Source: Thermococcus sp. LS1
GTDB lineage: Archaea > Methanobacteriota_B > Thermococci > Thermococcales > Thermococcaceae
NCBI RefSeq assembly: GCF_012027395.1
Contig: NZ_SNUJ01000003.1
Location: 1 to 64,000 of the forward strand
Reading direction: 5' to 3'
DNA: 64,000 nt
The notes under the pieces were generated by a model, which searched no databases, was not told the DNA's origin, and was given only the letters and a program-made list of their open reading frames with translations. The number at the start of each line of letters is the position of its first letter. Positions within the stretch are counted from its first letter, which is position 1. Shown one piece after another: positions 1-64,000 of this stretch. Both the position numbers and the translations under genes were made by a program.

Positions 1-808
<808 letters not shown>

Positions 809-846
809 GCTTTTAAGTCGTGATGAGCTTTTCCTCTGGTGGTATC

Positions 847-1470
847 ATGGTGAGACTAATTGCCTTTGACCTTGAGGGAACGCTGGTCAAATCCGTCTCA
901 AGCTGGGTGGAGCTTCACAAGAAGTTTGGAACCTGGGATAAGGGTAAGGAGTACGCCGAGCTTTTCTTCTCCGGGAAGATCGACTACGTAAAGTGGGCTG
1001 AGCTGGACGCCTCTCTCTGGAAGGGGCATACAAAGGAAGAGGTCATGGAGTGGGCGAACTCCGTAGAGTACATGGACGGTGCGGGGGAGCTGATCGAATT
1101 TCTGAAGGAGAACGACTTCAAAATAGCGATACTGAGCAGCGGACTGATGTGCCTTGCGAGGAGGATAGCTAGCGAGCTCGGCGTTGACTACGTCTTTGCC
1201 AATGAGCTAATTTTTGACGAGAACGGGGTTATTACGGGGGAGGTAAATCCTGCCGTGGATTTCCAGAGCAAGGGAAAAATTCTGGAAAACCTCAAGAGGG
1301 AGCTCAATCCTGAGCTGACGGTAGCAGTCGGCGACGGCTACAATGACCTCAGCATGTTCAGCGTTGCGGATGTCAGCATCGCCATAAACCCGCACGAGGG
1401 AGTTGAGGGAGACCACAACGTTGAGAGTCTGCATGAGGTCATGGAGATCATCAAGGGACTCCTTGACTGA
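847..1470 (+). CDS. HAD-superfamily phosphatase, phosphoserine phosphatase-like
   Basis: A 207-residue haloacid dehalogenase fold phosphatase. Motif I is DLEGTL near residue 8 (the second catalytic Asp of DxDxT is Glu here), and motif IV is GDGYNDLSM near the C-terminus. The helical cap lies between. I chose ATG 847 because GGTGGT precedes it and the fold starts at once; an upstream ATG would add nine odd residues. CTTTTAAG at 809-816 is a TATA box for a very short leader. Related to SerB-like proteins, but the substrate cannot be assigned. Confidence 0.8.
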   Translation: MVRLIAFDLEGTLVKSVSSWVELHKKFGTWDKGKEYAELFFSGKIDYVKWAELDASLWKGHTKEEVMEWANSVEYMDGAGELIEFLKENDFKIAILSSGLMCLARRIASELGVDYVFANELIFDENGVITGEVNPAVDFQSKGKILENLKRELNPELTVAVGDGYNDLSMFSVADVSIAINPHEGVEGDHNVESLHEVMEIIKGLLD

Positions 1471-1487
1471 TTTTCTATGCTTTTCTC

Positions 1488-1555
1488 GGGGTCGGTGAAG
1501 GGCGTGGTCATCACAACGCCGCGTGGCTTCAGCAAAGCAAAAGCTCGTCATCCCC
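1488..1555 (-). ncRNA. C/D box guide sRNA with variant terminal kink-turn
   Basis: Read on the minus strand from 1551: box C ATGACGA (1551-1545), 12-nt guide, box D' CTGA (1532-1529), 14-nt spacer, box C' GTGATGA (1514-1508), 12-nt guide, box D CCGA (1495-1492). GGGG before box C can pair with CCCC after box D. Both 12-nt guide lengths are typical of archaeal C/D sRNAs that direct ribose methylation with L7Ae, Nop5 and fibrillarin. The terminal box pair is unusual: C carries C at position 5 and D carries C at position 2, so U-U is replaced by C-C. The D' and D guides would pair with CAAAGCAAAAGC and TGAAGGGCGTGG; I did not recognise the targets. Confidence 0.72.
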
Positions 1556-1556
1556 C

Positions 1557-1620
1557 TGTCGGCCCGACCGGAACCCCCGCTTCACTTCTCAGCGGAGAGG
1601 GCGGGCAGCCGGGCCGATAG
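1557..1620 (-). ncRNA. GC-rich hairpin RNA ending in ACA, possibly H/ACA-like
   Basis: On the minus strand an 8-bp stem, TCGGCCCG with CGGGCCGA (1617-1610 with 1566-1559), encloses an internal loop and a second CCCGC/GCGGG stem. ACA (1559-1557) overlaps the last base of the stem and follows its core directly. Stem, pocket, upper stem and ACA is the layout of an archaeal H/ACA pseudouridylation guide, but I could not find a clean kink-turn in the upper part. GCTTTTTAA at about 1643-1635 on the minus strand could be its promoter, or simply the terminator of the peptidase gene. It abuts the C/D sRNA, so a combined transcript is possible. Confidence 0.4.
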
Positions 1621-1649
1621 AGGGTTCGGCGAGAAGTTAAAAAGCATTA

Positions 1650-2780
1650 CTAAAGCCCGGCTATTTTGAGCTGTATCCACCAGAAGATGTCGCCCCAGAA
1701 GTACGATATCAGGAAGCCGATGAAGAGTGCAGGGGCAAATGGCATGGTCTTTTTTCTCAAAAAGCTGTTTTCAAGCTTTCCTTCCTCAACAAGTCGTTTG
1801 AGCTCCTCAATCTGCTCCTTCTTCAGCCCCTCCGCGGTGGGTGACGCTATTACCCTGCCGTAGTCAGGTTTGAGCAGTTCGAGGTTGGCCGTCATGATGG
1901 CGGTCTTCATGCGCATGAATGGATCCGTTCTGTCCCTTCCAATCCTTCCGTCCTTCTCGAATATTGTCTCGCCCAGAACGTCCCACTCCTCCAGCTTCTC
2001 AACTGGAACTTCCTCCATGAGAACCTCGGTGCGCATGAACTTTACGGTCGAGAAGAACACCTTAAAGAGGTATATCACCGCGAGCAGTCTGACGAAGACC
2101 CAGAGAGCCTTTTCTGGGTCGAGGTAGATGAGGTAGCCGAGGACGATGAACCCGAGTACGTCTCCGATTTTCCCTGCCTTTCCGAGGAGAATTATGATGA
2201 CAACGGTTGTCAGCCACCCGAGGATGCCGCCAAGCGCTATTCCAGTAGTCTCGTAGAGGACTATCTGCAATCCCAGCGCCGCGGTTATCCAGAGTGCCAC
2301 CTCAGCTGTGATCTTCGCTCCACTGGTGAGTATCTCCCTCAGCTCGGCGAACTTTTTCCTGACAATCAGCACTCCAAGGGAGTAGAGGAATATGAAGGGG
2401 AATATCGCAATGACGCTGTTGAGGAGTATGGAGATGGGGTAGAGCGGATAGTTCAGGGCATATGGTGGGATTAGGGAGGCTGTTGATGGGGGATATGGCA
2501 GCAGGGCGGAGAAACCCGCCAGTATGACCACGTCCCCGCTCGCCCAGGCGCCAAGGAAGTATAGAACAAAGCCCAGGATAAGCCCGATGAAGAAGCCGAT
2601 AAGTCCTGAGAGTGCAAGCATGGTGTTGTGCTCAACGAAGAAACCCCTGTAGAGGTAGTAAACTATGCCCAGACCAGCTATCGGGAATACATGGAGGTCA
2701 TCTATGAAGCCGGTCTTCATATCAGTGTACGAAGTAACGACTCCTATAACCAGCCCCAGAATGAGGGGAACATAGTCCAT
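1650..2780 (-). CDS. A24-family prepilin peptidase (class III signal peptidase, FlaK/EppA type)
   Basis: A 376-residue polytopic membrane aspartic protease that should cleave class III signal peptides of archaeal pilins or archaellins. Seen: the first catalytic Asp in TSYTDMKTG near residue 20, many hydrophobic helices, and the second Asp in WASGD near residue 87. The family core is about 200 residues; the extra C-terminal part includes a soluble charged stretch near 255-345 and a final membrane segment. It begins just after a small pilin gene on the same strand, its likely substrate. Confidence 0.82.
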   Translation of the reverse strand: MDYVPLILGLVIGVVTSYTDMKTGFIDDLHVFPIAGLGIVYYLYRGFFVEHNTMLALSGLIGFFIGLILGFVLYFLGAWASGDVVILAGFSALLPYPPSTASLIPPYALNYPLYPISILLNSVIAIFPFIFLYSLGVLIVRKKFAELREILTSGAKITAEVALWITAALGLQIVLYETTGIALGGILGWLTTVVIIILLGKAGKIGDVLGFIVLGYLIYLDPEKALWVFVRLLAVIYLFKVFFSTVKFMRTEVLMEEVPVEKLEEWDVLGETIFEKDGRIGRDRTDPFMRMKTAIMTANLELLKPDYGRVIASPTAEGLKKEQIEELKRLVEEGKLENSFLRKKTMPFAPALFIGFLISYFWGDIFWWIQLKIAGL

Positions 2781-2789
2781 AATTTCACC

Positions 2790-2957
2790 TCAGAGGTCTT
2801 CGAGAATCTGCTTCCTAACCTGAGTGGTGTAATTGGATATCGCCTCATTGAGGTTCTTCGTTCCGTTGAGCACGATCCTAGCCGCCATAACTACGAGCAC
2901 GAGCACAGCGGCCAGCATGAAAAGGTACTCAATCGCGCTCTGAGCTTTTCTCATCAT
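2790..2957 (-). CDS. Class III signal peptide (type IV pilin-like) protein, 55 aa
   Basis: A short gene found by hand translation. The protein starts MMRKAQSAIEYLFMLAA, a class III signal peptide: basic n-region, QSAIEYL core with the conserved Gln and Glu, then a hydrophobic helix (residues 11-29) and a short polar tail. AGGTG precedes the ATG by six bases. TTTTAAAT on the minus strand near 2995 is the likely TATA box. It ends 10 bp before the prepilin peptidase gene, so the two are likely co-transcribed as substrate and processing enzyme. Confidence 0.85.
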   Translation of the reverse strand: MMRKAQSAIEYLFMLAAVLVLVVMAARIVLNGTKNLNEAISNYTTQVRKQILEDL

Positions 2958-3050
2958 CTCTTACACCTAAACTATCTGCGGCGCTAAAGGATTTAAAAGT
3001 TTCCATCGGCTAAGCTTTTAAGCGGAGCGAGAAATGAAAGCGTGGTGAAA

Positions 3051-3386
3051 ATGAAGGTTTACAGGCTTCGCGTGAGAGACGAATACCTCGACTACATCAA
3101 GTCCGGAGAGAAGGGGATAGAGGTTAGGGTGGCATATCCTCAGCTGAGGGACATAAAGCCAGGTGACAAGATACTCTTCAACAACGAAGTTCCTGCCGTT
3201 GTTACTGGAGTGAAGCGCTACGAGACGTTCAGACAGGTTCTTCGCGAGGAGCCGATTAAGAAGATATTCCCCGACGAGCCGAGCTTTGAAAGGGCCCTTA
3301 AGAGGTTTCACAATATGTACCCCAAGTGGAAGGAGAACCGGTATGGGGTAATAGCTATAAGGTTCAAGCTGATTGGCGAGGGGTGA
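3051..3386 (+). CDS. ASCH domain protein
   Basis: A 111-residue protein made almost wholly of an ASCH (PUA-like beta-barrel) domain: [16 protein letters not shown] then a [10 protein letters not shown] turn. ASCH proteins are proposed RNA-binding or nucleoside-hydrolysing factors. Start is ATG 3051 behind GGTGA; GCTTTTAAG at 3014-3022 is the TATA box. It is followed after 3 nt by a second ASCH protein, so the two form an operon. Exact function is unknown. Confidence 0.8.
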
Positions 3387-3389
3387 GTC

Positions 3390-3959
3390 ATGAAGCACCT
3401 CGAGTTCGACGGCAAATACGCCGATTTAATCCTCAAGGGCAAGAAGAGGGCCACAGTGAGGTTGGGCAGGAAGCCGAACCTCAAGCCTGGCGACGAGGTG
3501 CTCATCCACTCCGGCGGCTACGCTATAGCAAAGGCAGTAATCGAGAGGGTCGAAAGCAAAACAGTTGGAGAGCTCACCGATGAGGACGCTTTTCTCGATG
3601 GATTTTCAAGCAGGGAAGAGCTGATTAAAGCCCTGAAGGAGCACTACAGGTACGTGGACGATGACTCAAAGGCCCACGTGATAGTCTTCCGCATCGTTGA
3701 GCGCTTTGATAGGCCGGTTACCTCATCTGACTACGCCTACGAAGGGAACCTGCCGATTGAGATAGCCGAGATGGCCCTGAAGCACCTTGACCTTCCTGAG
3801 GAGGACAGAAAGCTCATCGAGCTCTTCCTCCAGGCGGGCAGTCTGAGGAAAGCTGCCTACAGGCTTGGAGGTTTGAACAAGCGCTATCTGATAAGAGACG
3901 CGTTGAGGAGGGCCTATGAAGAGCTGAAAAAGAGGGGCCTCATGGGGCCGAAGCTCTGA
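3390..3959 (+). CDS. ASCH domain protein with helical C-terminal extension
   Basis: A 189-residue protein. Residues 1-105 form an ASCH domain (LILKGKKRATVR, KPGDEVLIHSGGYAIAKAVIERV). Residues 120-189 are a helical tail, EEDRKLIELFLQAGSLRKAAYRLGG, that resembles a small helix-turn-helix. A nucleic-acid role is plausible but inferred. It starts 3 nt after the preceding ASCH gene, and its last 20 bp overlap the convergent gene at 3940-4221. Confidence 0.78.
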   Translation: MKHLEFDGKYADLILKGKKRATVRLGRKPNLKPGDEVLIHSGGYAIAKAVIERVESKTVGELTDEDAFLDGFSSREELIKALKEHYRYVDDDSKAHVIVFRIVERFDRPVTSSDYAYEGNLPIEIAEMALKHLDLPEEDRKLIELFLQAGSLRKAAYRLGGLNKRYLIRDALRRAYEELKKRGLMGPKL

Positions 3960-4221
3960 CGCTCTCGAGCATGCTCACTTTAACTCCTTCTCCTTCACTG
4001 TTCTTGACGGCGGAGAGCTTTACCGGAATGAGCTTGAATGTTCCTCCGTGAATGAGCCTTCTAAGCTTCCTCTCAAACTCCTCGGCTTCCTTCTCGCTCA
4101 TGAACTCCACCTTCGCTATGAAGTCGTACTCCCCGTAGAGCCAGTAGCCTTCAACGGGGAGCTTCTCTAAAACCTCGTCCCGGACGCCCCAGACGAGGAG
4201 TATTGCCTCGATTTCGCTCAC
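3940..4221 (-). CDS. Stand-alone Lrp/AsnC ligand-binding (RAM) domain protein
   Basis: A 93-residue protein resembling the C-terminal effector-binding domain of Lrp/AsnC regulators: alternating strands AILLVWG and YDFIAKVEFMSEKEAEEFERKL, but no DNA-binding helix-turn-helix. Such stand-alone RAM proteins form ring oligomers that sense amino acids. Family assignment rests on overall pattern, not a signature residue. Its 3' end overlaps the ASCH gene on the other strand by 20 bp. Confidence 0.6.
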   Translation of the reverse strand: MSEIEAILLVWGVRDEVLEKLPVEGYWLYGEYDFIAKVEFMSEKEAEEFERKLRRLIHGGTFKLIPVKLSAVKNSEGEGVKVSMLESVRASAP

Positions 4222-4379
4222 CCCCTTCCGTTTCCCCTCCGTGTTCTGCCCATCGATAAAAGTCTTTCCAAAGTTTTTCCGTCATCAAGGCAAGTTCATG
4301 AAAATTTTTCGACCAAAAGTTGTCGTTGTGCCAAGGGAACGGTTTTAACGTCCCTCCCTAAGTTCCTACGGTGGTAAAG

Positions 4380-5090
4380 ATGCTCAGGGCGGTCTTCTTC
4401 GACTTCGTTGGCACGCTCATAACAAAGGAAGGGGAAAACGTAACCCACCAGCACATCGTTGGGGAGGTTCTCAGAAGGGCCGGCAGGGAAGATTTGGACG
4501 TCGTTAAAGTCTGGGGGGAGTACGAGGCTGAAAGCTCGGCCCTCTTCAAGGAGCTCGCCGGAAAGCCCTACGTTAAGATAAGGGACGTCGACACCGAGGC
4601 CATAAGAAAGGTTGCCGAGCATTACGGCTTCCCTGTTCCCGAGGATTTCTGGGAGATAAGCATCGCCATGCACGAAAAATATGGAAAACTCTTCGACGAT
4701 GCCGTTGAGACAATCAAGGCCCTGAAAGACCTTGGCCTCCATGTTGGTATTATAACCGACTCCGACAATGACTACATCGAGGCTCACCTTAAGGCTCTCG
4801 GCATCTACGAGCTCTTCGACAGTATAACGACCAGCGAGGACGCTGGCTACTACAAGCCTCATCCGAGACCCTTCCAGCTCGCCATGGAGAAGGCGGGAGT
4901 TAAAGCCGAGGAGGCCATCTACGTCGGCGATAACCCGGCAAAGGACTGCGTCGGGGCGAAAAACGTCGGCATGATCAGTGTTCTGCTCGACCCGAGCGGG
5001 ACAAAGCGTGAGCTCTGGAAGAACTGCGATTTTGTTGTCTCAAAGCTTAGCGAGGTCGTCGAAATAGCCAGGAGCATGCTCGAGAAATGA
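4380..5090 (+). CDS. HAD-superfamily hydrolase, PH1421-like phosphatase
   Basis: A 236-residue Mg-dependent HAD phosphatase. Motif I is FFDFVGTL near residues 6-13 (DxVGT), motif II TDSDND near 125, and motif IV YVGDNPAKDCVGAKNVGM near 180. The VGT variant and length match the dimeric Pyrococcus phosphatase PH1421 as I recall it. ATG 4380 is chosen because the fold starts there. Substrate unknown. A minus-strand C/D sRNA begins right after its stop. Confidence 0.82.
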   Translation: MLRAVFFDFVGTLITKEGENVTHQHIVGEVLRRAGREDLDVVKVWGEYEAESSALFKELAGKPYVKIRDVDTEAIRKVAEHYGFPVPEDFWEISIAMHEKYGKLFDDAVETIKALKDLGLHVGIITDSDNDYIEAHLKALGIYELFDSITTSEDAGYYKPHPRPFQLAMEKAGVKAEEAIYVGDNPAKDCVGAKNVGMISVLLDPSGTKRELWKNCDFVVSKLSEVVEIARSMLEK

Positions 5091-5093
5091 GAA

Positions 5094-5168
5094 AGGGGGT
5101 CGGCAACGGCAGGGCTCATCATCCAGCGCGAAGCGCGTCTCAGCTAGCGAAATTCTCGTCATTCCCCT
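5094..5168 (-). ncRNA. C/D box guide sRNA; D' guide matches conserved 23S rRNA
   Basis: On the minus strand: box C ATGACGA (5162-5156), 12-nt guide, D' CTGA (5143-5140), 17-nt spacer holding a GCGC-TTC-GCGC hairpin, C' ATGATGA (5122-5116), 12-nt guide, D CCGA (5103-5100). AAGGGG before box C pairs with CCCCTT after box D. The D' guide GAATTTCGCTAG pairs over 11 contiguous bases with TAGCGAAATTC, a segment universally conserved in 23S rRNA near helix 71. By the N+5 rule it would target the C of TAGC. The other guide would pair with CAACGGCAGGGC. It shares the unusual AUGACGA/CCGA terminal motif with the sRNA at 1488-1555. It lies directly after the stop of the CDP-alcohol transferase gene. Confidence 0.8.
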
Positions 5169-5173
5169 TCTTT

Positions 5174-5737
5174 TCACTTCAATCTCTTGTAGGCCTCCCA
5201 CATCCTCTGGAGAACTGTTATCCACGCCAGAACGGCGACGGCGTAGACGCCGTACTTCACGTATCCGAACAAGGCGGTGATTATAAGTATGAGGAGTCTT
5301 TCTGCCCTCTCCGCTATTCCCACCGCCAAAGTTCCAGAGCCGGCAAGCTCAGCTCTGCAGCGCTCGTAGCTGACGAGATAGCTCCCCATGAAGGCGATGA
5401 AAGCTATCCTCCAGTCAACAAGGTTTCCGAGGGCTATTCCGAAGAGCACGGCCCCATCGCTTATCCTGTCAAAGGTTGAATCCAGGAACGCTCCGAAGCG
5501 GCTCGTCTTGCCCGTCATTCTGGCGAGGGTTCCGTCGAGTGCATCAATGAGAGAACCAAAGAGAAGGACGAGGGCGGCTATAACCTGCTCGCCGCGGTAG
5601 AAGAAGTAGGCGCCGATTAAACTTATCAAAAGCCCAACGAAGGTTATCTGATTCGGTGTAACCCCAGCTTTTGCGAGCGGCCTTACGATGGCCTCAAGGA
5701 AGCCTTTGACGTTGGCCCGGTACCTGTTGAGCACCAT
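5174..5737 (-). CDS. CDP-alcohol phosphatidyltransferase, probable archaetidylinositol phosphate synthase
   Basis: A 187-residue membrane enzyme joining a CDP-activated archaeol to an alcohol headgroup. The signature D-x2-D-G-x2-A-R-x8-G-x3-D-x3-D is complete: DALDGTLARMTG then RFGAFLDSTFDR near residues 65-91. Several hydrophobic helices follow. Assignment to inositol phosphate as acceptor is from family resemblance to Thermococcales homologs, not from a unique residue. It starts 3 nt after the Trm56 gene on the same strand. Confidence 0.8.
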   Translation of the reverse strand: MVLNRYRANVKGFLEAIVRPLAKAGVTPNQITFVGLLISLIGAYFFYRGEQVIAALVLLFGSLIDALDGTLARMTGKTSRFGAFLDSTFDRISDGAVLFGIALGNLVDWRIAFIAFMGSYLVSYERCRAELAGSGTLAVGIAERAERLLILIITALFGYVKYGVYAVAVLAWITVLQRMWEAYKRLK

Positions 5738-5740
5738 GCC

Positions 5741-6276
5741 TTACTCCCCCAGCTCTACCACTTTCTTGCCCTTCTCCTGGGGTATTATCTTGAGCCTCGC
5801 GTTCTGGAACTCCTTCCTCAGGCCAGCACCATTGAGAAGCCTGTCGAGGAAGACTGCTAAAGCCGCCACCTCGCTGTGGGGCTGATTTCCGACGGCCACG
5901 TTGTAGTCGGCCATTTCGTAAACTTCTTTTGGCACCTTCTCGGCACCGACGACCACCATAATGTTCCTTCCCGAGTTCAGTTCTTCCTTAATCTTTGGAA
6001 CGGCATCGTCGATGTGAATACCGTACATGGTCAGATGGGCTATTATTCCACCCATCTCTTTCCACTCGCGCATTACCTTTTTCCAGCTCGGGTTGAACTC
6101 TATCTCGAAAGGCCCACCCCACCTCTCAACGACATCCTCCACGCTTTCCTTAACGTGTTCGTCGAGCTCAGCTGCGATTATTATTTTATCCGCCCCGAGG
6201 GCTCTAGCTGTTAAGGCCACGTGCGTGGTTATCCTTTTATCTCTCTCCGGTCTGTGTCCAAGGCGAAGTACTACTA

Positions 6277-6280
<4 letters not shown>
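5741..6280 (-). CDS. trm56: tRNA (cytidine-56-2'-O)-methyltransferase, SPOUT family
   Basis: A 179-residue archaea-specific SPOUT enzyme that 2'-O-methylates C56 in the T-loop of tRNA. It begins [28 protein letters not shown], the hallmark N-terminus, and has the knotted SAM-site elements [41 protein letters not shown] in pieces near 110-155. In other archaea a C/D RNA can do this job, so carrying the enzyme is informative. It overlaps the upstream transglutaminase-like gene by 4 nt (ATGA) and precedes the lipid gene by 3 nt. Confidence 0.92.
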
Positions 6281-8707
<2,427 letters not shown>

Positions 8708-8719
8708 GAGGTGATTAAA

Positions 8720-9283
8720 ATGCCGAAGCGCGGTCTGTTCGTCGGCCGTTTCCAGCCGGTTCACAACGGGCACATAAAGGCCCTTGAGTTTGTTTTCTCG
8801 CAGGTGGATGAGGTGATAATAGGCATCGGTAGCGCCCAGGCCAGCCACACGCTCAAGAACCCCTTCACGACGAGCGAAAGGATGGAGATGCTCATAAGGG
8901 CTCTGGACGAGGCGGGTCTGGAGAAGCGCTACTATCTGATTCCACTACCGGACATCAACTTCAACGCCATCTGGTCAACCTACGTCCAGAGCATGGTTCC
9001 AAGATTTGACGTCGTCTTCACTGGAAACTCTCTTGTCGCTCAGCTCTTCCGTGAGCGGGGATACGAGGTCATAGTACAACCCATGTTCAGGAAGGACATC
9101 CTCTCGGCAACCGAAATAAGAAAGCGCATGGTGGAAGGAGAACCCTGGGAGGAGCTCGTGCCGAAGAGCGTTGCCGAGTTCATAAAGGAAATCAAGGGTG
9201 TTGAAAGGATAAAGATGCTCGCCACAAATCTCGAAAGCTCGGAGAAGGAACTTCAGGCGCCGATAAGGATTCCGGAGTTTTAG
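8720..9283 (+). CDS. nadM: Nicotinamide-nucleotide adenylyltransferase
   Basis: A 187-residue cytidylyltransferase-like enzyme making NAD from NMN and ATP. Motif GRFQPVHNGH (HxGH) near residues 8-17 binds ATP; the C-terminal LSATEIRKRM is the second signature. Archaeal NadM is about this size. ATG 8720 follows GAGGTGA. It lies 12 nt behind the SAM hydrolase gene, whose adenosine product also belongs to adenylate metabolism; a shared function is only inferred. Confidence 0.93.
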   Translation: MPKRGLFVGRFQPVHNGHIKALEFVFSQVDEVIIGIGSAQASHTLKNPFTTSERMEMLIRALDEAGLEKRYYLIPLPDINFNAIWSTYVQSMVPRFDVVFTGNSLVAQLFRERGYEVIVQPMFRKDILSATEIRKRMVEGEPWEELVPKSVAEFIKEIKGVERIKMLATNLESSEKELQAPIRIPEF

Positions 9284-9327
9284 AAGCCTTGGATCTCTTT
9301 ATTTTACTTTGAATAGAGGAGATATGT

Positions 9328-10092
9328 ATGGAGGCAGACTGGAAACTCGCTTTGGAACAGTTCATCGAGGACTGGAAAATTAAGGACTTCGTTGAGGCCG
9401 CTCTGCTAACTGGAAGTTATGCAGTTGGGCTACAGACCAAATACTCCGAGGTAGACGTTTACATCGTGCTCTCCGATGACGTGGAATGGAGGGAGAGGGG
9501 AAACGTCGTTATAAATGGGACTTTAATCGAGTACTTCGCAAACCCGGTAAGACAGATCAGACACTACTTTGAGGAGGAGTTTGCCCAGAACAGCCGGGCC
9601 ACGGCGAGGATTATAGTAATTGGGAAAGTGCTCTTTGACAGGACTGGAATAGCTGAGGTTCTCAAAGCAGAAGCGCTGGAATACATGAAGAGACCCTTTG
9701 AACGGCCCGATGAGACATGGGTGGAAGTAGCTAAGTACTCCCTCTGGGACATGCTCGACAGTCTGAAGGACGCTGAAGACAGGAACGATCCCAGCTCTGG
9801 CTACCTCTACCACCTGGCTCTCAGCAGAGCCCTTGAGGTTTATTCGAAGTTCTTGGGTGTTGAAATTCCTCCAGTGAGCAAGGCTTACCGCCTTTTCAGA
9901 GACGAGAGGTTCAGAAAAGCGTACATGTTTGAGGAATTTCCTGATAGGGAGTTCGTAGAGCTGTTCCTGAATGCTCTTGAGAGAAGCAAGGCTGAAAATC
10001 TGGAGAGAGTCATAACGCACATCTTTGAGAAAATGGGTGGTTTTGATATTGACGGCTGGCGGCTGAGAACTAAGGCTTTAGATTCTTTATGA
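9328..10092 (+). CDS. Nucleotidyltransferase-domain protein
   Basis: A 254-residue protein. The N-terminal third is a polymerase beta-type nucleotidyltransferase fold: LLTGSYAVGLQTKYSEVDVYIVL near residues 25-50 gives GS plus E-x-D. The remaining 150 residues are helical, perhaps a HEPN-like or substrate domain (DETWVEVAKYSLWDMLDSLKDAED). No toxin-antitoxin partner is visible. Substrate unknown. Its 3' end overlaps the convergent HAD gene by 23 bp. A TATA-like TTTATTTTAC precedes it at 9297. Confidence 0.68.
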   Translation: MEADWKLALEQFIEDWKIKDFVEAALLTGSYAVGLQTKYSEVDVYIVLSDDVEWRERGNVVINGTLIEYFANPVRQIRHYFEEEFAQNSRATARIIVIGKVLFDRTGIAEVLKAEALEYMKRPFERPDETWVEVAKYSLWDMLDSLKDAEDRNDPSSGYLYHLALSRALEVYSKFLGVEIPPVSKAYRLFRDERFRKAYMFEEFPDREFVELFLNALERSKAENLERVITHIFEKMGGFDIDGWRLRTKALDSL

Positions 10093-10654
10093 AATCCACC
10101 AGCTCTTTCAGGTCTTTTACCAGAAGATCCGCCCCGGGTATCTCCCTGCCGACGGCTATCCCCATGTCGGCCCTCTCGAACATCTTGGCGTCCGCGTAAC
10201 CATCTCCCATAGCGAGGATAAAACCGTCCCTGAATCTTTTGAGGAACTCCCCTTTATCCCGGAATCTTAGCCTTATTCCCTGGAACTTCCCATCCTCAAA
10301 GATTGCCCGATTGGCCATGAACTCATCTCCGAGTTCCTTAAAGGGCTCAAGAACCTCCTCAAAGGAACCGCTGATGAGAACCACCTTAAAGCCCTTCTCC
10401 CTGAGCGTTTCAACGAGCTCTCTCGCCTCAGGACTCACGTTTACCTTCTCCCTCGTCCTGAGGAACGTCCCCTCGTCGATACCTCTTATGAGCCCCACCC
10501 GTTTGAGGAGGGAATCCAGCCACTCCACCTCCCCGGAGAGGCCCTTTTCAAGAAGCTCCTCTATCTCCCGTTTTCCGGTTATTCTGGCCATCTCCCTCCA
10601 GAACTCGAAGTCTGTTAAAGTCCCCTCGATGTCTATTACCGCGACCTTCTTCAT
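10070..10654 (-). CDS. HAD-superfamily phosphatase, phosphoserine phosphatase-like
   Basis: A 194-residue HAD phosphatase with motif I DIEGTL near residue 7, motif II LISGSFEEVL near 100, and motif IV AMGDGYADAKMFERADMGIAV near 150. It resembles the protein at 847-1470 in size and in the Glu at the second motif I position, so the two look paralogous. ATG 10654 is chosen; GTG 10669 overlaps the stop of the preceding MFS gene and is an alternative. It is downstream of the transporter in the same transcript direction. Confidence 0.78.
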   Translation of the reverse strand: MKKVAVIDIEGTLTDFEFWREMARITGKREIEELLEKGLSGEVEWLDSLLKRVGLIRGIDEGTFLRTREKVNVSPEARELVETLREKGFKVVLISGSFEEVLEPFKELGDEFMANRAIFEDGKFQGIRLRFRDKGEFLKRFRDGFILAMGDGYADAKMFERADMGIAVGREIPGADLLVKDLKELVDFIKNLKP

Positions 10655-10665
10655 TTTCCATCCCC

Positions 10666-11853
10666 TCACTGGAGGTTGCTTCTTACCTTCGCCTTTCTAA
10701 AGGCTTCCCCTCTAACGAAAAGTGCCCCGGCTAAGAGGAACAGCCCCAAGCTCGCCGCGTAAGGAAGCGTCGCATGTACGCTCGCCAGTGCGCCGGCGAT
10801 GAATGGCGTGACAAGGCCAATCAGCCTGTTGTAGCTCGATATCGCCGCGTGGAACTCGCTGGCGCGCTCCTTCGGAATCAGCGAGAACTGCCACGAGCGG
10901 TAGAACGGGAACCAGAGTGTGTTCCCGAAATCGCCGAGGGCGTACACCGCCAGCGCCAGCCAGAATGGCGGCGAGAGCACCATGACGAGGGCATAGACCG
11001 CGTTGAGGAACATTCCTAGGCCAATCGCCTGAAAACCCCTCTCCTTCGGGACTCTCTCGATGGCATAGGTTCCAATTATCGAGGCCAGACTGCTCGCGCA
11101 GGCTATCAGCGTTACCTCGAAGACCGTCTTGTGGAGCACGAAGACAACGTAGTTGATGAGCACCAGCTCAGGCGCGAGGGACCACGCCAGAGTCAGCAGC
11201 GCTTCAAAGACCAGCAGGAGCTTGAACTCGCCGACCCTGAAGGTAAAGCCCTCAGGGGTTATCCTCTCCTCTTTGCCAACCGACGGAAGGAAGAGCCAGA
11301 TGTAGGCGATGGTCGGTATCGAGAGCAGGCCGAAGAAGATGAACGCCAGGCGGTAGTGCTCTGCTGAGCTCCAGACGTAGCCGAAGAGGTAGCCGAGGAT
11401 CGGGAAGGTTATCAGCCGACTTATCTCGGGCAGGCGCAGGTGCCAGGCGAAGATTTCTTCGTACCTGTCCTCCGGGTAGATAATCTGCTCATAGGCACGG
11501 TAGAGAGGGTAAAGCACCGTCGAGAGCTTCTCTACTGTTCTTCCTGCAAAGAGCATGATCGGAGCTATAGCACCTTTGGCAAAGCCGTAGAGGATGTATG
11601 CTACTCCGTCGAGGGCGTCAATCACCATCAGCCCTTTTTTGATGTCCCATCTGTTGAACGCCCTTCCGAGGAGATAGGTGAGTGGAATTGCGATGATGTT
11701 GACGGCTGTGAAGAACGCCCCGACCTCGAGGACGGAGTAGCCGGAGTACATCATGTAGAGAGGCAGAAGAATCCAGACTATGAGCTGGGGTGCTATAATG
11801 GTGTGGTAAAGCATGTAAGCTTTGGCATCTCGCGGAATTTCATTCCAGCGCAT
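10666..11853 (-). CDS. MFS transporter
   Basis: A 395-residue membrane protein with about 12 hydrophobic helices and the short charged loops of the major facilitator superfamily (GRAFNRWDIKKGLMVIDALDGV near 65-85, GRTVEKL near 104). Cytoplasmic membrane; substrate unknown. The HAD phosphatase gene follows directly. Its promoter region holds an inverted repeat TATAGGT/ACCTATA that overlaps the TATA position, suggesting repressor control. Confidence 0.8.
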   Translation of the reverse strand: MRWNEIPRDAKAYMLYHTIIAPQLIVWILLPLYMMYSGYSVLEVGAFFTAVNIIAIPLTYLLGRAFNRWDIKKGLMVIDALDGVAYILYGFAKGAIAPIMLFAGRTVEKLSTVLYPLYRAYEQIIYPEDRYEEIFAWHLRLPEISRLITFPILGYLFGYVWSSAEHYRLAFIFFGLLSIPTIAYIWLFLPSVGKEERITPEGFTFRVGEFKLLLVFEALLTLAWSLAPELVLINYVVFVLHKTVFEVTLIACASSLASIIGTYAIERVPKERGFQAIGLGMFLNAVYALVMVLSPPFWLALAVYALGDFGNTLWFPFYRSWQFSLIPKERASEFHAAISSYNRLIGLVTPFIAGALASVHATLPYAASLGLFLLAGALFVRGEAFRKAKVRSNLQ

Positions 11854-11863
11854 AGGAACACCG

Positions 11864-11888
11864 TATAGGTTTTTAGAACGGACCTATA
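11864..11888. promoter_or_regulatory. Inverted repeat overlapping the MFS promoter
   Basis: TATAGGT (11864-11870) and ACCTATA (11882-11888) are perfect 7-bp inverted arms around an 11-bp spacer. On the minus strand the outer arm supplies a CTTATAGG TATA-like box about 30 nt before the MFS start codon. Placement suits a dimeric repressor blocking TBP or RNA polymerase. A hairpin terminator role is less likely because there is no T-run. Confidence 0.4.
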
Positions 11889-11891
11889 AGC

Positions 11892-12362
11892 CTAACGCTC
11901 TTCCTTTCTCTTTAAGCACTTGGTGTAAATCAGAGCCGGCTCGCCCCACTCGGGGTAGGGGTCAATCAGCGCTATCCTGATGAAGCCCCTCCGCTCGTAG
12001 AACCGCCTTGTCTCGTCGTAGGGTTTGTACGATAAATCGCCCGACGTTTTAACGACGAGAACCTCAAAGCCTCTCCCCTTTGCCCACTCCTCGATGAAGC
12101 GGAGCATTTCCGTTCCGATTCCCTCTCCGTGGCACTCCCGCCGAACGGCCGTCCAGAGAATTTCGAGGGCCTTCTCGTTGAGGGGTTTGACAGTTATGAA
12201 GCCGAGAACTTGGTCTTTCTCAACCGCAACGAAAGTTGTTTCCCTCTGCAAATCCCGTTCCATCGCCTTTAGGCCGGCCTCGTTAAACCACTCCGGAAGA
12301 CCCTTGGCTATCTGGAGGCAGTCAGTTCTCTCATCCGCTCTACTGAGGAGACGAATGTCCAT
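11892..12362 (-). CDS. GNAT-family N-acetyltransferase
   Basis: A 156-residue acetyltransferase: VKPLNEKALEILWTAVRRECHGEGIGTEMLRFIEEWA contains the acetyl-CoA loop R-x2-x-G-x-G/A (RECHGEGIG) near residues 85-95, then the DETRRFYERRGFIRI C-terminal motif. ATG 12362 follows GAGGAGGT. An alternative ATG at 12413 overlaps the stop of the preceding GNAT gene (TGATG), so coupled translation from there cannot be excluded. Substrate unknown. Confidence 0.75.
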   Translation of the reverse strand: MDIRLLSRADERTDCLQIAKGLPEWFNEAGLKAMERDLQRETTFVAVEKDQVLGFITVKPLNEKALEILWTAVRRECHGEGIGTEMLRFIEEWAKGRGFEVLVVKTSGDLSYKPYDETRRFYERRGFIRIALIDPYPEWGEPALIYTKCLKRKEER

Positions 12363-12412
12363 GATGCAGACCTCCTCTGCCGTGAACGATACTTGAAAAA
12401 GTGCCCCCGACA

Positions 12413-13219
12413 TCACCTGAGCCTCTTCCTAAACACCAGGACGTTTGGCTCCTCCGTCTCGTCCCAGAGTAGGAGACCAAGCCTTTTAAGGCCGGGCAGG
12501 AGCGGTTTGACCCCGCTCGGGAGCATTACGTCAAAGCTCTCTCTTTCTCTCTCCATTGCAACCCACGCCATCGCCGGAAGCATCGCCTTGAGCGTGGCTA
12601 AACCGACGTCGAGGGGCGTGAAGGTTTCCCCTTCCTTCGGAGCGAGGAAGCGGAAGCCGTTGAAGTCGTAAAGCTCTGCGTTGAGCTTAATCCACTTTAA
12701 GGCCTCTTCGCTCCTCCTCACGAAGCGCCAGCCAACGGGAATGAGGCCTAAAGTTAGGTCACTCATGGTTGGTTCTACCCTCTCCGGCTCCTCCAGCTCA
12801 AAGTTTTCCGTTTTGGTCCCAAAGACGAAGAACTTTGCTTTGACGTGAAAACCGGTTCTTTCAGCCATCGCAATGCTCTCGCGGTTGAGGAAGTAGGTTG
12901 CGAACTCAAGGGCATCAATCCTGCCTTCCCTCGCAAGCCTTTCGCCAAGCTGGAGCATAAAGTAGTGGAGCTTCCACCCATAGCCCCTGCCCCTGTAGTC
13001 CGGATGAACCCTCAGCCCCTCAAGCCAGCCGACCTTTCCGGGCAGGAGGGTTAGCTTTGCCGTCCCGATTACCTTTCCGTCCATTTCGAGCACGTAAAAA
13101 CCGCCGTCTTTAAGCCACTCGTCGAAGACCCTCGCGAGGTAGTCTTCCCCTTCCCACGTCAGCTTCGCTATCTCCTCGATGAACGGCCTGTCCTCTGGCA
13201 GTGCCTCTCGAACAATCAT
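12413..13219 (-). CDS. GNAT-family N-acetyltransferase, large form
   Basis: A 268-residue protein: N-terminal GNAT domain with LRVHPDYRGRGYGWKLHYFML acetyl-CoA loop near 75-95 and NRESIAMAERTGFHVKAKF near 120, then a C-terminal half (about 150-268) that looks like a second, degenerate acetyltransferase-like or substrate domain. ATG 13219 is chosen because IVREALPEDRPFIEEIAKL is the usual GNAT start. CCTTTTAAGG near 13246 is a symmetric TATA box. Its stop overlaps the downstream GNAT gene start region. Confidence 0.75.
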   Translation of the reverse strand: MIVREALPEDRPFIEEIAKLTWEGEDYLARVFDEWLKDGGFYVLEMDGKVIGTAKLTLLPGKVGWLEGLRVHPDYRGRGYGWKLHYFMLQLGERLAREGRIDALEFATYFLNRESIAMAERTGFHVKAKFFVFGTKTENFELEEPERVEPTMSDLTLGLIPVGWRFVRRSEEALKWIKLNAELYDFNGFRFLAPKEGETFTPLDVGLATLKAMLPAMAWVAMERERESFDVMLPSGVKPLLPGLKRLGLLLWDETEEPNVLVFRKRLR

Positions 13220-13285
13220 CGTGCTTCCCCCATGTAGTTGGGGAAACCTTTTAAGGCCCTTTCTCAATTACGCTTGATGGTGTTA

Positions 13286-13786
13286 ATGAGGCGTCTCCTC
13301 GTTGTTGTCTTTATCCTGCTTATACTCTCATCCCCCCTTTGGCTACACCTACTACGAGAAGAGAGCAGAGGTTGATGATGCCAAGAGAGGCTTAATAGCT
13401 GTCTCCAACACTGCCCTATTCTGCCTGACGGACATAGGTGCGCTCGAAACGATGCTCGAAAACAACACGAGCGAGGAACTCGTGAGGGAGGGAATTGGGA
13501 GGTACGCCTTCTGCTCCCTCACCCCCAGCGAGGCCTCGGCGTCGCTCTACGACATCACCGGGGAGGAGTGTACTGGAATGTTCACGTTGCATCTGCAAAC
13601 CTCGCCGACTTCTTCAATCACGCTAGGAACAGCGAGGATCCGGGGGAACTCGTGGCCGGGAATCTGGACGTCCTCCTGAGGATTGAGGGCGAGATCTCAA
13701 GGATATATCAGGTGTGGGCAACGGGCAACGTCACCGAAAACATGACCGCCCAGCTCCTCAATCTGACGGAAGGTCTCTCGTGGTGA
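13286..13786 (+). pseudogene. Exported protein gene broken by two frameshifts
   Basis: Three frames join into one protein: a signal-anchor start (MRRLLVVVFILLILSSP), then FGYTYYEKRAEVDDAKRGLIA and on to ITGEE, then VYWNVHVASANLADFF to the stop at 13786. The first shift is at the C6 run near 13331-13336; adding one C restores frame. The second is near 13566-13569; adding one G restores frame. It may be a decayed gene or an assembly error. The intact product would be about 165 residues with potential N-glycosylation sites (NNTSEE, GNVTEN). GGTG precedes ATG 13286. Confidence 0.65.
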
Positions 13787-14920
13787 GGGCAAAGAAGGCA
13801 GTGGCGGAGACTCCAATAAGGAAAGCCCCTAGGGAGAGGTTAAACGTTTCAATACCCTTCCCTATCAGCCACGCAAAGGCCAACTGCGAGAGTGGAATCA
13901 CCAGCGTCGCGAGTGCGTCAAAAACTCCCCTCAGAGTTCCAAGGGTCTCAAGCGAGATATATCTTTGCATAAGGCTATCAAATGATACGTTGAGCATTTC
14001 CCCGCCAAAGCCGAGCAGGAAGACCGCAGGGAATAGGGCCACCATGGCGGGAAATCCGGTGGGGAGTAACGCGAAGCTCTGGAGGAGCATTCCTACAACA
14101 AGTGGTCGCTTTAAACCAGCCAGCTTTCTTCGCGCCAAATAAGCCAGTAAAACCACCGCCGCGAGGCTTCCGGCCGTTGTGAGTGACTGAAGGAGGCCGT
14201 AGATGACCTCCCCCTTTCCTAGTTCCCTCAGAGATGAGAAGACGAATACCCTGAAGGAGCCGAGGGCGAAGTTGAAGAGGAGCACAGAGGCAAGGGTTCC
14301 AATCACGAGCTTTCTGTTTAGGCCCATGGGCCTCTCTTCCGCTACCTTGTTAATCCTTTCCCTCTTTACCTCAACGTTCAGATACGGAACCAGCGTGAGC
14401 GCTCCGAGAAGAAGGAGCAGTGCATCAAGGAGCATGGCCTTTATCTCAAAACGATAGGCCAAGAAGCCGGCCAGCGGGAAAGCGAGGAGGGAGACAGCAT
14501 TTCCGGCGGTTGCGAGCCTTGCGTTGAGGCCCTGAAGCTCTGAAGAGTCAAGGTTCATCGAAGCTATCAGCGAGAAACCGTAGTAGCGGTGGAGTATGTC
14601 CAGAGCTGAAATCCCTGAAACGAGGAGATAGAAGGCCCAGACGTTTGAGGAGAGGGGATTATGAGAACCGCCAGGAAAGCCTGGAGAATGAGCGCGAGAA
14701 AAGCGAGCCTGACTTTTTTGGTCGTCCTATCGAGGGTTCTGCCGAGAAGGGGAGGCAGGATAACCCACGGCAGGTGTGTGAAGAGTGCATAGCCGCCTAT
14801 GCTTACCAGCGAGCCTGTGCTGTTGAGGAGGCTCCAGGGTAAGGCGATGCTTTCGATGGCATCTCCAACGATTCTAAAGGAGGATGTGAGCATGTGCAGG
14901 CGGTAGAGGGTTCGTTTCAT
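13758..14920 (-). pseudogene. MFS transporter gene with one frameshift
   Basis: The N-terminal piece (from ATG 14920, SSFRIVGDAIESIALPWSLL) and the C-terminal piece read in different frames. One extra C in the CCCC run near 14657-14660 would join them through LSSNVWAFYLLVSG and then MNLDSSELQGLNARL to give about 387 residues with some 12 membrane helices and the GRTLDRTTKKVR MFS loop. So the gene is inactive, or there is a base-call error. Its 3' end overlaps the broken gene on the opposite strand by 29 bp. Confidence 0.75.
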
Positions 14921-14982
14921 GAGTGAATCTGAGGAAGATAATAGTTAAAAGATTTATGAACTTTCGTTCATTGGTGGTTTGT

Positions 14983-15585
14983 TTGGAGTGGGACTTTGAC
15001 AGCTGGGCGGAAAGTTATGATGAGGACGTTATGAGAAACGACTGGATACATACAGATTACGAGGAAGTTTTAAGGCTGGTCGCTGAGAAGGCTAAAGGCG
15101 TAGTTGTGGACATCGGTTGTGGCACTGGGAACATCCTGCGCTTTCTCAAATGCGAGCGCTATATAGGGGTTGAGCCATCTCGCGGGATGCGGGTGAAGTT
15201 CAGGGGAAAACACGGCTTTGAGCCCCTCGATGGGCACTTTCTCAGGATCCCCCTGCCGAACGGAACGGCCGATGCTGTGATAAGCACTTATGCCTTCCAC
15301 CACGTGCCCGACGAGGAAAAAGAAGCCGCGCTGAAAGAGATGCTCAGAATCCTGAAACCGGGCGGGAGGATCATTATAGGAGACGTCATGTTTGAGTCCG
15401 AAGAGGAGAAAAGAAGGATTGGTGGGGAGGACGGAATAACCGATGAGATAGAGGACGAGTACTTCGCAACCTTAGAGCACCTGCGGGAAATCTGCGAAAA
15501 GTTTGACCTCCGATACCGGTTCGAGAGGGTAAATAGATACATCTGGATTGCGGAGTTGTTGCTCACCCCTGACCGGAAAGGCTAA
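14983..15585 (+). CDS. Class I SAM-dependent methyltransferase
   Basis: About 200 residues with motif I VVDIGCGTGNI near residue 40, motif II GVEPSRGM, motif post-I/IV DAVISTYAFHHVPDEEKEAALKEMLRILKPGGRIII. Typical of small-molecule or ubiquinone/YrrT-like methyltransferases. Start: TTG 14983 sits 5 nt behind GGTGG and gives the usual EWDFDSWAESYDE start; ATG 14956 or 14923 in frame are alternatives. Substrate unknown. Confidence 0.78.
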   Translation: MEWDFDSWAESYDEDVMRNDWIHTDYEEVLRLVAEKAKGVVVDIGCGTGNILRFLKCERYIGVEPSRGMRVKFRGKHGFEPLDGHFLRIPLPNGTADAVISTYAFHHVPDEEKEAALKEMLRILKPGGRIIIGDVMFESEEEKRRIGGEDGITDEIEDEYFATLEHLREICEKFDLRYRFERVNRYIWIAELLLTPDRKG

Positions 15586-15610
15586 AGCATTGACCACCAT
15601 AGCCTTAAAC

Positions 15611-16051
15611 ATGCCTGACGATGACCTTGCCAGGGAAGTCCAGGAGCTCAAGAAAGCCCTTGCCGAGCTCAGGGAGAGCTTCAACCTGGTCTCTCAACTG
15701 GCCCAGGCTTATCTCAAGCTGCTCAATATTTACGCTCAGTATGGGGAGCTGAGCATCGATGTGGCAGTCCCGGAGGTAAGGGGCGATCCCATAGCGAGGG
15801 AGATAGTGAGGATTCTCTTTGACCTCAAGCGCGCGAATGTGAGTCAGATAGCGCGCGAGCTCAAAGGCAGGCGTGGGAAGGCCTCCAGAAATACCGTGCG
15901 TGCAAAGCTGACTGAGCTTAAGGAGCTCGGCATCATCATCGAGGTTCCCGGCGAGAGGGGGAAGACCTACTCCCTCTCAAGGGAAGTGGTCAGGAAGTGG
16001 CTTGAAATGATCGGAATGCCGATTAGGCTTGACCAGCTTAATGATTACTGA
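15611..16051 (+). CDS. Winged helix-turn-helix regulator with N-terminal coiled coil
   Basis: A 146-residue predicted transcription factor. Residues 2-35 form a heptad-like helix (REVQELKKALAELRESF). Residues 65-130 form a winged HTH: IVRILFDLKRANVSQIARELKG, TVRAKLTELKELGIIIEVPGERGKTYSLS. ATG 15611 has no ribosome site but a TAAAGC box about 27 nt upstream, so it is likely leaderless. It leads a three-gene unit with two uncharacterised genes. Confidence 0.7.
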   Translation: MPDDDLAREVQELKKALAELRESFNLVSQLAQAYLKLLNIYAQYGELSIDVAVPEVRGDPIAREIVRILFDLKRANVSQIARELKGRRGKASRNTVRAKLTELKELGIIIEVPGERGKTYSLSREVVRKWLEMIGMPIRLDQLNDY

Positions 16052-16061
16052 GGTGGTTGAT

Positions 16062-16568
16062 ATGGTGGATGTTGAGATTGGGAAGAAAACTCCCGAGCAG
16101 CTGGAAAGGCTTTTAGATGAGCTGGCCGAGGGAATAAGAAACGCCAAGACGCCGGAGGAAGTAGAGCTGCTTGAGAAAAAGGCGAAGATCACCAGAAAGC
16201 TGATAGAAGCCTACGAGGGAGACAAAGATCTTGAGCAGGTCGGAAAGCTCGTGGAGAAGCTCGGCGACGTTATGGAGAACCTTATGGGGCCGCTGAAGGA
16301 CCTCCTCGCAGAGCTCTACAGCCCCGATAGGATAGAGTCCATGGGCAGAAGCGTGGCAGAGTTCTACAAAACTCTCGTTGAAGCGGGTATGGATAAAGAG
16401 GAGGCCCTGACTCTGACCAAAGAGTACATGGACAGCATAAATGTCGTCAAGAAGCTCATGGAGGCCCTTGGAGGCGTGATGGGCTATGGGAAAGAGCAGG
16501 GCAACTGGATGAAGATGATGGGGCAGGCACCTAAAAAGCCTGGAAACGATGGAGAGGAGGGGGCTTGA
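16062..16568 (+). CDS. Conserved helical protein of unknown function
   Basis: A 168-residue, almost wholly alpha-helical acidic protein (TPEQLERLLDELAEGI, KTPEEVELLEKKAKITRKLIEAY), with no membrane segment and no recognised motif. The C-terminal tail is Gly/Pro rich. GAGGTGG precedes ATG 16062, 10 nt after the winged-HTH stop, so it is likely in that operon. It might be a partner of the regulator; this is inference. Confidence 0.62.
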   Translation: MVDVEIGKKTPEQLERLLDELAEGIRNAKTPEEVELLEKKAKITRKLIEAYEGDKDLEQVGKLVEKLGDVMENLMGPLKDLLAELYSPDRIESMGRSVAEFYKTLVEAGMDKEEALTLTKEYMDSINVVKKLMEALGGVMGYGKEQGNWMKMMGQAPKKPGNDGEEGA

Positions 16569-16774
16569 GACTTCCCCTTCGCTTTTTTCTCCGACTTCCC
16601 CTTTTACTCTTCAAGCTGGCCGGGTTAGTGGGTGTAATAAACTGCGGAAAGAGGAGGTTCAGAAAGGTTCTAATCGAGAGCAGTCTTCCTGAGGACATCG
16701 TTGAGAGATTGGTGGAGGAGTTTGACCCCTCCACGCCGCTCAGGGAGACGCTTTTCAGGTTTTCTAGGAGATAG
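16565..16774 (+). CDS. Small basic hypothetical protein
   Basis: A 69-residue reading frame that starts with TTG overlapping the stop of the preceding gene (TTGA), with GAGGAGGGGG just upstream. The N-terminus is hydrophobic and Arg-rich (RLPLRFFLRLPLLLFKLAGLVGV), perhaps a membrane or export segment; the rest is charged (SSLPEDIVERLVEEFDP). No family recognised. The overlap and strong ribosome site support translation, but it may be spurious. Confidence 0.42.
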   Translation: MRLPLRFFLRLPLLLFKLAGLVGVINCGKRRFRKVLIESSLPEDIVERLVEEFDPSTPLRETLFRFSRR

Positions 16775-16787
16775 CCACTTCCCCTTC

Positions 16788-18680
16788 TCACTCCCACATC
16801 GCCCTGGCGGAGGTTTTAACGCCTGGCTTGTCCCCATAGAGCAGTATCAGGACGTCCATGTCCCCGTAGGTGGAAATCTCAATGTAAACCGCTTTTCCGT
16901 TTTTCTCGAAGAGGTCGTTGGCCACCAGGTGTCTCCTTTCATCGTGGGACGGAAGCTTGACGTAGTCCTCCTCGGCCCACACCGTTTCAAGGAACGCTTT
17001 CTTTAGCTGGAGATAGACTTCCCAGCCGAGGCCATGGGGGTAGAACAGCACCGTGGCCCTTGCGCCTCCGGAGGAAACGTTTCCCTCCAGCTTGTATATG
17101 TATCCGTCGAACCTCAGCCCCTCCTCCGCCGTCCAGTTCAATGGCTTCACGTCGTTTCTAAGTTTGCCAAAGGAGAGCAGTTCGCCGGGACTGGCTCCAC
17201 CCGTGCCAACCACGTGCCAGAAGAAGTCGCTGGTCGAGTATTTGGGCTTCTTGACGACGATCGCGAGGTAGTGGTTGTAGCGGTACTGGACGAACACCGT
17301 TATGGTATCTGAGTCCCGAGCGAAGGTTCTCGCGTAGGGTTCCCTTCCATTGTCGGTTCTCTCCCAGCCCTCAGCCAGGAGTCTTTCGGTCAGCTCGTCG
17401 AGCGCGGTGAGGTAGGCTGTGGCGTTCGGATAAACGAGGAGCATGAACTCGACGTCGCCGGTTCTGCCCGTGTACCAGGCCGCCGCGGGGACTTTGGGAA
17501 TATCGACGAAGTCAGTCGTGATGTTGAAGTCCTTCCTGAGGTCATCTAGAACCATCGATATTACCGTCCCCGGCCTCACGCCTCTCTCACTGACCGGCTG
17601 GAAGGTCCCCCTCGGCAGTCCGTTTCCTTCCACAGATAGGCCCTTCGTCGGATCGCCCCACTCCCACAGTTCCCGGACGGTTTCCTTAATCTCGCTCTCG
17701 TCTCCGAAGAGCAGGGTCAGCCTTTCCATTCCTGCCACATCGGCCAGTTCAATGTAGATTCCGGAGCCGTTGGCCTCGAAGTAGTCGCTCGCCATGAGAC
17801 GTCCCGCTGGATTCTGTGTGTAGGTGTTGATGTACTCCCTCTCAACCCAGCCGTTGTCCAGGAAAGCCTCCTTGAGCTGGAGGTAAACCTCCCTCCCTTC
17901 ACGAGGCCGGTAAACAAGGAAAACTGCACTCACGTTGGTTCCCTCAACGGTTCCCTTCAGGGCGTCCAAGTAACCGGAGAACCTCAAACCCATCCCCTCG
18001 CTCCAGTTGTCCTCGACCACTTTGATGGGCAGGAAGAGACCAAGAACCTTGCCGGGACTGGGTCCAACCGTGATGACGCTCCACGCGAATTCTGAGAGGC
18101 GTGCCGTTCTCTCCTCCGCGCTCCCTCCGGCGGTTCTCGCAACAAACAGGACATAGAAGTAATGCTCGTAGGTGTAGAACACCGTGTAGGTCTCGTTTCC
18201 CCTCTCCCAGAAGGCTTTTCCTCCGTCTCCCTGCTGGAAGCCCTTCTCCCTCAGGGTTTCCACCACGTATTTCATGGCTTCTCTGGCCGCGGTTGAATTG
18301 GGGTATGCAAAGAGGCCGAACTCGGTGTCGTTCGCCGTTCCGGTAAAGCTTGAGAGGCTCCTCGGGGGTTGGGGTATGTTCGCGGGACTCTCTGTGACGT
18401 TGTATCTCTTCGAAATCCTGGAGATCACGTCGAGAACTGCGTACTTTGGAGAATACAGGAACCAATCAGGCGGCTTCGGTCCGAACGTTCCCGTGGGGAA
18501 CGTGGCTTTTGCTTCCTCCGGAGGTGACGTGTTCTCGGAGATACGTTCGTCCACGCCTTCGTGGACCGTCTCAATCACCGGGCTTTCTGTTTTTTCCTCT
18601 CCGGGACTATTGATACATCCATTGGACATTGTGATCAGAACTATAAGGATAAGTGAAACAATAAGTTTGATGCGTCTCAT
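16788..18680 (-). CDS. Large lipoprotein with two tandem homologous halves
   Basis: A 630-residue exported protein with signal helix and lipobox SNGC near residue 22, then a Thr/Ser/Glu linker. Two similar domains follow, about 65-345 and 350-630. Matching landmarks: DVISRISKRYNVTESPANIPQPP with DDLRKDFNITTDFVDIPKVP; FGLFAYPNSTAA with FMLLVYPNATAY; GASPGELL with GPSPGKVL; REVYLQLKEAFLDNGW with WEVYLQLKKAFLETVW; GIYIELADVAGMERL with AVYIEISTYGDMDVL. No enzymatic motif seen. Likely cell-surface; function unknown. Confidence 0.75.
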   Translation of the reverse strand: MRRIKLIVSLILIVLITMSNGCINSPGEEKTESPVIETVHEGVDERISENTSPPEEAKATFPTGTFGPKPPDWFLYSPKYAVLDVISRISKRYNVTESPANIPQPPRSLSSFTGTANDTEFGLFAYPNSTAAREAMKYVVETLREKGFQQGDGGKAFWERGNETYTVFYTYEHYFYVLFVARTAGGSAEERTARLSEFAWSVITVGPSPGKVLGLFLPIKVVEDNWSEGMGLRFSGYLDALKGTVEGTNVSAVFLVYRPREGREVYLQLKEAFLDNGWVEREYINTYTQNPAGRLMASDYFEANGSGIYIELADVAGMERLTLLFGDESEIKETVRELWEWGDPTKGLSVEGNGLPRGTFQPVSERGVRPGTVISMVLDDLRKDFNITTDFVDIPKVPAAAWYTGRTGDVEFMLLVYPNATAYLTALDELTERLLAEGWERTDNGREPYARTFARDSDTITVFVQYRYNHYLAIVVKKPKYSTSDFFWHVVGTGGASPGELLSFGKLRNDVKPLNWTAEEGLRFDGYIYKLEGNVSSGGARATVLFYPHGLGWEVYLQLKKAFLETVWAEEDYVKLPSHDERRHLVANDLFEKNGKAVYIEISTYGDMDVLILLYGDKPGVKTSARAMWE

Positions 18681-18751
18681 GGAACCCCGGATATTTTTGG
18701 ATTTTGGATCATAAATACTTTTCCCTCGTAAGTTGTTTCTACGGCGCTAAC

Positions 18752-19894
18752 CTAAATATCTAGCTCAAGCCCGGTGGTTTCCTTCACAATCTCCCGAAAC
18801 ACCTCGAAGTCAACGCGTTCCTCTCTAACGAGCCTCCTCAGGATTTCATAGAAGAAATTGCCGGCCTTCCTGTGGAGTTCGTGGAGAATCAAAGCTCCTT
18901 TCGTGTAGGAGAGCTCCCCGAGGCCAAGCCTTCCCCACTCCGAGGGCTTGAGCCTTTCCGCCTCGGGGAACTTCCTAACTATTGCCCTGTAATTCCTCCG
19001 CAGGTTCTCCATGAAGCGCCTGAAGGCGTCTTCCCCGTGAATTTCCCTAATCGCGAGGGCCGTCAGGTAGTTCGCAAAGGCCTCGTCGAAGAACCTGCTT
19101 AGATGGGCCTCCGGAGTCGCCCTCGGATTCCATAGGTGGGCGAGTTCGTGATAGATGCCAGCTGGTATTTCAGCCCTTAGGGCTCTCCCCTCAACCAGCT
19201 GGTAACCCTTGCCGGCCTGCCCACCGTAGCCGTCAGGGATTTCGATGATGGTATAAAAAACGTCTCTCTCACCGAAGAGGCCTGAGTAGAATTCAAAGGC
19301 TCTCTCGACGAGTCTTGCAGTTTTTTCTATTCCTTCCACGTCGAGAACGAAGAAGCGGAGGTTTTTCCTCTCAACGACATCAAAGGGAGCGATGGCTATG
19401 TCGAGCCTATTGGTGCCTCTAATTTTCAGAATATTTCCCTTTATTTCGCCCCCGAAGCCTATTGCGTATCCCTCTGAAACTCCGGAGAGCTTTATCTCTG
19501 CATCGAAGTTCGAGGAGGAGACTTTCCCGATGAGTTCCTGAACGTTGGCTTTGCTCGGGACTGGATAGAAAAGTGAATCCGTGCGGAGGAGCGTGTACTC
19601 GGGATTCACGCTGTCCTTGAGGTATGGCAGAACTCCAGCATAGCTCTCAAGCTTTCCGCGGTATTCTAGGGACAGTTCTCCAGCCGAGCTTTCGAGCTCA
19701 ACAGCTCTAACCTTAAAGTCTTCAAATCCTTTAAGTGGTTTAATGCTCTGGGCGAAGGGAACGGAAGAGTTTACAACTTCAAGCCCTTTGTTGAGGAGAA
19801 CGGTTCTTTGGGGGTTCTCAAACTCTATTTTAGCATATCCATAAATTGTGGCAGTCTCGAAGTCCAGCACGAGGTTCAACGAAAGGTATTTCAT
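18752..19894 (-). CDS. M1-like gluzincin metallopeptidase domain protein
   Basis: A 380-residue protein. An N-terminal beta-rich domain (about 1-150) is followed by a zinc peptidase domain: YHELAHLWNP gives HExxH, and FFDEAFANYLTAL supplies the third ligand Glu 17 residues later, close to the M1 aminopeptidase pattern. The M1 GAMEN exopeptidase motif is not visible, so exopeptidase activity is unproven. No signal peptide, so probably cytosolic. ATG 19894 follows GGGGGCC. Confidence 0.72.
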   Translation of the reverse strand: MKYLSLNLVLDFETATIYGYAKIEFENPQRTVLLNKGLEVVNSSVPFAQSIKPLKGFEDFKVRAVELESSAGELSLEYRGKLESYAGVLPYLKDSVNPEYTLLRTDSLFYPVPSKANVQELIGKVSSSNFDAEIKLSGVSEGYAIGFGGEIKGNILKIRGTNRLDIAIAPFDVVERKNLRFFVLDVEGIEKTARLVERAFEFYSGLFGERDVFYTIIEIPDGYGGQAGKGYQLVEGRALRAEIPAGIYHELAHLWNPRATPEAHLSRFFDEAFANYLTALAIREIHGEDAFRRFMENLRRNYRAIVRKFPEAERLKPSEWGRLGLGELSYTKGALILHELHRKAGNFFYEILRRLVREERVDFEVFREIVKETTGLELDI

Positions 19895-19928
19895 GCTCTG
19901 GCCCCCACTGATTAAACGTTTCCGGTTC

Positions 19929-20080
19929 TCAAATCTTTTTCGCAATCACAATTATTCTCGGTGCGTCAAGCGAAAGCTCCCTGCCGCCGAACCCGCCGTA
20001 AACATGAGAATCGTTAGCTTTTCGGAGTAGAAATACATGTAATCATCAACGCGGAAGACCTCTTCGATCGGGAAAGTCAT
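19929..20080 (-). pseudogene. 3' remnant of a class I methyltransferase gene
   Basis: Minus-strand translation gives FPIEEVFRVDDYMYFYSEKL in one frame and, after a shift, HVYGGFGGRELSLDAP then RIIVIAKK and a stop. Both pieces look like the C-terminal end of a SAM methyltransferase (a late strand with VYGGF, final PRIIVIAKK strand). The rest of the gene is missing and the frame is broken, so this is a remnant. Confidence 0.5.
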
Positions 20081-20268
20081 ACTTATCATGCCTCCTTCTT
20101 ATCTTCCGTCCGGCGAACCAGCCTGCAACGATTGGGGTTATTATGACAACGTATGGGAACGCCAGCCTTGCGTATTGCCTGATTTCTTCCGGAGTATGGT
20201 TTGCTATGAATGGGGCAGAGATAATCAAAGCAAGCGCAATAATCCACGGGCGCTTGTTTCTTTGACAT
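20046..20268 (-). pseudogene. Small two-helix membrane protein, frameshifted near its start
   Basis: The frame ending at 20046 encodes RPWIIALALIISAPFIANHT, then YARLAFPYVVIITPIVAGWFAG and a basic tail: two membrane helices. Its natural start ATGTCA at 20268, placed 2 nt after the acetyltransferase stop, is in another frame. Removing one A from the AAA at about 20261-20263 would join them (MSRNKRPWIIALAL). The last third reads into the methyltransferase remnant, so the C-terminus is also abnormal. Confidence 0.45.
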
Positions 20269-20270
20269 CC

Positions 20271-20825
20271 TCAGCGGTCAGAATCCGCCGCATCCTTCCA
20301 CTCCTCCTTCATTATGTCATAGAGCAAAATGTCAACATATCCATCTGGTGTCCACGCATGCTTCCTTAACTTTCCCACCAGCTTGAAGCCGTTCTTCTCA
20401 AGAATCCTTATTGAGGCAGCATTGTTTTCATAGGTTCTCGCAAAGACCTTGCGCAGATTCATGTAGCGAAAGCAGTACTTTAAGGTTAGTTCTACTGCCT
20501 CGCTCCCATAACCCCGGTTCCAGTGCTCTTTTCCAAGAAAGTATCCTATCTCTGCCGTTCCGTTCCTGAAGTCTATTCTGCTCACGATGACTGTCCCAAC
20601 GATTTTGCCCTCCTCGTTGAGTATTGCAAAGGCCCTTTTGGTTAACTTTTTGGTTGTCAGATTCTCGTACCACTTCATCCACTCTTCAAGCGTCGAAACA
20701 TCTGAGGGGTCGGCGAGAGTCTTGGTAACTTCTCTGTCATTGTTCCATTCCCAGATTTTCGGAATGTCTTCTCGGAGGATTACGCCCAGAGAGACTTTCT
20801 CACCTTTCAGTATTATCGGGCGCAT
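20271..20825 (-). CDS. RimJ/RimL-type GNAT N-acetyltransferase
   Basis: A 184-residue acetyltransferase: LREDIPKIWEWNNDREVTKTL start, AEIGYFLGKEHWNRGYGSEAVELTLKYCF acetyl-CoA site near 95-120, ARTYENNAASIRILEKNGFKLVGKLRKH C-terminal motif, VDILLYDIMKEEW end. This is the RimJ/L layout, commonly acting on protein N-termini or amino sugars; substrate unknown. It is read together with the broken membrane gene that follows 2 nt after its stop. Confidence 0.82.
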   Translation of the reverse strand: MRPIILKGEKVSLGVILREDIPKIWEWNNDREVTKTLADPSDVSTLEEWMKWYENLTTKKLTKRAFAILNEEGKIVGTVIVSRIDFRNGTAEIGYFLGKEHWNRGYGSEAVELTLKYCFRYMNLRKVFARTYENNAASIRILEKNGFKLVGKLRKHAWTPDGYVDILLYDIMKEEWKDAADSDR

Positions 20826-20936
20826 TCGATCACCCCTATCTAATCAGTGAGGGCGAAGAGGACGAGCTTTCTCATTCTCCCACCGTGATTACTATGGATA
20901 AGGGTTTTAAAGACTTTATCCTTGAAGTTTAATTCA

Positions 20937-21054
20937 GTGATACTGGTGGAGAGGTGGGGGAGGGGGTGTAATCCTAACCATCACACCTCTCATCGGGGCC
21001 TTCCTTTTGATTCCGGTGTACCTCGTTGGGGTAGAGAGAAACAAAAGGGTGTAA
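20937..21054 (+). pseudogene. Possible small membrane-protein ORF with a one-base frameshift
   Basis: GTTTTAAAG at 20905-20913 is a TATA box that would start RNA at about GTG 20937. From there MILVERWGRG reads until the G5 run at 20962-20966. Dropping one G continues as VILTITPLIGAFLLIPVYLV and ends VERNKRV-stop at 21054, a single membrane helix with a basic tail. The stop is 4 nt before the CPBP protease start. Without an intact homolog this is tentative; the 20826-20936 stretch holds nothing else I recognise. Confidence 0.3.
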
Positions 21055-21058
21055 CGTT

Positions 21059-21913
21059 ATGAATTCTCTTGCGGTCTTCATCTTGGCGTTCGCCCTCTGG
21101 CTCTCCAAGGGGCTCTACCTGCGCCCCATAGTAGAACGCCTGAGCATGCGGACGAACGAAATAGCCGCTTACTGGACTGTTGTCTCGATCTTTGACGTAG
21201 TCCTCGCAATTTTCGTGACACTCCTCTGTCCAAATGTTTACTTCCTCCGCTGGAGCTTTCCGGTCAGGGACTTCCTAATCCTGTTCGCCTTCGCCGTTCT
21301 CAGCTTTCTACCTGCCATTGGGGAGTTTCATCGCTTTCTCAACCCGCAGTCCAAAGAAGAGAGGGAAATGGTGGAGCTAATCCGGAAGGCGAGCTTTATC
21401 CAGCTTGCGGTTCTTCAAATCATAAGCGCCGTCCTCCCTGAGGAGCTCGTCTTCCGGTACGTCTTCTTAGGCCTCCTCTCGCTCTGGAATCCCTTTGCGG
21501 GCCTAATCGCTGTCTCCATCTTCTTCGGTCTCAGCCACAAGTTCTCCCATCCGGAGAGGGGCTGTGGGATGCTCGTTTCCAACGTCCTCACGGGCTTCGT
21601 GCTGAGCCTTGGCTATCTCTACACAAAAAGCGTGCTCGTTGTCATGGCGATCCACTGGCTCGGCAACATGATTCCATGGGCGCTGATAAAGTATGAAAGG
21701 GCGAGAAAAACGCTCACTGCGGCGATTGTTCTTCTCGCTGTGGTGCCGCCAATTGCTTTCTGGGACGAACTCAGGACAGTCTGGGACTACCTCAAGGGAA
21801 TTTACTCGCCAGATGGTCTGCTGTGGGGCGTTGCCATAGGTGGAGCGATGCCTATCATGGCTTACGCAGGAGTTAAGTTGAGAAAGAAAAATAGCACTAA
21901 AGCCTCTGAATGA
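21059..21913 (+). CDS. CPBP-family intramembrane metalloprotease (CAAX protease/Abi type)
   Basis: A 284-residue polytopic membrane protein. The family motif EELVFRYVF (EExxxR) is at about residues 125-133, followed by FFGLSHKFSHP (F-x-x-x-H) near 160 and a later MAIHWLGN with the conserved His/Asn. These residues form the intramembrane metal site in Rce1-like proteases. Substrate unknown. GGGTG precedes the ATG. Confidence 0.85.
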   Translation: MNSLAVFILAFALWLSKGLYLRPIVERLSMRTNEIAAYWTVVSIFDVVLAIFVTLLCPNVYFLRWSFPVRDFLILFAFAVLSFLPAIGEFHRFLNPQSKEEREMVELIRKASFIQLAVLQIISAVLPEELVFRYVFLGLLSLWNPFAGLIAVSIFFGLSHKFSHPERGCGMLVSNVLTGFVLSLGYLYTKSVLVVMAIHWLGNMIPWALIKYERARKTLTAAIVLLAVVPPIAFWDELRTVWDYLKGIYSPDGLLWGVAIGGAMPIMAYAGVKLRKKNSTKASE

Positions 21914-22838
21914 CCATCACCGTCTTTTCTCCTTCCTCTCTAACCCCAAGCGCGATGTTCTTTCCGAGCGCCTCCATCCAGCCGTTCTCCCAGAGCTCTT
22001 TCTTCCAGAGGGGCTTTCCGTCAAAGTCGAGCTTCAAAACGGCGGCCTTTCCCCCAAGCTCTCCTCCGACGAGGATGCCGTCCTCTTCCTGCAGGATAGC
22101 GGTTGCAGTGCCCTCTCCAAGCGTTACCTCCCACGAGATTCCCTCTCCAACCAAAGCGACCCAGAAGTCCCTGCCCTTGTAGCCAGCAATTAGAGTTCTG
22201 CCGTCCAGCTTCGTCATGCTGAGGGCGATTCCTTCTGTGAGCTCCCTTTTGCCGGTTAGGTTACCCTCACCGTTAAAGTCAAATGCTGTAACCCTCCATC
22301 CCTCTTCCTTCACGCTCCCGATAAGGGTAAGGATGTCTTTCCTTCTGAGGAGGCCGCCAAACACAGCGTCTTTCCACGGGCCGAGCGTCCTCGTCCAGAT
22401 AGGATTCCCCTCTCTATCAACCTTCATCAGGAAGAGGCTTCGCCCATTCTCGTCTGATGCTTCACCGCCGAGCAGAAAGCCGTCCGAGAGGGAGAGGATT
22501 GAATAAACGCACTCGTTTCCAAGGATGCGGTACTTCCACTCCCAGAGAACTTCGAGGTCTTCATTAATCTTTGCGAGGTATGCTTTCCAGTTCCTGCCGC
22601 CCTCAGGAGTTGCGATTCCTTCAACCGCTCCTCCGATGAGGTAGCCGTCGTCGAGCTTTGTTACGCAGTGCCCTTCCCAGTCGTTCTTGCCTGAGAGGAA
22701 TTTCACTTCCTTTATTTCCTCACCGCAGAGCTTTGCCAGCATTATCCTGTAGTTCTTTCCGTCATGGACGCTTCCAACAATTAAATCTCCGGCGAGGGCA
22801 ACAGGAACCGTTTCGACGCCGAAGGAGTAGGTTCTCAT
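21897..22838 (-). CDS. Beta-propeller-like repeat protein of unknown function
   Basis: A 313-residue protein made of about six repeats with the pattern hydrophobic strand, DGYLIGG or DGFLLGG, then a K(L/I)D..G.P.W (KVDREGNPIWTRTLG; KLDFDGKPLWKKEL). This is typical of bacterial and archaeal delta-60/PQQ-like propellers. No signal peptide, so likely cytosolic, unusual for this kind of repeat. Ends overlap the CPBP gene by 17 bp. Confidence 0.65.
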   Translation of the reverse strand: MRTYSFGVETVPVALAGDLIVGSVHDGKNYRIMLAKLCGEEIKEVKFLSGKNDWEGHCVTKLDDGYLIGGAVEGIATPEGGRNWKAYLAKINEDLEVLWEWKYRILGNECVYSILSLSDGFLLGGEASDENGRSLFLMKVDREGNPIWTRTLGPWKDAVFGGLLRRKDILTLIGSVKEEGWRVTAFDFNGEGNLTGKRELTEGIALSMTKLDGRTLIAGYKGRDFWVALVGEGISWEVTLGEGTATAILQEEDGILVGGELGGKAAVLKLDFDGKPLWKKELWENGWMEALGKNIALGVREEGEKTVMVIQRL

Positions 22839-22908
22839 TTCAACACCCCAAAATTACCACACAAAAAAGTTTTTAAGGTTATCCCCGAGTTTGGTTCCGG
22901 TGGGCTTC

Positions 22909-23223
22909 GTGAGGGAGGACCTCGCCATAGTTCTGGTCGCCATAGCCGTGGCTCTTTTCTTTGCCCCCGCCCTGCTACTTGGGCCGGTTTACTTTGCGTT
23001 CGCCTTCCTATACCTCGTGAGCCTTTATCTGGCGGAACGGTGGGGTCCCCGATGGCTTTCCGAGGCTGTATCTATCCTCTTTGCCCTCGTGCTCGCTCAC
23101 CTCATGATGGAGAGGCTCGGGAGGTGGGACTGGAGGCTGTTCACTATCTTCACCGTTCTCGTGACGGTTTCAGCAATCAGGAGGCTGAAAAATGAAGGTA
23201 GCTCTAATCCCGATGCGCGTTGA
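22909..23223 (+). CDS. Small membrane protein of unknown function
   Basis: A 104-residue protein with about four hydrophobic helices (DLAIVLVAIAVALFFAPALL, YFAFAFLYLVSLYL, SILFALVLAHLMM, LFTIFTVLVTVS). GTG 22909 follows GGTGGG; GTTTTTAAGG at 22869-22878 is the TATA box. It overlaps the nitrilase gene by 32 bp, so the two are translated from one transcript. No family recognised. Confidence 0.6.
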   Translation: MREDLAIVLVAIAVALFFAPALLLGPVYFAFAFLYLVSLYLAERWGPRWLSEAVSILFALVLAHLMMERLGRWDWRLFTIFTVLVTVSAIRRLKNEGSSNPDAR

Positions 23224-23866
23224 AGTTGGAAACTTCGAGGCCAACTGGCGGGAGTTTAAGAAACGCTTTAAGGAGGCCCTGGAGCACGGTCCCGACTTTG
23301 TAGTCTTCCCCGAGTACTACCTTATGGGTTTTCGAGAGTGGGACTTCAGTGGGGCGGAGCTTTACAATGAGATCGTCAGAAGGGTAAGCACTCTTGCGAG
23401 GAAATACGGCGTCTACGTTATCTTTGGCCTCCTTGAGCCCTACAAGAACTGCACCTACAACTCTGCCCTGCTGATTGGCCGCGATGGGAGGGTTCTCCTC
23501 AAGCACCGCAAGTTCCAGGAGCCGATGGAGTTCTGCACCGGCAACACCGTGAAAACAGCTCAAACGGAGTTCGGCAAAGTTGCGATAATCATCTGCGGCG
23601 ACCTCTACAACAAGAGGATAGTGAAGTGGATTCGGAGAAAAAGGCCTGACTACATCTTTGTGCCTATGGAGTACTCCCCAGAGGGTGGAGAAATCGCCGT
23701 GGAGGACATCGAAGCGATGTCTGAACGTGTTAGGCTTTTGGGGGTTAGGACGTTTATCGTTAACGCTCATTCGCCTGGTGGAGCATGGGTCTTTGAGGGG
23801 AACGGAGAGCTCCTAGCCCAGAGCCGTGGGGAAGAGATTTTGATCTACGAACTTGGAAAAGGATAG
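23192..23866 (+). CDS. Carbon-nitrogen hydrolase (nitrilase superfamily)
   Basis: A 224-residue nitrilase-fold amidase. The catalytic triad is visible: Glu in VVFPEYYLM near 37, Lys in LLKHRKFQEP near 108, Cys in AIIICGDLYN near 133. Physiological substrate (an amide or carbamoyl compound) unknown. ATG 23192 lies within the preceding membrane-protein gene, giving translational coupling. Confidence 0.86.
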   Translation: MKVALIPMRVEVGNFEANWREFKKRFKEALEHGPDFVVFPEYYLMGFREWDFSGAELYNEIVRRVSTLARKYGVYVIFGLLEPYKNCTYNSALLIGRDGRVLLKHRKFQEPMEFCTGNTVKTAQTEFGKVAIIICGDLYNKRIVKWIRRKRPDYIFVPMEYSPEGGEIAVEDIEAMSERVRLLGVRTFIVNAHSPGGAWVFEGNGELLAQSRGEEILIYELGKG

Positions 23867-23878
23867 AAAAAGAATAGT

Positions 23879-24631
23879 TCATCCGCTGTTGCCGTGTCCC
23901 TGCGGTCCGCTCTGTCCACCGGTCTCCATCGGGCTGTTGATGATCTCCTCGTACTCCTCCTTGCTGAGAACCTGCGGTTCGTAGGTTACGCCGTAGTTCT
24001 TAAGGGTGCTAACGAAGGATCTTAGGTGGTTCCTTGAGCCCATCATGAGGTTTTCATAGATGGTTATGATGTCTATCTTGTTTGTCTGGGCTATTCTCTC
24101 CTGGAGGTCAACTATGTCTGTCTCCTCTATGAGCGCTCCGACTTTCAGGGCGTCGATCTGGCTCTTCATGCCCATCTCGATGAGCTGGTCGTACAGTGCC
24201 TGGAGGTCAGGATTCTGGAATTCGCCTATTCCCCTATTTGCCGTCGGATCAGTGAGGTTGTACTTCTCGAGGAGCAGTCTTACAGATTCAACGTGGGTGC
24301 TCTCGCTCTGGGCTATGTTGTTGAAGATGGGAAGTCCCCACTTCTCGTAGAGCTTGACGTAGACGTCATGGGCCAGCTTTTCTTCTTCGACCATGTAGAG
24401 GAGGCCCGCTTTCTCCTCCTCCGTCAGTGGTGCCGCTGGGAGGGAGTTTATGTAGGACTGTAAATCACCCACCGCAACGGTCCCGTTTAAGTCCGTGACT
24501 ATTGTTATCGTGTCCGTTGGAGTTGGGCTTTCTGTGGAGGTCGTTGAAGTCTCTGTTGTGCTGACACACCCTGCTGCGAGAACGCTCAATACAAACATCC
24601 CCATCAGGAAAAATGCGTAAATCTTTTTCAT
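23879..24631 (-). CDS. DUF2202 ferritin-like lipoprotein
   Basis: A 250-residue exported protein: signal helix, lipobox LAAGC at residues 18-22, a Thr/Ser linker, then a four-helix ferritin-like domain. Metal ligands look present: MVEEEKLAHDVYVKLYEKWG, AQSESTHVESVRLLLEKY, LIEETDIVDLQERI, MMGSRNHLRSFV. DUF2202 proteins are linked to metal or redox stress, but no activity is known to me. Promoter lies in a divergent region with inverted repeats. Confidence 0.82.
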   Translation of the reverse strand: MKKIYAFFLMGMFVLSVLAAGCVSTTETSTTSTESPTPTDTITIVTDLNGTVAVGDLQSYINSLPAAPLTEEEKAGLLYMVEEEKLAHDVYVKLYEKWGLPIFNNIAQSESTHVESVRLLLEKYNLTDPTANRGIGEFQNPDLQALYDQLIEMGMKSQIDALKVGALIEETDIVDLQERIAQTNKIDIITIYENLMMGSRNHLRSFVSTLKNYGVTYEPQVLSKEEYEEIINSPMETGGQSGPQGHGNSG

Positions 24632-24667
24632 ATTATCACCTATTCGGGGAGTTGTTCCCTAGACTTC

Positions 24668-24708
24668 CCAAAATGGTATCTATTCCGAGGTTCATAAATA
24701 CATTTTGG
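24668..24708. promoter_or_regulatory. Inverted repeat flanking the DUF2202 promoter
   Basis: CCAAAATG (24668-24675) and CATTTTGG (24701-24708) form perfect 8-bp inverted arms, 25 bp apart. Between them the minus strand carries TATTTATGAACC, a TATA-like box about 25-30 nt before the likely start of the lipoprotein mRNA. Placement suits a repressor that loops or clamps the promoter. Confidence 0.42.
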
Positions 24709-24723
24709 TTCTTCCATGGATAT

Positions 24724-24755
24724 GAAATAAAACTTTGCTTCGAAAGGTTTATTTC
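24724..24755. promoter_or_regulatory. 32-bp near-perfect palindrome upstream of the tyrosine phosphatase
   Basis: GAAATAAA-a-CTTT (24724-24736) mirrors AAAG-g-TTTATTTC (24743-24755) around GCTTCG, with a single mismatch. It covers the expected TATA/BRE region of the phosphatase gene, which starts 28 bp later at ATG 24784. A long AT-rich palindrome in this place is a strong operator candidate. Confidence 0.5.
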
Positions 24756-24783
24756 ACATTCTGCGAGTTGCTCTTGGGATATC

Positions 24784-25230
24784 ATGAATCCAAGGTTCGT
24801 GTCCGGCAGAGTTGCCTTCTCAAGGATGCCGACGGAAAGAGAGCTGGACGAGGTAGCGAAGAAATTCGATGCCATCGTTGTCCTCGTCGAAGAGTTTGAG
24901 CTCCCCTATTCGCTGGAGGAATGGAAAAAGCGCGGAGTTGAGGTTCTTCACAGCCCGATTCCTGACTTCATGGCGCCGAGCATCGAACAGCTCTTTGAAA
25001 TCCTCCGCTGGATTGAGGAAAACACTGCGGAAGACAAATGCGTTCTTATCCATTGTATGGGTGGCTCCGGCAGGAGCGGGACGGTGGCAACCGCGTGGCT
25101 GATGTACTCTCAAGGCCTGTCCCTTCGTAAAGCCCTTTCGAGGGTGCGCTCACTTAAACCAAGCGCCGTTGAGACTCGGGAGCAGATTGAAGTCCTGGAG
25201 AAGCTTGAGGAGCTCCTCAGAAACCGTTGA
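24784..25230 (+). CDS. Protein tyrosine/dual-specificity phosphatase
   Basis: A 148-residue cysteine phosphatase with P-loop HCMGGSGRSG (C-x5-R) near residues 95-104 and the general-acid Asp probably in PIPDFMAPS near 63. Size and motif match the archaeal dual-specificity phosphatase studied in Thermococcus kodakarensis as I recall. ATG 24784 is chosen; no ribosome site, so perhaps leaderless or short-leader. Its 3' end overlaps the nitroreductase gene by 14 bp. Confidence 0.88.
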   Translation: MNPRFVSGRVAFSRMPTERELDEVAKKFDAIVVLVEEFELPYSLEEWKKRGVEVLHSPIPDFMAPSIEQLFEILRWIEENTAEDKCVLIHCMGGSGRSGTVATAWLMYSQGLSLRKALSRVRSLKPSAVETREQIEVLEKLEELLRNR

Positions 25231-25780
25231 AGCTCACTACCTCCTCAAGCTTTTTCCTCTCATATTTCGGCTTCGGGTCTGCCGGATATCCAACGGGCAG
25301 GATGACCTGAAGCTTGTAGTCTCTGGGGGCGTTCAAAAGTTCCTCGACAGGCTTCGGGTTGGGCGGTGTGTATGTTACCGTCCCGAGGCCCAGCTCTTCA
25401 AGTGCTAAAAGAAGATATCCGACTGCTATCCACGTTGATTGGAGCCAGTAGGGGGCCTTTGTGTGGCCGAAGACCAGTATTAGGTATGGAGCCTCGCTTA
25501 GGAAAGGTTTCTCGGGCGAAAAGCCCTTATCGGTGAGCCAGACCATCAAATCTCCTGAGACTTTCTTGTAGAACTTCTTCTCTTCTTCCTCGCAGAGCTC
25601 CCTTATCCTTCCCTTGAGCCACTCGTCGTCTATTACAACAAAGCGCCATGGTTGGGCGTTCATTCCGGATGGAGCTTCCTTTGCAGCCTCGAGGGCTTTC
25701 ATGATTGCATCAAGTGATGGTTTATCCGGTAGGAACTGCCTCACAGTCTTTCTCCGCTTTGCGAGCTCAAAAACTCTCAT
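25217..25780 (-). CDS. Nitroreductase-family flavoprotein
   Basis: A 187-residue FMN-dependent oxidoreductase fold: FELAKRRKTVRQFLPDKP with the RxxxR FMN phosphate site near residues 8-14, AAKEAPSGMNAQPWRFVVI near 32-50, and YLLLALEELGLGTVTYTPPNP near 123-145. Acceptor unknown; in anaerobic archaea members are often NAD(P)H:flavin or quinone reductases. Confidence 0.85.
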   Translation of the reverse strand: MRVFELAKRRKTVRQFLPDKPSLDAIMKALEAAKEAPSGMNAQPWRFVVIDDEWLKGRIRELCEEEEKKFYKKVSGDLMVWLTDKGFSPEKPFLSEAPYLILVFGHTKAPYWLQSTWIAVGYLLLALEELGLGTVTYTPPNPKPVEELLNAPRDYKLQVILPVGYPADPKPKYERKKLEEVVSFNGF

Positions 25781-25825
25781 GCCACCACCGTAGGGGTTAG
25801 GAGAACGGAGATAAAAACCTTAGCC

Positions 25826-26575
25826 TCAAACGTAGAAAACCATTCCATCATATGCGACCAGAACTTTGTTGCCCCATCTTTTGCGGACGTACTCCGTGAG
25901 TTCGAGGAAGGGCAGGTTTTTGTGAGATATGTGGCTGAGAACGGTTCTCTCGGTAAGCTCAAGCCCGATTTCAGCGCCCTCATCAACGTTGTTGTGGTAG
26001 GGATCATCGAAACCTGGGGGATAAGTGGCGTCAACGATGGCCAGCCTCAGTGGGGCCTTTTTCTCCAGAACCTTCCACGTCTCCTCTGGAAGTCCCTTTG
26101 TGTCGTAGAGTATTGCAACACTCTTTCCGTCCTCCTCGATTAAATAACCGAGAGTTTCGACCTGGTGATTGAGCTTTAGGGCAGTGATCTTAAGCGTGTC
26201 GATTTTCAGAGTATCGCCGGGCTTTATGAAGTTCGGTTGCAGGTTTTTGGGGTCGTTGAGTATCAGCGCATCCGCGTGTCCCTCCGGGGCGTATAGGGGC
26301 GTCTTCAGTGCCATCCAGCGTAGCTTGTAGAGGCCGTAGATGTGGTCGTGGTGCCAGTGTGTCAGGAAAATGGTCGCAAGGGGGACGTTGAGATGGTCTC
26401 TTATGTCCGTTCCAACGTCGAAGAGGACGGCTTTTTTGTTCTCCGTGATTATTGCCACTGTAGAGGGCTTCCTCTGGGCGAAGCCAAAGTTCCTCGCCTC
26501 GTTGCATGAGGAGCAGGTGCAGAGGTGAGCCGGAATTCCCTCGCTCCCGCCGGTGCCGATAAAGTAGACTATCAT
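25826..26575 (-). CDS. MBL-fold metallohydrolase, PhnP-like
   Basis: A 249-residue metallo-beta-lactamase-fold phosphodiesterase. Motifs: FIGTGGSEGIPAHLCTCSSC at the start (a Cys-rich loop as in PhnP-type enzymes), LTHWHHDHIYGL (HxHxDH) near 83, and later ILYDTKG and SHISHKN metal-site segments. It may hydrolyse cyclic nucleotide or cyclic phosphate esters; inferred. ATG 26575 follows GGTGGTGGG. Confidence 0.78.
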   Translation of the reverse strand: MIVYFIGTGGSEGIPAHLCTCSSCNEARNFGFAQRKPSTVAIITENKKAVLFDVGTDIRDHLNVPLATIFLTHWHHDHIYGLYKLRWMALKTPLYAPEGHADALILNDPKNLQPNFIKPGDTLKIDTLKITALKLNHQVETLGYLIEEDGKSVAILYDTKGLPEETWKVLEKKAPLRLAIVDATYPPGFDDPYHNNVDEGAEIGLELTERTVLSHISHKNLPFLELTEYVRKRWGNKVLVAYDGMVFYV

Positions 26576-26638
26576 CCCACCACCTATTTTACGGTCGTGA
26601 AATAACTCCCTTATAAGGATTACCACCAACTCTAATCC

Positions 26639-27100
26639 ATGAGGTTCATCGCCGACATGATGCTCGGTCGTTTGGCCCGCTGGTTGAGGCTCTACGGCTA
26701 CGATACACTCTACGGAATCGAGAATGACAATGAGATACTCAGGATTGCCTTGGAGGAGGGGCGTATAATACTCACGAGAGATTTCGGTTTGGCCGGAGTG
26801 GCGAAAAGGCTCGGCGCAGAAGTGATTCTTATCCACTCAAACTCACTTGAGGGGCAGGTTAAGGAGCTCAAGGAGCATGGGCTGGAGTTCAAAGAGCTCC
26901 TTCCCGCCAACGCGAGATGCCCGAAGTGCAACGGGCTAATAAGGTCGATTCAGAAAGAGAAAATCAGAGACAAAGTTCCGTCGAGCGTTCACGCGAAGTA
27001 CGACGAGTTCTATATCTGCGAGAGCTGTGGTCAGATATACTGGCCGGGAAGGCAGTGGAAGGAGATGCTGAAAATCGACGGAAGGCTGAGGAGGATTTAA
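26639..27100 (+). CDS. Mut7-C RNase domain (DUF82) protein with zinc ribbon
   Basis: A 153-residue protein: PIN-like Mut7-C domain RFIADMMLGRLARWLRLYGYDT at the start, with Asp in LTRDFGLAG near 52, then a C-terminal zinc ribbon RCPKCNG ... CESCGQIYWPG (two CxxC). Family members are predicted RNases. It is followed 32 nt downstream by mptE on the same strand, after TTTAAAAACC, which may be a separate promoter. Confidence 0.88.
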   Translation: MRFIADMMLGRLARWLRLYGYDTLYGIENDNEILRIALEEGRIILTRDFGLAGVAKRLGAEVILIHSNSLEGQVKELKEHGLEFKELLPANARCPKCNGLIRSIQKEKIRDKVPSSVHAKYDEFYICESCGQIYWPGRQWKEMLKIDGRLRRI

Positions 27101-27132
27101 AAACCTCCTCCCTAACTCGGTTTGGTGAGCAA

Positions 27133-27849
27133 ATGGAGTGGAGCGAGTGGGAGCCATTCTACCTGAGAATCATTCGGGAGATGGGATATTCCATTGAGAA
27201 GGACCGCGAAGCAGCCCAGATACTCCGTGCACTTCTTCTTGAGGGAGATGAGTACATCCTGAAGGAGGAACTCGGGGCGATTATCGATAAAAAGGTCTAT
27301 ATCTTTGGCGCCGGTCCGAGCCTCGAGGAGGCCTTAAAGGAGTTTGACTTCTCCGATGGGACGCTCATAGCGGCCGATGGGGCAACTTCCGCACTGCTTG
27401 AGTTCGGCTTGGTTCCAGACATTGTCGTCACTGACCTCGATGGGAGGATCTCTGACTTGAAGATAGCCAACGATAGGGGGGCATTTATGGTAATCCACGC
27501 CCACGGAGACAACATCGATAAGATGAGTGTTTACGTGCCCATTTTCAAGCGAATCCTCGGAACGTGTCAGACCGAACCTCTGGACATCGTCTACAACTTC
27601 GGTGGCTTCACCGACGGTGACAGGGCGGCTTTTCTGGCTGAGGCCTTGGGGGCCGAGGAGGTAGTCCTGGTCGGCTTTGATTTCGGTGAAACGGTCGGCA
27701 GATGGAGCAAACCTGATCTGAAGGAGCACTCGCCGGTGTGGGAGAGCAAGCGAAAGAAGTTCACCTTTGCGAAGGAGCTGCTGGACTGGTTGGCCAAAAA
27801 TGGAAAAGCGAAGATTATCCGGTTCTCCGTCTCAGGTGGGGGAGGATAA
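27133..27849 (+). CDS. mptE: 6-hydroxymethyl-7,8-dihydropterin pyrophosphokinase, MptE type
   Basis: A 238-residue archaeal enzyme (DUF115 fold) that pyrophosphorylates 6-hydroxymethyl-dihydropterin in pterin cofactor synthesis. Hallmarks: KVYIFGAGPSLEEAL near 55-70, LIAADGATSALLEFGLVPDIVVTDLDG near 80-105, MVIHAHGDN near 118, and YNFGGFTDGDRAAFLAEALGAEEVVLVGFDF near 155-185. ATG 27133 lies behind TTTGGTGAG; the longer frame upstream is unsupported. Confidence 0.87.
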   Translation: MEWSEWEPFYLRIIREMGYSIEKDREAAQILRALLLEGDEYILKEELGAIIDKKVYIFGAGPSLEEALKEFDFSDGTLIAADGATSALLEFGLVPDIVVTDLDGRISDLKIANDRGAFMVIHAHGDNIDKMSVYVPIFKRILGTCQTEPLDIVYNFGGFTDGDRAAFLAEALGAEEVVLVGFDFGETVGRWSKPDLKEHSPVWESKRKKFTFAKELLDWLAKNGKAKIIRFSVSGGGG

Positions 27850-27971
27850 CTTTTTTATATTTTCGCTCATCAAATCTCACCCTTTAGAGCGGGATAAGGA
27901 TTTCTGAAAGTCAGCTCTTTAATGGGAAAGCGTTACTCTTTTAAAACCTTAGAGAGATACCATAACTTGTG

Positions 27972-29282
27972 ATGAAGCGCTCAGTTACAGTGAAACTACA
28001 ACCCTCAAAAGAACAGGAAAAAGCGCTCTTTGAGTTAGCTTATGCAACAGCCGTAATCTGGAACAAGCTCAACTATGAACGACTAAAACAATTCAAAGAG
28101 TTCGGTAAAATAGACTTTTTGGGGACTCAACAAGAGGCATATTATCAGTTTAAGGACTGGATTGGTGGCTCAACAGTCCAAACTCTTGCCAGAAAGAATG
28201 CCGAAGCGTGGAGAAGCTTTTTCTCCATCAACAGGAAGAAAAAGTCAGGAGAATTACCAGAATGGTTCAAGCCGAAACCACCGAAATTCATCAGGGAAGA
28301 AAACAGTAGAAAACTGTTCATTATTCCTCTGAGAAACGACCAGTATCGGATTGATTGCAACGTCATAGAGTTAAGACGGCTCGGAAAGTTCGGGCGTTTA
28401 AGGATACAGTTCAAGGGCAGGATTCATTTGAGGGGAAAGCAAGGACGCTTAGAAATAGCCTACAATCCCGTAAAGCGAAAATGGTATGCTCACATTAGCT
28501 TCACGGTAGAAGAGAGATTGTGGGAAGAAAGGTGGGTTAAAGTTCCGAGGGAACCGTTAGGAACTCTCTCAGCGGGCATTGACTTGGGAGTAAACAACTT
28601 AATGGCCGTTTACGTCGAGAATGGTGAAAGCTTTCTCGTGAACGGTAGGCCTCTGAAGAGCATAGCCTTTTACTGGCGAAAGAAAATAGCTGAGTATCAG
28701 TCCAAACTCAACAAGTCGGGAGCTAAAAAGAGCAGGAAGCTCAGAAAGATGCATGAGAGGGCTAAGCTTCAAGCGAGGCATTACATTAACACTGCCGTGA
28801 GGCAAACTGTGGAAAGGCTCTATCATCTTGGAGTTTCAAGAATAGTCGTCGGTTACCCGAAAGGCATCAGTAGGGACTCTGATAAAGGCAGAAAACAGAA
28901 TTACCTACTCTCCCACGTCTGGCGTTTTAACTACGTCATAAAACGCCTTAAAGAGGTTGCTGAAGAGTATGGTATTTCTATTGTAGTTGTTGATGAGGCT
29001 TTTACTTCTCAATCCTGCCCTTTCTGCGGCCAACGCCATCCAAACGGGAGGATTTTCAGAGGTTTGTTTAAGTGCCGTAGAGAGGGTGTTGTTATGAACG
29101 CAGACCTTGTTGGAGCCTTCAACATTTTGAAGAGGGTGGTAAGAACCATAACCCCGAGCCTCTCTGCTTTGTCGGGAGGTAGGGGTAATGGGGGGAAGGC
29201 CCTCCCCGAGGGGCTAAAAAGCCCACCCTTGTTAGGCTTTAATGAAGCCCCTCAAACCTCCCTGCCTTTGGCGAGGGGTTAA
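27972..29282 (+). CDS. tnpB: RNA-guided endonuclease TnpB, IS605 family
   Basis: About 436 residues. RuvC-like catalytic residues look intact: Asp in GIDLGVNNL near 200, Glu in VVVDEAFTSQSCPFCG near 338, Asp in MNADLVGAFNI near 375. The zinc ribbon has CPFC, but the second pair reads FKCRREG, so the fourth Cys is missing. The last 55 residues (after NILKRVVR) are low-complexity, consistent with the frame running over the guide RNA region. TTTTAAAAC at 27937 puts transcription near the GTG/ATG at 27969/27972, so it is likely leaderless. Confidence 0.88.
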   Translation: MKRSVTVKLQPSKEQEKALFELAYATAVIWNKLNYERLKQFKEFGKIDFLGTQQEAYYQFKDWIGGSTVQTLARKNAEAWRSFFSINRKKKSGELPEWFKPKPPKFIREENSRKLFIIPLRNDQYRIDCNVIELRRLGKFGRLRIQFKGRIHLRGKQGRLEIAYNPVKRKWYAHISFTVEERLWEERWVKVPREPLGTLSAGIDLGVNNLMAVYVENGESFLVNGRPLKSIAFYWRKKIAEYQSKLNKSGAKKSRKLRKMHERAKLQARHYINTAVRQTVERLYHLGVSRIVVGYPKGISRDSDKGRKQNYLLSHVWRFNYVIKRLKEVAEEYGISIVVVDEAFTSQSCPFCGQRHPNGRIFRGLFKCRREGVVMNADLVGAFNILKRVVRTITPSLSALSGGRGNGGKALPEGLKSPPLLGFNEAPQTSLPLARG

Positions 29283-29335
29283 TTCGTTGGAACCTGGCTA
29301 AGGCGGGGAGGAGGTCAGACTGCTCCCCTCAGAAC
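29150..29335 (+). ncRNA. Candidate TnpB guide (omega/re) RNA region
   Basis: The tnpB 3' end and following 50 bp are rich in short GC stems: GGGG..GGCCCTCCCC, GGGCT/AGCCC, CCCTGCC/GGCGAGGG and GGGGAG/CTCCCC (29310-29330). In IS605 systems the guide RNA scaffold comes from exactly this right-end segment and the guide is the sequence just beyond the element. No expression evidence is available, and the 3' boundary is a guess. Confidence 0.4.
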
Positions 29336-29396
29336 CGTCCACCCATTGAAAACTCGAAAAATCCTCCGATTGTCCTGAATGTTAAAAAAGAGGGAC

Positions 29397-30224
29397 TCAA
29401 ACGAGGTCCCTCAGCTTCTTCACCTTTCCTGCCTTTATCTCAAGGTAACCGAGCTTCTTCAGGAGGCGAAGGATTTCTTCCAGAGCCTTCGGCGAATAGT
29501 TTATCACGAGGGTTCCCTTCTCGGTGGGTATGGCCATCGGTGAAACCCTCACGAAGCCCTTCACCAGATCCTCCTCGGGAACCTTCTCGTTTTCGAGGGC
29601 CTTGAGGATTTCCCCTGCGAGAATAGCCCTGCCGATTAGCCCGAAGTAGACCTTTAGGAGGTAGTCCTCGGGGAAGTACCTGGCGGCGAGCTTTCCGAGG
29701 GTGTTTATCTTGCGTATGTCGAGCTCGAGAATCTCGAACTCGTACTCCATGGTCAGGTCGGTGAAGGCGAACTGCTTGGCGATTTTCTCGGTGCTCTCCG
29801 GGTTGTGAACGAGGTTGAAGGGGAACTTAAACTCAAACCTAAGCTTGGTGATATCAACACCCTCTTTGAGCTTTATTATCCCGTCGCTGTACTCTATCGC
29901 CTCGTTTCTCGTGAGCTGGTCGAGGATTTCAGCGACCCACGGGCCCTCCTGGATGAGCGTCTCGAATCTCTCGCCAACCTTTATGTGCTCCAGAATGTGG
30001 TTCAGACTCTCCTTGAAGGACAGAAAACCTTCTTTGAGCGCTTCCCTGTCGGCTCCTTCCATGACGTCTATCTGAGCACTTATCTCTTCAAGTGTTCCCT
30101 CGAGAAGATAACCTACGAAGCTCTCGAAGCTCAGTCTCTCATGAAGTTCGAACTTGATACCTTCTCTCTTGAGGTCTTCCAGCAGCGACCTTTTGACCGC
30201 CTCGTTCTTCGTGACGAACCTCAT
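29397..30224 (-). CDS. Conserved archaeal protein of unknown function
   Basis: A 275-residue, mostly alpha/beta soluble protein (MRFVTKNEAVKRSLLEDLKREG, FELHERLSFESFVGYLLEG, LRLLKKLGYLEIKAGKVKKL). No catalytic motif or membrane segment recognised; the C-terminal 60 residues look like a winged helix. ATG 30224 follows GGTGATAGA; the longer frame upstream would overlap the divergent LSm gene and is rejected. Confidence 0.6.
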   Translation of the reverse strand: MRFVTKNEAVKRSLLEDLKREGIKFELHERLSFESFVGYLLEGTLEEISAQIDVMEGADREALKEGFLSFKESLNHILEHIKVGERFETLIQEGPWVAEILDQLTRNEAIEYSDGIIKLKEGVDITKLRFEFKFPFNLVHNPESTEKIAKQFAFTDLTMEYEFEILELDIRKINTLGKLAARYFPEDYLLKVYFGLIGRAILAGEILKALENEKVPEEDLVKGFVRVSPMAIPTEKGTLVINYSPKALEEILRLLKKLGYLEIKAGKVKKLRDLV

Positions 30225-30286
30225 TCTATCACCGAACGGGAAACGATTAAAAGCCTTATAGGTTTTTGGTTTCTGGAGGTGAGGAT

Positions 30287-30502
30287 ATGAGCGAGAGGCA
30301 GTACCTCCTCGACAAGACTCTTGAAACATGGAAGGGTAAGAGGGTGGCCCTAGCCGTAAGCAACGAGCACTCCTTCACGGGAATACTCGAAGACTTCGAC
30401 GAGGAGGTTATCCTCCTGAGGGACGTCGTGGACATAGCCGGAAACAAGGCCAAGGCGTTGATAGTTAAAATCGATGACCTTAACTGGATAATGCTCCTGT
30501 GA
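30287..30502 (+). CDS. Sm-like (LSm) RNA-binding protein
   Basis: A 71-residue protein fitting one LSm fold: Sm1 region KGKRVALAVSNEHSFTGILEDFDEEVILLRDV and Sm2-like KALIVKIDDLNWIML. Archaeal LSm proteins form rings that bind U-rich RNA. ATG 30287 follows GAGGTGAGG. It is 9 nt ahead of mobB and likely in the same operon; the link is not understood. Confidence 0.72.
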   Translation: MSERQYLLDKTLETWKGKRVALAVSNEHSFTGILEDFDEEVILLRDVVDIAGNKAKALIVKIDDLNWIMLL

Positions 30503-30511
30503 GGGGATACT

Positions 30512-31246
30512 ATGAAGGCCGTAGCATTTGTTGGCTACAAAAAGAGTGGAAAAACGGCGACGGTTGAGGCGGTCGCGAGAGTTCTGAAAGAGCGCGGTTA
30601 CAGAGTTGCGATAGCCAAGAGCATGCATGCAGATTTTGACAAAGAGAACAGCGACACCTGGCGCTTCTCAAAGATTGCCGACGCTGTCATCGTGAAGGCC
30701 CACGACACCGATGCGCTCCTCTTCAGGGCCAAGGACATAAATGTCCTCTTTTCAATGGTCAACGCCGATTTTCTTCTGCTGGAGGGCTTTAAATCGGTGC
30801 AGCACTTGCCCAGGGTCATCTGCGCCAGAGACGCCAAGGACGTCCTCGAGCTCAGCGATGGTCTAGCGATAGCGGTGAGCGGGGTCATAGCCGAGAGCGG
30901 AATTGACGAGGTTGATGGATTGCCGGTTATAAACGCCCTCACCGAGCCCGAGAGGCTCGCCGACCTCGTGGAAAAGCGCGCCTTCATGCTGCCCAATATA
31001 GACTGCAGGATGTGTGGGTACAAGTGTGCCGAGATGGCGAGGATGATTGTCAAAGGCGAGAAAACGCTCAACGACTGTGTGGTTCTCAGCTCAAAGCCGA
31101 AGGTCACCGTTAAGATAGACGGCCAGGTTCTTCCGATGAAGGACTGGGTACAGGAGCTCGTCGAGAAGACGATTAAGGGTATGCTCTCGGCCATGAAGGG
31201 CTACAGAGGTGGGAAGAAGATAGAGATAATCATAAGGGAGGATTGA
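30512..31246 (+). CDS. mobB: MobB-like molybdopterin-guanine dinucleotide protein with C-terminal Fe-S motif
   Basis: A 244-residue protein. Residues 1-160 are a P-loop GTPase-like MobB domain: FVGYKKSGKTATVEA (Walker A) and FLLLEGFKSVQHLPR. The C-terminal part has DCRMCGYKCAEMARMIVKGEKTLNDC, a C-x2-C-x3-C...C pattern able to hold a [4Fe-4S] cluster. Thermococcales use pterin cofactors for tungsten enzymes, so it may serve tungstopterin maturation together with moeA (59.0 kb) and mptE-derived pterins; inferred. Confidence 0.8.
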   Translation: MKAVAFVGYKKSGKTATVEAVARVLKERGYRVAIAKSMHADFDKENSDTWRFSKIADAVIVKAHDTDALLFRAKDINVLFSMVNADFLLLEGFKSVQHLPRVICARDAKDVLELSDGLAIAVSGVIAESGIDEVDGLPVINALTEPERLADLVEKRAFMLPNIDCRMCGYKCAEMARMIVKGEKTLNDCVVLSSKPKVTVKIDGQVLPMKDWVQELVEKTIKGMLSAMKGYRGGKKIEIIIRED

Positions 31247-31323
31247 ACCTTTTGAAGTCTCCCAAATCCCACACTTTCGATCCTCTTCCCTCAACATTCT
31301 CTCTTCTTTGACTATATTCGCCA

Positions 31324-31737
31324 TCAGTCCGTAATGCTACCCACAATTTCAACCGGAACTTCCCGCACTTTCTCTCCCTCAAGCACAAAAGCCCTGTAGT
31401 TCCCATTATCATCAACTATCAGCCACACAACTGGCCAGAGCCTCATACCAGGCAGATCATGCCCGCTCGGCCTCGGCGGGCACTTCAAGTGTGAGTGGAA
31501 GATGCCGACGACTTCAAGTCCCCTTTCTTCTGCCTCATCTATGGCCTGCACCATCTCAAGGGGCTCCATTTCAAATCCCGTGGATGAGTTCAGGCGATTG
31601 GTGATGAAGCGAATTTCTTCAACAATAGCCTCCTCTTGTTCCTTCCTCCCAAATAGGAAGCCGCATATTTCGATTTCGGATTTCCTTGCCGTCTCGATAA
31701 TCTGCTTTAGATTTCCTTGTCGAATCGTTAACTTCAT
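31324..31737 (-). CDS. JAMM/MPN+ metalloprotease
   Basis: A 137-residue minimal JAB1/MPN domain. The metal motif is complete: HSHLKCPPRPSGHD (H-S-H-x7-S-x2-D) near 78-91, with the upstream Glu in EIEICGFLFG near 22. Archaeal members remove ubiquitin-like SAMPs or process sulfur carriers. ATG 31737 lies about 26 nt after TTTATAAG on the minus strand, so the mRNA is likely leaderless. An in-frame extension is rejected. Confidence 0.85.
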   Translation of the reverse strand: MKLTIRQGNLKQIIETARKSEIEICGFLFGRKEQEEAIVEEIRFITNRLNSSTGFEMEPLEMVQAIDEAEERGLEVVGIFHSHLKCPPRPSGHDLPGMRLWPVVWLIVDDNGNYRAFVLEGEKVREVPVEIVGSITD

Positions 31738-31801
31738 GTTCGAGAATATGCCCGTTAAGCTTATAAATTTTGGACGAGTGACAGGATTTTGCGGTGGTAA
31801 A

Positions 31802-31951
31802 ATGAAATGGGCCCTCACCCTCCACGGTGGCAAGAACCCTGGCGAAAGGATTGTTTTCCACGCTGAAACCGCCGACGAGGCCAGAAGGGTCGCGGTCAGG
31901 GAACTGAAGCGGAAGGACGCGAGGGTTTTCGAGCTCGAGAAGCTTGAGTGA
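31802..31951 (+). CDS. Small conserved-looking protein, 49 aa
   Basis: A 49-residue protein (MKWALTLHGGKNPGERIVFH, AETADEARRVAVRELKR, ending FELEKLE). A beta-strand followed by one helix; no motif. GGTGG sits 5 nt before the ATG, and codon use matches neighbours. It is divergent from the JAMM gene with partly shared promoter. Function unknown. The following 190 bp (31952-32144) hold no recognised gene until the promoter of the next small gene. Confidence 0.62.
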   Translation: MKWALTLHGGKNPGERIVFHAETADEARRVAVRELKRKDARVFELEKLE

Positions 31952-32086
31952 ATTCTATGTGGTTTTCTTTCTTCTTACTCTTCCCCACGCTGATGCCCAC
32001 ATTTGGGTCCCTTGTAAGTAATAGGCACCAATGCTCACTTTCGGCTGTGGTTTTCCGTTCATTGACGTTCTCAATTGTGCAGCAAT

Positions 32087-32128
32087 GTTTTTAAAAAAGG
32101 TCAAAATTTTCTATCACTCTCAGTGATA
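32087..32128 (+). promoter_or_regulatory. Promoter with palindromic operator for the 49-aa protein gene
   Basis: GTTTTTAAAA at 32087-32096 is a TATA box. About 25 nt downstream lies a perfect palindrome, TATCACT-CTC-AGTGATA (32112-32128), straddling the expected transcription start. This is the classic position for an archaeal repressor operator. The regulator is unknown. Confidence 0.55.
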
Positions 32129-32144
32129 TATTGGGGGTGACCTC

Positions 32145-32294
32145 ATGCTGGCGAGGATAGTCTACTACCGGGCAAACACCCTTCCGGAGGAGCTCGTTAT
32201 TGCAGTTAACAGCATCGAAAAGGCCGAGAAGATTGCAAAGGAGAAGATGGAAGAGTTTAAGGCCGTAGACTTCGAAGTCGAGATGATAGCTTAG
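32145..32294 (+). CDS. Small protein of unknown function, 49 aa
   Basis: A short gene found by hand: MLARIVYYRANTLPEELVIA, VNSIEKAEKIAKEKMEEF, then KAVDFEVEMIA-stop. The middle is an amphipathic charged helix; strands flank it. GGGGGTGA precedes the ATG by five bases and a strong TATA box with palindromic operator lies upstream, so it appears expressed and regulated. No family recognised. Confidence 0.68.
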   Translation: MLARIVYYRANTLPEELVIAVNSIEKAEKIAKEKMEEFKAVDFEVEMIA

Positions 32295-32296
32295 TC

Positions 32297-32420
32297 TCAT
32301 CCTCCGATTTCTATCACATCGACGTTGATTAGCAGCTCTTTAAGCTTGGTAGCTATCTCTTGGCCGCCCCGTTCGAGCGGGCGAGCATGACGACGTCCTC
32401 GTATTTGAGACCAGCTTTTG
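32297..32420 (-). pseudogene. 3' gene remnant with frameshift
   Basis: Minus-strand frames give KAGLKYEDVVMLARSNGA, then, after a shift at the GGGGCGG stretch, GQEIATKLKELLINVDVIEI-GG-stop. Together they look like the last 40 residues of a soluble alpha/beta protein. No start codon or ribosome site is left. The family is not recognised. It lies between the 49-aa gene and a membrane protein gene. Confidence 0.35.
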
Positions 32421-32438
32421 GGCATGCTCAACAGCACG

Positions 32439-32945
32439 CTACCATGCAACTGCTTCCTTGGCATTTTCTAAACCGAACAGGATGAGCACCAGTCCAGTTA
32501 GCGTCGCGGCAAAGTAGACTTTGATGCTGACGAAGTGCATCGGGATTGCGAGTATCAAAATCAGTCCGGCGGTTTTCAGTATCGTCTGTTCGGTCATCTC
32601 GGCAAGCACATCGAGGGTCTTGTAGAGGTAATAGAGCGAGAGCGCCTGCAGGAACAGGAAGACCACGTGAACGCCGTTGTAAACGAGCGGGCTCGTTTCA
32701 ATCGGGGTTATCCCAAGCACTTTCGCCCAGCCAGATATGCCCAGGAATATCTTTGCCACGTAGAGCGGCACAGAGAGGAGGAAGGCAGCTATCGAAAGCC
32801 TAACCGCGCGGCCGAGCTCTTCCCTGCCGAGCTTTTCGAGCGCTCCCCTAAGAAGGAGCAGGCCCACTATAGTGGGGGGGTAGAGGTACATCATGAGAAT
32901 TAGAGTTAGCCCATAGGCTCCCTGGAGCTTTCTTATTACTTCCAT
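32439..32945 (-). CDS. Membrane protein of unknown function, about 5 helices
   Basis: A 168-residue polytopic membrane protein (LTLILMMYLYPPTIVGLLLL, LSIAAFLLSVPLYVAKIFLG, VHVVFLFLQALSLYYLYKTL, AGLILILAIPMHFVSIKVYF, ATLTGLVLILFGL). No conserved charged motif or enzymatic signature. It lies downstream of cdc48 on the same strand, but hairpins with T-rich sequence separate them, so it may have its own promoter. Confidence 0.68.
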   Translation of the reverse strand: MEVIRKLQGAYGLTLILMMYLYPPTIVGLLLLRGALEKLGREELGRAVRLSIAAFLLSVPLYVAKIFLGISGWAKVLGITPIETSPLVYNGVHVVFLFLQALSLYYLYKTLDVLAEMTEQTILKTAGLILILAIPMHFVSIKVYFAATLTGLVLILFGLENAKEAVAW

Positions 32946-32992
32946 AGCATCCCCAGAAAAGATGGTTTCAAAAGGTTAAAAGGTTAGAGGCT

Positions 32993-33051
32993 GGGGCATC
33001 GGCCCCTCGCCCCGCGTGAACTATCGTTCACTGGCTCACGCGCCGCGTGAG
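32993..33051 (-). terminator. Triple-hairpin 3' end of the first cdc48 gene
   Basis: Three adjacent perfect stems: CTCACGC/GCGTGAG (33035-33051, containing the stop codon), GTGAAC-TATC-GTTCAC (33016-33031), and GGGGC-ATCG-GCCCC (32993-33006). On the minus strand they are followed by CTAACCTTTTAACCTTTT. Archaeal termination mainly needs T-runs; the hairpins may instead protect the mRNA 3' end from exonucleases. Confidence 0.5.
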
Positions 33052-35429
33052 TGCTTGAACTGCTCCTGTATCTTCCTGTAGTGCTCCATGGTCTCCTTAC
33101 TCACGCTGGGGCCTATCTTCTTCAGCGCCTCCTCGAAGTCGGCCATTGTAACCTTGACCCTTTGCCTTATCTCGTCCGCCTTCATTCCAGGCTTGATGAC
33201 TCCCTCCTGGAGGGCCTTCCTCATGGCGAGCATGGCAGCCTCCCTGACCACTGCTGCGATATCGGCTCCAGTGTAGCCCTCCGTTCTCCTGGCGAGCTCC
33301 TCGAGGCTGACATCCTCAGCGAGCGGCACGTTCCTGGTGTGCACCTTGAATATCTCCAGTCTGGCCTTCTCGTCTGGCGCTGGCACGAGTATCAGCCTGT
33401 CGAACCTTCCGGGCCTGAGCAGGGCTGGGTCTATGATGTCTGGCCTGTTGGTTGCAGCAATGACAACCACACCGCTGTTCTCGGCTATGCCGTCCATCTC
33501 GGTGAGCAGCTGGTTGATGAGCCTGTCGGTGACCCTGTTCACGTCAGTGCCGCGGCGCGGGGCTATTGCGTCGATCTCATCGATGAATATCACCGTTGGA
33601 GCTGCCTGCCTTGCCTTCCTGAATATCTCGCGGATGTTCTTCTCGCTCTCGCCGACCCACTTGCTGAGCACCTCTGGACCCCTGATGGCGATGAAGTTGG
33701 CCTCGCTCTCAGTAGCGACGGCCTTGGCGAGGAGCGTCTTACCGGTTCCCGGAGGACCGTAAAGGAGTATTCCCTTCGGTGGGGTTATGCCCAGTCCGAG
33801 GAAGGCCTCCGGGTACTTGAGCGGCCACTCGACAGCCTCTTTGAGTTCCTGCTTAACATCTTCAAGGCCACCGATGTCGTCCCAGCGGACGTTCGGGACT
33901 TCGAGGAGCACCTCCCTGAGCGCTGACGGCTCGACCATCTTGAGGGCCTCGTAGAAGTCCCTCTTGGTGACCTTGAGCTCCTCTAGGACCTCCTTCGGTA
34001 TGTGCTCAGCCTCGAAGTCTATCTTGCCCTCCTTGATGAGCCTCCTCAGAGCGGCCATCGCTGCCTCTCTTGCCAGCGCTGCCAGATCAGCTCCAACGAA
34101 GCCGTGGGTCTTCTCAGCGAGCTCCTCCAGCAGGTCGTCGATGAGCTTGACCTTGACCTCATCGTAGAGCCTCTCATCGAGCTCCCTGAGTATCTCCTTG
34201 GCTTCCTCCTCAGTCTTGGCCTTCTCGACTCTCTCGATGGCCCTGTCGATGACGTCTCTGAAGCGCTCGTCACCACGGAGGTTCTCGAGTATCTTCTTGA
34301 CCTTGCTGACCCTGAACTCTGGCTCGATTGGCATCCCTCTGGTGTGTATCTGGAGTATCTCTTTCCTGCCCTGCTTGTCCGGCACACCCACCTCAAGCTC
34401 ACGGTCGAAGCGTCCGGGCCTCCTTAGAGCAGGGTCTATCGCATCGGGCCTGTTGGTAGCGGCAATGACTATGACCTTTCCGCGGCTCTTGAGGCCGTCC
34501 ATCAAAGTCAGCAGCTGGCTGACAACTCTCTTCTCGACTTCGCCGTGGGTCTCTTCTCTCTTGGGAGCAATTGCATCAATCTCGTCTATGAAGATTATCG
34601 CTGGGGCGTTCTCCTCTGCCTCCTTGAATACCTCTCTGAGCCTCTCCTCGCTCTCGCCGTAGTACTTGCTCATTATCTCCGGCCCGTTGATGGCTATGAA
34701 GTGAGCGTTAGCCTCGTTGGCGACGGCCTTAGCGAGGAGCGTCTTTCCAGTTCCAGGTGGACCGTAGAGGAGCACACCCTTCGGCGGCTCGATGCCGAGC
34801 TTCTCGAATATCTCCGGGTGCTTGAGCGGGAGCTCTATCATCTCCCTGACCTTCTGGATGACGTCCTTGAGGCCGCCTATGTCCTCGTAGGTGACGCCGA
34901 GTGCTGCCGTCTTGCTGACCTCCTTGACGGGCTTCTCGCTGACGGTGAAGTCGGTGAACTCGGTTATCTGGACTATACCAGCTGGAGTGGTCGCGGTGAC
35001 GACGAAGGTGAGCTCCTGACCTAGTATACCTACCTTGATGTAGTCTCCCCTGACGACTGGCCTACCGACGAGCCTGCTGTGGAGCCACTCAACGAAGTCG
35101 TGTCCAAAGCGTATCGGCTCGGTCGGGGCAACTATGACCTTCTTGGCTTCCTTGACCTCTGCCTTTCTGACAGTAACCTCGTCGCCAAGTCCAACTCCAG
35201 CGTTCTTCCTGATGGTTCCATCCATTCTGATGATGGAAAGTCCCTCGTCCTCTGGGTACGCTGGCCAAACGACCGCGGCGGTGTTCTTGGTTCCGATGAT
35301 CTCGATGATATCACCCGGCTGGACGCCAATCTCGCGCATGGCTTTCCTGTCTATCCTAACTATCCCTCTTCCAACGTCGCGCTGATATGCAGACGCGACC
35401 TTCAGCTTAGCTTCCCTTTTTTCGGCCAT
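33036..35429 (-). CDS. CDC48/VCP-type AAA+ ATPase (first paralog)
   Basis: A 797-residue unfoldase: N-terminal double-psi barrel/4-alpha-beta substrate domain (1-180), then D1 and D2 AAA modules, each with GPPGTGKT Walker A (near 220 and 555), [10 protein letters not shown] Walker B and NRPD/GRFD regions. It extracts and unfolds proteins for the proteasome. No intein is present at either Walker A, a common insertion site in this family. The tail ends KHSRGA without a proteasome-docking motif. GGAGGTGG precedes the ATG. In P. furiosus the heat-shock regulator Phr is reported to control an adjacent hsp20/AAA pair; the same pair is seen here. Confidence 0.95.
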
Positions 35430-35499
35430 TATTTACCACCTCCAACTTTTCATGACCGATGATCTTGATTTTTGCAGCTTGATTTTATCTGGGGTTGCA

Positions 35500-35601
35500 G
35501 GGGGCGGAGCCCCCTCAGGAGTTTAAGGAAAGGCGGGGTTGTGGGGCGAAGCCCCACTACGGGGGGTTTGATGGTAGAGGAAGATAAGGGGGTGCCCCCT
35601 T
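35500..35601. repeat. Three stacked GC-rich hairpins between hsp20 and cdc48
   Basis: Perfect stems GGGGGC-GGA-GCCCCC (35500-35514), GTGGGGC-GAA-GCCCCAC (35541-35557) and AAGGGGG-TG-CCCCCTT (35586-35601) lie in the roughly 190-bp gap. The first two share the core GGGGC-rich stem with a purine triloop, suggesting a repeated unit. They may limit read-through from hsp20 into cdc48, protect the hsp20 mRNA end, or be a REP-like dispersed repeat. Confidence 0.6.
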
Positions 35602-35623
35602 GCCTTCCCTTAAAACGAAAGCG

Positions 35624-36121
35624 TCACTCAATCTTAACCTCGAAGCCCTCTCCTTCCTTCTTGGTCGGGTGCTTCTTTGGAATCCTGATTTCAAGGACGC
35701 CGTTGTTGTACTTGGCCCTGGTCTTCTCTGGGATGACTTCCTCTGGGAGCCTGATGATTCTCCTGTAGCCGCTGTAGTAGCGCTCGATCTTTATGGCTCC
35801 CTCGCGCTCAAGCTCCTTCTCGCGCCTGACCTGGGCCTCGATATAAACCGCATCTTCGGTGACCCTGACCTTGATGTCCTCCTTTCTGACTCCTGGAAGC
35901 TCAGCGGTGATGACGAACTCGTCGCCCCTGTCGAAGATGTCAACGAATGGCTCCCTCCAGACCTCGCTGGTAAGCTCTTCGTAAGCTGGCCCCTCGCGAT
36001 GGCTCCAGAGCCTTGGCCCGCGCATGAAGTCCCTGAATATTGCGTCAATCTCCTCCTGAATCTCTCTCATTATGTCGAACGGGTCCCAGTAGGGGCGGTC
36101 CCTCCTCCAGACCACCGGCAC
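35624..36121 (-). CDS. hsp20: Small heat shock protein, Hsp20/alpha-crystallin family
   Basis: A protein of about 165 residues that binds unfolding proteins as a large oligomer. Seen: N-terminal region WDPFDIMREIQEEIDAIF, alpha-crystallin domain EPFVDIFDRGDEFVITAELPG to GVLEIRIPKK, and the C-terminal I-x-I-like EIRIPK anchor. GTG 36121 is chosen as it lies 8 nt after GGTGA; GTG 36133 and 36115 are alternatives. GTTTATAAAG at 36167 is the TATA box and a Phr-like palindrome covers the start site, so heat induction is likely. Confidence 0.92.
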   Translation of the reverse strand: MPVVWRRDRPYWDPFDIMREIQEEIDAIFRDFMRGPRLWSHREGPAYEELTSEVWREPFVDIFDRGDEFVITAELPGVRKEDIKVRVTEDAVYIEAQVRREKELEREGAIKIERYYSGYRRIIRLPEEVIPEKTRAKYNNGVLEIRIPKKHPTKKEGEGFEVKIE

Positions 36122-36139
36122 CACCCCCTTCACCTTTTG

Positions 36140-36154
36140 GTTACCAGTAGTAAC
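36140..36154. promoter_or_regulatory. Phr-like operator at the hsp20 transcription start
   Basis: GTTAC-CAGTA-GTAAC (36140-36154) is a perfect 5-bp inverted repeat about 20-25 nt downstream of the hsp20 TATA box on the minus strand, so it overlaps the expected start site. In Pyrococcus the repressor Phr binds a palindromic site at this place and blocks RNA polymerase. Match to the exact published consensus is from memory. Confidence 0.6.
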
Positions 36155-36216
36155 TAAAAAAGAAGAGTTTATAAAGTTTTGTGTCTTTTAGTGTGCATCG
36201 GTGACTAAAACCTGCT

Positions 36217-36702
36217 TCATTCTTTGGTTTTCTTTTCCTTGAACCTCACAATGGGCGCGTTCCAGACGAGCTTGGTGGGGATGGTGACGGTCTCTCCGTC
36301 GTCCCCAATTAGAACGATGTTCGTGGCGTTTATCTCCTTAACGACGCCCTTGTAGCCCTTTAGGTTCACGTAGTCACCTATCTCGAAGGGCCTCACTGCC
36401 GATATCCAAGCCCCTGCGGCTATGTTGTTCAGCATGTCGTGCAGTCCAAAGCCCATGAGGATGCCGATGAAGGCGGTCACGCTTATCGTCAGGCCCTCAA
36501 TCTGGTAGCCCAAGTAACTTAAAGCTGTAAAGATTGAGAACATGACTCCTACAACGACGACAAAGTCCTCGAGGAAGTCGAGGATGAGGTCGTGGATGTT
36601 AAACCTGTTCATGGATTTCCTTATGCTAATTCCTATGATCTTTGAGATTAGAGAGCCAATCACGATTATGAGGATTGCATAAATCAGCTTTTCGAGTTCC
36701 AT
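36217..36702 (-). CDS. Small mechanosensitive channel, MscS family
   Basis: A 161-residue membrane protein: an N-terminal helix, a second helix VVVVGVMFSIFTALSYLGYQ, then the pore-lining TM3 segment and beta domain GFGLHDMLNNIAAGAWISAVRPFEIGDYVNLKGYKGVVKEI, which is the MscS signature. It lacks the large C-terminal cage domain, so it is a minimal form; it should release solutes on osmotic downshock. Confidence 0.85.
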   Translation of the reverse strand: MELEKLIYAILIIVIGSLISKIIGISIRKSMNRFNIHDLILDFLEDFVVVVGVMFSIFTALSYLGYQIEGLTISVTAFIGILMGFGLHDMLNNIAAGAWISAVRPFEIGDYVNLKGYKGVVKEINATNIVLIGDDGETVTIPTKLVWNAPIVRFKEKKTKE

Positions 36703-36742
36703 GGGATTTCCCTATTTTAGGTTGTTCCTGCGCCTTTTAAGG

Positions 36743-37600
36743 TTAGAGCTCCAGAACAGAGTTAGGCTCGAGGGCCTTCGCCTCGTAACCCAGACCCCCC
36801 AGTATACGGGCGAACTCCCCGGCGAAACCATAGACTGTGAAAATTCTCTCGGGCTTTACCCTCTCCACTATCTTCATCAGCTCCCAGAAATCCGCATGAT
36901 TGCTCAGCTTCAGCCTCCCAAAGCCCGAAACAGTAAGCTCCCACGGTGAAAGAGAGTTCTCAACCCTTGGCGAGCGATAGGAGCGAAGCACGATATCGCC
37001 ATCCCCCTCGATGTTGCGAAACTCGATTCCGAACTTCGCATAAATCCGAGCGACCTTCACTATCTCCCTAGAGGCTTTCACAGTATAGCCATGAACGTCG
37101 AGTATCTTCATGACCTCCTGGGCCTTTCCCATCTGGTTGACGTAGAGGGTCGGCCTCTTTCCCCGGTCTAAAGCCTCCTCCACGAAGGCCACCAGCTTTT
37201 TCTCGGCCTCTCGCGGGGATGGGAACGTGAACGAGGGAACCCCAAAGGTAGCTTCGATTATGAGAACGTCGGCCCTCGGAAAGTGGCTCTTTTCGGCGGT
37301 TCTCAGCTTGAACCACTTGGTGTCGCCGGTATAGAAAACCGTCTCTGTGTCCAGCCAGAGCTTTATTCCCGCCGAGCCGAGCATGTGGCCTGCTGGATAG
37401 AGCCTGGCTTTGTACTCGCCGAGGTAGAAGGTCTCTCCAAACTCGACCTCGCGATAGAAGCCGCCCTTACGGAGGTGGCTGAGGAACTTTGTCGCTTTGG
37501 TGGCGAAGATAACCTCGCCGCTCACGAAATGATCTGTATGCGCATGACTCTGGAAGGCAATCTTAGCCGAACTGTCGAGGCCGAGGTTCCGTATTATCAT
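36743..37600 (-). CDS. MBL/beta-CASP-type nuclease-like protein
   Basis: A 285-residue metallo-beta-lactamase-fold protein with SHAHTDH (HxHxDH) near 18-24, AGHMLGSAG near 72, TGDTKWF near 92 and SNHADFWELM near 240, the last resembling motif B/C of beta-CASP nucleases. These are related to SNM1/Artemis and CPSF-type DNA or RNA processing enzymes. It may act as exonuclease; specificity is unknown. Confidence 0.78.
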   Translation of the reverse strand: MIIRNLGLDSSAKIAFQSHAHTDHFVSGEVIFATKATKFLSHLRKGGFYREVEFGETFYLGEYKARLYPAGHMLGSAGIKLWLDTETVFYTGDTKWFKLRTAEKSHFPRADVLIIEATFGVPSFTFPSPREAEKKLVAFVEEALDRGKRPTLYVNQMGKAQEVMKILDVHGYTVKASREIVKVARIYAKFGIEFRNIEGDGDIVLRSYRSPRVENSLSPWELTVSGFGRLKLSNHADFWELMKIVERVKPERIFTVYGFAGEFARILGGLGYEAKALEPNSVLEL

Positions 37601-37662
37601 TACTTGAATAAGTGCCCGAAATCCTTATTTAGCTTCGTTTCGATAGTAATCTCGGTGTTGAG

Positions 37663-38601
37663 ATGGTCACCTACATACTCGAGACGCGTGAACTGACCAA
37701 GTTCTTCGGCAAAAGAAACGTCGTCTATCATCTTAATCTCAAGGTCCCTAAGGGGGCTGTCTACGGCTTCCTAGGGCCGAACGGCGCCGGAAAGACCACC
37801 ACCATAAAGATGCTGACCGGTGCGCTCAAGCCGACCTACGGCGAGATAAGGATTTTCGGCCTTGAGATGCCGCGCGAGAGGGTCGGAATAATGAAGCGGG
37901 TCGGCTACATGCCCGAGAAGCCCCTGGCTTACGAGGACATGACCATCTTCGAGTTCCTCACCTACATGGGGCGCCTGCTCGGCCTTCCAAGGGGAGAAGC
38001 CATTAAGCAGGCCCGTGAGCTGATGGCCTACACCGGAGTTGGTAAACTCGCCTTTAACAAAATCAAGGAGCTATCTAGCGGCCAGAGGCAGCGTGTCAGC
38101 TTCGCCGCGTCCCTTCTTGGCGACCCCGAAATGCTCATCCTTGACGAGCCTACCAGCAACCTCGACCCGCTCGGCAGAATGGAGTTCATCGGGAAGATTC
38201 TTGAGCTGGCAAAAGTCGGCAAGACGATATTCATTAGCTCACACATAGTTAGTGAGATAGAGAGGATGTGCAACTACGTTGGGCTCATCAAGGACGGTCA
38301 ACTCATAGAGCAGGGCCGCGTGAGGGATCTGGTGAACGTTGAAAGCACTGACTACGATGTCATCGTCTCGGACAATACCAAGCTCCTTGAATTCCTGAAG
38401 GGGCAGGTTTACGTGCGCGAGGCATGGAAGGAGGAAGGGGTTCTCCGGGTGAAGCTCGACGAGCGCTTTGCCGAGCGGTTCTTCGAGGAGGTTCCAGCTT
38501 TCCTCGCCCGCGAGAAACTCGCCCTTAAGCTCTTCAAGCCCCACACCAGTCCGCTGGAGAGAATCCTCATGAAGCGCTTCAATGTGGGGTGGAAAGGATG
38601 A
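37663..38601 (+). CDS. ABC transporter ATP-binding protein
   Basis: A 312-residue ABC-2-type exporter ATPase: Walker A GPNGAGKTTT near 40, signature LSSGQRQRVSFAASLLGDPEMLILDEPTSNLDPLG in pieces near 145-175 (Walker B LILDEP), switch His in SSHIVSEIER. The C-terminal 90 residues are an accessory domain typical of exporters of drugs, peptides or lipids. Its stop overlaps the permease start by 4 nt. Confidence 0.93.
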   Translation: MVTYILETRELTKFFGKRNVVYHLNLKVPKGAVYGFLGPNGAGKTTTIKMLTGALKPTYGEIRIFGLEMPRERVGIMKRVGYMPEKPLAYEDMTIFEFLTYMGRLLGLPRGEAIKQARELMAYTGVGKLAFNKIKELSSGQRQRVSFAASLLGDPEMLILDEPTSNLDPLGRMEFIGKILELAKVGKTIFISSHIVSEIERMCNYVGLIKDGQLIEQGRVRDLVNVESTDYDVIVSDNTKLLEFLKGQVYVREAWKEEGVLRVKLDERFAERFFEEVPAFLAREKLALKLFKPHTSPLERILMKRFNVGWKG

Positions 38602-39425
38602 GCGAGAATGCTGCAACAAGCGGGAGGGGATTGACGAAGAGCGGCTTCTGGATTATTTTCGAGACTGAATTCAGGAGGCACCTTCGCTCAAGGAAGCTCA
38701 AGGTGCTCTTCGTTGTCACGTTCTTTCCGACACTCATTTACCTAATAAGCCCGAACGCTACTGGAACGGGCGTCGATGCTATGCAGAAAGCATTCCAGGC
38801 CCTTATGCTCGACCTCGTACCCAACTACTGGCTCGGAATAATCGGCCAGCTACTCGCGATAATCCTCATGAGCGACCTCCTCGCGAGCGAAATCGACCGG
38901 GGCACGATAAGACTACTCCTTGCGCGTCCAGTTCGCTTAAGCGAGGTCGTAACGGCAAAATTCTTGGCAGGGATGAGTTCCCTGGCGGTTCTCTTTGGAG
39001 TTCCATACTTAATAATCTGGCTCTACAATCCTGTCGTTTACGGTACAGGAATAGAGGGGCTGTGGAAAGGTCTTTCCGACTTCGCCCTCATCCTAGGGGC
39101 GACGCTACTGGTTCTCGCGGCCCTTGGAGCCCTTGCAATGCTGGTTTCTGTCATTGTCACGAGGCCGCTCTACGCTTCCATAGCTACTTTCGGTCTCGTT
39201 TTCCTCCTGCAGTTCCTTCTTCCCCAGATACCCTACGTGAAAAACTCTGAGCGCTATACCCTTGGCTATCAGACGGTCGTGCTGCTTAAGTCAGGATTCG
39301 ATAAGCTTAATCTCACTGATTTCCATGGAAATCCTGCCCATACGGCACTCTTCTTTGGAGCTGCTACCGTTCTTCTCCTGCTGCTAGCGTGGGCTGTTCT
39401 CCTCCGGAGGGAGTTCCCTGAGTGA
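38598..39425 (+). CDS. ABC-2 transporter permease
   Basis: A 275-residue membrane protein with six hydrophobic helices and the ABC-2 layout: N-terminal FETEFRRHLRSRKLKVLFVVTFFPTL, then LLASEIDRGTIRLLLARPVRLSEVVTAKF, the loop found after TM2 in this class. ATG 38598 overlaps the ATPase stop (ATGA), so the pair is translationally coupled. Substrate unknown. Confidence 0.87.
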   Translation: MSENAATSGRGLTKSGFWIIFETEFRRHLRSRKLKVLFVVTFFPTLIYLISPNATGTGVDAMQKAFQALMLDLVPNYWLGIIGQLLAIILMSDLLASEIDRGTIRLLLARPVRLSEVVTAKFLAGMSSLAVLFGVPYLIIWLYNPVVYGTGIEGLWKGLSDFALILGATLLVLAALGALAMLVSVIVTRPLYASIATFGLVFLLQFLLPQIPYVKNSERYTLGYQTVVLLKSGFDKLNLTDFHGNPAHTALFFGAATVLLLLLAWAVLLRREFPE

Positions 39426-39512
39426 TGGACAATATATCCAACATCAAGTTTGATCTTTCGTTATGTAAAAGCTTTTTATAGTCGCTCGCCCAAATAAGGG
39501 CAGGTGGTAGGC

Positions 39513-41201
39513 ATGACTTTCGATAAGGAGAAGCTCAAGGCCATTAAGCAGGCTGAGGAGGAATGGGAGGAGAAAGTTGTCAAGCCTCTCATAGCGAAGA
39601 GGCCGGAAAGAAAGGAAAAGTTCATGACGGATGATGGCTTCGAGATAAAGCGCGTTTACACACCTGCTGACCTCGGAGAGGACTGGGACTACCTTGAGAA
39701 GCTTGGCTTCCCTGGGCAGTATCCGTTCACGAGGGGCGTTTACGGAACCATGTATCGCGGCCGTTTCTGGACGATGAGGCAGTACGCAGGTTTTGGAACG
39801 GCGGAGGAGAGCAACAAGCGCTACAAGTATCTCCTCAGCCAGGGACAGACGGGTTTGAGCGTCGCCTTTGATCTGCCCACTCAGATAGGATATGACTCCG
39901 ACCACCCGATGAGCGAGGGTGAGGTCGGAAAGGTCGGTGTTGCCATCGATTCTCTCTGGGATATGCGCATACTCTTCGATGGAATCCCGCTCGATAAGGT
40001 CTCAACATCGATGACGATTAACTCAACCGCCGCCAACCTTCTCGCCATGTACATTCTCGTCGCCGAGGAGCAGGGCGTTCAGCCCCACCAGCTCAGGGGA
40101 ACCGTTCAGAACGACATTCTGAAGGAGTACATAGCCAGGGGAACCTACATCTTCCCGCCGCAGCCGAGCATGAGGCTCACCACCGATATCATCATGTACT
40201 GCGCCGAGCACGTGCCGAAGTGGAACCCGATTTCGATAAGCGGCTACCACATTCGCGAGGCTGGGGCAAACGCGGTTCAGGAGGTCGCGTTCACTTTGGC
40301 GGACGGTATAGAGTACGTTAAGGCCGTCATAGACAGGGGCATGGACGTTGATAAGTTCGCCGGAAGGCTGAGCTTTTTCTTCAACGCCCACAACAACTTC
40401 CTTGAGGAGATTGCCAAGTTCAGGGCCGCGAGAAGGCTCTGGGCCTACATAATGAAGGAGTGGTTCAACGCCAAGAACCCGCGCTCAATGCTCCTGCGCT
40501 TCCACACGCAGACGGCAGGTTCAACGCTCACCGCCCAGCAGCCAGAGAACAACATAGTCCGCGTTGCTATACAGGCCCTCGCGGCTGTCCTCGGCGGAAC
40601 GCAGTCACTTCACACCAACTCCTACGACGAGGCTCTGAGCCTTCCGACCGAGAAGAGCGTTAGGATCGCCCTCAGGACCCAGCAGATCATCGCCTACGAG
40701 AGCGGCGTCGTTGATACGATAGACCCGCTCGGCGGTTCCTACTACATCGAGTGGCTCACTGACCACATCTACGAAGAAGCTTTGAAGTACATCGAAAAGA
40801 TCCAGAAGATGGGCGGCATGATGAGGGCCATTGAGCGCGGTTATATCCAGAAGGAGATAGCGGAGAGTGCCTACAAGTACCAGAGGGAAGTTGAAGAGAA
40901 GAAGCGCATCATCGTCGGCGTCAACGAGTTCATCGTGGACGAGCCGCTGGACGTCGAGATACTCAAAGTCGACCCGAGCATCAGGGAGAAGCAGATAGAG
41001 CGCCTTAAGAAGCTCAGGAGCGAGCGCGACAACAAGAAGGTCGAGGAGACTCTCGACAAGCTCAGGAAGGCGGCAGAAACCGAGGACGAGAACCTCATGC
41101 CGTACATCATCGAGGCCCACAGGCACCTCGCGACCCTTGGAGAGGTCACCGACGTCCTGCGCGAGGTTTGGGGCGAGTACAGGGCGCCGCTGATATTCTG
41201 A
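39513..41201 (+). CDS. Methylmalonyl-CoA mutase, large (catalytic) subunit
   Basis: A 562-residue TIM-barrel catalytic subunit that interconverts succinyl-CoA and (R)-methylmalonyl-CoA with adenosylcobalamin. Hallmarks: [26 protein letters not shown] near 75-100, [19 protein letters not shown] near 118-137, [15 protein letters not shown] near 170. The B12-binding domain is absent; archaea encode it as a separate small subunit, not found in this window. CTTTTTATAG at 39471 is the TATA box; ATG 39513 follows AGGTGG. Confidence 0.94.
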
Positions 41202-41321
41202 ATTTCGCCTTTCCTTTTTCTCATCCCGCCCTTCAGAAAACCTTAAAACCCCACGAAAAAGCTTAAAAAAGGATAGGTCAAGCAACGTTAGACATCACGA
41301 TAACCTCGGGAGGGATTGTGA

Positions 41322-41477
41322 ATGGCGAGAAACAAGCCGCTTGCAAAGAAGCTCAGACTTGCCAAGGCTGCGAAGCAGAACAGGCGTGTTCCGGTCTGGG
41401 TCATCGTTAAGACCAACAGAAAGGTCATGACCCACCCCAAGAGGAGACACTGGAGAAGGACCAAGCTTAAGGAGTGA
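41322..41477 (+). CDS. rpl39e: 50S ribosomal protein L39e
   Basis: A 51-residue basic protein: [20 protein letters not shown], then [15 protein letters not shown] and [11 protein letters not shown]. It matches archaeal/eukaryotic L39e, which lines the exit tunnel. AGGGA precedes the ATG. CTTAAAAAAGG near 41262 is the TATA box. First gene of L39e-L31e-aIF6-LX operon, a cluster conserved in archaea. Confidence 0.95.
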
Positions 41478-41487
41478 GGTGATGTAG

Positions 41488-41763
41488 ATGCCGATTAAGT
41501 CGGGAGACGAGGTCATATTCACCGTTCCGATTAGGAAGGTTAAGAAGAGGGTTCCGCGCTGGAAGAGGGCCCCCAGAGCGGCTCGCTTCGTCCGCGAGTG
41601 GATAGCGAGGCACGCCAAGGCCGAGGAGGTCATCATCGACCCGGCCGTCAACGAGAAGCTCTGGGAGAGGGGCACTGAGAAGCCGCCCAACAAGCTCCGC
41701 GTTAAGGTCAAGGTCGAGGAGCAGGACGGCAAGAGGGTTGCCTACGTCAACCTTGCCGACTGA
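41488..41763 (+). CDS. rpl31e: 50S ribosomal protein L31e
   Basis: A 91-residue basic protein with [20 protein letters not shown] at the start and [26 protein letters not shown] in the middle, characteristic of L31e, near the tunnel exit. It follows L39e after 10 nt with a GAGGTGATGTAG ribosome site. Confidence 0.95.
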
Positions 41764-41797
41764 ATTCCTTTCCTTTTAATTCCCACGAGGTGACGAG

Positions 41798-42484
41798 ATG
41801 CACATCGAAAGACTCGATTTTGAGAATTCGCCGTACCTCGGTGTTTACGGTACCGCTACGGATAGGGTAGCCCTTATCAGGGAGGGTCTCGGAGAGAGGA
41901 AGCTCGAGGTTCTCCGCGAGGTTCTCAAGGTTCCGCTCATCGAGACGAGCATAATGAAATCCAGGATAGTTGGCGTATTCGCCGCCGGCAATTCCAACGC
42001 GATAGTTGTCCCCTGGTACATCTGGGACGCCGAGCTCGAGCACATCCAGAACGAACTCAACGAACTCGACATCGACATGAGGATAGAGCCCTTCCAGAGC
42101 ACGCTTACAGCCTTCGGCAACCTGATCCTTGCCAACGACAAAGCCGCACTCATAAGCGTCAAGTTCACCCGAGAGGAGGCAAAGAAGCTCGAGGACATAC
42201 TCGGCGTTGAGGTCGAGAGGGGAATGATAGGCGACTACCACGCGGTTGGCAGTGTGGGTGTCGTCACCAACAGGGGCGGCCTCGTTCACCCAGAGGCCAC
42301 CGATGAGGAGCTTGAGTGGCTCCGCGACCTTTTCAAGGTTGATATATACGTCGGAACCGCCAACATGGGCGTTCCCTTCGTCGGCTCGTGCATGCTGGCG
42401 AACTCTCACGGTGTCGTTGTCGGACACCTCACTACTGGACCCGAGATTGTGAAGATTGAAGAGGCTTTGGGATTCCTTGACTGA
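41798..42484 (+). CDS. eif6: Translation initiation factor aIF6
   Basis: A 228-residue pentein-fold protein (five similar units) that binds the large subunit and prevents early subunit joining. Repeats are visible as VPLIETSIMKSRIVGVFAAGNSNAIVVP, then AFGNLILANDKAALIS and THGVVVGHLTTGPEI-like ends (NSHGVVVGHLTTGPE). GAGGTGACG precedes the ATG. Third gene of the ribosomal cluster. Confidence 0.95.
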   Translation: MHIERLDFENSPYLGVYGTATDRVALIREGLGERKLEVLREVLKVPLIETSIMKSRIVGVFAAGNSNAIVVPWYIWDAELEHIQNELNELDIDMRIEPFQSTLTAFGNLILANDKAALISVKFTREEAKKLEDILGVEVERGMIGDYHAVGSVGVVTNRGGLVHPEATDEELEWLRDLFKVDIYVGTANMGVPFVGSCMLANSHGVVVGHLTTGPEIVKIEEALGFLD

Positions 42485-42498
42485 GGGAGGTGTGAGGA

Positions 42499-42732
42499 AT
42501 GGACGTTAAGGTCTTCCGCGTTAAGGGTGTGTTCGAGAGGCTCGGAAAGAAGCAGCCCTTCACCAAGGAATACAGGGCTCTCAAGCAGGAGCACGTCAAG
42601 GAGCTCGTTTACTCTGAGATAGGCAGCAAGCACAGGGTTCCGAGGGCCAAGATATGGATTGAGAGCATCGAAGAGATAAAGCCGGAAGAGGCTGAAGACC
42701 CCGTCGTCAGGAAGCTCAGCCTCGAGCTCTGA
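42499..42732 (+). CDS. rplX: 50S ribosomal protein L18Ae (LX)
   Basis: A 77-residue protein, [20 protein letters not shown] through [24 protein letters not shown], matching archaeal LX/L20a. GGGAGGTGTG precedes the ATG. It closes the L39e-L31e-aIF6-LX cluster; prefoldin and SRP-receptor genes that often follow in other archaea are not here. Confidence 0.93.
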
Positions 42733-42740
42733 TTTCTTTT

Positions 42741-43340
42741 CTACTTCTCCCTCCAGCCGAGAACCCTCGACTGGTAGTGCCTTTTTGGAAATATCTCCAG
42801 GGGGTCGATGCCCTTCTCGCGGAGCAGGTGTCTCAGCTCGACCTCGTAGTCCGCCTTCTGAAGTTCTTCGCTCTCTCTGATTTCAACGATAAACAGCCAT
42901 TCCGTAAGCTCTCTTATCGTCTTGTAGCCGAGGCCGAGGAGCGGTCTTATGTATGCGACGCCAAACCTGTCCTCCAGCGAGCGGGCCTTTGGGAGGTCGA
43001 GGAACGGAACTCTGTCGTCTCTCCTCGTACCGTCGCTCACTCTCTCGACTTCAGGCATGGAGGCTATAGCTTCCAGGGCTTTTTCGTGGATGAATTGGAT
43101 GGCATTGTTGGGATGACCATCCTTAATTGCCATCTCCGCCGCTTTCTCAAGCACTTCCCTCGGCAGATAAAGAACCTCATGCTCGAAGCCGAGGGTTTGG
43201 GCGGTTTCCTTTGCGTATCTCCAGTTGTCGAGCAGGCCGAAACTCACCGTTACAAGTCTAACCTCGTAGCCGAGTCTCGTTAGAATCCACGCAGCTAAGC
43301 TGGAATCCTTCCCGCCGGAGTAGAGATGGTGGACTTTCAT
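42741..43340 (-). CDS. PP-loop ATPase, diphthamide-synthase-like (alpha hydrolase family)
   Basis: A 199-residue N-type ATP pyrophosphatase fold: LYSGGKDSSLAAWIL (SGGKDS P-loop) near 6-20, then VSDGTRRDDRVPFLDLPKARSLEDRFG near 100-130 and YIRPLLGLGYKTIRELTEWLF near 135-155. It resembles TIGR00289/ATPase families that adenylate a substrate, maybe in tRNA or diphthamide modification. Function unproven. Confidence 0.72.
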   Translation of the reverse strand: MKVHHLYSGGKDSSLAAWILTRLGYEVRLVTVSFGLLDNWRYAKETAQTLGFEHEVLYLPREVLEKAAEMAIKDGHPNNAIQFIHEKALEAIASMPEVERVSDGTRRDDRVPFLDLPKARSLEDRFGVAYIRPLLGLGYKTIRELTEWLFIVEIRESEELQKADYEVELRHLLREKGIDPLEIFPKRHYQSRVLGWREK

Positions 43341-43430
43341 TGTTTCACCTCATGCTTCCCACTATGACGAGAGATTTAAAGGTCTTGGGGTTTAATTAGG
43401 GGACGTACAAACTTTGATGAATCTCTATCG

Positions 43431-43457
43431 AGCAACTTTGCAAAGGCGAAGTTTGCT
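43431..43457. repeat. Intergenic hairpin upstream of the YhbY-S19e operon
   Basis: AGCAA-CTTTGC (43431-43441) pairs with GCGAAG-TTTGCT (43446-43457) around AAAG, giving an 11-bp stem with one G-T/U pair and one bulged T. It lies between the PP-loop gene and the promoters of the YhbY gene (CTTTAAAAG near 43465 and CTTTTATAAAG near 43479). Role unknown: operator, terminator or RNA element. Confidence 0.4.
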
Positions 43458-43527
43458 AGGCAACCTTTAAAAGCCAAACTTTTATAAAGCCTTCAGCCTA
43501 CGGCGAGAGGCCTTAGAGGTGAGAGAG

Positions 43528-43944
43528 ATGGAGAAACGCTTACCCGGAAAAGTGAGGCGAGCCATTCGCGCTAAATATTACGACATCGAGCCCAGAGCCT
43601 GGATAGGCAAGAGAGGGCTCGATGAGAGCGTTATAAGTGAGATTAACACCCAGCTCGAGAAGGACGGCATACTCAAGGTCGAGATCAGGAAGGGTGCTCT
43701 CATCAGCACAGGCATGGAAAGAAGGGAGCTGGCAGAGAAGGTGGCCGAGCTCACCGACAGCGAACTCATCGAAGTCAGGGGCAAAAGGTTTATATTGTTC
43801 AAGCCGAGAGAGGGGTGGGAAAAGTATTTAAGGAAGCTCCAGAGAAAGGAGCTTTCGAAGGAAAAGCGGGAAGAGAAGCCCGTTAAGAAAGTCAAGCTCG
43901 ACATCGCTCAATTCAGGAGGAAATTCAAGAAGGGGAGGGATTGA
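43528..43944 (+). CDS. YhbY/CRM-domain RNA-binding protein
   Basis: A 138-residue protein. Residues 1-90 form a CRM/YhbY fold (VRRAIRAKYYDIEPRAWIGKRGL, LEKDGILKVEIRKGAL, with the family GxxG-like IGKRG loop); the rest is a Lys/Arg tail. Such proteins act in ribosome assembly, in keeping with rps19e 3 nt downstream. ATG 43528 follows GAGGTGA. Confidence 0.82.
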   Translation: MEKRLPGKVRRAIRAKYYDIEPRAWIGKRGLDESVISEINTQLEKDGILKVEIRKGALISTGMERRELAEKVAELTDSELIEVRGKRFILFKPREGWEKYLRKLQRKELSKEKREEKPVKKVKLDIAQFRRKFKKGRD

Positions 43945-43947
43945 AGG

Positions 43948-44400
43948 ATGGCTACGGTTTATGACGTTCCTGGTGATTTGCTCGTCGAGAGGGTTGCCCA
44001 GAAGCTCAAGGAGATAGAGGCTATAAAGCCGCCCGAGTGGGCCCCGTTCGTCAAGACCGGCAGGCACAAGGAGCGCCTTCCAGAGCAGGAGGACTGGTGG
44101 TACTACAGGGTTGCCAGCATCTTCAGGAAGATCTACATTGACGGGCCGGTCGGAATTGAGAGGCTCAGGACCTGGTACGGTGGAAGGAAGAACCGCGGTC
44201 ACGCCCCGGAGCACTTCTATAAGGCCGGTGGAAGCATTATCAGGAAGGCCCTCCAGCAGCTTGAGGCTGCCGGCTTTGTTCAGAGGGTCCCCGGCGAAGG
44301 AAGAATCGTCACCCCGCAGGGACAGAGCTTCCTCGACAAGATTGCCACCGAGCTCAAGAAGGAGCTTGAGGAGCAGATTCCGGAGCTCAAGAAGTACTGA
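43948..44400 (+). CDS. rps19e: 30S ribosomal protein S19e
   Basis: A 150-residue archaeal/eukaryotic S19e: [45 protein letters not shown] and a [19 protein letters not shown] core. It functions in small-subunit maturation. It starts 3 nt after the YhbY gene. In many archaea PDCD5 follows directly; here a minus-strand glycoprotein gene is inserted between them. Confidence 0.95.
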
Positions 44401-44510
44401 GGGCTTTCAGCCTCTCTTCTCTCTTAGTTGTCCATATCTCAGTCCAGATTTTGAGCATCAGCGGCAGCTCTGAGCAACGTCCACAGATGTTCCGATTATG
44501 AGCACCGGGC

Positions 44511-46142
44511 TTAACGCTTTCTAATCAAAAGCAACGTGGCAAAGACCGCAATAGCCAATATGCCAGCGAGGAGTGGAGTTACCACACCCGACCAGTTATT
44601 TCCTCCTTTTCCTTGTGTTTCGCAGCTAGGGATGCGGAGAACGCTCACAGGCTTGTCATACGGTGGGACTACGTATGCATCTTTCAACCCGACCATCAAG
44701 AACGTGCCGTTGCCGACAATAACGCTCCACGTTTTGCGTGCAACTGTAAAGTTTACGGAAACCCTCCCATCTTCCGTTATTAGGAACGCGGTTCCGTTCT
44801 CCTCGCTTATTATCAGTGTCCCGGTGACGTTGTTCCACTTTGAGTCTCCTTTGCCCTCTGGAATTACACGCAGTGGAACGAGATTTTGGCCGAGCTCCCT
44901 CTCGTCCGTCGTGTTGAAGATTACGAAACCATCTCCGGTAACTTCGTAGGCTATGAAACCCCGTCTTATGCTTCCGTTTCCGATAACTTCCCAGGGAAAG
45001 GCTATTACTTGATGACCGCTCTTTTGGTAAACCCTGACTGAGACATAGCCGCGCGAGTAATTGGGATTGTCAAGCCAGTACTCGCTCTGGATGGGTGTTT
45101 TAACCGTGTGGTTCTTCCAGCTCAGCGTACCATTGCTCAGGATAACGTAGGAACCCTTGTAGGCCGCGAGGGGCAGGCCGCTCACATCGAGCGGTGCGCG
45201 GCAGCTTCCCCTTACCGCGTAGGTAACCGTGAGGCCGTACATTCCAAAGGAAACTACCCATTCCTTCCTTTCATCATCCCAGAAGCCATAGAGTGCGCGT
45301 AGGGGTTCCACCGAATAGGCGAGAGCCTTTACCTCGCCGGTTACATCCCTTTCAGTTTCGTTTTTGACGAGGAAGTATCTTGTTGGAGTGTATTTGGGCA
45401 GCAGGTAGGGTAGGGAGTAGGTTACCCCGCGCCGAACCTCAATCCTGAAGGATGCCTTCGGCTTTGGGATGTGGAGCTTCGGACTCGCGTTCACGGGTGT
45501 GAAGTTCGTTCCGTTGTAGAGGTAGTAGAGAGTGGTGTTAGGCATGATCAGGTCCACGCGGGCCCAAAGCCTTTCGTGGTCATCGAGACCGAGACGAACC
45601 CAGGCATAGGGAATGAGGGTCGCGTTCTCTGGCGCTATCCTCTCGCGAGCGTCCCAGGCCAGGTTCCACTCCTCGGTAACGTTGAGCGTCTCTGGGTCGA
45701 GCCGTATAACTGAATCAGCCGCGAAGTGAGGTGTTCCGAGTGAGGCAACGAAAAAGATGTTCCCGTTGTAGTAAACGAAGTCCCATATGCCGTTGACGCA
45801 GTAGCCGAGGACGGGCTTAAAAACGACAGGGGTGTCGCCGTTGTATATGGCCATGTACAGGCTGTCGTAGGGGAAGAAATAGAGCAATGTGATGTTCCCA
45901 GCATTAGCAACGCTAATCGTCTGAACAAAATCCAGAAACTCTTCACGTGTTAGCCCTTTTGCCTGGAGCTCCCAGGTCAAATCTTGGAAGGTGCTTCCAT
46001 TGTACGCAAAGACGCCATCATTCTCGACGATAAACTGATGGCAACTTTCACACCAAGCGGTGCTGTACGCTTTGATAGGTGGGAGAAGTGTGGTGAGCAG
46101 GAGAAACGCAATGAGTACGGACACTATCGAATGGGCTCTCAT
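44511..46142 (-). CDS. Cell-surface protein with signal peptide, C-terminal anchor and one CxxCH motif
   Basis: A 543-residue predicted surface glycoprotein: signal peptide IVSVLIAFLLLTTLLPPIKA, a long beta-rich ectodomain with many N-x-S/T sites (NGSTF, NITLL, NVTEE, NATLI, NTTLY), and a C-terminal membrane helix TPLLAGILAIAVFATLLLI with a basic RKR end. WCESCHQF at about residue 30 is a CxxCH motif, which could bind heme c or, with the first Cys, a disulfide or metal. No family recognised. ATG 46142 follows GGTGA. Confidence 0.68.
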   Translation of the reverse strand: MRAHSIVSVLIAFLLLTTLLPPIKAYSTAWCESCHQFIVENDGVFAYNGSTFQDLTWELQAKGLTREEFLDFVQTISVANAGNITLLYFFPYDSLYMAIYNGDTPVVFKPVLGYCVNGIWDFVYYNGNIFFVASLGTPHFAADSVIRLDPETLNVTEEWNLAWDARERIAPENATLIPYAWVRLGLDDHERLWARVDLIMPNTTLYYLYNGTNFTPVNASPKLHIPKPKASFRIEVRRGVTYSLPYLLPKYTPTRYFLVKNETERDVTGEVKALAYSVEPLRALYGFWDDERKEWVVSFGMYGLTVTYAVRGSCRAPLDVSGLPLAAYKGSYVILSNGTLSWKNHTVKTPIQSEYWLDNPNYSRGYVSVRVYQKSGHQVIAFPWEVIGNGSIRRGFIAYEVTGDGFVIFNTTDERELGQNLVPLRVIPEGKGDSKWNNVTGTLIISEENGTAFLITEDGRVSVNFTVARKTWSVIVGNGTFLMVGLKDAYVVPPYDKPVSVLRIPSCETQGKGGNNWSGVVTPLLAGILAIAVFATLLLIRKR

Positions 46143-46259
46143 TTTTATCACCAACGTTAATTCTTTGAGTTACATCGAAAGATTGTGTCGAACCGTTTAA
46201 GTTTTTTGCTCCCAATACCTTTTTAACTCGGGGTCTAACCTTAACTTGGAGGTGAGAGA

Positions 46260-46598
46260 ATGGCCGAGGACATAGAGGAGATTAGAAAAAAGAAGCTCCT
46301 CGAACTGCAGAAGAGATACCTCGAGCAGCAGAAGGCCCAGGAGGAAGCCATAAGGCAGGAGATGGAGCTTGAGGCCCAGCTCAATGCCATAATGAGGCAC
46401 ATACTTACCCCTGAGGCGAGGGAGAGACTCGGGCGCGTTAAGCTTGTCAGGCCCGAGCTGGCCCGCCAAGTGGAGCTCGTCCTCGTCCAGCTGTATCAGG
46501 CTGGACAGATACGCGAGCCGATAGACGACGCCAAGCTGAAGAAGATTTTGGCCCAGATCGACGCGAGGACGAGAAGGGACTTCAGGATTAAGTGGTGA
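46260..46598 (+). CDS. PDCD5-family DNA-binding protein
   Basis: A 112-residue helical protein: basic-acidic N-terminal helix IRKKKLLELQKRYLEQQKAQEEA, core LTPEARERLGRVKLVRPELARQVE, end IDARTRRDFRIKW. It matches archaeal homologs of human PDCD5, usually linked with S19e. Exact role uncertain (nucleic-acid or chaperonin partner). GGAGGTGAGAG precedes the ATG. Confidence 0.92.
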   Translation: MAEDIEEIRKKKLLELQKRYLEQQKAQEEAIRQEMELEAQLNAIMRHILTPEARERLGRVKLVRPELARQVELVLVQLYQAGQIREPIDDAKLKKILAQIDARTRRDFRIKW

Positions 46599-46615
46599 GT
46601 CCGGAAGGTGACTCC

Positions 46616-46897
46616 ATGGACGCCAAGGAGATAGTTAAGATACTCGACGAAAAGGGAGAGGTTAGTCTCGAGACCTGGAAGGCCGTCTCCGTTAAGAAGA
46701 ACAAGGATGGGACGGTCGATATTCTGTACAAGAACCTTCACGTCGGAACCGACGATGATCCCGTCTTCCTCTGGATTTACGCCAACATAGTTGAGGAGGA
46801 CTGGGAAGTTAGGGTTCTTGAGAGGATCACATTTAAACGTGAAGACCTCGCTTGGATTCTTAGGTATGTGGCGAAGAAAAAGGGCGAAGGTTTATAA
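46616..46897 (+). CDS. Conserved hypothetical protein downstream of PDCD5
   Basis: A 93-residue soluble protein (MDAKEIVKILDEKGEVSLET, ILYKNLHVGTDDDPVFLWIY, RITFKREDLAWILRYVAKKK). The N-terminus may be a small winged-helix-like unit, but no family is recognised. GGAAGGTGACTCC precedes ATG 46616; it follows PDCD5 after 17 nt, and TFB comes next. Confidence 0.62.
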   Translation: MDAKEIVKILDEKGEVSLETWKAVSVKKNKDGTVDILYKNLHVGTDDDPVFLWIYANIVEEDWEVRVLERITFKREDLAWILRYVAKKKGEGL

Positions 46898-46935
46898 GGG
46901 CTTTATAAAATAGCCGGCCGGTTGGGGGTGTTGGA

Positions 46936-47835
46936 GTGAGCAAGCGTAGGGTCTGCCCGGTATGCGGCTCAACGGAGTTCATCTATGATCCGGGTAGGGG
47001 AGAGGTTGTCTGTAAGGTTTGCGGTTATGTTATAGAGGAAAACGTCATAGATATGGGCCCGGAATGGCGCGCTTTTGACGCTTCTCAAAGAGAAAAGAGG
47101 GCCCGCGTTGGTGCCCCAGAGAGCATTCTCCTTCACGATAAGGGTCTCTCAACCGATATAGGCATCGACAGGAACCTTTCCGGTTTGATGCGCGAGAAGA
47201 TGTACCGCCTGAGGAAGTGGCAGTCTCGCCTGAGAGTCAGCGATGCCGCCGAGCGTAACCTGGCATTCGCCCTGAGCGAGCTTGACAGGATAGCGAGCCA
47301 GCTCAAGCTCCCGAGGCACGTCGAGGAGGAGGCTGCTCGTCTCTACCGTGAGGCCGTCAGGAAGGGCCTCATAAGGGGCCGCTCCATTGAGAGTGTTATA
47401 GCGGCCTGTGTTTACGCTGCGTGCAGGCTCCTCAAGGTTCCGAGGACGCTCGACGAGATAGCGGACATATCGCGCGTCGACAAGAAGGAGATAGGCAGGA
47501 GCTTCCGCTTTATCGCGAGGAACCTCAACCTCACGCCAAAGAAGCTCTTCGTCAAACCAACGGACTACGTCAACAAGTTTGCCGACGAGCTCGGCCTGAG
47601 CGAGAAGGTCCGGAGAAGGGCCATTGCGATCCTTGAGGAGGCCTACGAGAAGGGCCTCACGAGCGGGAAGAGCCCGGCCGGCCTTGTTGCGGCGGCCCTG
47701 TACATAGCGGGCCTGCTTGAGGACGAGAAGAGGACGCAGCGTGAGGTTGCGGAGGTTGCGCGCGTCACCGAGGTAACGGTAAGGAACAGATACAAAGAGC
47801 TGGTGGAGAAGCTGAACCTCAAGATTCCGGTTTGA
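46936..47835 (+). CDS. tfb: Transcription initiation factor B (TFB)
   Basis: A 299-residue archaeal TFIIB homolog that joins TBP-DNA and recruits RNA polymerase. Order: zinc ribbon CPVCGS...CKVCGY (residues 7-30), B-reader/linker VIDMGPEWRAFDASQREKRARVG, then two cyclin folds (about 105-200 and 200-299), the second ending in the HTH TQREVAEVARVTEVTVRNRYKEL. Thermococcales have two TFBs; by sequence memory this is closer to TFB1. GTG start after GGGGGTG. Confidence 0.95.
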   Translation: MSKRRVCPVCGSTEFIYDPGRGEVVCKVCGYVIEENVIDMGPEWRAFDASQREKRARVGAPESILLHDKGLSTDIGIDRNLSGLMREKMYRLRKWQSRLRVSDAAERNLAFALSELDRIASQLKLPRHVEEEAARLYREAVRKGLIRGRSIESVIAACVYAACRLLKVPRTLDEIADISRVDKKEIGRSFRFIARNLNLTPKKLFVKPTDYVNKFADELGLSEKVRRRAIAILEEAYEKGLTSGKSPAGLVAAALYIAGLLEDEKRTQREVAEVARVTEVTVRNRYKELVEKLNLKIPV

Positions 47836-47849
47836 AGGAAAAAGAGAGA

Positions 47850-48875
47850 CTACCTCCGCCCAAACCAGCTCTCGAGCGTCGACTGCTTTCCTGCCTTTAC
47901 GGCTTTCTTCAGCCTTTCAAGGCCATTCTTCACTCTCTCCTCGCTGAAGTCGTGCTCATCGCAGAGGAACTTTATAATGTCCTCTTCGTCGGGCTCACGC
48001 CATTTGAGTTCGTAGTCATCTGTGACCGGCGGGTTGAGGAAGAACTCCTTTATCGCGTAGAGGTCGACCTCGCTCTCCTTCTGGTACTTCTTGAGCGGGT
48101 CTTTGGTGCGCTTGACTATCGTTAGAGCCTTCTTCGGGCCGATTCCCTTAATCCCACCTGGGTTGTAGTCTGTACCGACCAAAACCGCCATCTCAATGAG
48201 TTTCTCCCTGTCGATTCCGAGCTCTTTGAGAACCTCCTCCAGAACTATCAGCTCGGGCTTGACTTCGACGTAAACGTTCTTCCCCGGGAGCTTTCTCCTT
48301 CCCGTTATCGTGAGGTTCCTCACGAGCTTGGGCGCGCCAAAGAGCAGGGAATCGTAGTCCTGGCTAGCGGAGGCGTAGACCTTCTTCTTCGCAGCCATGT
48401 AAGCAGCCTGCGCTTCACCCTCGCTCGGAGCCTGAATAACAGGGATGCCCATCAGTTCGAGGAGCGTTTTGGCGTCGTTTATGAGCTCCTCGTTGACGCG
48501 GGTTGCACGCATCGCGTACTTCTTGGCCTCCTCAAGGTCGCCCCTCTCCAGTGCCTCGTACCACTTTTCTTCGGCTTCTTCTCTCGCCTCGCGCCTCTTC
48601 TCGAGCTCCTTCTTCTTGAAGTCCGGCGGCTTGCCGTCGAAGATATAGGCCGGCTTTATACCCGCTTCCATGAGGTTTATCGTGCGGTAGAAGAGCCCGC
48701 TTAGATGGGAGGTTATCCTCCCCTGGGAATCCATCAGCGGAGTTCCGTCCCTCTGGCGGATGGTTGAGAGAAACTGGTAGATGGCGTTGAAGGCATCTAT
48801 TGCAACCCTTCTTCCATAGAGGTTCTCCAGTTCAATTTCCTTCCTCGGGATGAGCTCGCCAATCTGTACCCCCAT
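47850..48875 (-). CDS. fen: Flap structure-specific endonuclease FEN-1
   Basis: A 341-residue 5' flap nuclease used in Okazaki fragment processing and repair. N-domain [19 protein letters not shown] with [16 protein letters not shown]-domain [28 protein letters not shown] with its acidic metal ligands; and a C-terminal PCNA-binding box [11 protein letters not shown] 48875 overlaps the stop of the upstream PsiE-like gene (TGATG), suggesting coupling. Confidence 0.96.
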
Positions 48876-49300
48876 CACTCCTCACCCACCTTGATGTAGA
48901 GGTATCCCAAAACAAAAAGCAGGGCCGCTATTGACAGCAGTTTGAACGCATCCATGTTTTCAAAATCCGAAGTCACTATGAGCTTCTGGATGAGTGCCAC
49001 TATACCAACCTCGAGGATGTGGGTCAGGCTCACACGGTGCTGTCTTAAATATATTATGAGTATGCGGTAGGTCTCTATCAGGATTACCGTAACGAGGACA
49101 TTGGCTATAAGGAGCTTCGGTTCAGTTACACCGTATGTCAGCTTGAAGTTCAGGTAGATGGAGTACACTGTGAGATAGAGTATGAAAAACAGAAATGCCA
49201 TCACCACGAAGTCAAAGCTTATCTCGAGGGTTTTCCTAAACAGCCTGTGCACCTGCGTGTATTGGGCCGTTTTCTCGTTCTCAATCTTCGTCATCTTCAT
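48875..49300 (-). CDS. PsiE-like four-helix membrane protein
   Basis: A 141-residue membrane protein with four helices ([71 protein letters not shown]). The E-T-Y-R segment after the second helix and the [20 protein letters not shown] segment match phosphate-starvation-inducible PsiE. Start at ATG 49300 or 49294. Its 5' leader has a C/D box-like layout. Overlaps fen by one codon. Confidence 0.7.
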
Positions 49301-49356
49301 CAGCCTACCGTAGGCTCATCACCATTCAGGTGAGGGGAAGGATCATCATCACTCGG
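49296..49356 (-). ncRNA. C/D box-like leader ending at the PsiE start codon
   Basis: On the minus strand: GTGATGA (49352-49346; overlapping ATGATGA 49349-49343), 13-16 nt, CTGA (49329-49326), 3 nt, GTGATGA (49322-49316), exactly 12 nt, CTGA (49303-49300) whose last base is the first base of ATG. ATTTAAAATC at about 49382-49371 would start RNA near 49352, right at box C. The 12-nt segment GCCTACGGTAGG is itself palindromic, which is odd for a guide. GGTGATG may simply serve as ribosome site. It could be an sRNA, an L7Ae-binding leader, or chance. Confidence 0.42.
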
Positions 49357-49512
49357 AAGTTTGGGCGGCAGATTTTAAATGCTTTATTCTAAAGGTTAGA
49401 AACCAAGGGTTCCTTTGACGGATGCCGATTCGGTTATCGTCAAAACGAGAAGAGAAAAGTTATAACTTGTTTTACTAACGTGAAACTGTAAATATCATCA
49501 GGGGTGGTGAAA

Positions 49513-50901
49513 ATGAGTTTGGAGGCGCTTTTCAGACCAAAAAGCATCGCCGTCATCGGAGCTTCGGAGAAACCGGGCAAGATAGGTTACGCAATTATGA
49601 AAAACCTCGTCGAATACGGCTATGAGGGCAAGATCTATCCTGTTAACGTCAAGGGTGTCGAGATCGAGATTAACGGCAGAAAGTTCAAGTCATACAAGAG
49701 CATCCTCGATGTTCCCGATGATGTCGATATGGCTGTCGTAGTTGTTCCCGCCAAGTTTGTCCCGCAGGTCGTCGAGGAGTGCGGCAAGAAGGGCGTTAAG
49801 GTCCTTCCCATCATAAGCTCTGGTTTCGGCGAACTCGGCGAGGAGGGCAAGAAGATCGAGAGGCAGCTCGTGGAGATAGCCAACAAGTACGGCATGAGAA
49901 TCCTTGGCCCGAACATCTTCGGCGTCGTCTACACTCCAGCCAAGATGAACGCCACTTTCGGCCCAACCGATGTCATGCCAGGTAACCTCGCCCTCATCAG
50001 CCAGAGCGGTGCCCTTGGAATTGCTCTCATGGGCTGGACAATCCTCGAAAAGGTCGGTCTCTCAGCCGTCGTCAGCGTTGGAAACAAGAGCGACATCGAC
50101 GACGCCGACCTGCTTGAGTTCTTCAAGACCGACGACAACACCAAGGCCATCCTCATCTACATGGAGGGCGTCAAGGACGGAAGGCGCTTCATGGAAGTTG
50201 CCAAGGAGGTCAGCATGGAGAAGCCAATTATCATCATCAAGGCCGGAAGGAGCGAGCGCGGAGCCAAAGCCGCAGCTTCCCACACTGGCTCGCTCGCCGG
50301 TGCCGACAAGATATACGAGGCCGCCTTCAAGCAGAGCGGTGTCCTCAGGGCCTTAACCATCGGCGAGGCCTTCGACTGGGCGAGAACGCTGAGCAACCTG
50401 CCCGAGCCAGAGGGCGAGAACCTCGTCATACTCACCAACGGCGGTGGAATTGGAGTTATGGCCACCGACGCCGCTGAGGAAGAGGGTCTGCACCTCTACG
50501 ACAACCTGGAAGACCTGAAGGTCTTCGCCAACCACATGCCGCCCTTCGGCTCTTACAAGAACCCAGTTGACCTCACCGGTATGGCCGGCGCGGAGGCCTA
50601 CGAGGGTGCCATAAGGGACGCCCTGGCGAACCCGAACATGCACAGCATTGCTGTGCTCTACTGTCAGACGGCCGTGCTCGACCCGAGGGACCTCGCCAAG
50701 ATAGTCATCCGCGAGTACAACGAGAGCGGCAGGAAGAAGCCACTCGTCGTTGCCATCGTCGGCGGCATAGAGGCCAAGGAAGCCATCGACATGCTCAACG
50801 AGGAGGGTATCCCGGCCTATCCGGAGCCGGAGAGGGCGATAAAGGCTCTTGCTGCCCTCTACCGCTGGAGCCGCTGGAAGAAGATACAAAAGGAGGAGTG
50901 A
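49513..50901 (+). CDS. acdA: Acetate-CoA ligase (ADP-forming), alpha subunit
   Basis: A 462-residue alpha subunit of the ADP-forming acetyl/acyl-CoA synthetase that conserves energy from peptide and sugar fermentation. CoA-binding domain LFRPKSIAVIGASEKPGKIGYAI at the start, ligase-CoA segments LISQSGALGIALMGWTI and, later, the phosphorylated His in AAASHTGSLAGADKIYEAAFKQ near 258. The beta (ATP-grasp) subunit is not in this window, as usual for Pyrococcus/Thermococcus. TTATAACTT near 49458 is the TATA box. Which paralog (I or other) is uncertain. Confidence 0.93.
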   Translation: MSLEALFRPKSIAVIGASEKPGKIGYAIMKNLVEYGYEGKIYPVNVKGVEIEINGRKFKSYKSILDVPDDVDMAVVVVPAKFVPQVVEECGKKGVKVLPIISSGFGELGEEGKKIERQLVEIANKYGMRILGPNIFGVVYTPAKMNATFGPTDVMPGNLALISQSGALGIALMGWTILEKVGLSAVVSVGNKSDIDDADLLEFFKTDDNTKAILIYMEGVKDGRRFMEVAKEVSMEKPIIIIKAGRSERGAKAAASHTGSLAGADKIYEAAFKQSGVLRALTIGEAFDWARTLSNLPEPEGENLVILTNGGGIGVMATDAAEEEGLHLYDNLEDLKVFANHMPPFGSYKNPVDLTGMAGAEAYEGAIRDALANPNMHSIAVLYCQTAVLDPRDLAKIVIREYNESGRKKPLVVAIVGGIEAKEAIDMLNEEGIPAYPEPERAIKALAALYRWSRWKKIQKEE

Positions 50902-50988
50902 GGGTTTTTCTCACTTTTTTCCTTATCCTAATAACCTTTTCGAAAAGTTTTTATGGACGGTGGATATATTCTAACTTGGGTGTGTAAT

Positions 50989-51846
50989 ATGAGAACCCCG
51001 GGTGGGAGGATTTTGTGGGTTGCTTTGATAATCATAGTCCTGTCGCTAGCGTATTGGATCCTCAGAACTTCGGAGCCGGCCTGCACCTATGCCTCCATGG
51101 AATCCCCAAGCTTAGTTATGGAGTTGGGGATTACGAACCTCAGCAATGGTGGAGGTATCAACGCCTTTGTCCTAGCGGTCAGGGTTGATTTGAACTCGAC
51201 GGAGCTCATCATTAAAGACTCGGTAAGTAACGATATCCACAGATTCGTCCTCCGGGATGGACTGTACTACCCGAACGGACGGACGTACTTTTACGGAGTT
51301 CTGATTCCCGAGCTCCCACCTGGTAGCCCCATCGAGGTCTATTATATGAAGCTCTCAAAGGGGAATGTCATCATCAACAAGCCCTCCGTGAAGGCTGTCG
51401 CAGGGAGATTCATTTTGGAGGAAAACCTTTCCATGGAACCCACCGAGAATGGGCTTTACCTGAGCATCACGGCTCCTCGGGGCAAAGTGTTGCTCTCTGG
51501 ATCACTTGAAGGATACGTGTTGTTTAAGAATCATTCGGCAACTGCCGCTCTTTTCAACAAAACTGTCTGGGGCCTTCCGCTGAACGCCACCTTTGCCTAT
51601 AACACTCATGACCCAGTGGCAAAACATAAGCTTTGGCTTTCAATAGCAACGAGTTCCGGGCATGGGGCAATAATCTACCATGATTACGGCGAGAACATGA
51701 AACTCAATGTTCTCACGCTTGAAAAAGGCTTCCAGTTCACATGGCTCGTGCTCTACGATGGCTATAACGTGGAAACATGCTGTGGCAGTGGCTTAAAGGT
51801 GTCTTTCCCACCTGGATGGGAGGTGACTTCGTGCTCATCGCCCTAA
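50989..51846 (+). CDS. Membrane-anchored extracytoplasmic protein of unknown function
   Basis: A 285-residue protein: one N-terminal helix ILWVALIIIVLSLAYWIL as signal anchor, then a beta-rich outer domain with N-x-S/T sites (NLSN, NSTE, NLSM, NKTV, NATF) and a Cys cluster at the end (YNVETCCGSG, EVTSCSSP). No family recognised. AGTTTTTATGG at 50946 is the TATA box. It overlaps the phosphodiesterase gene by 16 bp. Confidence 0.62.
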   Translation: MRTPGGRILWVALIIIVLSLAYWILRTSEPACTYASMESPSLVMELGITNLSNGGGINAFVLAVRVDLNSTELIIKDSVSNDIHRFVLRDGLYYPNGRTYFYGVLIPELPPGSPIEVYYMKLSKGNVIINKPSVKAVAGRFILEENLSMEPTENGLYLSITAPRGKVLLSGSLEGYVLFKNHSATAALFNKTVWGLPLNATFAYNTHDPVAKHKLWLSIATSSGHGAIIYHDYGENMKLNVLTLEKGFQFTWLVLYDGYNVETCCGSGLKVSFPPGWEVTSCSSP

Positions 51847-52538
51847 TCTCAGACATTCACTCCAACTGGGAGGCCCTTCAGGCTGTGTGGGATTACATCA
51901 AGGACGCCGACGTAATCCTCTGCATGGGAGACCTTGTCGGCTATGGCGCTTCCCCCAACGAGGTTGTTGACTTCATCAGGCGGGAGATGGAAAAGAGGAA
52001 GCTTCTCTGCGTCCGTGGAAACCACGACAACGCTATCGCTTTCGGCGCCGAATGGGGCTTCAACCCCTACGCGAGACAGGCCGTCAGGTGGCACCAGCAC
52101 GTTATGACCGTTGAGAACCTTGAGTTTCTAAGAAAATTGCCTGTAAGGCAGATTTTCACCGACGAGGCCGGCAGGAGCTACCTCCTAATTCACGGCTCGC
52201 CGAGGGCACCGCTGGATGAGTACCTGTTCCCCTGGCTCCCCGATAGCGAGTTTAGGGCCGTTCTGAGCTACGTTAAGCAGGAGGACCTGCTCGTCGGCCA
52301 CACCCACGTACCGATGCTGAAGGAAATCGGGAACAGGAGGATAATCAACCCCGGCGGTGTCGGTCAGCCGCGCGACGGTGACTGGCGGGCAAGCTACGCG
52401 CTCATAAACACGGAAAAAGATCCTCCAGAAAACGTTGAATTCCACCGCGTTGAATACGACGTCCAGGAAGCGGCGAGAAAGATACTGGAGGCTGGCCTTC
52501 CTAGGTTTCTGGCGGAAAGGCTCTACGATGGATATTAA
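51831..52538 (+). CDS. Metallophosphoesterase (YfcE/MJ0936-like)
   Basis: A 235-residue calcineurin-like phosphodiesterase with all motifs: LISDIHSN, MGDLVGYG, RGNHDN, LIHGSPR and VGHTHVP. These bind two metals and hydrolyse phosphodiesters or phosphoproteins. GTG 51831 is chosen because GGGAGGTGAC precedes it and the family starts with this strand. Substrate unknown. Confidence 0.87.
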   Translation: MLIALISDIHSNWEALQAVWDYIKDADVILCMGDLVGYGASPNEVVDFIRREMEKRKLLCVRGNHDNAIAFGAEWGFNPYARQAVRWHQHVMTVENLEFLRKLPVRQIFTDEAGRSYLLIHGSPRAPLDEYLFPWLPDSEFRAVLSYVKQEDLLVGHTHVPMLKEIGNRRIINPGGVGQPRDGDWRASYALINTEKDPPENVEFHRVEYDVQEAARKILEAGLPRFLAERLYDGY

Positions 52539-52550
52539 AAGGGAAGGGAA

Positions 52551-52868
52551 TCACTCCCCGGGCTCTTCCTGGGGCTCGGTCTTCTTTATGGGACCTATCC
52601 TCCTGAGCTTGGACTTGACGGCGAGCTTGCCAGAGTCTATGATGATAACCTCTCCAATGCTCTTAACGGCGCTTATCGGAATGAGAAGAAGCCCCTCGTG
52701 ATCGGTAACGAATTCGCTTGTGTCGAGATCCTCATCGGGCTCGGCCACGATAACGAGAATATCGCCGGTTTCCTCATCGAAGCTGAGGTCGTAAACCCAG
52801 CCGAGCCTTATTCCGGTGTCGGTTATCAGCTCGACATCCCTAAGCTTGGAAGCCATTATCTTGGCCAT
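52551..52868 (-). CDS. PRC-barrel domain protein
   Basis: A 105-residue protein with one PRC-barrel: KLRDVELITDTGIRLGWVYDLSFDEETGDILVIVAEP, then GLLLIPISAVKSIGEVIII. Archaeal PRC-barrel proteins are tied to RNA metabolism or cell-division (CdpB-like) complexes. ATG 52868 follows GGGGTGG. Specific role unknown. Confidence 0.8.
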   Translation of the reverse strand: MAKIMASKLRDVELITDTGIRLGWVYDLSFDEETGDILVIVAEPDEDLDTSEFVTDHEGLLLIPISAVKSIGEVIIIDSGKLAVKSKLRRIGPIKKTEPQEEPGE

Positions 52869-52945
52869 TTTCGCCACCCCTCGGTTTAATCGTGTAAGAC
52901 CTTGGGCACCAACGTATAAAACTTTTTCCAAAATGGTAAAGAAAA

Positions 52946-55462
52946 TTAGAAGGTGTAATAGTCCGGCCCCCTGCTAGTCTTCTCGGCCTTGGACTTTCTG
53001 TTCTCTTCGAAGTTCTTGTAGTACTCTATCATGTATGGCGTTATGCTCGGCCTGACCTTCTTGAGGGCCTCCTCGAAGTCCTTCTTTGAAACTCTCAGCT
53101 GCTCGAGGAACTCCTCACTCTCCTCCTCGATGAGCTCCGTCGGAAGCTTTGATATAGTCCTGCGCATCGCTATCAGTGCCGCTTCCCTCACGAGGGCCTC
53201 CAGGTCGGCACCGCTGTAGCCTTCCGTCTTCTTCGCGAGTTCCCGGAGGTTGACATCCTTAGCAAGTGGAACGCGTCTCGTGTGCACTTTGAGTATTTCC
53301 AGTCTGGCCTTTTCGTCCGGTGCTGGAACGAGTATCAGCCTGTCGAACCTTCCGGGCCTGAGCAGGGCTGGATCTAGTATGTCAGGCCTGTTGGTCGCTG
53401 CTATGACGACGACACCGCTGTTCTTTTCTATTCCGTCCATCTCTGTCAGGAGCTGGTTAATGAGCCTGTCAGTGACGCGGTTCATGTCACTGCCCCTTGC
53501 CGGTGCTATGGCGTCTATCTCGTCGATGAATATCACCGTCGGAGCAGCCTGCCTGGCCTTGCGGAATATCTCCCTTATGCGCTTTTCGCTTTCGCCAACC
53601 CACTTGGAGAGAACCTCTGGCCCGCGTATGCCTATGAAATTGGCCTCGCTCTCCGTGGCCACTGCCTTGGCTAATAGCGTCTTACCGGTTCCCGGAGGAC
53701 CGTAGAGAAGAACTCCCCTTGGCGGGTCTATACCAAGCCTCTGGAAGGCCTTCGGGTACTTCAGCGGCCACTCGACAGCCTCCCTGAGCTCCTGCTTGAC
53801 CTCATCAAGGCCTCCAATGTCCTCCCAGTGGACGTTGGGCATCTCGATGAGGACTTCCCTCAGTGCCGAGGGATCAACCATCTTCAGAGCCTCGTGGAAG
53901 TCCGCCTTCTTAACGCGGAGCTCCTGGAGAACCTCTGGAGGAATCCTCTCCTGCTCCGGGCTTATCTTGCCCTCGTTGATGAGCCTCCTGAGGACGACCA
54001 TCGCGGCTTCCCTTGCGAGGGCAGCTAAGTCGGCACCGACGAAGCCGTGCGTCTTCTCGGCTATCTCCTCAAGCATTCTGTCTATGAGCCTCATCCTGAC
54101 CTCTGGATAGATTTCGCTCTCGCTCTTCAGTACCTTCTTGATTTCTTCCTCGCTCTTTGCCCCCTCAACCCTTTCGATGAGTCTCTTTAGCCGCTCCTCC
54201 TCGAAGGTCTCCTTCCTCAGGAGCTCCCTCAGAACCTTGAGGACGGTGGCTTTGTCGTAGTCCGGCTCGAGGGGCATTCCTCTGGTATGTATCTGGAGTA
54301 TCTCTTTCCTGCCCTTTTTGTCCGGCACACCGACCTCGATCTCCCTGTCGAAGCGTCCGGGCCTCCTTAGAGCAGGGTCGAGAGCATCAGGCCTGTTGGT
54401 AGCAGCAATGACTATGACCTTGCCCCTGCCCTTAAGGCCGTCCATCAAAGTCAGCAGCTGGCTGACGACGCGCTTCTCGACTTCCCCGACGACTTCTTCA
54501 CGCTTGGGGGCTATTGCATCTATCTCGTCTATGAATATGATTGACGGTGCGTTTTCCTCGGCATCCTTGAATATCTCCCTCAAGCGCTCTTCACTCTCGC
54601 CGTAGAACTTGCTCATTATCTCTGGCCCATTGATGGCTATGAAGTGGGCGTTGGCCTCGTTGGCGACGGCCTTAGCAAGGAGCGTTTTTCCAGTACCCGG
54701 CGGACCGTAGAGCAGCACACCCTTTGGTGGCTCAATTCCAAGGCGCTCGAAGAGTTCGGGATGCTTGAGCGGAAGCTCCACCATCTCACGTATTTTCTGA
54801 ATCGCGTCACTCAGACCGCCGATGTCCTCGTATGTGACCTCTGGAATCGTCTCCTCGCGCACCTCGACCGCCTGCGGGAGAACCTCGACCTCGGTGTTGT
54901 AGGTTATCTGGACTATGCCCTTCGGATTCGTGCTGACGACAACGAACTTGAGCTCGCCGAAGCCGAGGGGCATGGCCTCAAAAAGGCCCCTTAGGAGCTC
55001 GTCGAAAGGCGAACCGCCGTAGTAGCTGGCCTCACTCCTACCGCTTGCAACTATCAGGTCTCCCTTAACGACGGGCCTTCCGAGGAGGTTCTGCTTGACC
55101 ATGTCCCCGGGTATCTGGATGAACACACCTTTCTGCGCTGGTGCGAGGACGACCTTTTTTGCCTCCTTTACCTCCGCCCTTGCGACCGTGACGTAGTCAC
55201 CTATGCTAACCCCTGCGTTTCTCCTTATGTAGCCATCCATCCTTATGATGTCGAGGTTCCTGTCGTCCGGGTGGGGGTTCGCCACTATTGCAGCGGTCGA
55301 GCGCTCTCCTATCAGCTCAACTATGTCGCCTGGCTCAACCCCAAGCTGGCGCTGGTACTTTCTGTCGAACCTCACTATCCCCCTTCCCACGTCCCTCTTG
55401 AGCGCCTCGGCAACGCGAAGCTTTATCTTCTCATACCTCTCCTCATCCTTACCGAAAATCAT
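52946..55462 (-). CDS. CDC48/VCP-type AAA+ ATPase (second paralog)
   Basis: An 838-residue unfoldase with the same order as the paralog at 33.0 kb: N-domain, D1 and D2, each with GPPGTGKT and [10 protein letters not shown]. Distinct features: an insert [20 protein letters not shown] near 145-165 in the N-domain, and a longer tail ending GPDYYTF, which resembles but does not equal the HbYX proteasome-docking end. No intein. GAGGAGGTC precedes the ATG, and the start overlaps the stop of the DUF460 gene (ATGA), so the two are coupled. Confidence 0.95.
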
Positions 55463-56220
55463 CTTGACCTCCTCCTCTGCTTTTCAATTGCCTCCTCCAG
55501 GGTCAGATTACCAATGGCGACCTCGCGGGCGAGCTTCGAGGAGATCGTGATGTTTCCGCTCAGCTCACGGCTCCTCCTCTTTATGTCTTCTATCTCCCTC
55601 TTGGTTGGCTCCTTGACCTCAATGAGCTCTCCTATCGGCACTTCCCTGCCTTCCCGCAGGCCAATGTTTATGGCCGCGACTATGTCCTGAACCTGTGAGA
55701 CGTCTATGCCCCCGACCTTTGGAGTGGTCCGGGACTCGTTCACGACGATGACGGGATAATCGTAGCCGAGCAGGTCAGCGAGGGCTTTGAGCATGAGTAT
55801 CCTCTGCCTCTTTGCCCCGTGTCCAATTTTGATTTTAGCAGACGGGTACTTCTCAAGCAGTTCAAGGATTATCTCCACGTCGCGCGGGTTTTTGAGGTGG
55901 TGAACCTCTATCACGCGGTTGTCGGCAACGACGCTCAGGCCGGGTCTCTCGCCCGGGTCTATGGCAATGTAAACCCTCTTAAACCTCTCCCTTCCCTCAA
56001 GCTTCGCGAGGAGCTCATCTATGAAGTTCTCGTTCCTCACGATTATCTTGACTGGAAAGTCTATTTTATCGTAATCTCTCTCACTCGTCAGGACAACCTC
56101 CACATCGAACGGGATCTTATCCCCCACGCGGATGCTGTGGAAGGCTATCCTGTATTCCTTCAGCACCTTTGTTGCCAGATAGTAAACGCGAGCATCGCTC
56201 GTTACGATGGCTACCCTCAT
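55459..56220 (-). CDS. DUF460 protein, RuvC/RNase H-like fold
   Basis: A 253-residue archaeal protein. Middle part [19 protein letters not shown] has the first strand Asp of an RNase H-like nuclease fold; [24 protein letters not shown] and [15 protein letters not shown] fit the later motifs; a helical region with RRSRELSGN follows. A nuclease activity is predicted but unproven. GTTTTTAATTG about 26 nt upstream of ATG 56220 indicates a leaderless mRNA. Operon with the second cdc48. Confidence 0.7.
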
Positions 56221-56350
56221 GGTCGTTAGTAAATCTTTCCAATTAAAAACCTTTCTAACCGTTCCAATCCACAATTTTGGCTACGAAAGGCTTCAAATCC
56301 ACAGAAAAAAGTTTATAAGCCATTATTGGCAAGTAGGGATGGGGATTGGG

Positions 56351-56503
56351 ATGCAGCCTCCAAAGAAAAAGAAGAAGGTCGAGGAGTTTGAGGAAGAGGA
56401 GTTCCTGGAAGAGGAAGAGTGGGAGCTCGAGGAGGACGAGTTCGACGAGGACTGGGAAGAAGAGTGGGAGGAGGAAGACTGGGAAGAGGAAGATGAATGG
56501 TGA
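56351..56503 (+). CDS. Extremely acidic small protein with repeated Trp
   Basis: A 50-residue protein: MQPPKKKKKVEEFEEEEF then a tail made only of Glu, Asp and Trp with a few Phe and Leu (EEEWELEEDEFDEDWEEEW, ending EEDEW). A basic Lys5 head and polyacidic Trp-spaced tail suggest a disordered binding or nucleic-acid-mimic element. GTTTATAAGC at 56310 places RNA start near 56342, so ATG 56351 is preferred over ATG 56339. Confidence 0.68.
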   Translation: MQPPKKKKKVEEFEEEEFLEEEEWELEEDEFDEDWEEEWEEEDWEEEDEW

Positions 56504-56506
56504 GCC

Positions 56507-57250
56507 TTAGAGTTCCCTGAGTTTTTCAATCTTCTCCCATCGGTTGGCTTTTATAATCTCGAGCGCGTAGGCGTAGAGGCCGATTTTGAGTAGAAGTTCT
56601 TTACTTGGCTCTTCTTTAGAGAGCTCGGTAACCCTCTCGGAGAGCTTTTTAATGGCCTTTTCTCCCGCTCCCTCGGAGTAGTCCGAGAACTCAAGGGCCT
56701 GAAGGATGGAGAGGACTTCAAGCTTTACATCATCGGAGAGGGCTTTTGGCCCCTCCACTTCCCTCTGAACCTCCTTGAACTTCGGTGCAGGTGGCTTCTT
56801 CCCGCTGATCTCTGCCAAGAACTGCCGGAACTCTTCAAGTTCTGGCTCAATATCGATGCCTGCCTGTTTGAGGAGCACCAACGGATCTTTCACATGGTAT
56901 CTAAATGCGCTATCAAGCAGTATTGCGTGCTCTTTGCTATTGTCTGGGAGAAGTTTATCCACGATTTTAAAGGCCTTTGGAAGACCTTGCCTCAGCTGCT
57001 CTCTTAGTTTCTCCTTCACTATCGGGAGGTGGTTAAATTCTGCCATTGTAGTGATGTAATCTATCAGCTTGTCCTGCTCTTTCTTCGCATCCTCATATGT
57101 CTTTCCCATTTGTCCGTAGAACACGTTCAGCGCATCGCTAACCGCCTTTCCTATTGTGCTGGTTTCCGCAGAGCTGTGGTGGGATAATATCAACGCGATA
57201 AACGGGTGAAGGAGGACAAACTTGACTGCTCGCGGATCCTTAACTCCCAT
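56507..57250 (-). CDS. Conserved helical protein of unknown function
   Basis: A 247-residue, nearly all-helical soluble protein (FVLLHPFIALILSHHSSAET, AKKEQDKLIDYITTMAEF, LKQAGIDIEPELEEFRQFL, ILQALEFSDYSEGAGEKAIK). No motif recognised. Its start overlaps the end of the preceding small gene by 11 bp. Third gene behind an archaeal ATPase. Confidence 0.6.
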   Translation of the reverse strand: MGVKDPRAVKFVLLHPFIALILSHHSSAETSTIGKAVSDALNVFYGQMGKTYEDAKKEQDKLIDYITTMAEFNHLPIVKEKLREQLRQGLPKAFKIVDKLLPDNSKEHAILLDSAFRYHVKDPLVLLKQAGIDIEPELEEFRQFLAEISGKKPPAPKFKEVQREVEGPKALSDDVKLEVLSILQALEFSDYSEGAGEKAIKKLSERVTELSKEEPSKELLLKIGLYAYALEIIKANRWEKIEKLREL

Positions 57251-57551
57251 CGCTTTTTCGTGCCACTTTGCGTCTCGGATTGAGGATATATATATTATCC
57301 CCCCGGTCCACGGACCCTGTTATCTTCATGACGTGCTCCAGATCTTTTTCCGGATGTGCGTGGCGTACCAGCCTCGGGAGTCCTGCATTAGATACGTATA
57401 TGTGGGCAAGTTCTTTTACTGTGTCCGCAGGTACTCCAAACCGTTCTTCTGCTTCCTTCAGAATTTCCTCGTAGCTCTTTTCCCTTTTCTTTTCTTTCTT
57501 CCCGCCGAATATGAACATCCCAGTTAAGGGCAAGAGCGACAAGGACACCAC
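57240..57551 (-). CDS. Small protein with N-terminal hydrophobic segment
   Basis: About 103 residues: SLSLLPLTGMFIFGG, then a Lys/Arg/Glu region KKEKKREKSYEEILKEAEER and VPADTVKELAHIYVSNAGLPRLVRHAHPEKDLEHVMK. It starts 3 nt after the ATPase stop with GAGGGGTGG as ribosome site; the exact start (GTG 57551 or TTG 57542) is uncertain. No family recognised. Confidence 0.5.
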   Translation of the reverse strand: MVSLSLLPLTGMFIFGGKKEKKREKSYEEILKEAEERFGVPADTVKELAHIYVSNAGLPRLVRHAHPEKDLEHVMKITGSVDRGDNIYILNPRRKVARKSDGS

Positions 57552-57554
57552 CCC

Positions 57555-58925
57555 TCAAACTTCGCTTCCAGAAGAGATAAGCCTTTCGAAGTCCTCCAAA
57601 TCCCAAACCACCCAGCTCTCGTCTTTTAATGCCTTTTTATTCCGGATTTCCTTCGATATCAGCCCATAGTAGTGTTCCCACCCTTCCAGTCCAACAAGCT
57701 CGCTTTTCCTCTCCAATTCCCCCAAAACTCCCCTCGCCTCCCTCTCGCTCAGCTCCTTCCACTTGACTTCAGCAAACAAAGCCCTCCTCTCCCGCTCGTT
57801 CAAAGCGACCAAATCAATCTCCTCCCCTCTATGCCACCACTTTCCAACCTTCGTGAACCTGAAGGGAAGCCTTCCCGCTTTGTTCAGCTCGATCAAGAAC
57901 TCCCTCGCCACCTCCTCAAACACTCTCCCAACGTAGGTGTTAAAGGCCTTCCAGTCCATCTCGAAGGCGCCAATCTCTATCTTTCCGCGGTTGGGCTTCA
58001 CAAAGCGGAACCAGAAGTTGAGGAAGTTGTCGTTCAGGTAGTAGCGGGCCTTCCTGCTCCTCTCGCTCTCCGTTACGGGCACCTCCCTTCTCACCAGGTC
58101 GAGGGAAATCAGCGTCCGCAGGTACTTGGGCATGTCCTTGGCCTCAATTCCAGCGTACTGGGCAATCTCGCTGACCCTGTGCCTCCCGTTCGCGAGGGCC
58201 TCGAGGATGAGGTAGTATCTGTGCACCTCCCCGAGTTCTTCCCTCAGTATGAACTCCGGCTCCTCGTAGAGGATTGAAGTCGGCGAAAAGGCCGTCTCCA
58301 TCAGTTCCTTCTCGAAGTCTTCGCCCCTGAAGAGGCGGAAGTACATTGGAACTCCGCCCGTCACGGAGTAAATCCGTACGACCGTTTCCAGAGGCTTCCC
58401 CGGGAAGTACTCGGCGACGTGGAAGAAGCCAAGGGGCTTTAGCTTAAGCTGTGCTGTTCTTCTACCATAGAGTGGGTTGTTGTAGCTCATTAGGCCCTCC
58501 ATCAGGCCAACGAGGGAACCGGTGAGTATCAGGAAGAAGCGGTCGTCTAGGATTTCGTCAACGACGTGCTGGAAAACGGCCGGTGTGTTTTTGTCCGTGA
58601 GCAGTAGATAAGAGAACTCGTCTATGACAACGAGGAGCCTTTCCGGGGCCTTGAGCTTTATCAGCTCGAAGGCCTTTCTGAAGTCGTCCACCTCCACCGC
58701 GGGCAGGCCGAGTTTTTCCGCGGTCTCAAGGTAGAACCTCCTCGCGTTGGCCTTCAGGCCGTCCCTGTCGGCGAGGAAATAGATGGCCGGTTTGTCCTCA
58801 ATGAACCTCTTCACGAGCTCCGTCTTTCCTACCCTCCTGCGCCCATAGAGGATTAGGACTTCCTTCTTCCCGGAGCGGTATAATTTGTCGAGTAGCGTCA
58901 ACTCATCCTTTCGGTTTACAAACAT
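57555..58925 (-). CDS. Archaeal ATPase (STAND-like) with DUF234 C-terminus
   Basis: A 456-residue ATPase of the archaeal MJ/PF-type family. Walker A is LILYGRRRVGKTELVKRF near 27-40, Walker B LLVVIDEFSYLL near 96, sensor LILTGSLVGLM, then a winged helix (GRHRVSEIAQYAGIEAKDMPKYLRTL) and a DUF234 nuclease-like tail with RGEEIDLVALNERERRALFAEVKWK, resembling a PD-(D/E)xK motif (E, D, E-x-K). These genes multiply in Thermococcales and may be mobile or defence linked. ATG 58925 follows GGTGA. Confidence 0.85.
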   Translation of the reverse strand: MFVNRKDELTLLDKLYRSGKKEVLILYGRRRVGKTELVKRFIEDKPAIYFLADRDGLKANARRFYLETAEKLGLPAVEVDDFRKAFELIKLKAPERLLVVIDEFSYLLLTDKNTPAVFQHVVDEILDDRFFLILTGSLVGLMEGLMSYNNPLYGRRTAQLKLKPLGFFHVAEYFPGKPLETVVRIYSVTGGVPMYFRLFRGEDFEKELMETAFSPTSILYEEPEFILREELGEVHRYYLILEALANGRHRVSEIAQYAGIEAKDMPKYLRTLISLDLVRREVPVTESERSRKARYYLNDNFLNFWFRFVKPNRGKIEIGAFEMDWKAFNTYVGRVFEEVAREFLIELNKAGRLPFRFTKVGKWWHRGEEIDLVALNERERRALFAEVKWKELSEREARGVLGELERKSELVGLEGWEHYYGLISKEIRNKKALKDESWVVWDLEDFERLISSGSEV

Positions 58926-58928
58926 TAT

Positions 58929-58958
58929 CTTCACCAGGATAATCTTTGCCAGGATAAT
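58929..58958. promoter_or_regulatory. 15-bp tandem direct repeat at the archaeal ATPase start site
   Basis: CTTCACCAGGATAAT (58929-58943) and CTTTGCCAGGATAAT (58944-58958) are adjacent copies differing at two positions; ATTATCTT at 58924-58931 extends the pattern. They lie between TATA-like CCTTAAATT (minus strand, near 58967) and the ATG, so a protein binding on one helix face could regulate or the ATPase could autoregulate. Confidence 0.55.
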
Positions 58959-59052
58959 AATTTAAGGATTTCGAAAGTGAAGAAGAGGGGTAAACACTCC
59001 CACTTACGCAACCCATTTATAGAAAATCAACGTCTCTTCTCCGGGTGATATA

Positions 59053-60255
59053 ATGGCGTTCCTGAAGGTGGTTCCGCTCGAAGAGGCTCTCAAGGTTATA
59101 GACTCATTTCCGCTGAAGCCAGAGATTGAGGAAGTTTCCCTCGAAGAGGCTCTCGGCAGGGTTCTCGCTGAGGACATTGTCTCTCCAATAGATGTCCCGC
59201 CATTTGACAGGGCAACCGTCGATGGCTACGCCGTTAGGGCCGAGGACACCTTCATGGCGAGCGAGAGCGAACCGGTGAGGCTGAAGGTTATCGGTGAGAT
59301 AAACGCCGGTGACACGCCAACGATAGAGCTCAAGCCCGGTGAGAGCGTCTACATATCCACAGGCGCACCGTTGCCGAAGGGTGCAGATGCGGTGATACAG
59401 TTCGAGGATGTGGACAGGGAAGGTGACGATGTGGTTATCTACAAGCCGGCCTATCCAAGCTTGGGTGTCATGAAGGCAGGGGCAGACATCCCGAAGGGAA
59501 AACCCCTGCTCAAGCGCGGGACTAAACTGACGTTCAAGAATACGGCGCTTCTCTCGGCGGTCGGCTTCTCGAAGGTCAGAGTCTTCAGAAAGCCAAAGGT
59601 TGCTGTGATAAGCACTGGCAACGAGGTCGTTCTTCCAGGAACGGAGCTTAAATACGGTCAGATATACGACATCAACGGGAGGGCCATCGCTGACGCTGTA
59701 AGGGAGCTCGGCGGTGAGGCCATCTTCCTAGGAATAGCAAGGGACGACCGTGAAAGCCTGAGGGAGCTGATACTCAAAGGCCTTGAGTGCTGCAACATGG
59801 TAATCCTCAGCGGCGGCGCAAGTGGAGGGATAAGAGACCTCACCAGCTCGATAATCGAGGAGCTCGGCGAGGTGAAAATCCACGGCATAGCGATACAGCC
59901 AGGTAAGCCGACAATAATAGGCCTCATAGACGGGAAGCCCATCTTCGGCCTTCCTGGTTATCCCACGAGCTGTCTAACGAACTTCACCCTTCTCGTCGCC
60001 CCGCTCCTCAGGAAGCTCCTTGGCAGGGAGAGTGAGGTCAGGAAGGTCAAGAAGAGGCTTGCCCACAAGGTCTTCTCGGTCAAGGGCAGGAGGCAGTTCC
60101 TTCCAGTCAGGATCGAGGGCGAAAAGGCAGTTCCAATACTCAAGGGCAGCGGAGCCGTTACGAGCTTCATCGACGCTGATGGCTTCATAGAGGTTCCGGA
60201 GAACGTCGAGATACTTGATGCTGGAGAGGAGGTTGAAGTAACGTTCTTTGGCTGA
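59053..60255 (+). CDS. moeA: Molybdopterin molybdenumtransferase MoeA
   Basis: A 400-residue MoeA that inserts Mo, or in Thermococcales more likely W, into molybdopterin. Motifs: PPFDRATVDGYAVRAEDTF near 48-66, STGAPLPKGADAVIQFEDV near 100-120, STGNEVVLPG near 192, SGGASGGIRD near 254, GLPGYPTSCL near 298. The family SGGxSxGxxD motif has Arg-Asp where others have Asp. CATTTATAG near 59010 is the TATA box. It complements MobB at 30.5 kb. Confidence 0.93.
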   Translation: MAFLKVVPLEEALKVIDSFPLKPEIEEVSLEEALGRVLAEDIVSPIDVPPFDRATVDGYAVRAEDTFMASESEPVRLKVIGEINAGDTPTIELKPGESVYISTGAPLPKGADAVIQFEDVDREGDDVVIYKPAYPSLGVMKAGADIPKGKPLLKRGTKLTFKNTALLSAVGFSKVRVFRKPKVAVISTGNEVVLPGTELKYGQIYDINGRAIADAVRELGGEAIFLGIARDDRESLRELILKGLECCNMVILSGGASGGIRDLTSSIIEELGEVKIHGIAIQPGKPTIIGLIDGKPIFGLPGYPTSCLTNFTLLVAPLLRKLLGRESEVRKVKKRLAHKVFSVKGRRQFLPVRIEGEKAVPILKGSGAVTSFIDADGFIEVPENVEILDAGEEVEVTFFG

Positions 60256-60330
60256 GACTTGTCGCAACGCCAATGCCTGCATCAAAACCTTTTTTAAACT
60301 CTTCCACCTTCTTTCCCCAGGTGGAATGCT

Positions 60331-61704
60331 ATGTTGGACATAAAGCTCATCCGTGAAAACCCTGATCTAGTTAAGGGCGACCTCATAAAGCGCGGGGAAA
60401 TTGAGAAGATAAAATGGATCGACGAAATCCTTGAACTCGACAAAAAGTGGCGCGAGAACCTACGGAAGATCAATCAGCTTAGGAAAGAGCGCAACCAGCT
60501 CGCTGTGCAGATAGGAAAGCGTAAGAAGGCTGGCGAGCCGATAGACGATCTCCTTGCAAAGAGCAACGAGATTGTGAAGCAGATTGAGACCCTTGAGAAG
60601 GAAGTTGAGGAGCTGAGAACGAAGATCGACTACTACCTCTGGCGCCTGCCGAACATCACCCACGAGAGCGTTCCGATCGGCAAAGATGACAGCGAGAACG
60701 TGCCGATAAGGTTCTGGGGTAAGGCCAGAGTTTGGGAGGGCTTCCTTGAGACGTTCAAGGAGCAGAGCCTCGGGAAGATGGACTATGAGGTTATTGACTG
60801 GAGGCCAAGGCTCCACGTCGACATGCTTGAGCTTCTCCGCGGGGCCGACCTTGAGAGAGCCGCAAAGGTTAGCGGTTCGAGGTTTTACTACCTCCTCAAC
60901 GAGCTGGTCATCCTTGACCTCGCCCTCATAAGGTTTGCCCTGGATAAACTCATCGAAAAGGGCTTCATCCCAGTCATACCGCCCTACATGGTGCGCCGCT
61001 ACGTCGAGGAGGGTGTCACCAGCTTCGGCGACTTCGAGGACGTCATCTACAAGGTCGAAGGTGAGGATCTCTACCTCATCCCAACGGCTGAGCACCCGCT
61101 CGCTGGAATGCATGCCAACGAGATAATCGAAGGAAAGGACCTCCCGCTCCTCTACGTTGGTGTTAGCCCGTGCTTCAGAAAGGAGGCTGGAACCGCCGGA
61201 AAGGACACTAAGGGAATATTCAGGGTGCACCAGTTCCACAAGGTTGAGCAGTTCGTCTATTCGCGGCCTGAAGAGAGCTGGGAGTGGCACGAGAAGCTAA
61301 TTCAGAACGCTGAGGAGATTTTCCAGGAGCTTGAAATCCCCTACCGCGTCGTCAACATCTGTACCGGCGACCTCGGCTACGTCGCTGCCAAAAAGTACGA
61401 CATAGAAGCATGGATGGCCGGCCAGGGTAAGTTCAGGGAGGTCGTTTCGGCGAGCAACTGTACTGAGTGGCAGGCGAGAAGGCTCAACATCCGCTACCGC
61501 GACAAGACTCACGAGAAGCCCAAGTTCGTCCACACGCTCAACTCAACGGCGATAGCCACCTCGAGGGCTATCGTTGCTATCCTCGAAAACCACCAGACTG
61601 AGGAGGGCGTCGTCAAGCTTCCAAAGGTCCTCTGGAAGTACACCGGATTCAAGGAGATCCTCCCGGCACACATGAAGGAGAAGTGTTGCCAGGGGCTTGA
61701 GTGA
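60331..61704 (+). CDS. serS: Seryl-tRNA synthetase
   Basis: A 457-residue class II synthetase of the common type. N-terminal coiled coil for tRNA binding (LRKINQLRKERNQLAVQIGK, residues about 40-105), then the catalytic domain with motif 2 FRKEAGTAGKDTKGIFRVHQFHKVEQF and motif 3 LNSTAIATSRAIVAILENHQ. The methanogen-type variant is not present. CAGGTGG precedes the ATG. Confidence 0.96.
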   Translation: MLDIKLIRENPDLVKGDLIKRGEIEKIKWIDEILELDKKWRENLRKINQLRKERNQLAVQIGKRKKAGEPIDDLLAKSNEIVKQIETLEKEVEELRTKIDYYLWRLPNITHESVPIGKDDSENVPIRFWGKARVWEGFLETFKEQSLGKMDYEVIDWRPRLHVDMLELLRGADLERAAKVSGSRFYYLLNELVILDLALIRFALDKLIEKGFIPVIPPYMVRRYVEEGVTSFGDFEDVIYKVEGEDLYLIPTAEHPLAGMHANEIIEGKDLPLLYVGVSPCFRKEAGTAGKDTKGIFRVHQFHKVEQFVYSRPEESWEWHEKLIQNAEEIFQELEIPYRVVNICTGDLGYVAAKKYDIEAWMAGQGKFREVVSASNCTEWQARRLNIRYRDKTHEKPKFVHTLNSTAIATSRAIVAILENHQTEEGVVKLPKVLWKYTGFKEILPAHMKEKCCQGLE

Positions 61705-61715
61705 TTCCTTTTCTT

Positions 61716-62420
61716 TTAAATCCCACCTGCTTCCCTCACCTTTCTCCTGACGTTCGGGTCACGGTCCGCTATGAGCTTCAGCGCCTCCTCGAAGGTCATC
61801 CAATCGGGCACCTCTTCGTTGAGGTAAATGCCCGTCCTTCCTATCGCGTCCCTCCTAGTCAGAACGTGAACGCGCTCGGTTACTATGTCGATGCTAACTC
61901 CGAGGATTTTTGCCACCTCACTCTCCCTCCCGACGACCTCGCGCTCGATGTGGCCTTTCTCGGTTGGGACTATAAGAATGAGCTTCTTGTTTACCCCGGG
62001 AACTCTCTGCTTGGTCTTCACACCCCAGATGTCTATCGCGCCACCCCACTTATAGAACTCCAGCTCCCTATCCCTCGGTTCTATGAGCGGAAAAGTTACC
62101 GTCGTTTCCTCATCTATCTCGATGACGCCCTTGATGAGATGCCACGGCGTTGCCATAACAATCTTTCTCCTGCTTACCAGGCCCTCAAGGGCGAGCTCTA
62201 TCAAATAGCTCGGCACCTTGTACGGGATGAAGATGTCAATGTCGCTGTCTCGTCTAACATCTCCCCTAGCCACGCTACCGTAGAGCTGCGGGTCGAACTG
62301 CTCCAGACGCTCCATTATTTTCAGAGCTTTCTCCCGCTTTTCCCAAAGGTAGCGCCAGCGCTTTGGTGGATAAGCCACTTCCCTCTCGTCCCAAATCTTA
62401 ACCACTTTTTCCCTCGGCAT
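61716..62420 (-). CDS. Nucleotidyltransferase-domain protein
   Basis: A 234-residue protein with a Pol beta-type core: QLYGSVARGDVRRDSDIDIFIP (GS...D-x-D) near 45-66. A C-terminal helical part EKGHIEREVVGRESEVAKILGVSID and DPNVRRKVREAGG follows. It could add nucleotides to RNA or proteins; substrate unknown. Different from the protein at 9.3 kb, which lacks the canonical D-x-D. Confidence 0.75.
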   Translation of the reverse strand: MPREKVVKIWDEREVAYPPKRWRYLWEKREKALKIMERLEQFDPQLYGSVARGDVRRDSDIDIFIPYKVPSYLIELALEGLVSRRKIVMATPWHLIKGVIEIDEETTVTFPLIEPRDRELEFYKWGGAIDIWGVKTKQRVPGVNKKLILIVPTEKGHIEREVVGRESEVAKILGVSIDIVTERVHVLTRRDAIGRTGIYLNEEVPDWMTFEEALKLIADRDPNVRRKVREAGGI

Positions 62421-62501
62421 TGAACTAAGCTCGACCGGAACGTTTAAAGGTCTACCGATAGCGTTTTATATAGTCGAAACCACTTTGGGGTGGTGAAAGA
62501 A

Positions 62502-62921
62502 ATGCCAGTGCTTGGATTCAACATAACCAAGGTCGAGATGGAGAAGAAGGCCATCGGCGTCCCTGGGGGCCAGATTGAGGTTAGGCTCTCGCCGAAGATT
62601 AAGGAAATGCGCCTGGGTGAGATACGCACTCCTACCGGAAAGATGAACGGTATTGAGGTTCTCTTCAGGTATGAGATTGACTACAACCCCAAGGTCGCTC
62701 AGGGTGTAATCGAGGGAATCATTCTGTACGTTCCGCCCCAGAAGGACAAGATGGATGAGATACTCAATCTGTGGGAAGATGAAAAGAAAATGGACCCGGT
62801 AACCTTTGCCGAGATCGTCAACTTCATAACCAAGGAAGTCTCCCCGATAATAATGCTCCTCGCGAAGGAGATGCGCCTGCCCTACCACATACCGCTTCCG
62901 AGGGTAGAGGTCAAGTCCTGA
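62502..62921 (+). CDS. Conserved archaeal protein of unknown function
   Basis: A 139-residue soluble protein (LGFNITKVEMEKKAIGVPGG, VRLSPKIKEMRLGEIRTP, VLFRYEIDYNPKVAQGVIEG, helical end). The pattern resembles a stand-alone beta-rich protein with a C-terminal helix pair; no catalytic motif seen. ATG 62502 follows GGGGTGGTG; GTTTTATATAG at 62463 is the TATA box, so it is likely well expressed. Confidence 0.62.
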   Translation: MPVLGFNITKVEMEKKAIGVPGGQIEVRLSPKIKEMRLGEIRTPTGKMNGIEVLFRYEIDYNPKVAQGVIEGIILYVPPQKDKMDEILNLWEDEKKMDPVTFAEIVNFITKEVSPIIMLLAKEMRLPYHIPLPRVEVKS

Positions 62922-62932
62922 CCTTTCTTTTC

Positions 62933-64000
62933 TTAACGATATATTCCCTCTGCCTCGTGGAGTATGTTTGTGACCTCTTTGAGCTCATCCCTTTTCAGGA
63001 GTACTTTTTCGGCCAGCTCAAGGGCTTTCAGGTAGTTCTTCTTATTGGTGTAGTACTCAATGGTATCGATGTCCTCCAGGAGATCTTCATCTCCCTTTGA
63101 CGCCACGAACTGTTTGAGGATAGCCAGGCGGACCCTGACCCTGAACTTCAGATCGCTCCTGGTTTCAAGGGCGCTCTTGTATGCTTCCATGGCCTCCTTG
63201 ATTTTGCCAATTCCTATCAGAGCTTCCGCCATCTCCACAAGCTTTTCGGCGGCCATGTCATAGTTGCCATTGGCGCGGTGGGAGCTTATTATCTGGTAGA
63301 GCATTCTGACGGTGTTTATTCCTATCAGCTTGGCCCTGTTGAAGTTCTTGGCAAGCAGATATGCGTACTGTGCCTTGACGAGACAGTTGGTGGTTCTATC
63401 AAGGTCACCGTTGGAATAGGCCACCTTGCTGGCCTTCTCAAAGTTCTTAGCTGCCGTGTCCATCATCTCAATGAAGTGTATATCGTAGCCGAATATCGAC
63501 CTGATGAAGCTGGCGAGGCGGTAGAAAGCCTCTGCAGCACCCTTTAAGTCTCCTTTTTCGAGCTTCTCCTCTGCGATCTGTCCATAGAGGGTTATCAGTA
63601 TCTCCGCGATCTTCTTGTATGATTCAATGTTGTCGATTATCTTGTAGTACCTGTAGGCGGATTCGTAGGCTCGGATAGCAATAGGGATATCGTTATTGTC
63701 CCGATACGAGTTGCCGAGGTCCTCATATATTGCCGCAAACTCTTCGGCGTATTTCATCAGGTTTCTTTCATCGTTTAGCGTCAGAAAGATCTCGAGAACG
63801 TTGGAGCAGTACTCATCAAGGATGTCCAGGTTAACCTCCGGTCGGGTTATCTCCTCTTCGATGAGGTCAATGTAGAGGTAGGCGCTCTTCAAAAGGGAGG
63901 GACGGGCCTTCTCAATCAATTTAGTTTTCTCAAGCAGAACATATCCCAAGTATTTGTAAAGTCTCGCAGCATCCTCCTTTTTCCCCTCCTCTTCATAACC
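62933..64000 (-). CDS. TPR-like helical repeat protein, truncated by the window edge
   Basis: The frame stays open to the right edge (upstream residues include EGKKEDAARLYKYLGYVLL), so the start lies beyond position 64000 and only the C-terminal 355 or so residues are seen. It consists of about 9 helix pairs of 34-40 residues (NDIPIAIRAYESAYRYYK, GDLKGAAEAFYRLASFIR, GNYDMAAEKLVEMAEALI, GKIKEAMEAYKSALETR), typical of TPR/SNAP-like scaffolds for protein contacts. Specific partner unknown. Confidence 0.75.
   Translation of the reverse strand, partial: GYEEEGKKEDAARLYKYLGYVLLEKTKLIEKARPSLLKSAYLYIDLIEEEITRPEVNLDILDEYCSNVLEIFLTLNDERNLMKYAEEFAAIYEDLGNSYRDNNDIPIAIRAYESAYRYYKIIDNIESYKKIAEILITLYGQIAEEKLEKGDLKGAAEAFYRLASFIRSIFGYDIHFIEMMDTAAKNFEKASKVAYSNGDLDRTTNCLVKAQYAYLLAKNFNRAKLIGINTVRMLYQIISSHRANGNYDMAAEKLVEMAEALIGIGKIKEAMEAYKSALETRSDLKFRVRVRLAILKQFVASKGDEDLLEDIDTIEYYTNKKNYLKALELAEKVLLKRDELKEVTNILHEAEGIYR

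Follow-up and report, generated by a model that had tools for sequence, protein, structure and literature searches.

A probable dual-guide C/D box sRNA gene at the head of a psiE–fen1 unit in Thermococcus sp. LS1

The stretch of Thermococcus sp. LS1 DNA analysed here (64,000 nucleotides, the window) carries on its minus strand a psiE-like gene, which codes for a small membrane protein, followed by fen1, and directly before psiE a series of C and D boxes. The features of the locus are:

47850–48875, minus strand: fen1 (XPG/FEN1 nuclease; Pfam XPG_N and XPG_I), its start overlapping the psiE stop (TGATG)
48875–49294, minus strand: psiE-like gene (Pfam PF06146, E 9.8e-11), probable start ATG 49294 (mechanical ORF start 49300); Met3 invariant, first codon unconserved
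49297–49353, minus strand: probable C/D box sRNA, approximate mature extent (RF00095 match 49297–49352; model R1 match 49298–49353)
49299–49309, minus strand: likely psiE Shine-Dalgarno sequence, box D with flanks, GGTAGGCTGAT (anti-Shine-Dalgarno duplex −8.6 kcal/mol)
49300–49303, minus strand: box D, CTGA, invariant in the alignment
49304–49315, minus strand: D guide, GCCTACGGTAGG, 12 nt, source of a palindrome; 11/12 paired with 23S 2711–2722; GGTAGG in 30/30
49316–49322, minus strand: box C', GTGATGA, conserved
49323–49325, minus strand: D'–C' spacer, 3 nt, loop of the presumed K-loop
49326–49329, minus strand: box D', CTGA in 28/30 (CCGA in genome G029, CGGA in G028)
49330–49342, minus strand: D' guide, TCCTTCCCCTCAC, 13 nt; 11 continuous pairs with 23S 2733–2743; core CCTTCCCCTC conserved in 29/30
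49343–49349, minus strand: box C, ATGATGA, conserved in alignment A1; GTGATGA in the same register in g4 genomes
49374–49379, minus strand: TTTAAA, a TATA-like promoter element assigned by consensus, 30 nt before box C

Positions 49349 to 49300 form a complete C/D box sRNA sequence. From 49352 to 49300 the minus strand reads GTGATGATGA-TCCTTCCCCTCAC-CTGA-ATG-GTGATGA-GCCTACGGTAGG-CTGA and continues with TGAAGATG. The boxes follow the archaeal order C (RUGAUGA), D' (CUGA), C' (RUGAUGA) and D (CUGA) within about 50–60 nt, and the guides preceding D' and D are 13 and 12 nt long, as is typical of such RNAs (about 12 nt). A preliminary description of this DNA had pointed to two GTGATGA sequences (49352–49346 and 49322–49316), two CTGA sequences (49329–49326 and 49303–49300), a 12-nt interval from C' to D and 3 nt from D' to C', and all of these were recovered. 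The first GTGATGA is indeed present, but the conserved C box is ATGATGA at 49349–49343, three bases further in; we placed box C there because nine g3 genomes have no GTGATGA at the position originally proposed.

The four-box pattern (R-TGATGA, 9–14 nt, CTGA, 1–9 nt, R-TGATGA, 9–14 nt, CTGA) occurred once on both strands of the window, namely in the psiE leader, and never in 60 first-order Markov simulations of the window (chance expectation 0). In the wider collection of genome contigs the exact pattern was found in further Thermococcus/Thermococcales records and in six others. Inspection of one of these, from Methanothrix, revealed no C/D sRNA there; the remaining five, which are bacterial, were presumed to be chance matches.

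The Rfam family RF00095 (snoPyro_CD, Pyrococcus C/D box sRNAs) matches the window copy end to end with 45.3 bits, barely above the gathering score of 45. The orthologs of the g3 genomes, which are Pyrococcus-like by relationship, score higher than the window copy (55.5–56.8 bits). Compared with the family, the window D guide is changed (CCTAC for CACACC) and the element precedes psiE instead of fen1. Elsewhere in the window, positions 1478–1616 (minus strand) match RF00065 (snoR9) with 99.5 bits over a length unusual for a C/D RNA, near a 5S rRNA gene that is cut by the window start (1–95).

A DNA search returned 30 orthologs at E < 1e-6, from which a sequence-only model, R1, was built. Of 94 Thermococcaceae genomes, 52 gave an R1 match of > 32 bits at the psiE/fen1 locus; the other 42, some of which are incomplete, gave none there. 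Comparison of the coordinates of psiE, fen1 and the sRNA matches distinguished three gene contexts. In context A (20 genomes: five g1, including that of the window, seven g4, seven g5 and one g6) the order is sRNA, window-type psiE, fen1. Context B, found in nine g3 genomes, has the sRNA between a diverged psiE and fen1, with a GGTGA-type ribosome site and the fen1 ATG directly after it; in one of these genomes (G012) the psiE frame continues through the sRNA. In context C (23 g1 genomes) the sRNA lies at the 3' end of a diverged psiE. The psiE stop TGA was inside box C in all four context C sequences that were read (G020, G027, G028 and G038), and in three of these four a separate TATA-like AAATA for fen1 follows the sRNA; in G028 fen1 has been relocated away. 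Box-C stop codons and both kinds of overlap with neighbouring genes have been described for archaeal C/D genes (PMC7994747).

Several further observations concern this locus and its relatives. At psiE/fen1 loci L001–L030 fen1 is accompanied by one or the other of two PsiE-like gene types that share about 30% identity; the window type follows the sRNA and the other type precedes it, as if one had replaced the other. The region upstream of fen1 in G024 and G028 (L120 and L122) retains GGCAGGCTGAGGCAAAG, which resembles the sRNA 3' end. The full sRNA is missing there (the G028 copy lies elsewhere), which suggests a rearrangement breakpoint within the sRNA gene. In a genome without an ortholog, TGATGAGCGAGGTTTACGGTAGGCTGA (G055:C62:8116–8142, L118) may be half of a different C/D sRNA with the same GGTAGG end. 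A fluoride riboswitch (RF01734; L174, 219–299, plus strand) occurs on a Thermococci contig on which the sRNA precedes fen1.

Among the columns of the 30-sequence alignment, those that vary little or not at all belong to the boxes, to CCTTCCCCTC in the D' guide, and to the CGGTAGG and CTGA that end the D guide, whereas columns outside the boxes and guide cores vary. The preliminary description had considered the case of boxes that drift while a GGTGA ribosome site is kept; in this alignment the boxes proved conserved. Upstream of psiE, where it had proposed to check other Thermococcales, they are kept throughout the 20 genomes, that of the window included, in which the element lies in the psiE leader. 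Boxes and guides are conserved whatever the gene context, over the 52 of 94 genomes and all three arrangements. Since boxes and guide cores are kept in three gene contexts, the element is to be read as a free-standing guide gene and not a psiE leader motif; a motif of the latter kind would not be expected to preserve guide cores, nor to be found at a distance from the psiE start. The G029 copy has an intact D half but a decayed D' half. This decay in a relative and the marginal Rfam score would suit a decayed or non-expressed C/D-like relic, which is nevertheless a very improbable description of the window copy, where the four boxes and the two guide cores have stayed intact and the promoter-like element is conserved: a TATA-like hexamer is found at −27 to −30 from box C in all 20 context A genomes.

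The guides were matched in the correct orientation to the 16S, 23S and 5S rRNAs and the tRNAs of the window genome. The fifth base before box D' falls on 23S G2736 (11 continuous pairs, 2733–2743). The D guide pairs at 11 of its 12 positions with 23S 2711–2722, with two G-U pairs and one mismatch, and its fifth base before box D falls on C2715. Fits of the guides to tRNAs and 5S rRNA were no better than those of shuffled guides. The 21-nt separation of G2736 and C2715 fits what is expected of a dual guide, and shuffled guide pairs equalled the joint score within 100 nt in 0.8% of cases. The D' and D sites lie 15 and 36 nt, respectively, before the sarcin-ricin loop AGTACGAGAGG (position 2751). 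A one-base shift in the register of the D' guide, pointing to G2737, occurs in g4 genomes and in those inspected g1 genomes that have a CTCC end.

Among the 20 genomes compared, none departs from the D' target sequence. Assignment of the D target is less secure than that of the D' target, given the mismatch and the two G-U pairs at C2715 and an alternative site, C2788, which has the same UCUACCGG core. This second site fits the window guide less well, and it fits the ancestral CACACCGGTAGG guide slightly better than C2715 does. The CUACC of the D target is kept in all compared genomes except G002, a genome that lacks the sRNA and carries other sequences at both sites (CCTCC and CTGCC); this is a single case, and in G078 the sRNA is absent and the D target is kept.

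A 15-nt palindrome in the D guide (AGCCTAC-N-GTAGGCT, 49316–49302) had been taken as a hint of a hairpin. The palindrome is real, and the 25-nt palindromic stretch folds on its own with −8.8 kcal/mol (z −3.5 against shuffles), which speaks for a leader hairpin (AGCCUAC/GUAGGCU) that controls initiation, with the boxes coincidental. Such a hairpin is nonetheless highly unlikely. Only G000 and G026 have the palindrome (GCCTAC-GGTAGGC) complete; G040 and G029 have a shortened version, and the other 26 of the 30 aligned genomes have CACACCGGTAGG or another non-palindromic form; a conserved or covarying stem was thus not found, the palindrome being limited to close relatives of the window. It is a recent, clade-limited change and therefore lends no support to a conserved hairpin. 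In this clade the altered D guide gains distal pairs at 23S C2715, and 23S pairing accounts for its change.

The psiE start probably is ATG 49294 and not ATG 49300, to judge from the aligned genes. The position of ATG 49300 is ATA in six g4 genomes (G073, G074, G077, G080, G081 and G085) and out of frame in G088, whereas ATG 49294 (Met3) is kept in all genomes examined. Box D had been described as overlapping the start codon. Only its last A is shared with ATG 49300; that ATG being an improbable start, the overlap probably results just from taking the upstream ATG as the start. The closest perfect copy of the GGTGA previously named as ribosome site is the C' box, which at some 24 nt from the start is too distant for a normal ribosome site. 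A likely Shine-Dalgarno sequence is GGUAGGCUGAU, composed of the end of the D guide and box D, which pairs with the anti-Shine-Dalgarno sequence at −8.6 kcal/mol and ends 4 nt before ATG 49294. In G002, where psiE occurs without the sRNA, the gene begins at the codon that matches ATG 49294 (GGTGAT-AGCA-ATG), with a GGUGAU/anti-Shine-Dalgarno duplex of −8.4 kcal/mol at the same 4-nt spacing. The base following box D is U in 20/20 context A genomes, including those that carry ATA, though these are related and not 20 independent cases; it is G in the inspected sequences of contexts B and C. The restriction of this U to context A fits a role of CUGAU in initiation.

Archaeal C/D genes that overlap a downstream ORF are documented (PMC7994747), and in T. 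kodakarensis 11 snoRNAs lie in 5' UTRs (PMC4247193). According to Tripp et al. 2017, as cited in PMC7994747, about 7% of the archaeal dual-guide C/D sRNA genes surveyed overlap an adjacent ORF at its 5' end. The window element resembles the 5'-overlapping sRNAs, as far as they are described in that account, in its location at an ORF start with box D at the initiation region; it differs from them in that coding more likely begins 6 nt downstream, which puts box D inside the Shine-Dalgarno sequence.

The TATA-like element predicts a transcription start near 49351, where the sRNA begins; in that case the sRNA would itself form the leader of the psiE mRNA. The overlap of the psiE stop and the fen1 start suggests cotranscription, and fen1 probably belongs to the same transcript as psiE.

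The preliminary description had offered two readings of this arrangement, an sRNA that shares the transcript of an mRNA leader, or a cis-acting switch in which L7Ae bound to the leader blocks the psiE start and no separate sRNA is required. For the switch, by which psiE (and fen1) translation would report free L7Ae, one may cite that the C/D and C'/D' motifs are L7Ae sites, that box D lies within the probable Shine-Dalgarno sequence, that leader regulation by L7Ae exists in archaea, as in l7ae autoregulation (PMC5539422), and that a 5' C/D overlap reduced reporter expression, according to the account of Tripp et al. 2017 in PMC7994747. Those regulated leaders carry a kink-turn motif where the mRNA has its Shine-Dalgarno region, as the leader of psiE is predicted to do, but the window has a full two-guide sRNA with putative rRNA targets, and its gene is psiE. 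One kink-turn would suffice for a switch, yet the guide cores are conserved like the boxes and match rRNA. In 32 genomes the element is in the fen1 leader or after psiE, and therefore is not maintained for psiE leader regulation; G002, conversely, has psiE without the element. With no specific support for its action on psiE, the switch is very improbable as an explanation. An L7Ae effect on psiE is possible as a side effect, because sRNP assembly would cover the Shine-Dalgarno sequence and the published 5' overlap lowered reporter expression; competition between sRNP assembly and psiE translation is plausible in the window.

The reading as an sRNA that shares an mRNA-leader transcript is the one that gains support from the Rfam match, from boxes and guides kept in 52 genomes and from the 23S targets. 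We conclude with high confidence that the element is an archaeal C/D box sRNA gene of the dual-guide kind, with a putative promoter of its own, heading an sRNA–psiE–fen1 transcription unit. Judged by its guides, the sRNA most likely directs ribose methylation of rRNA. L7Ae, Nop5 and fibrillarin would assemble on the putatively expressed transcript, at the kink-turn formed by C and D and the K-loop formed by C' and D', and the RNA would be trimmed to about 55 nt. The resulting sRNP would guide the putative 2'-O-methylation of two 23S residues closely preceding the sarcin-ricin loop, G2736 through the D' guide and C2715 through the D guide. Transcript not assembled into sRNP may act as psiE (and fen1) mRNA, with GGUAGGCUGAU as the Shine-Dalgarno sequence for ATG 49294. 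Because box D belongs to the psiE Shine-Dalgarno sequence, this putative sharing of a transcript could extend to two mutually exclusive fates, rRNA-methylation guide (as sRNP) or psiE–fen1 mRNA, a proposal that we consider rather unlikely.

For Thermococcus sp. LS1, these comparisons favour moving the annotated psiE start to 49294. If the proposal of two exclusive fates is true, expression of psiE and fen1 would report sRNP assembly capacity, and if the shared box D/Shine-Dalgarno sequence limits psiE translation, the locus would be a compact case of competition between guide RNA and mRNA. Across the family, a single C/D sRNA retains its guides while the neighbouring protein genes change, and these changes of context support the published view that archaeal C/D genes exploit whatever transcription surrounds them.
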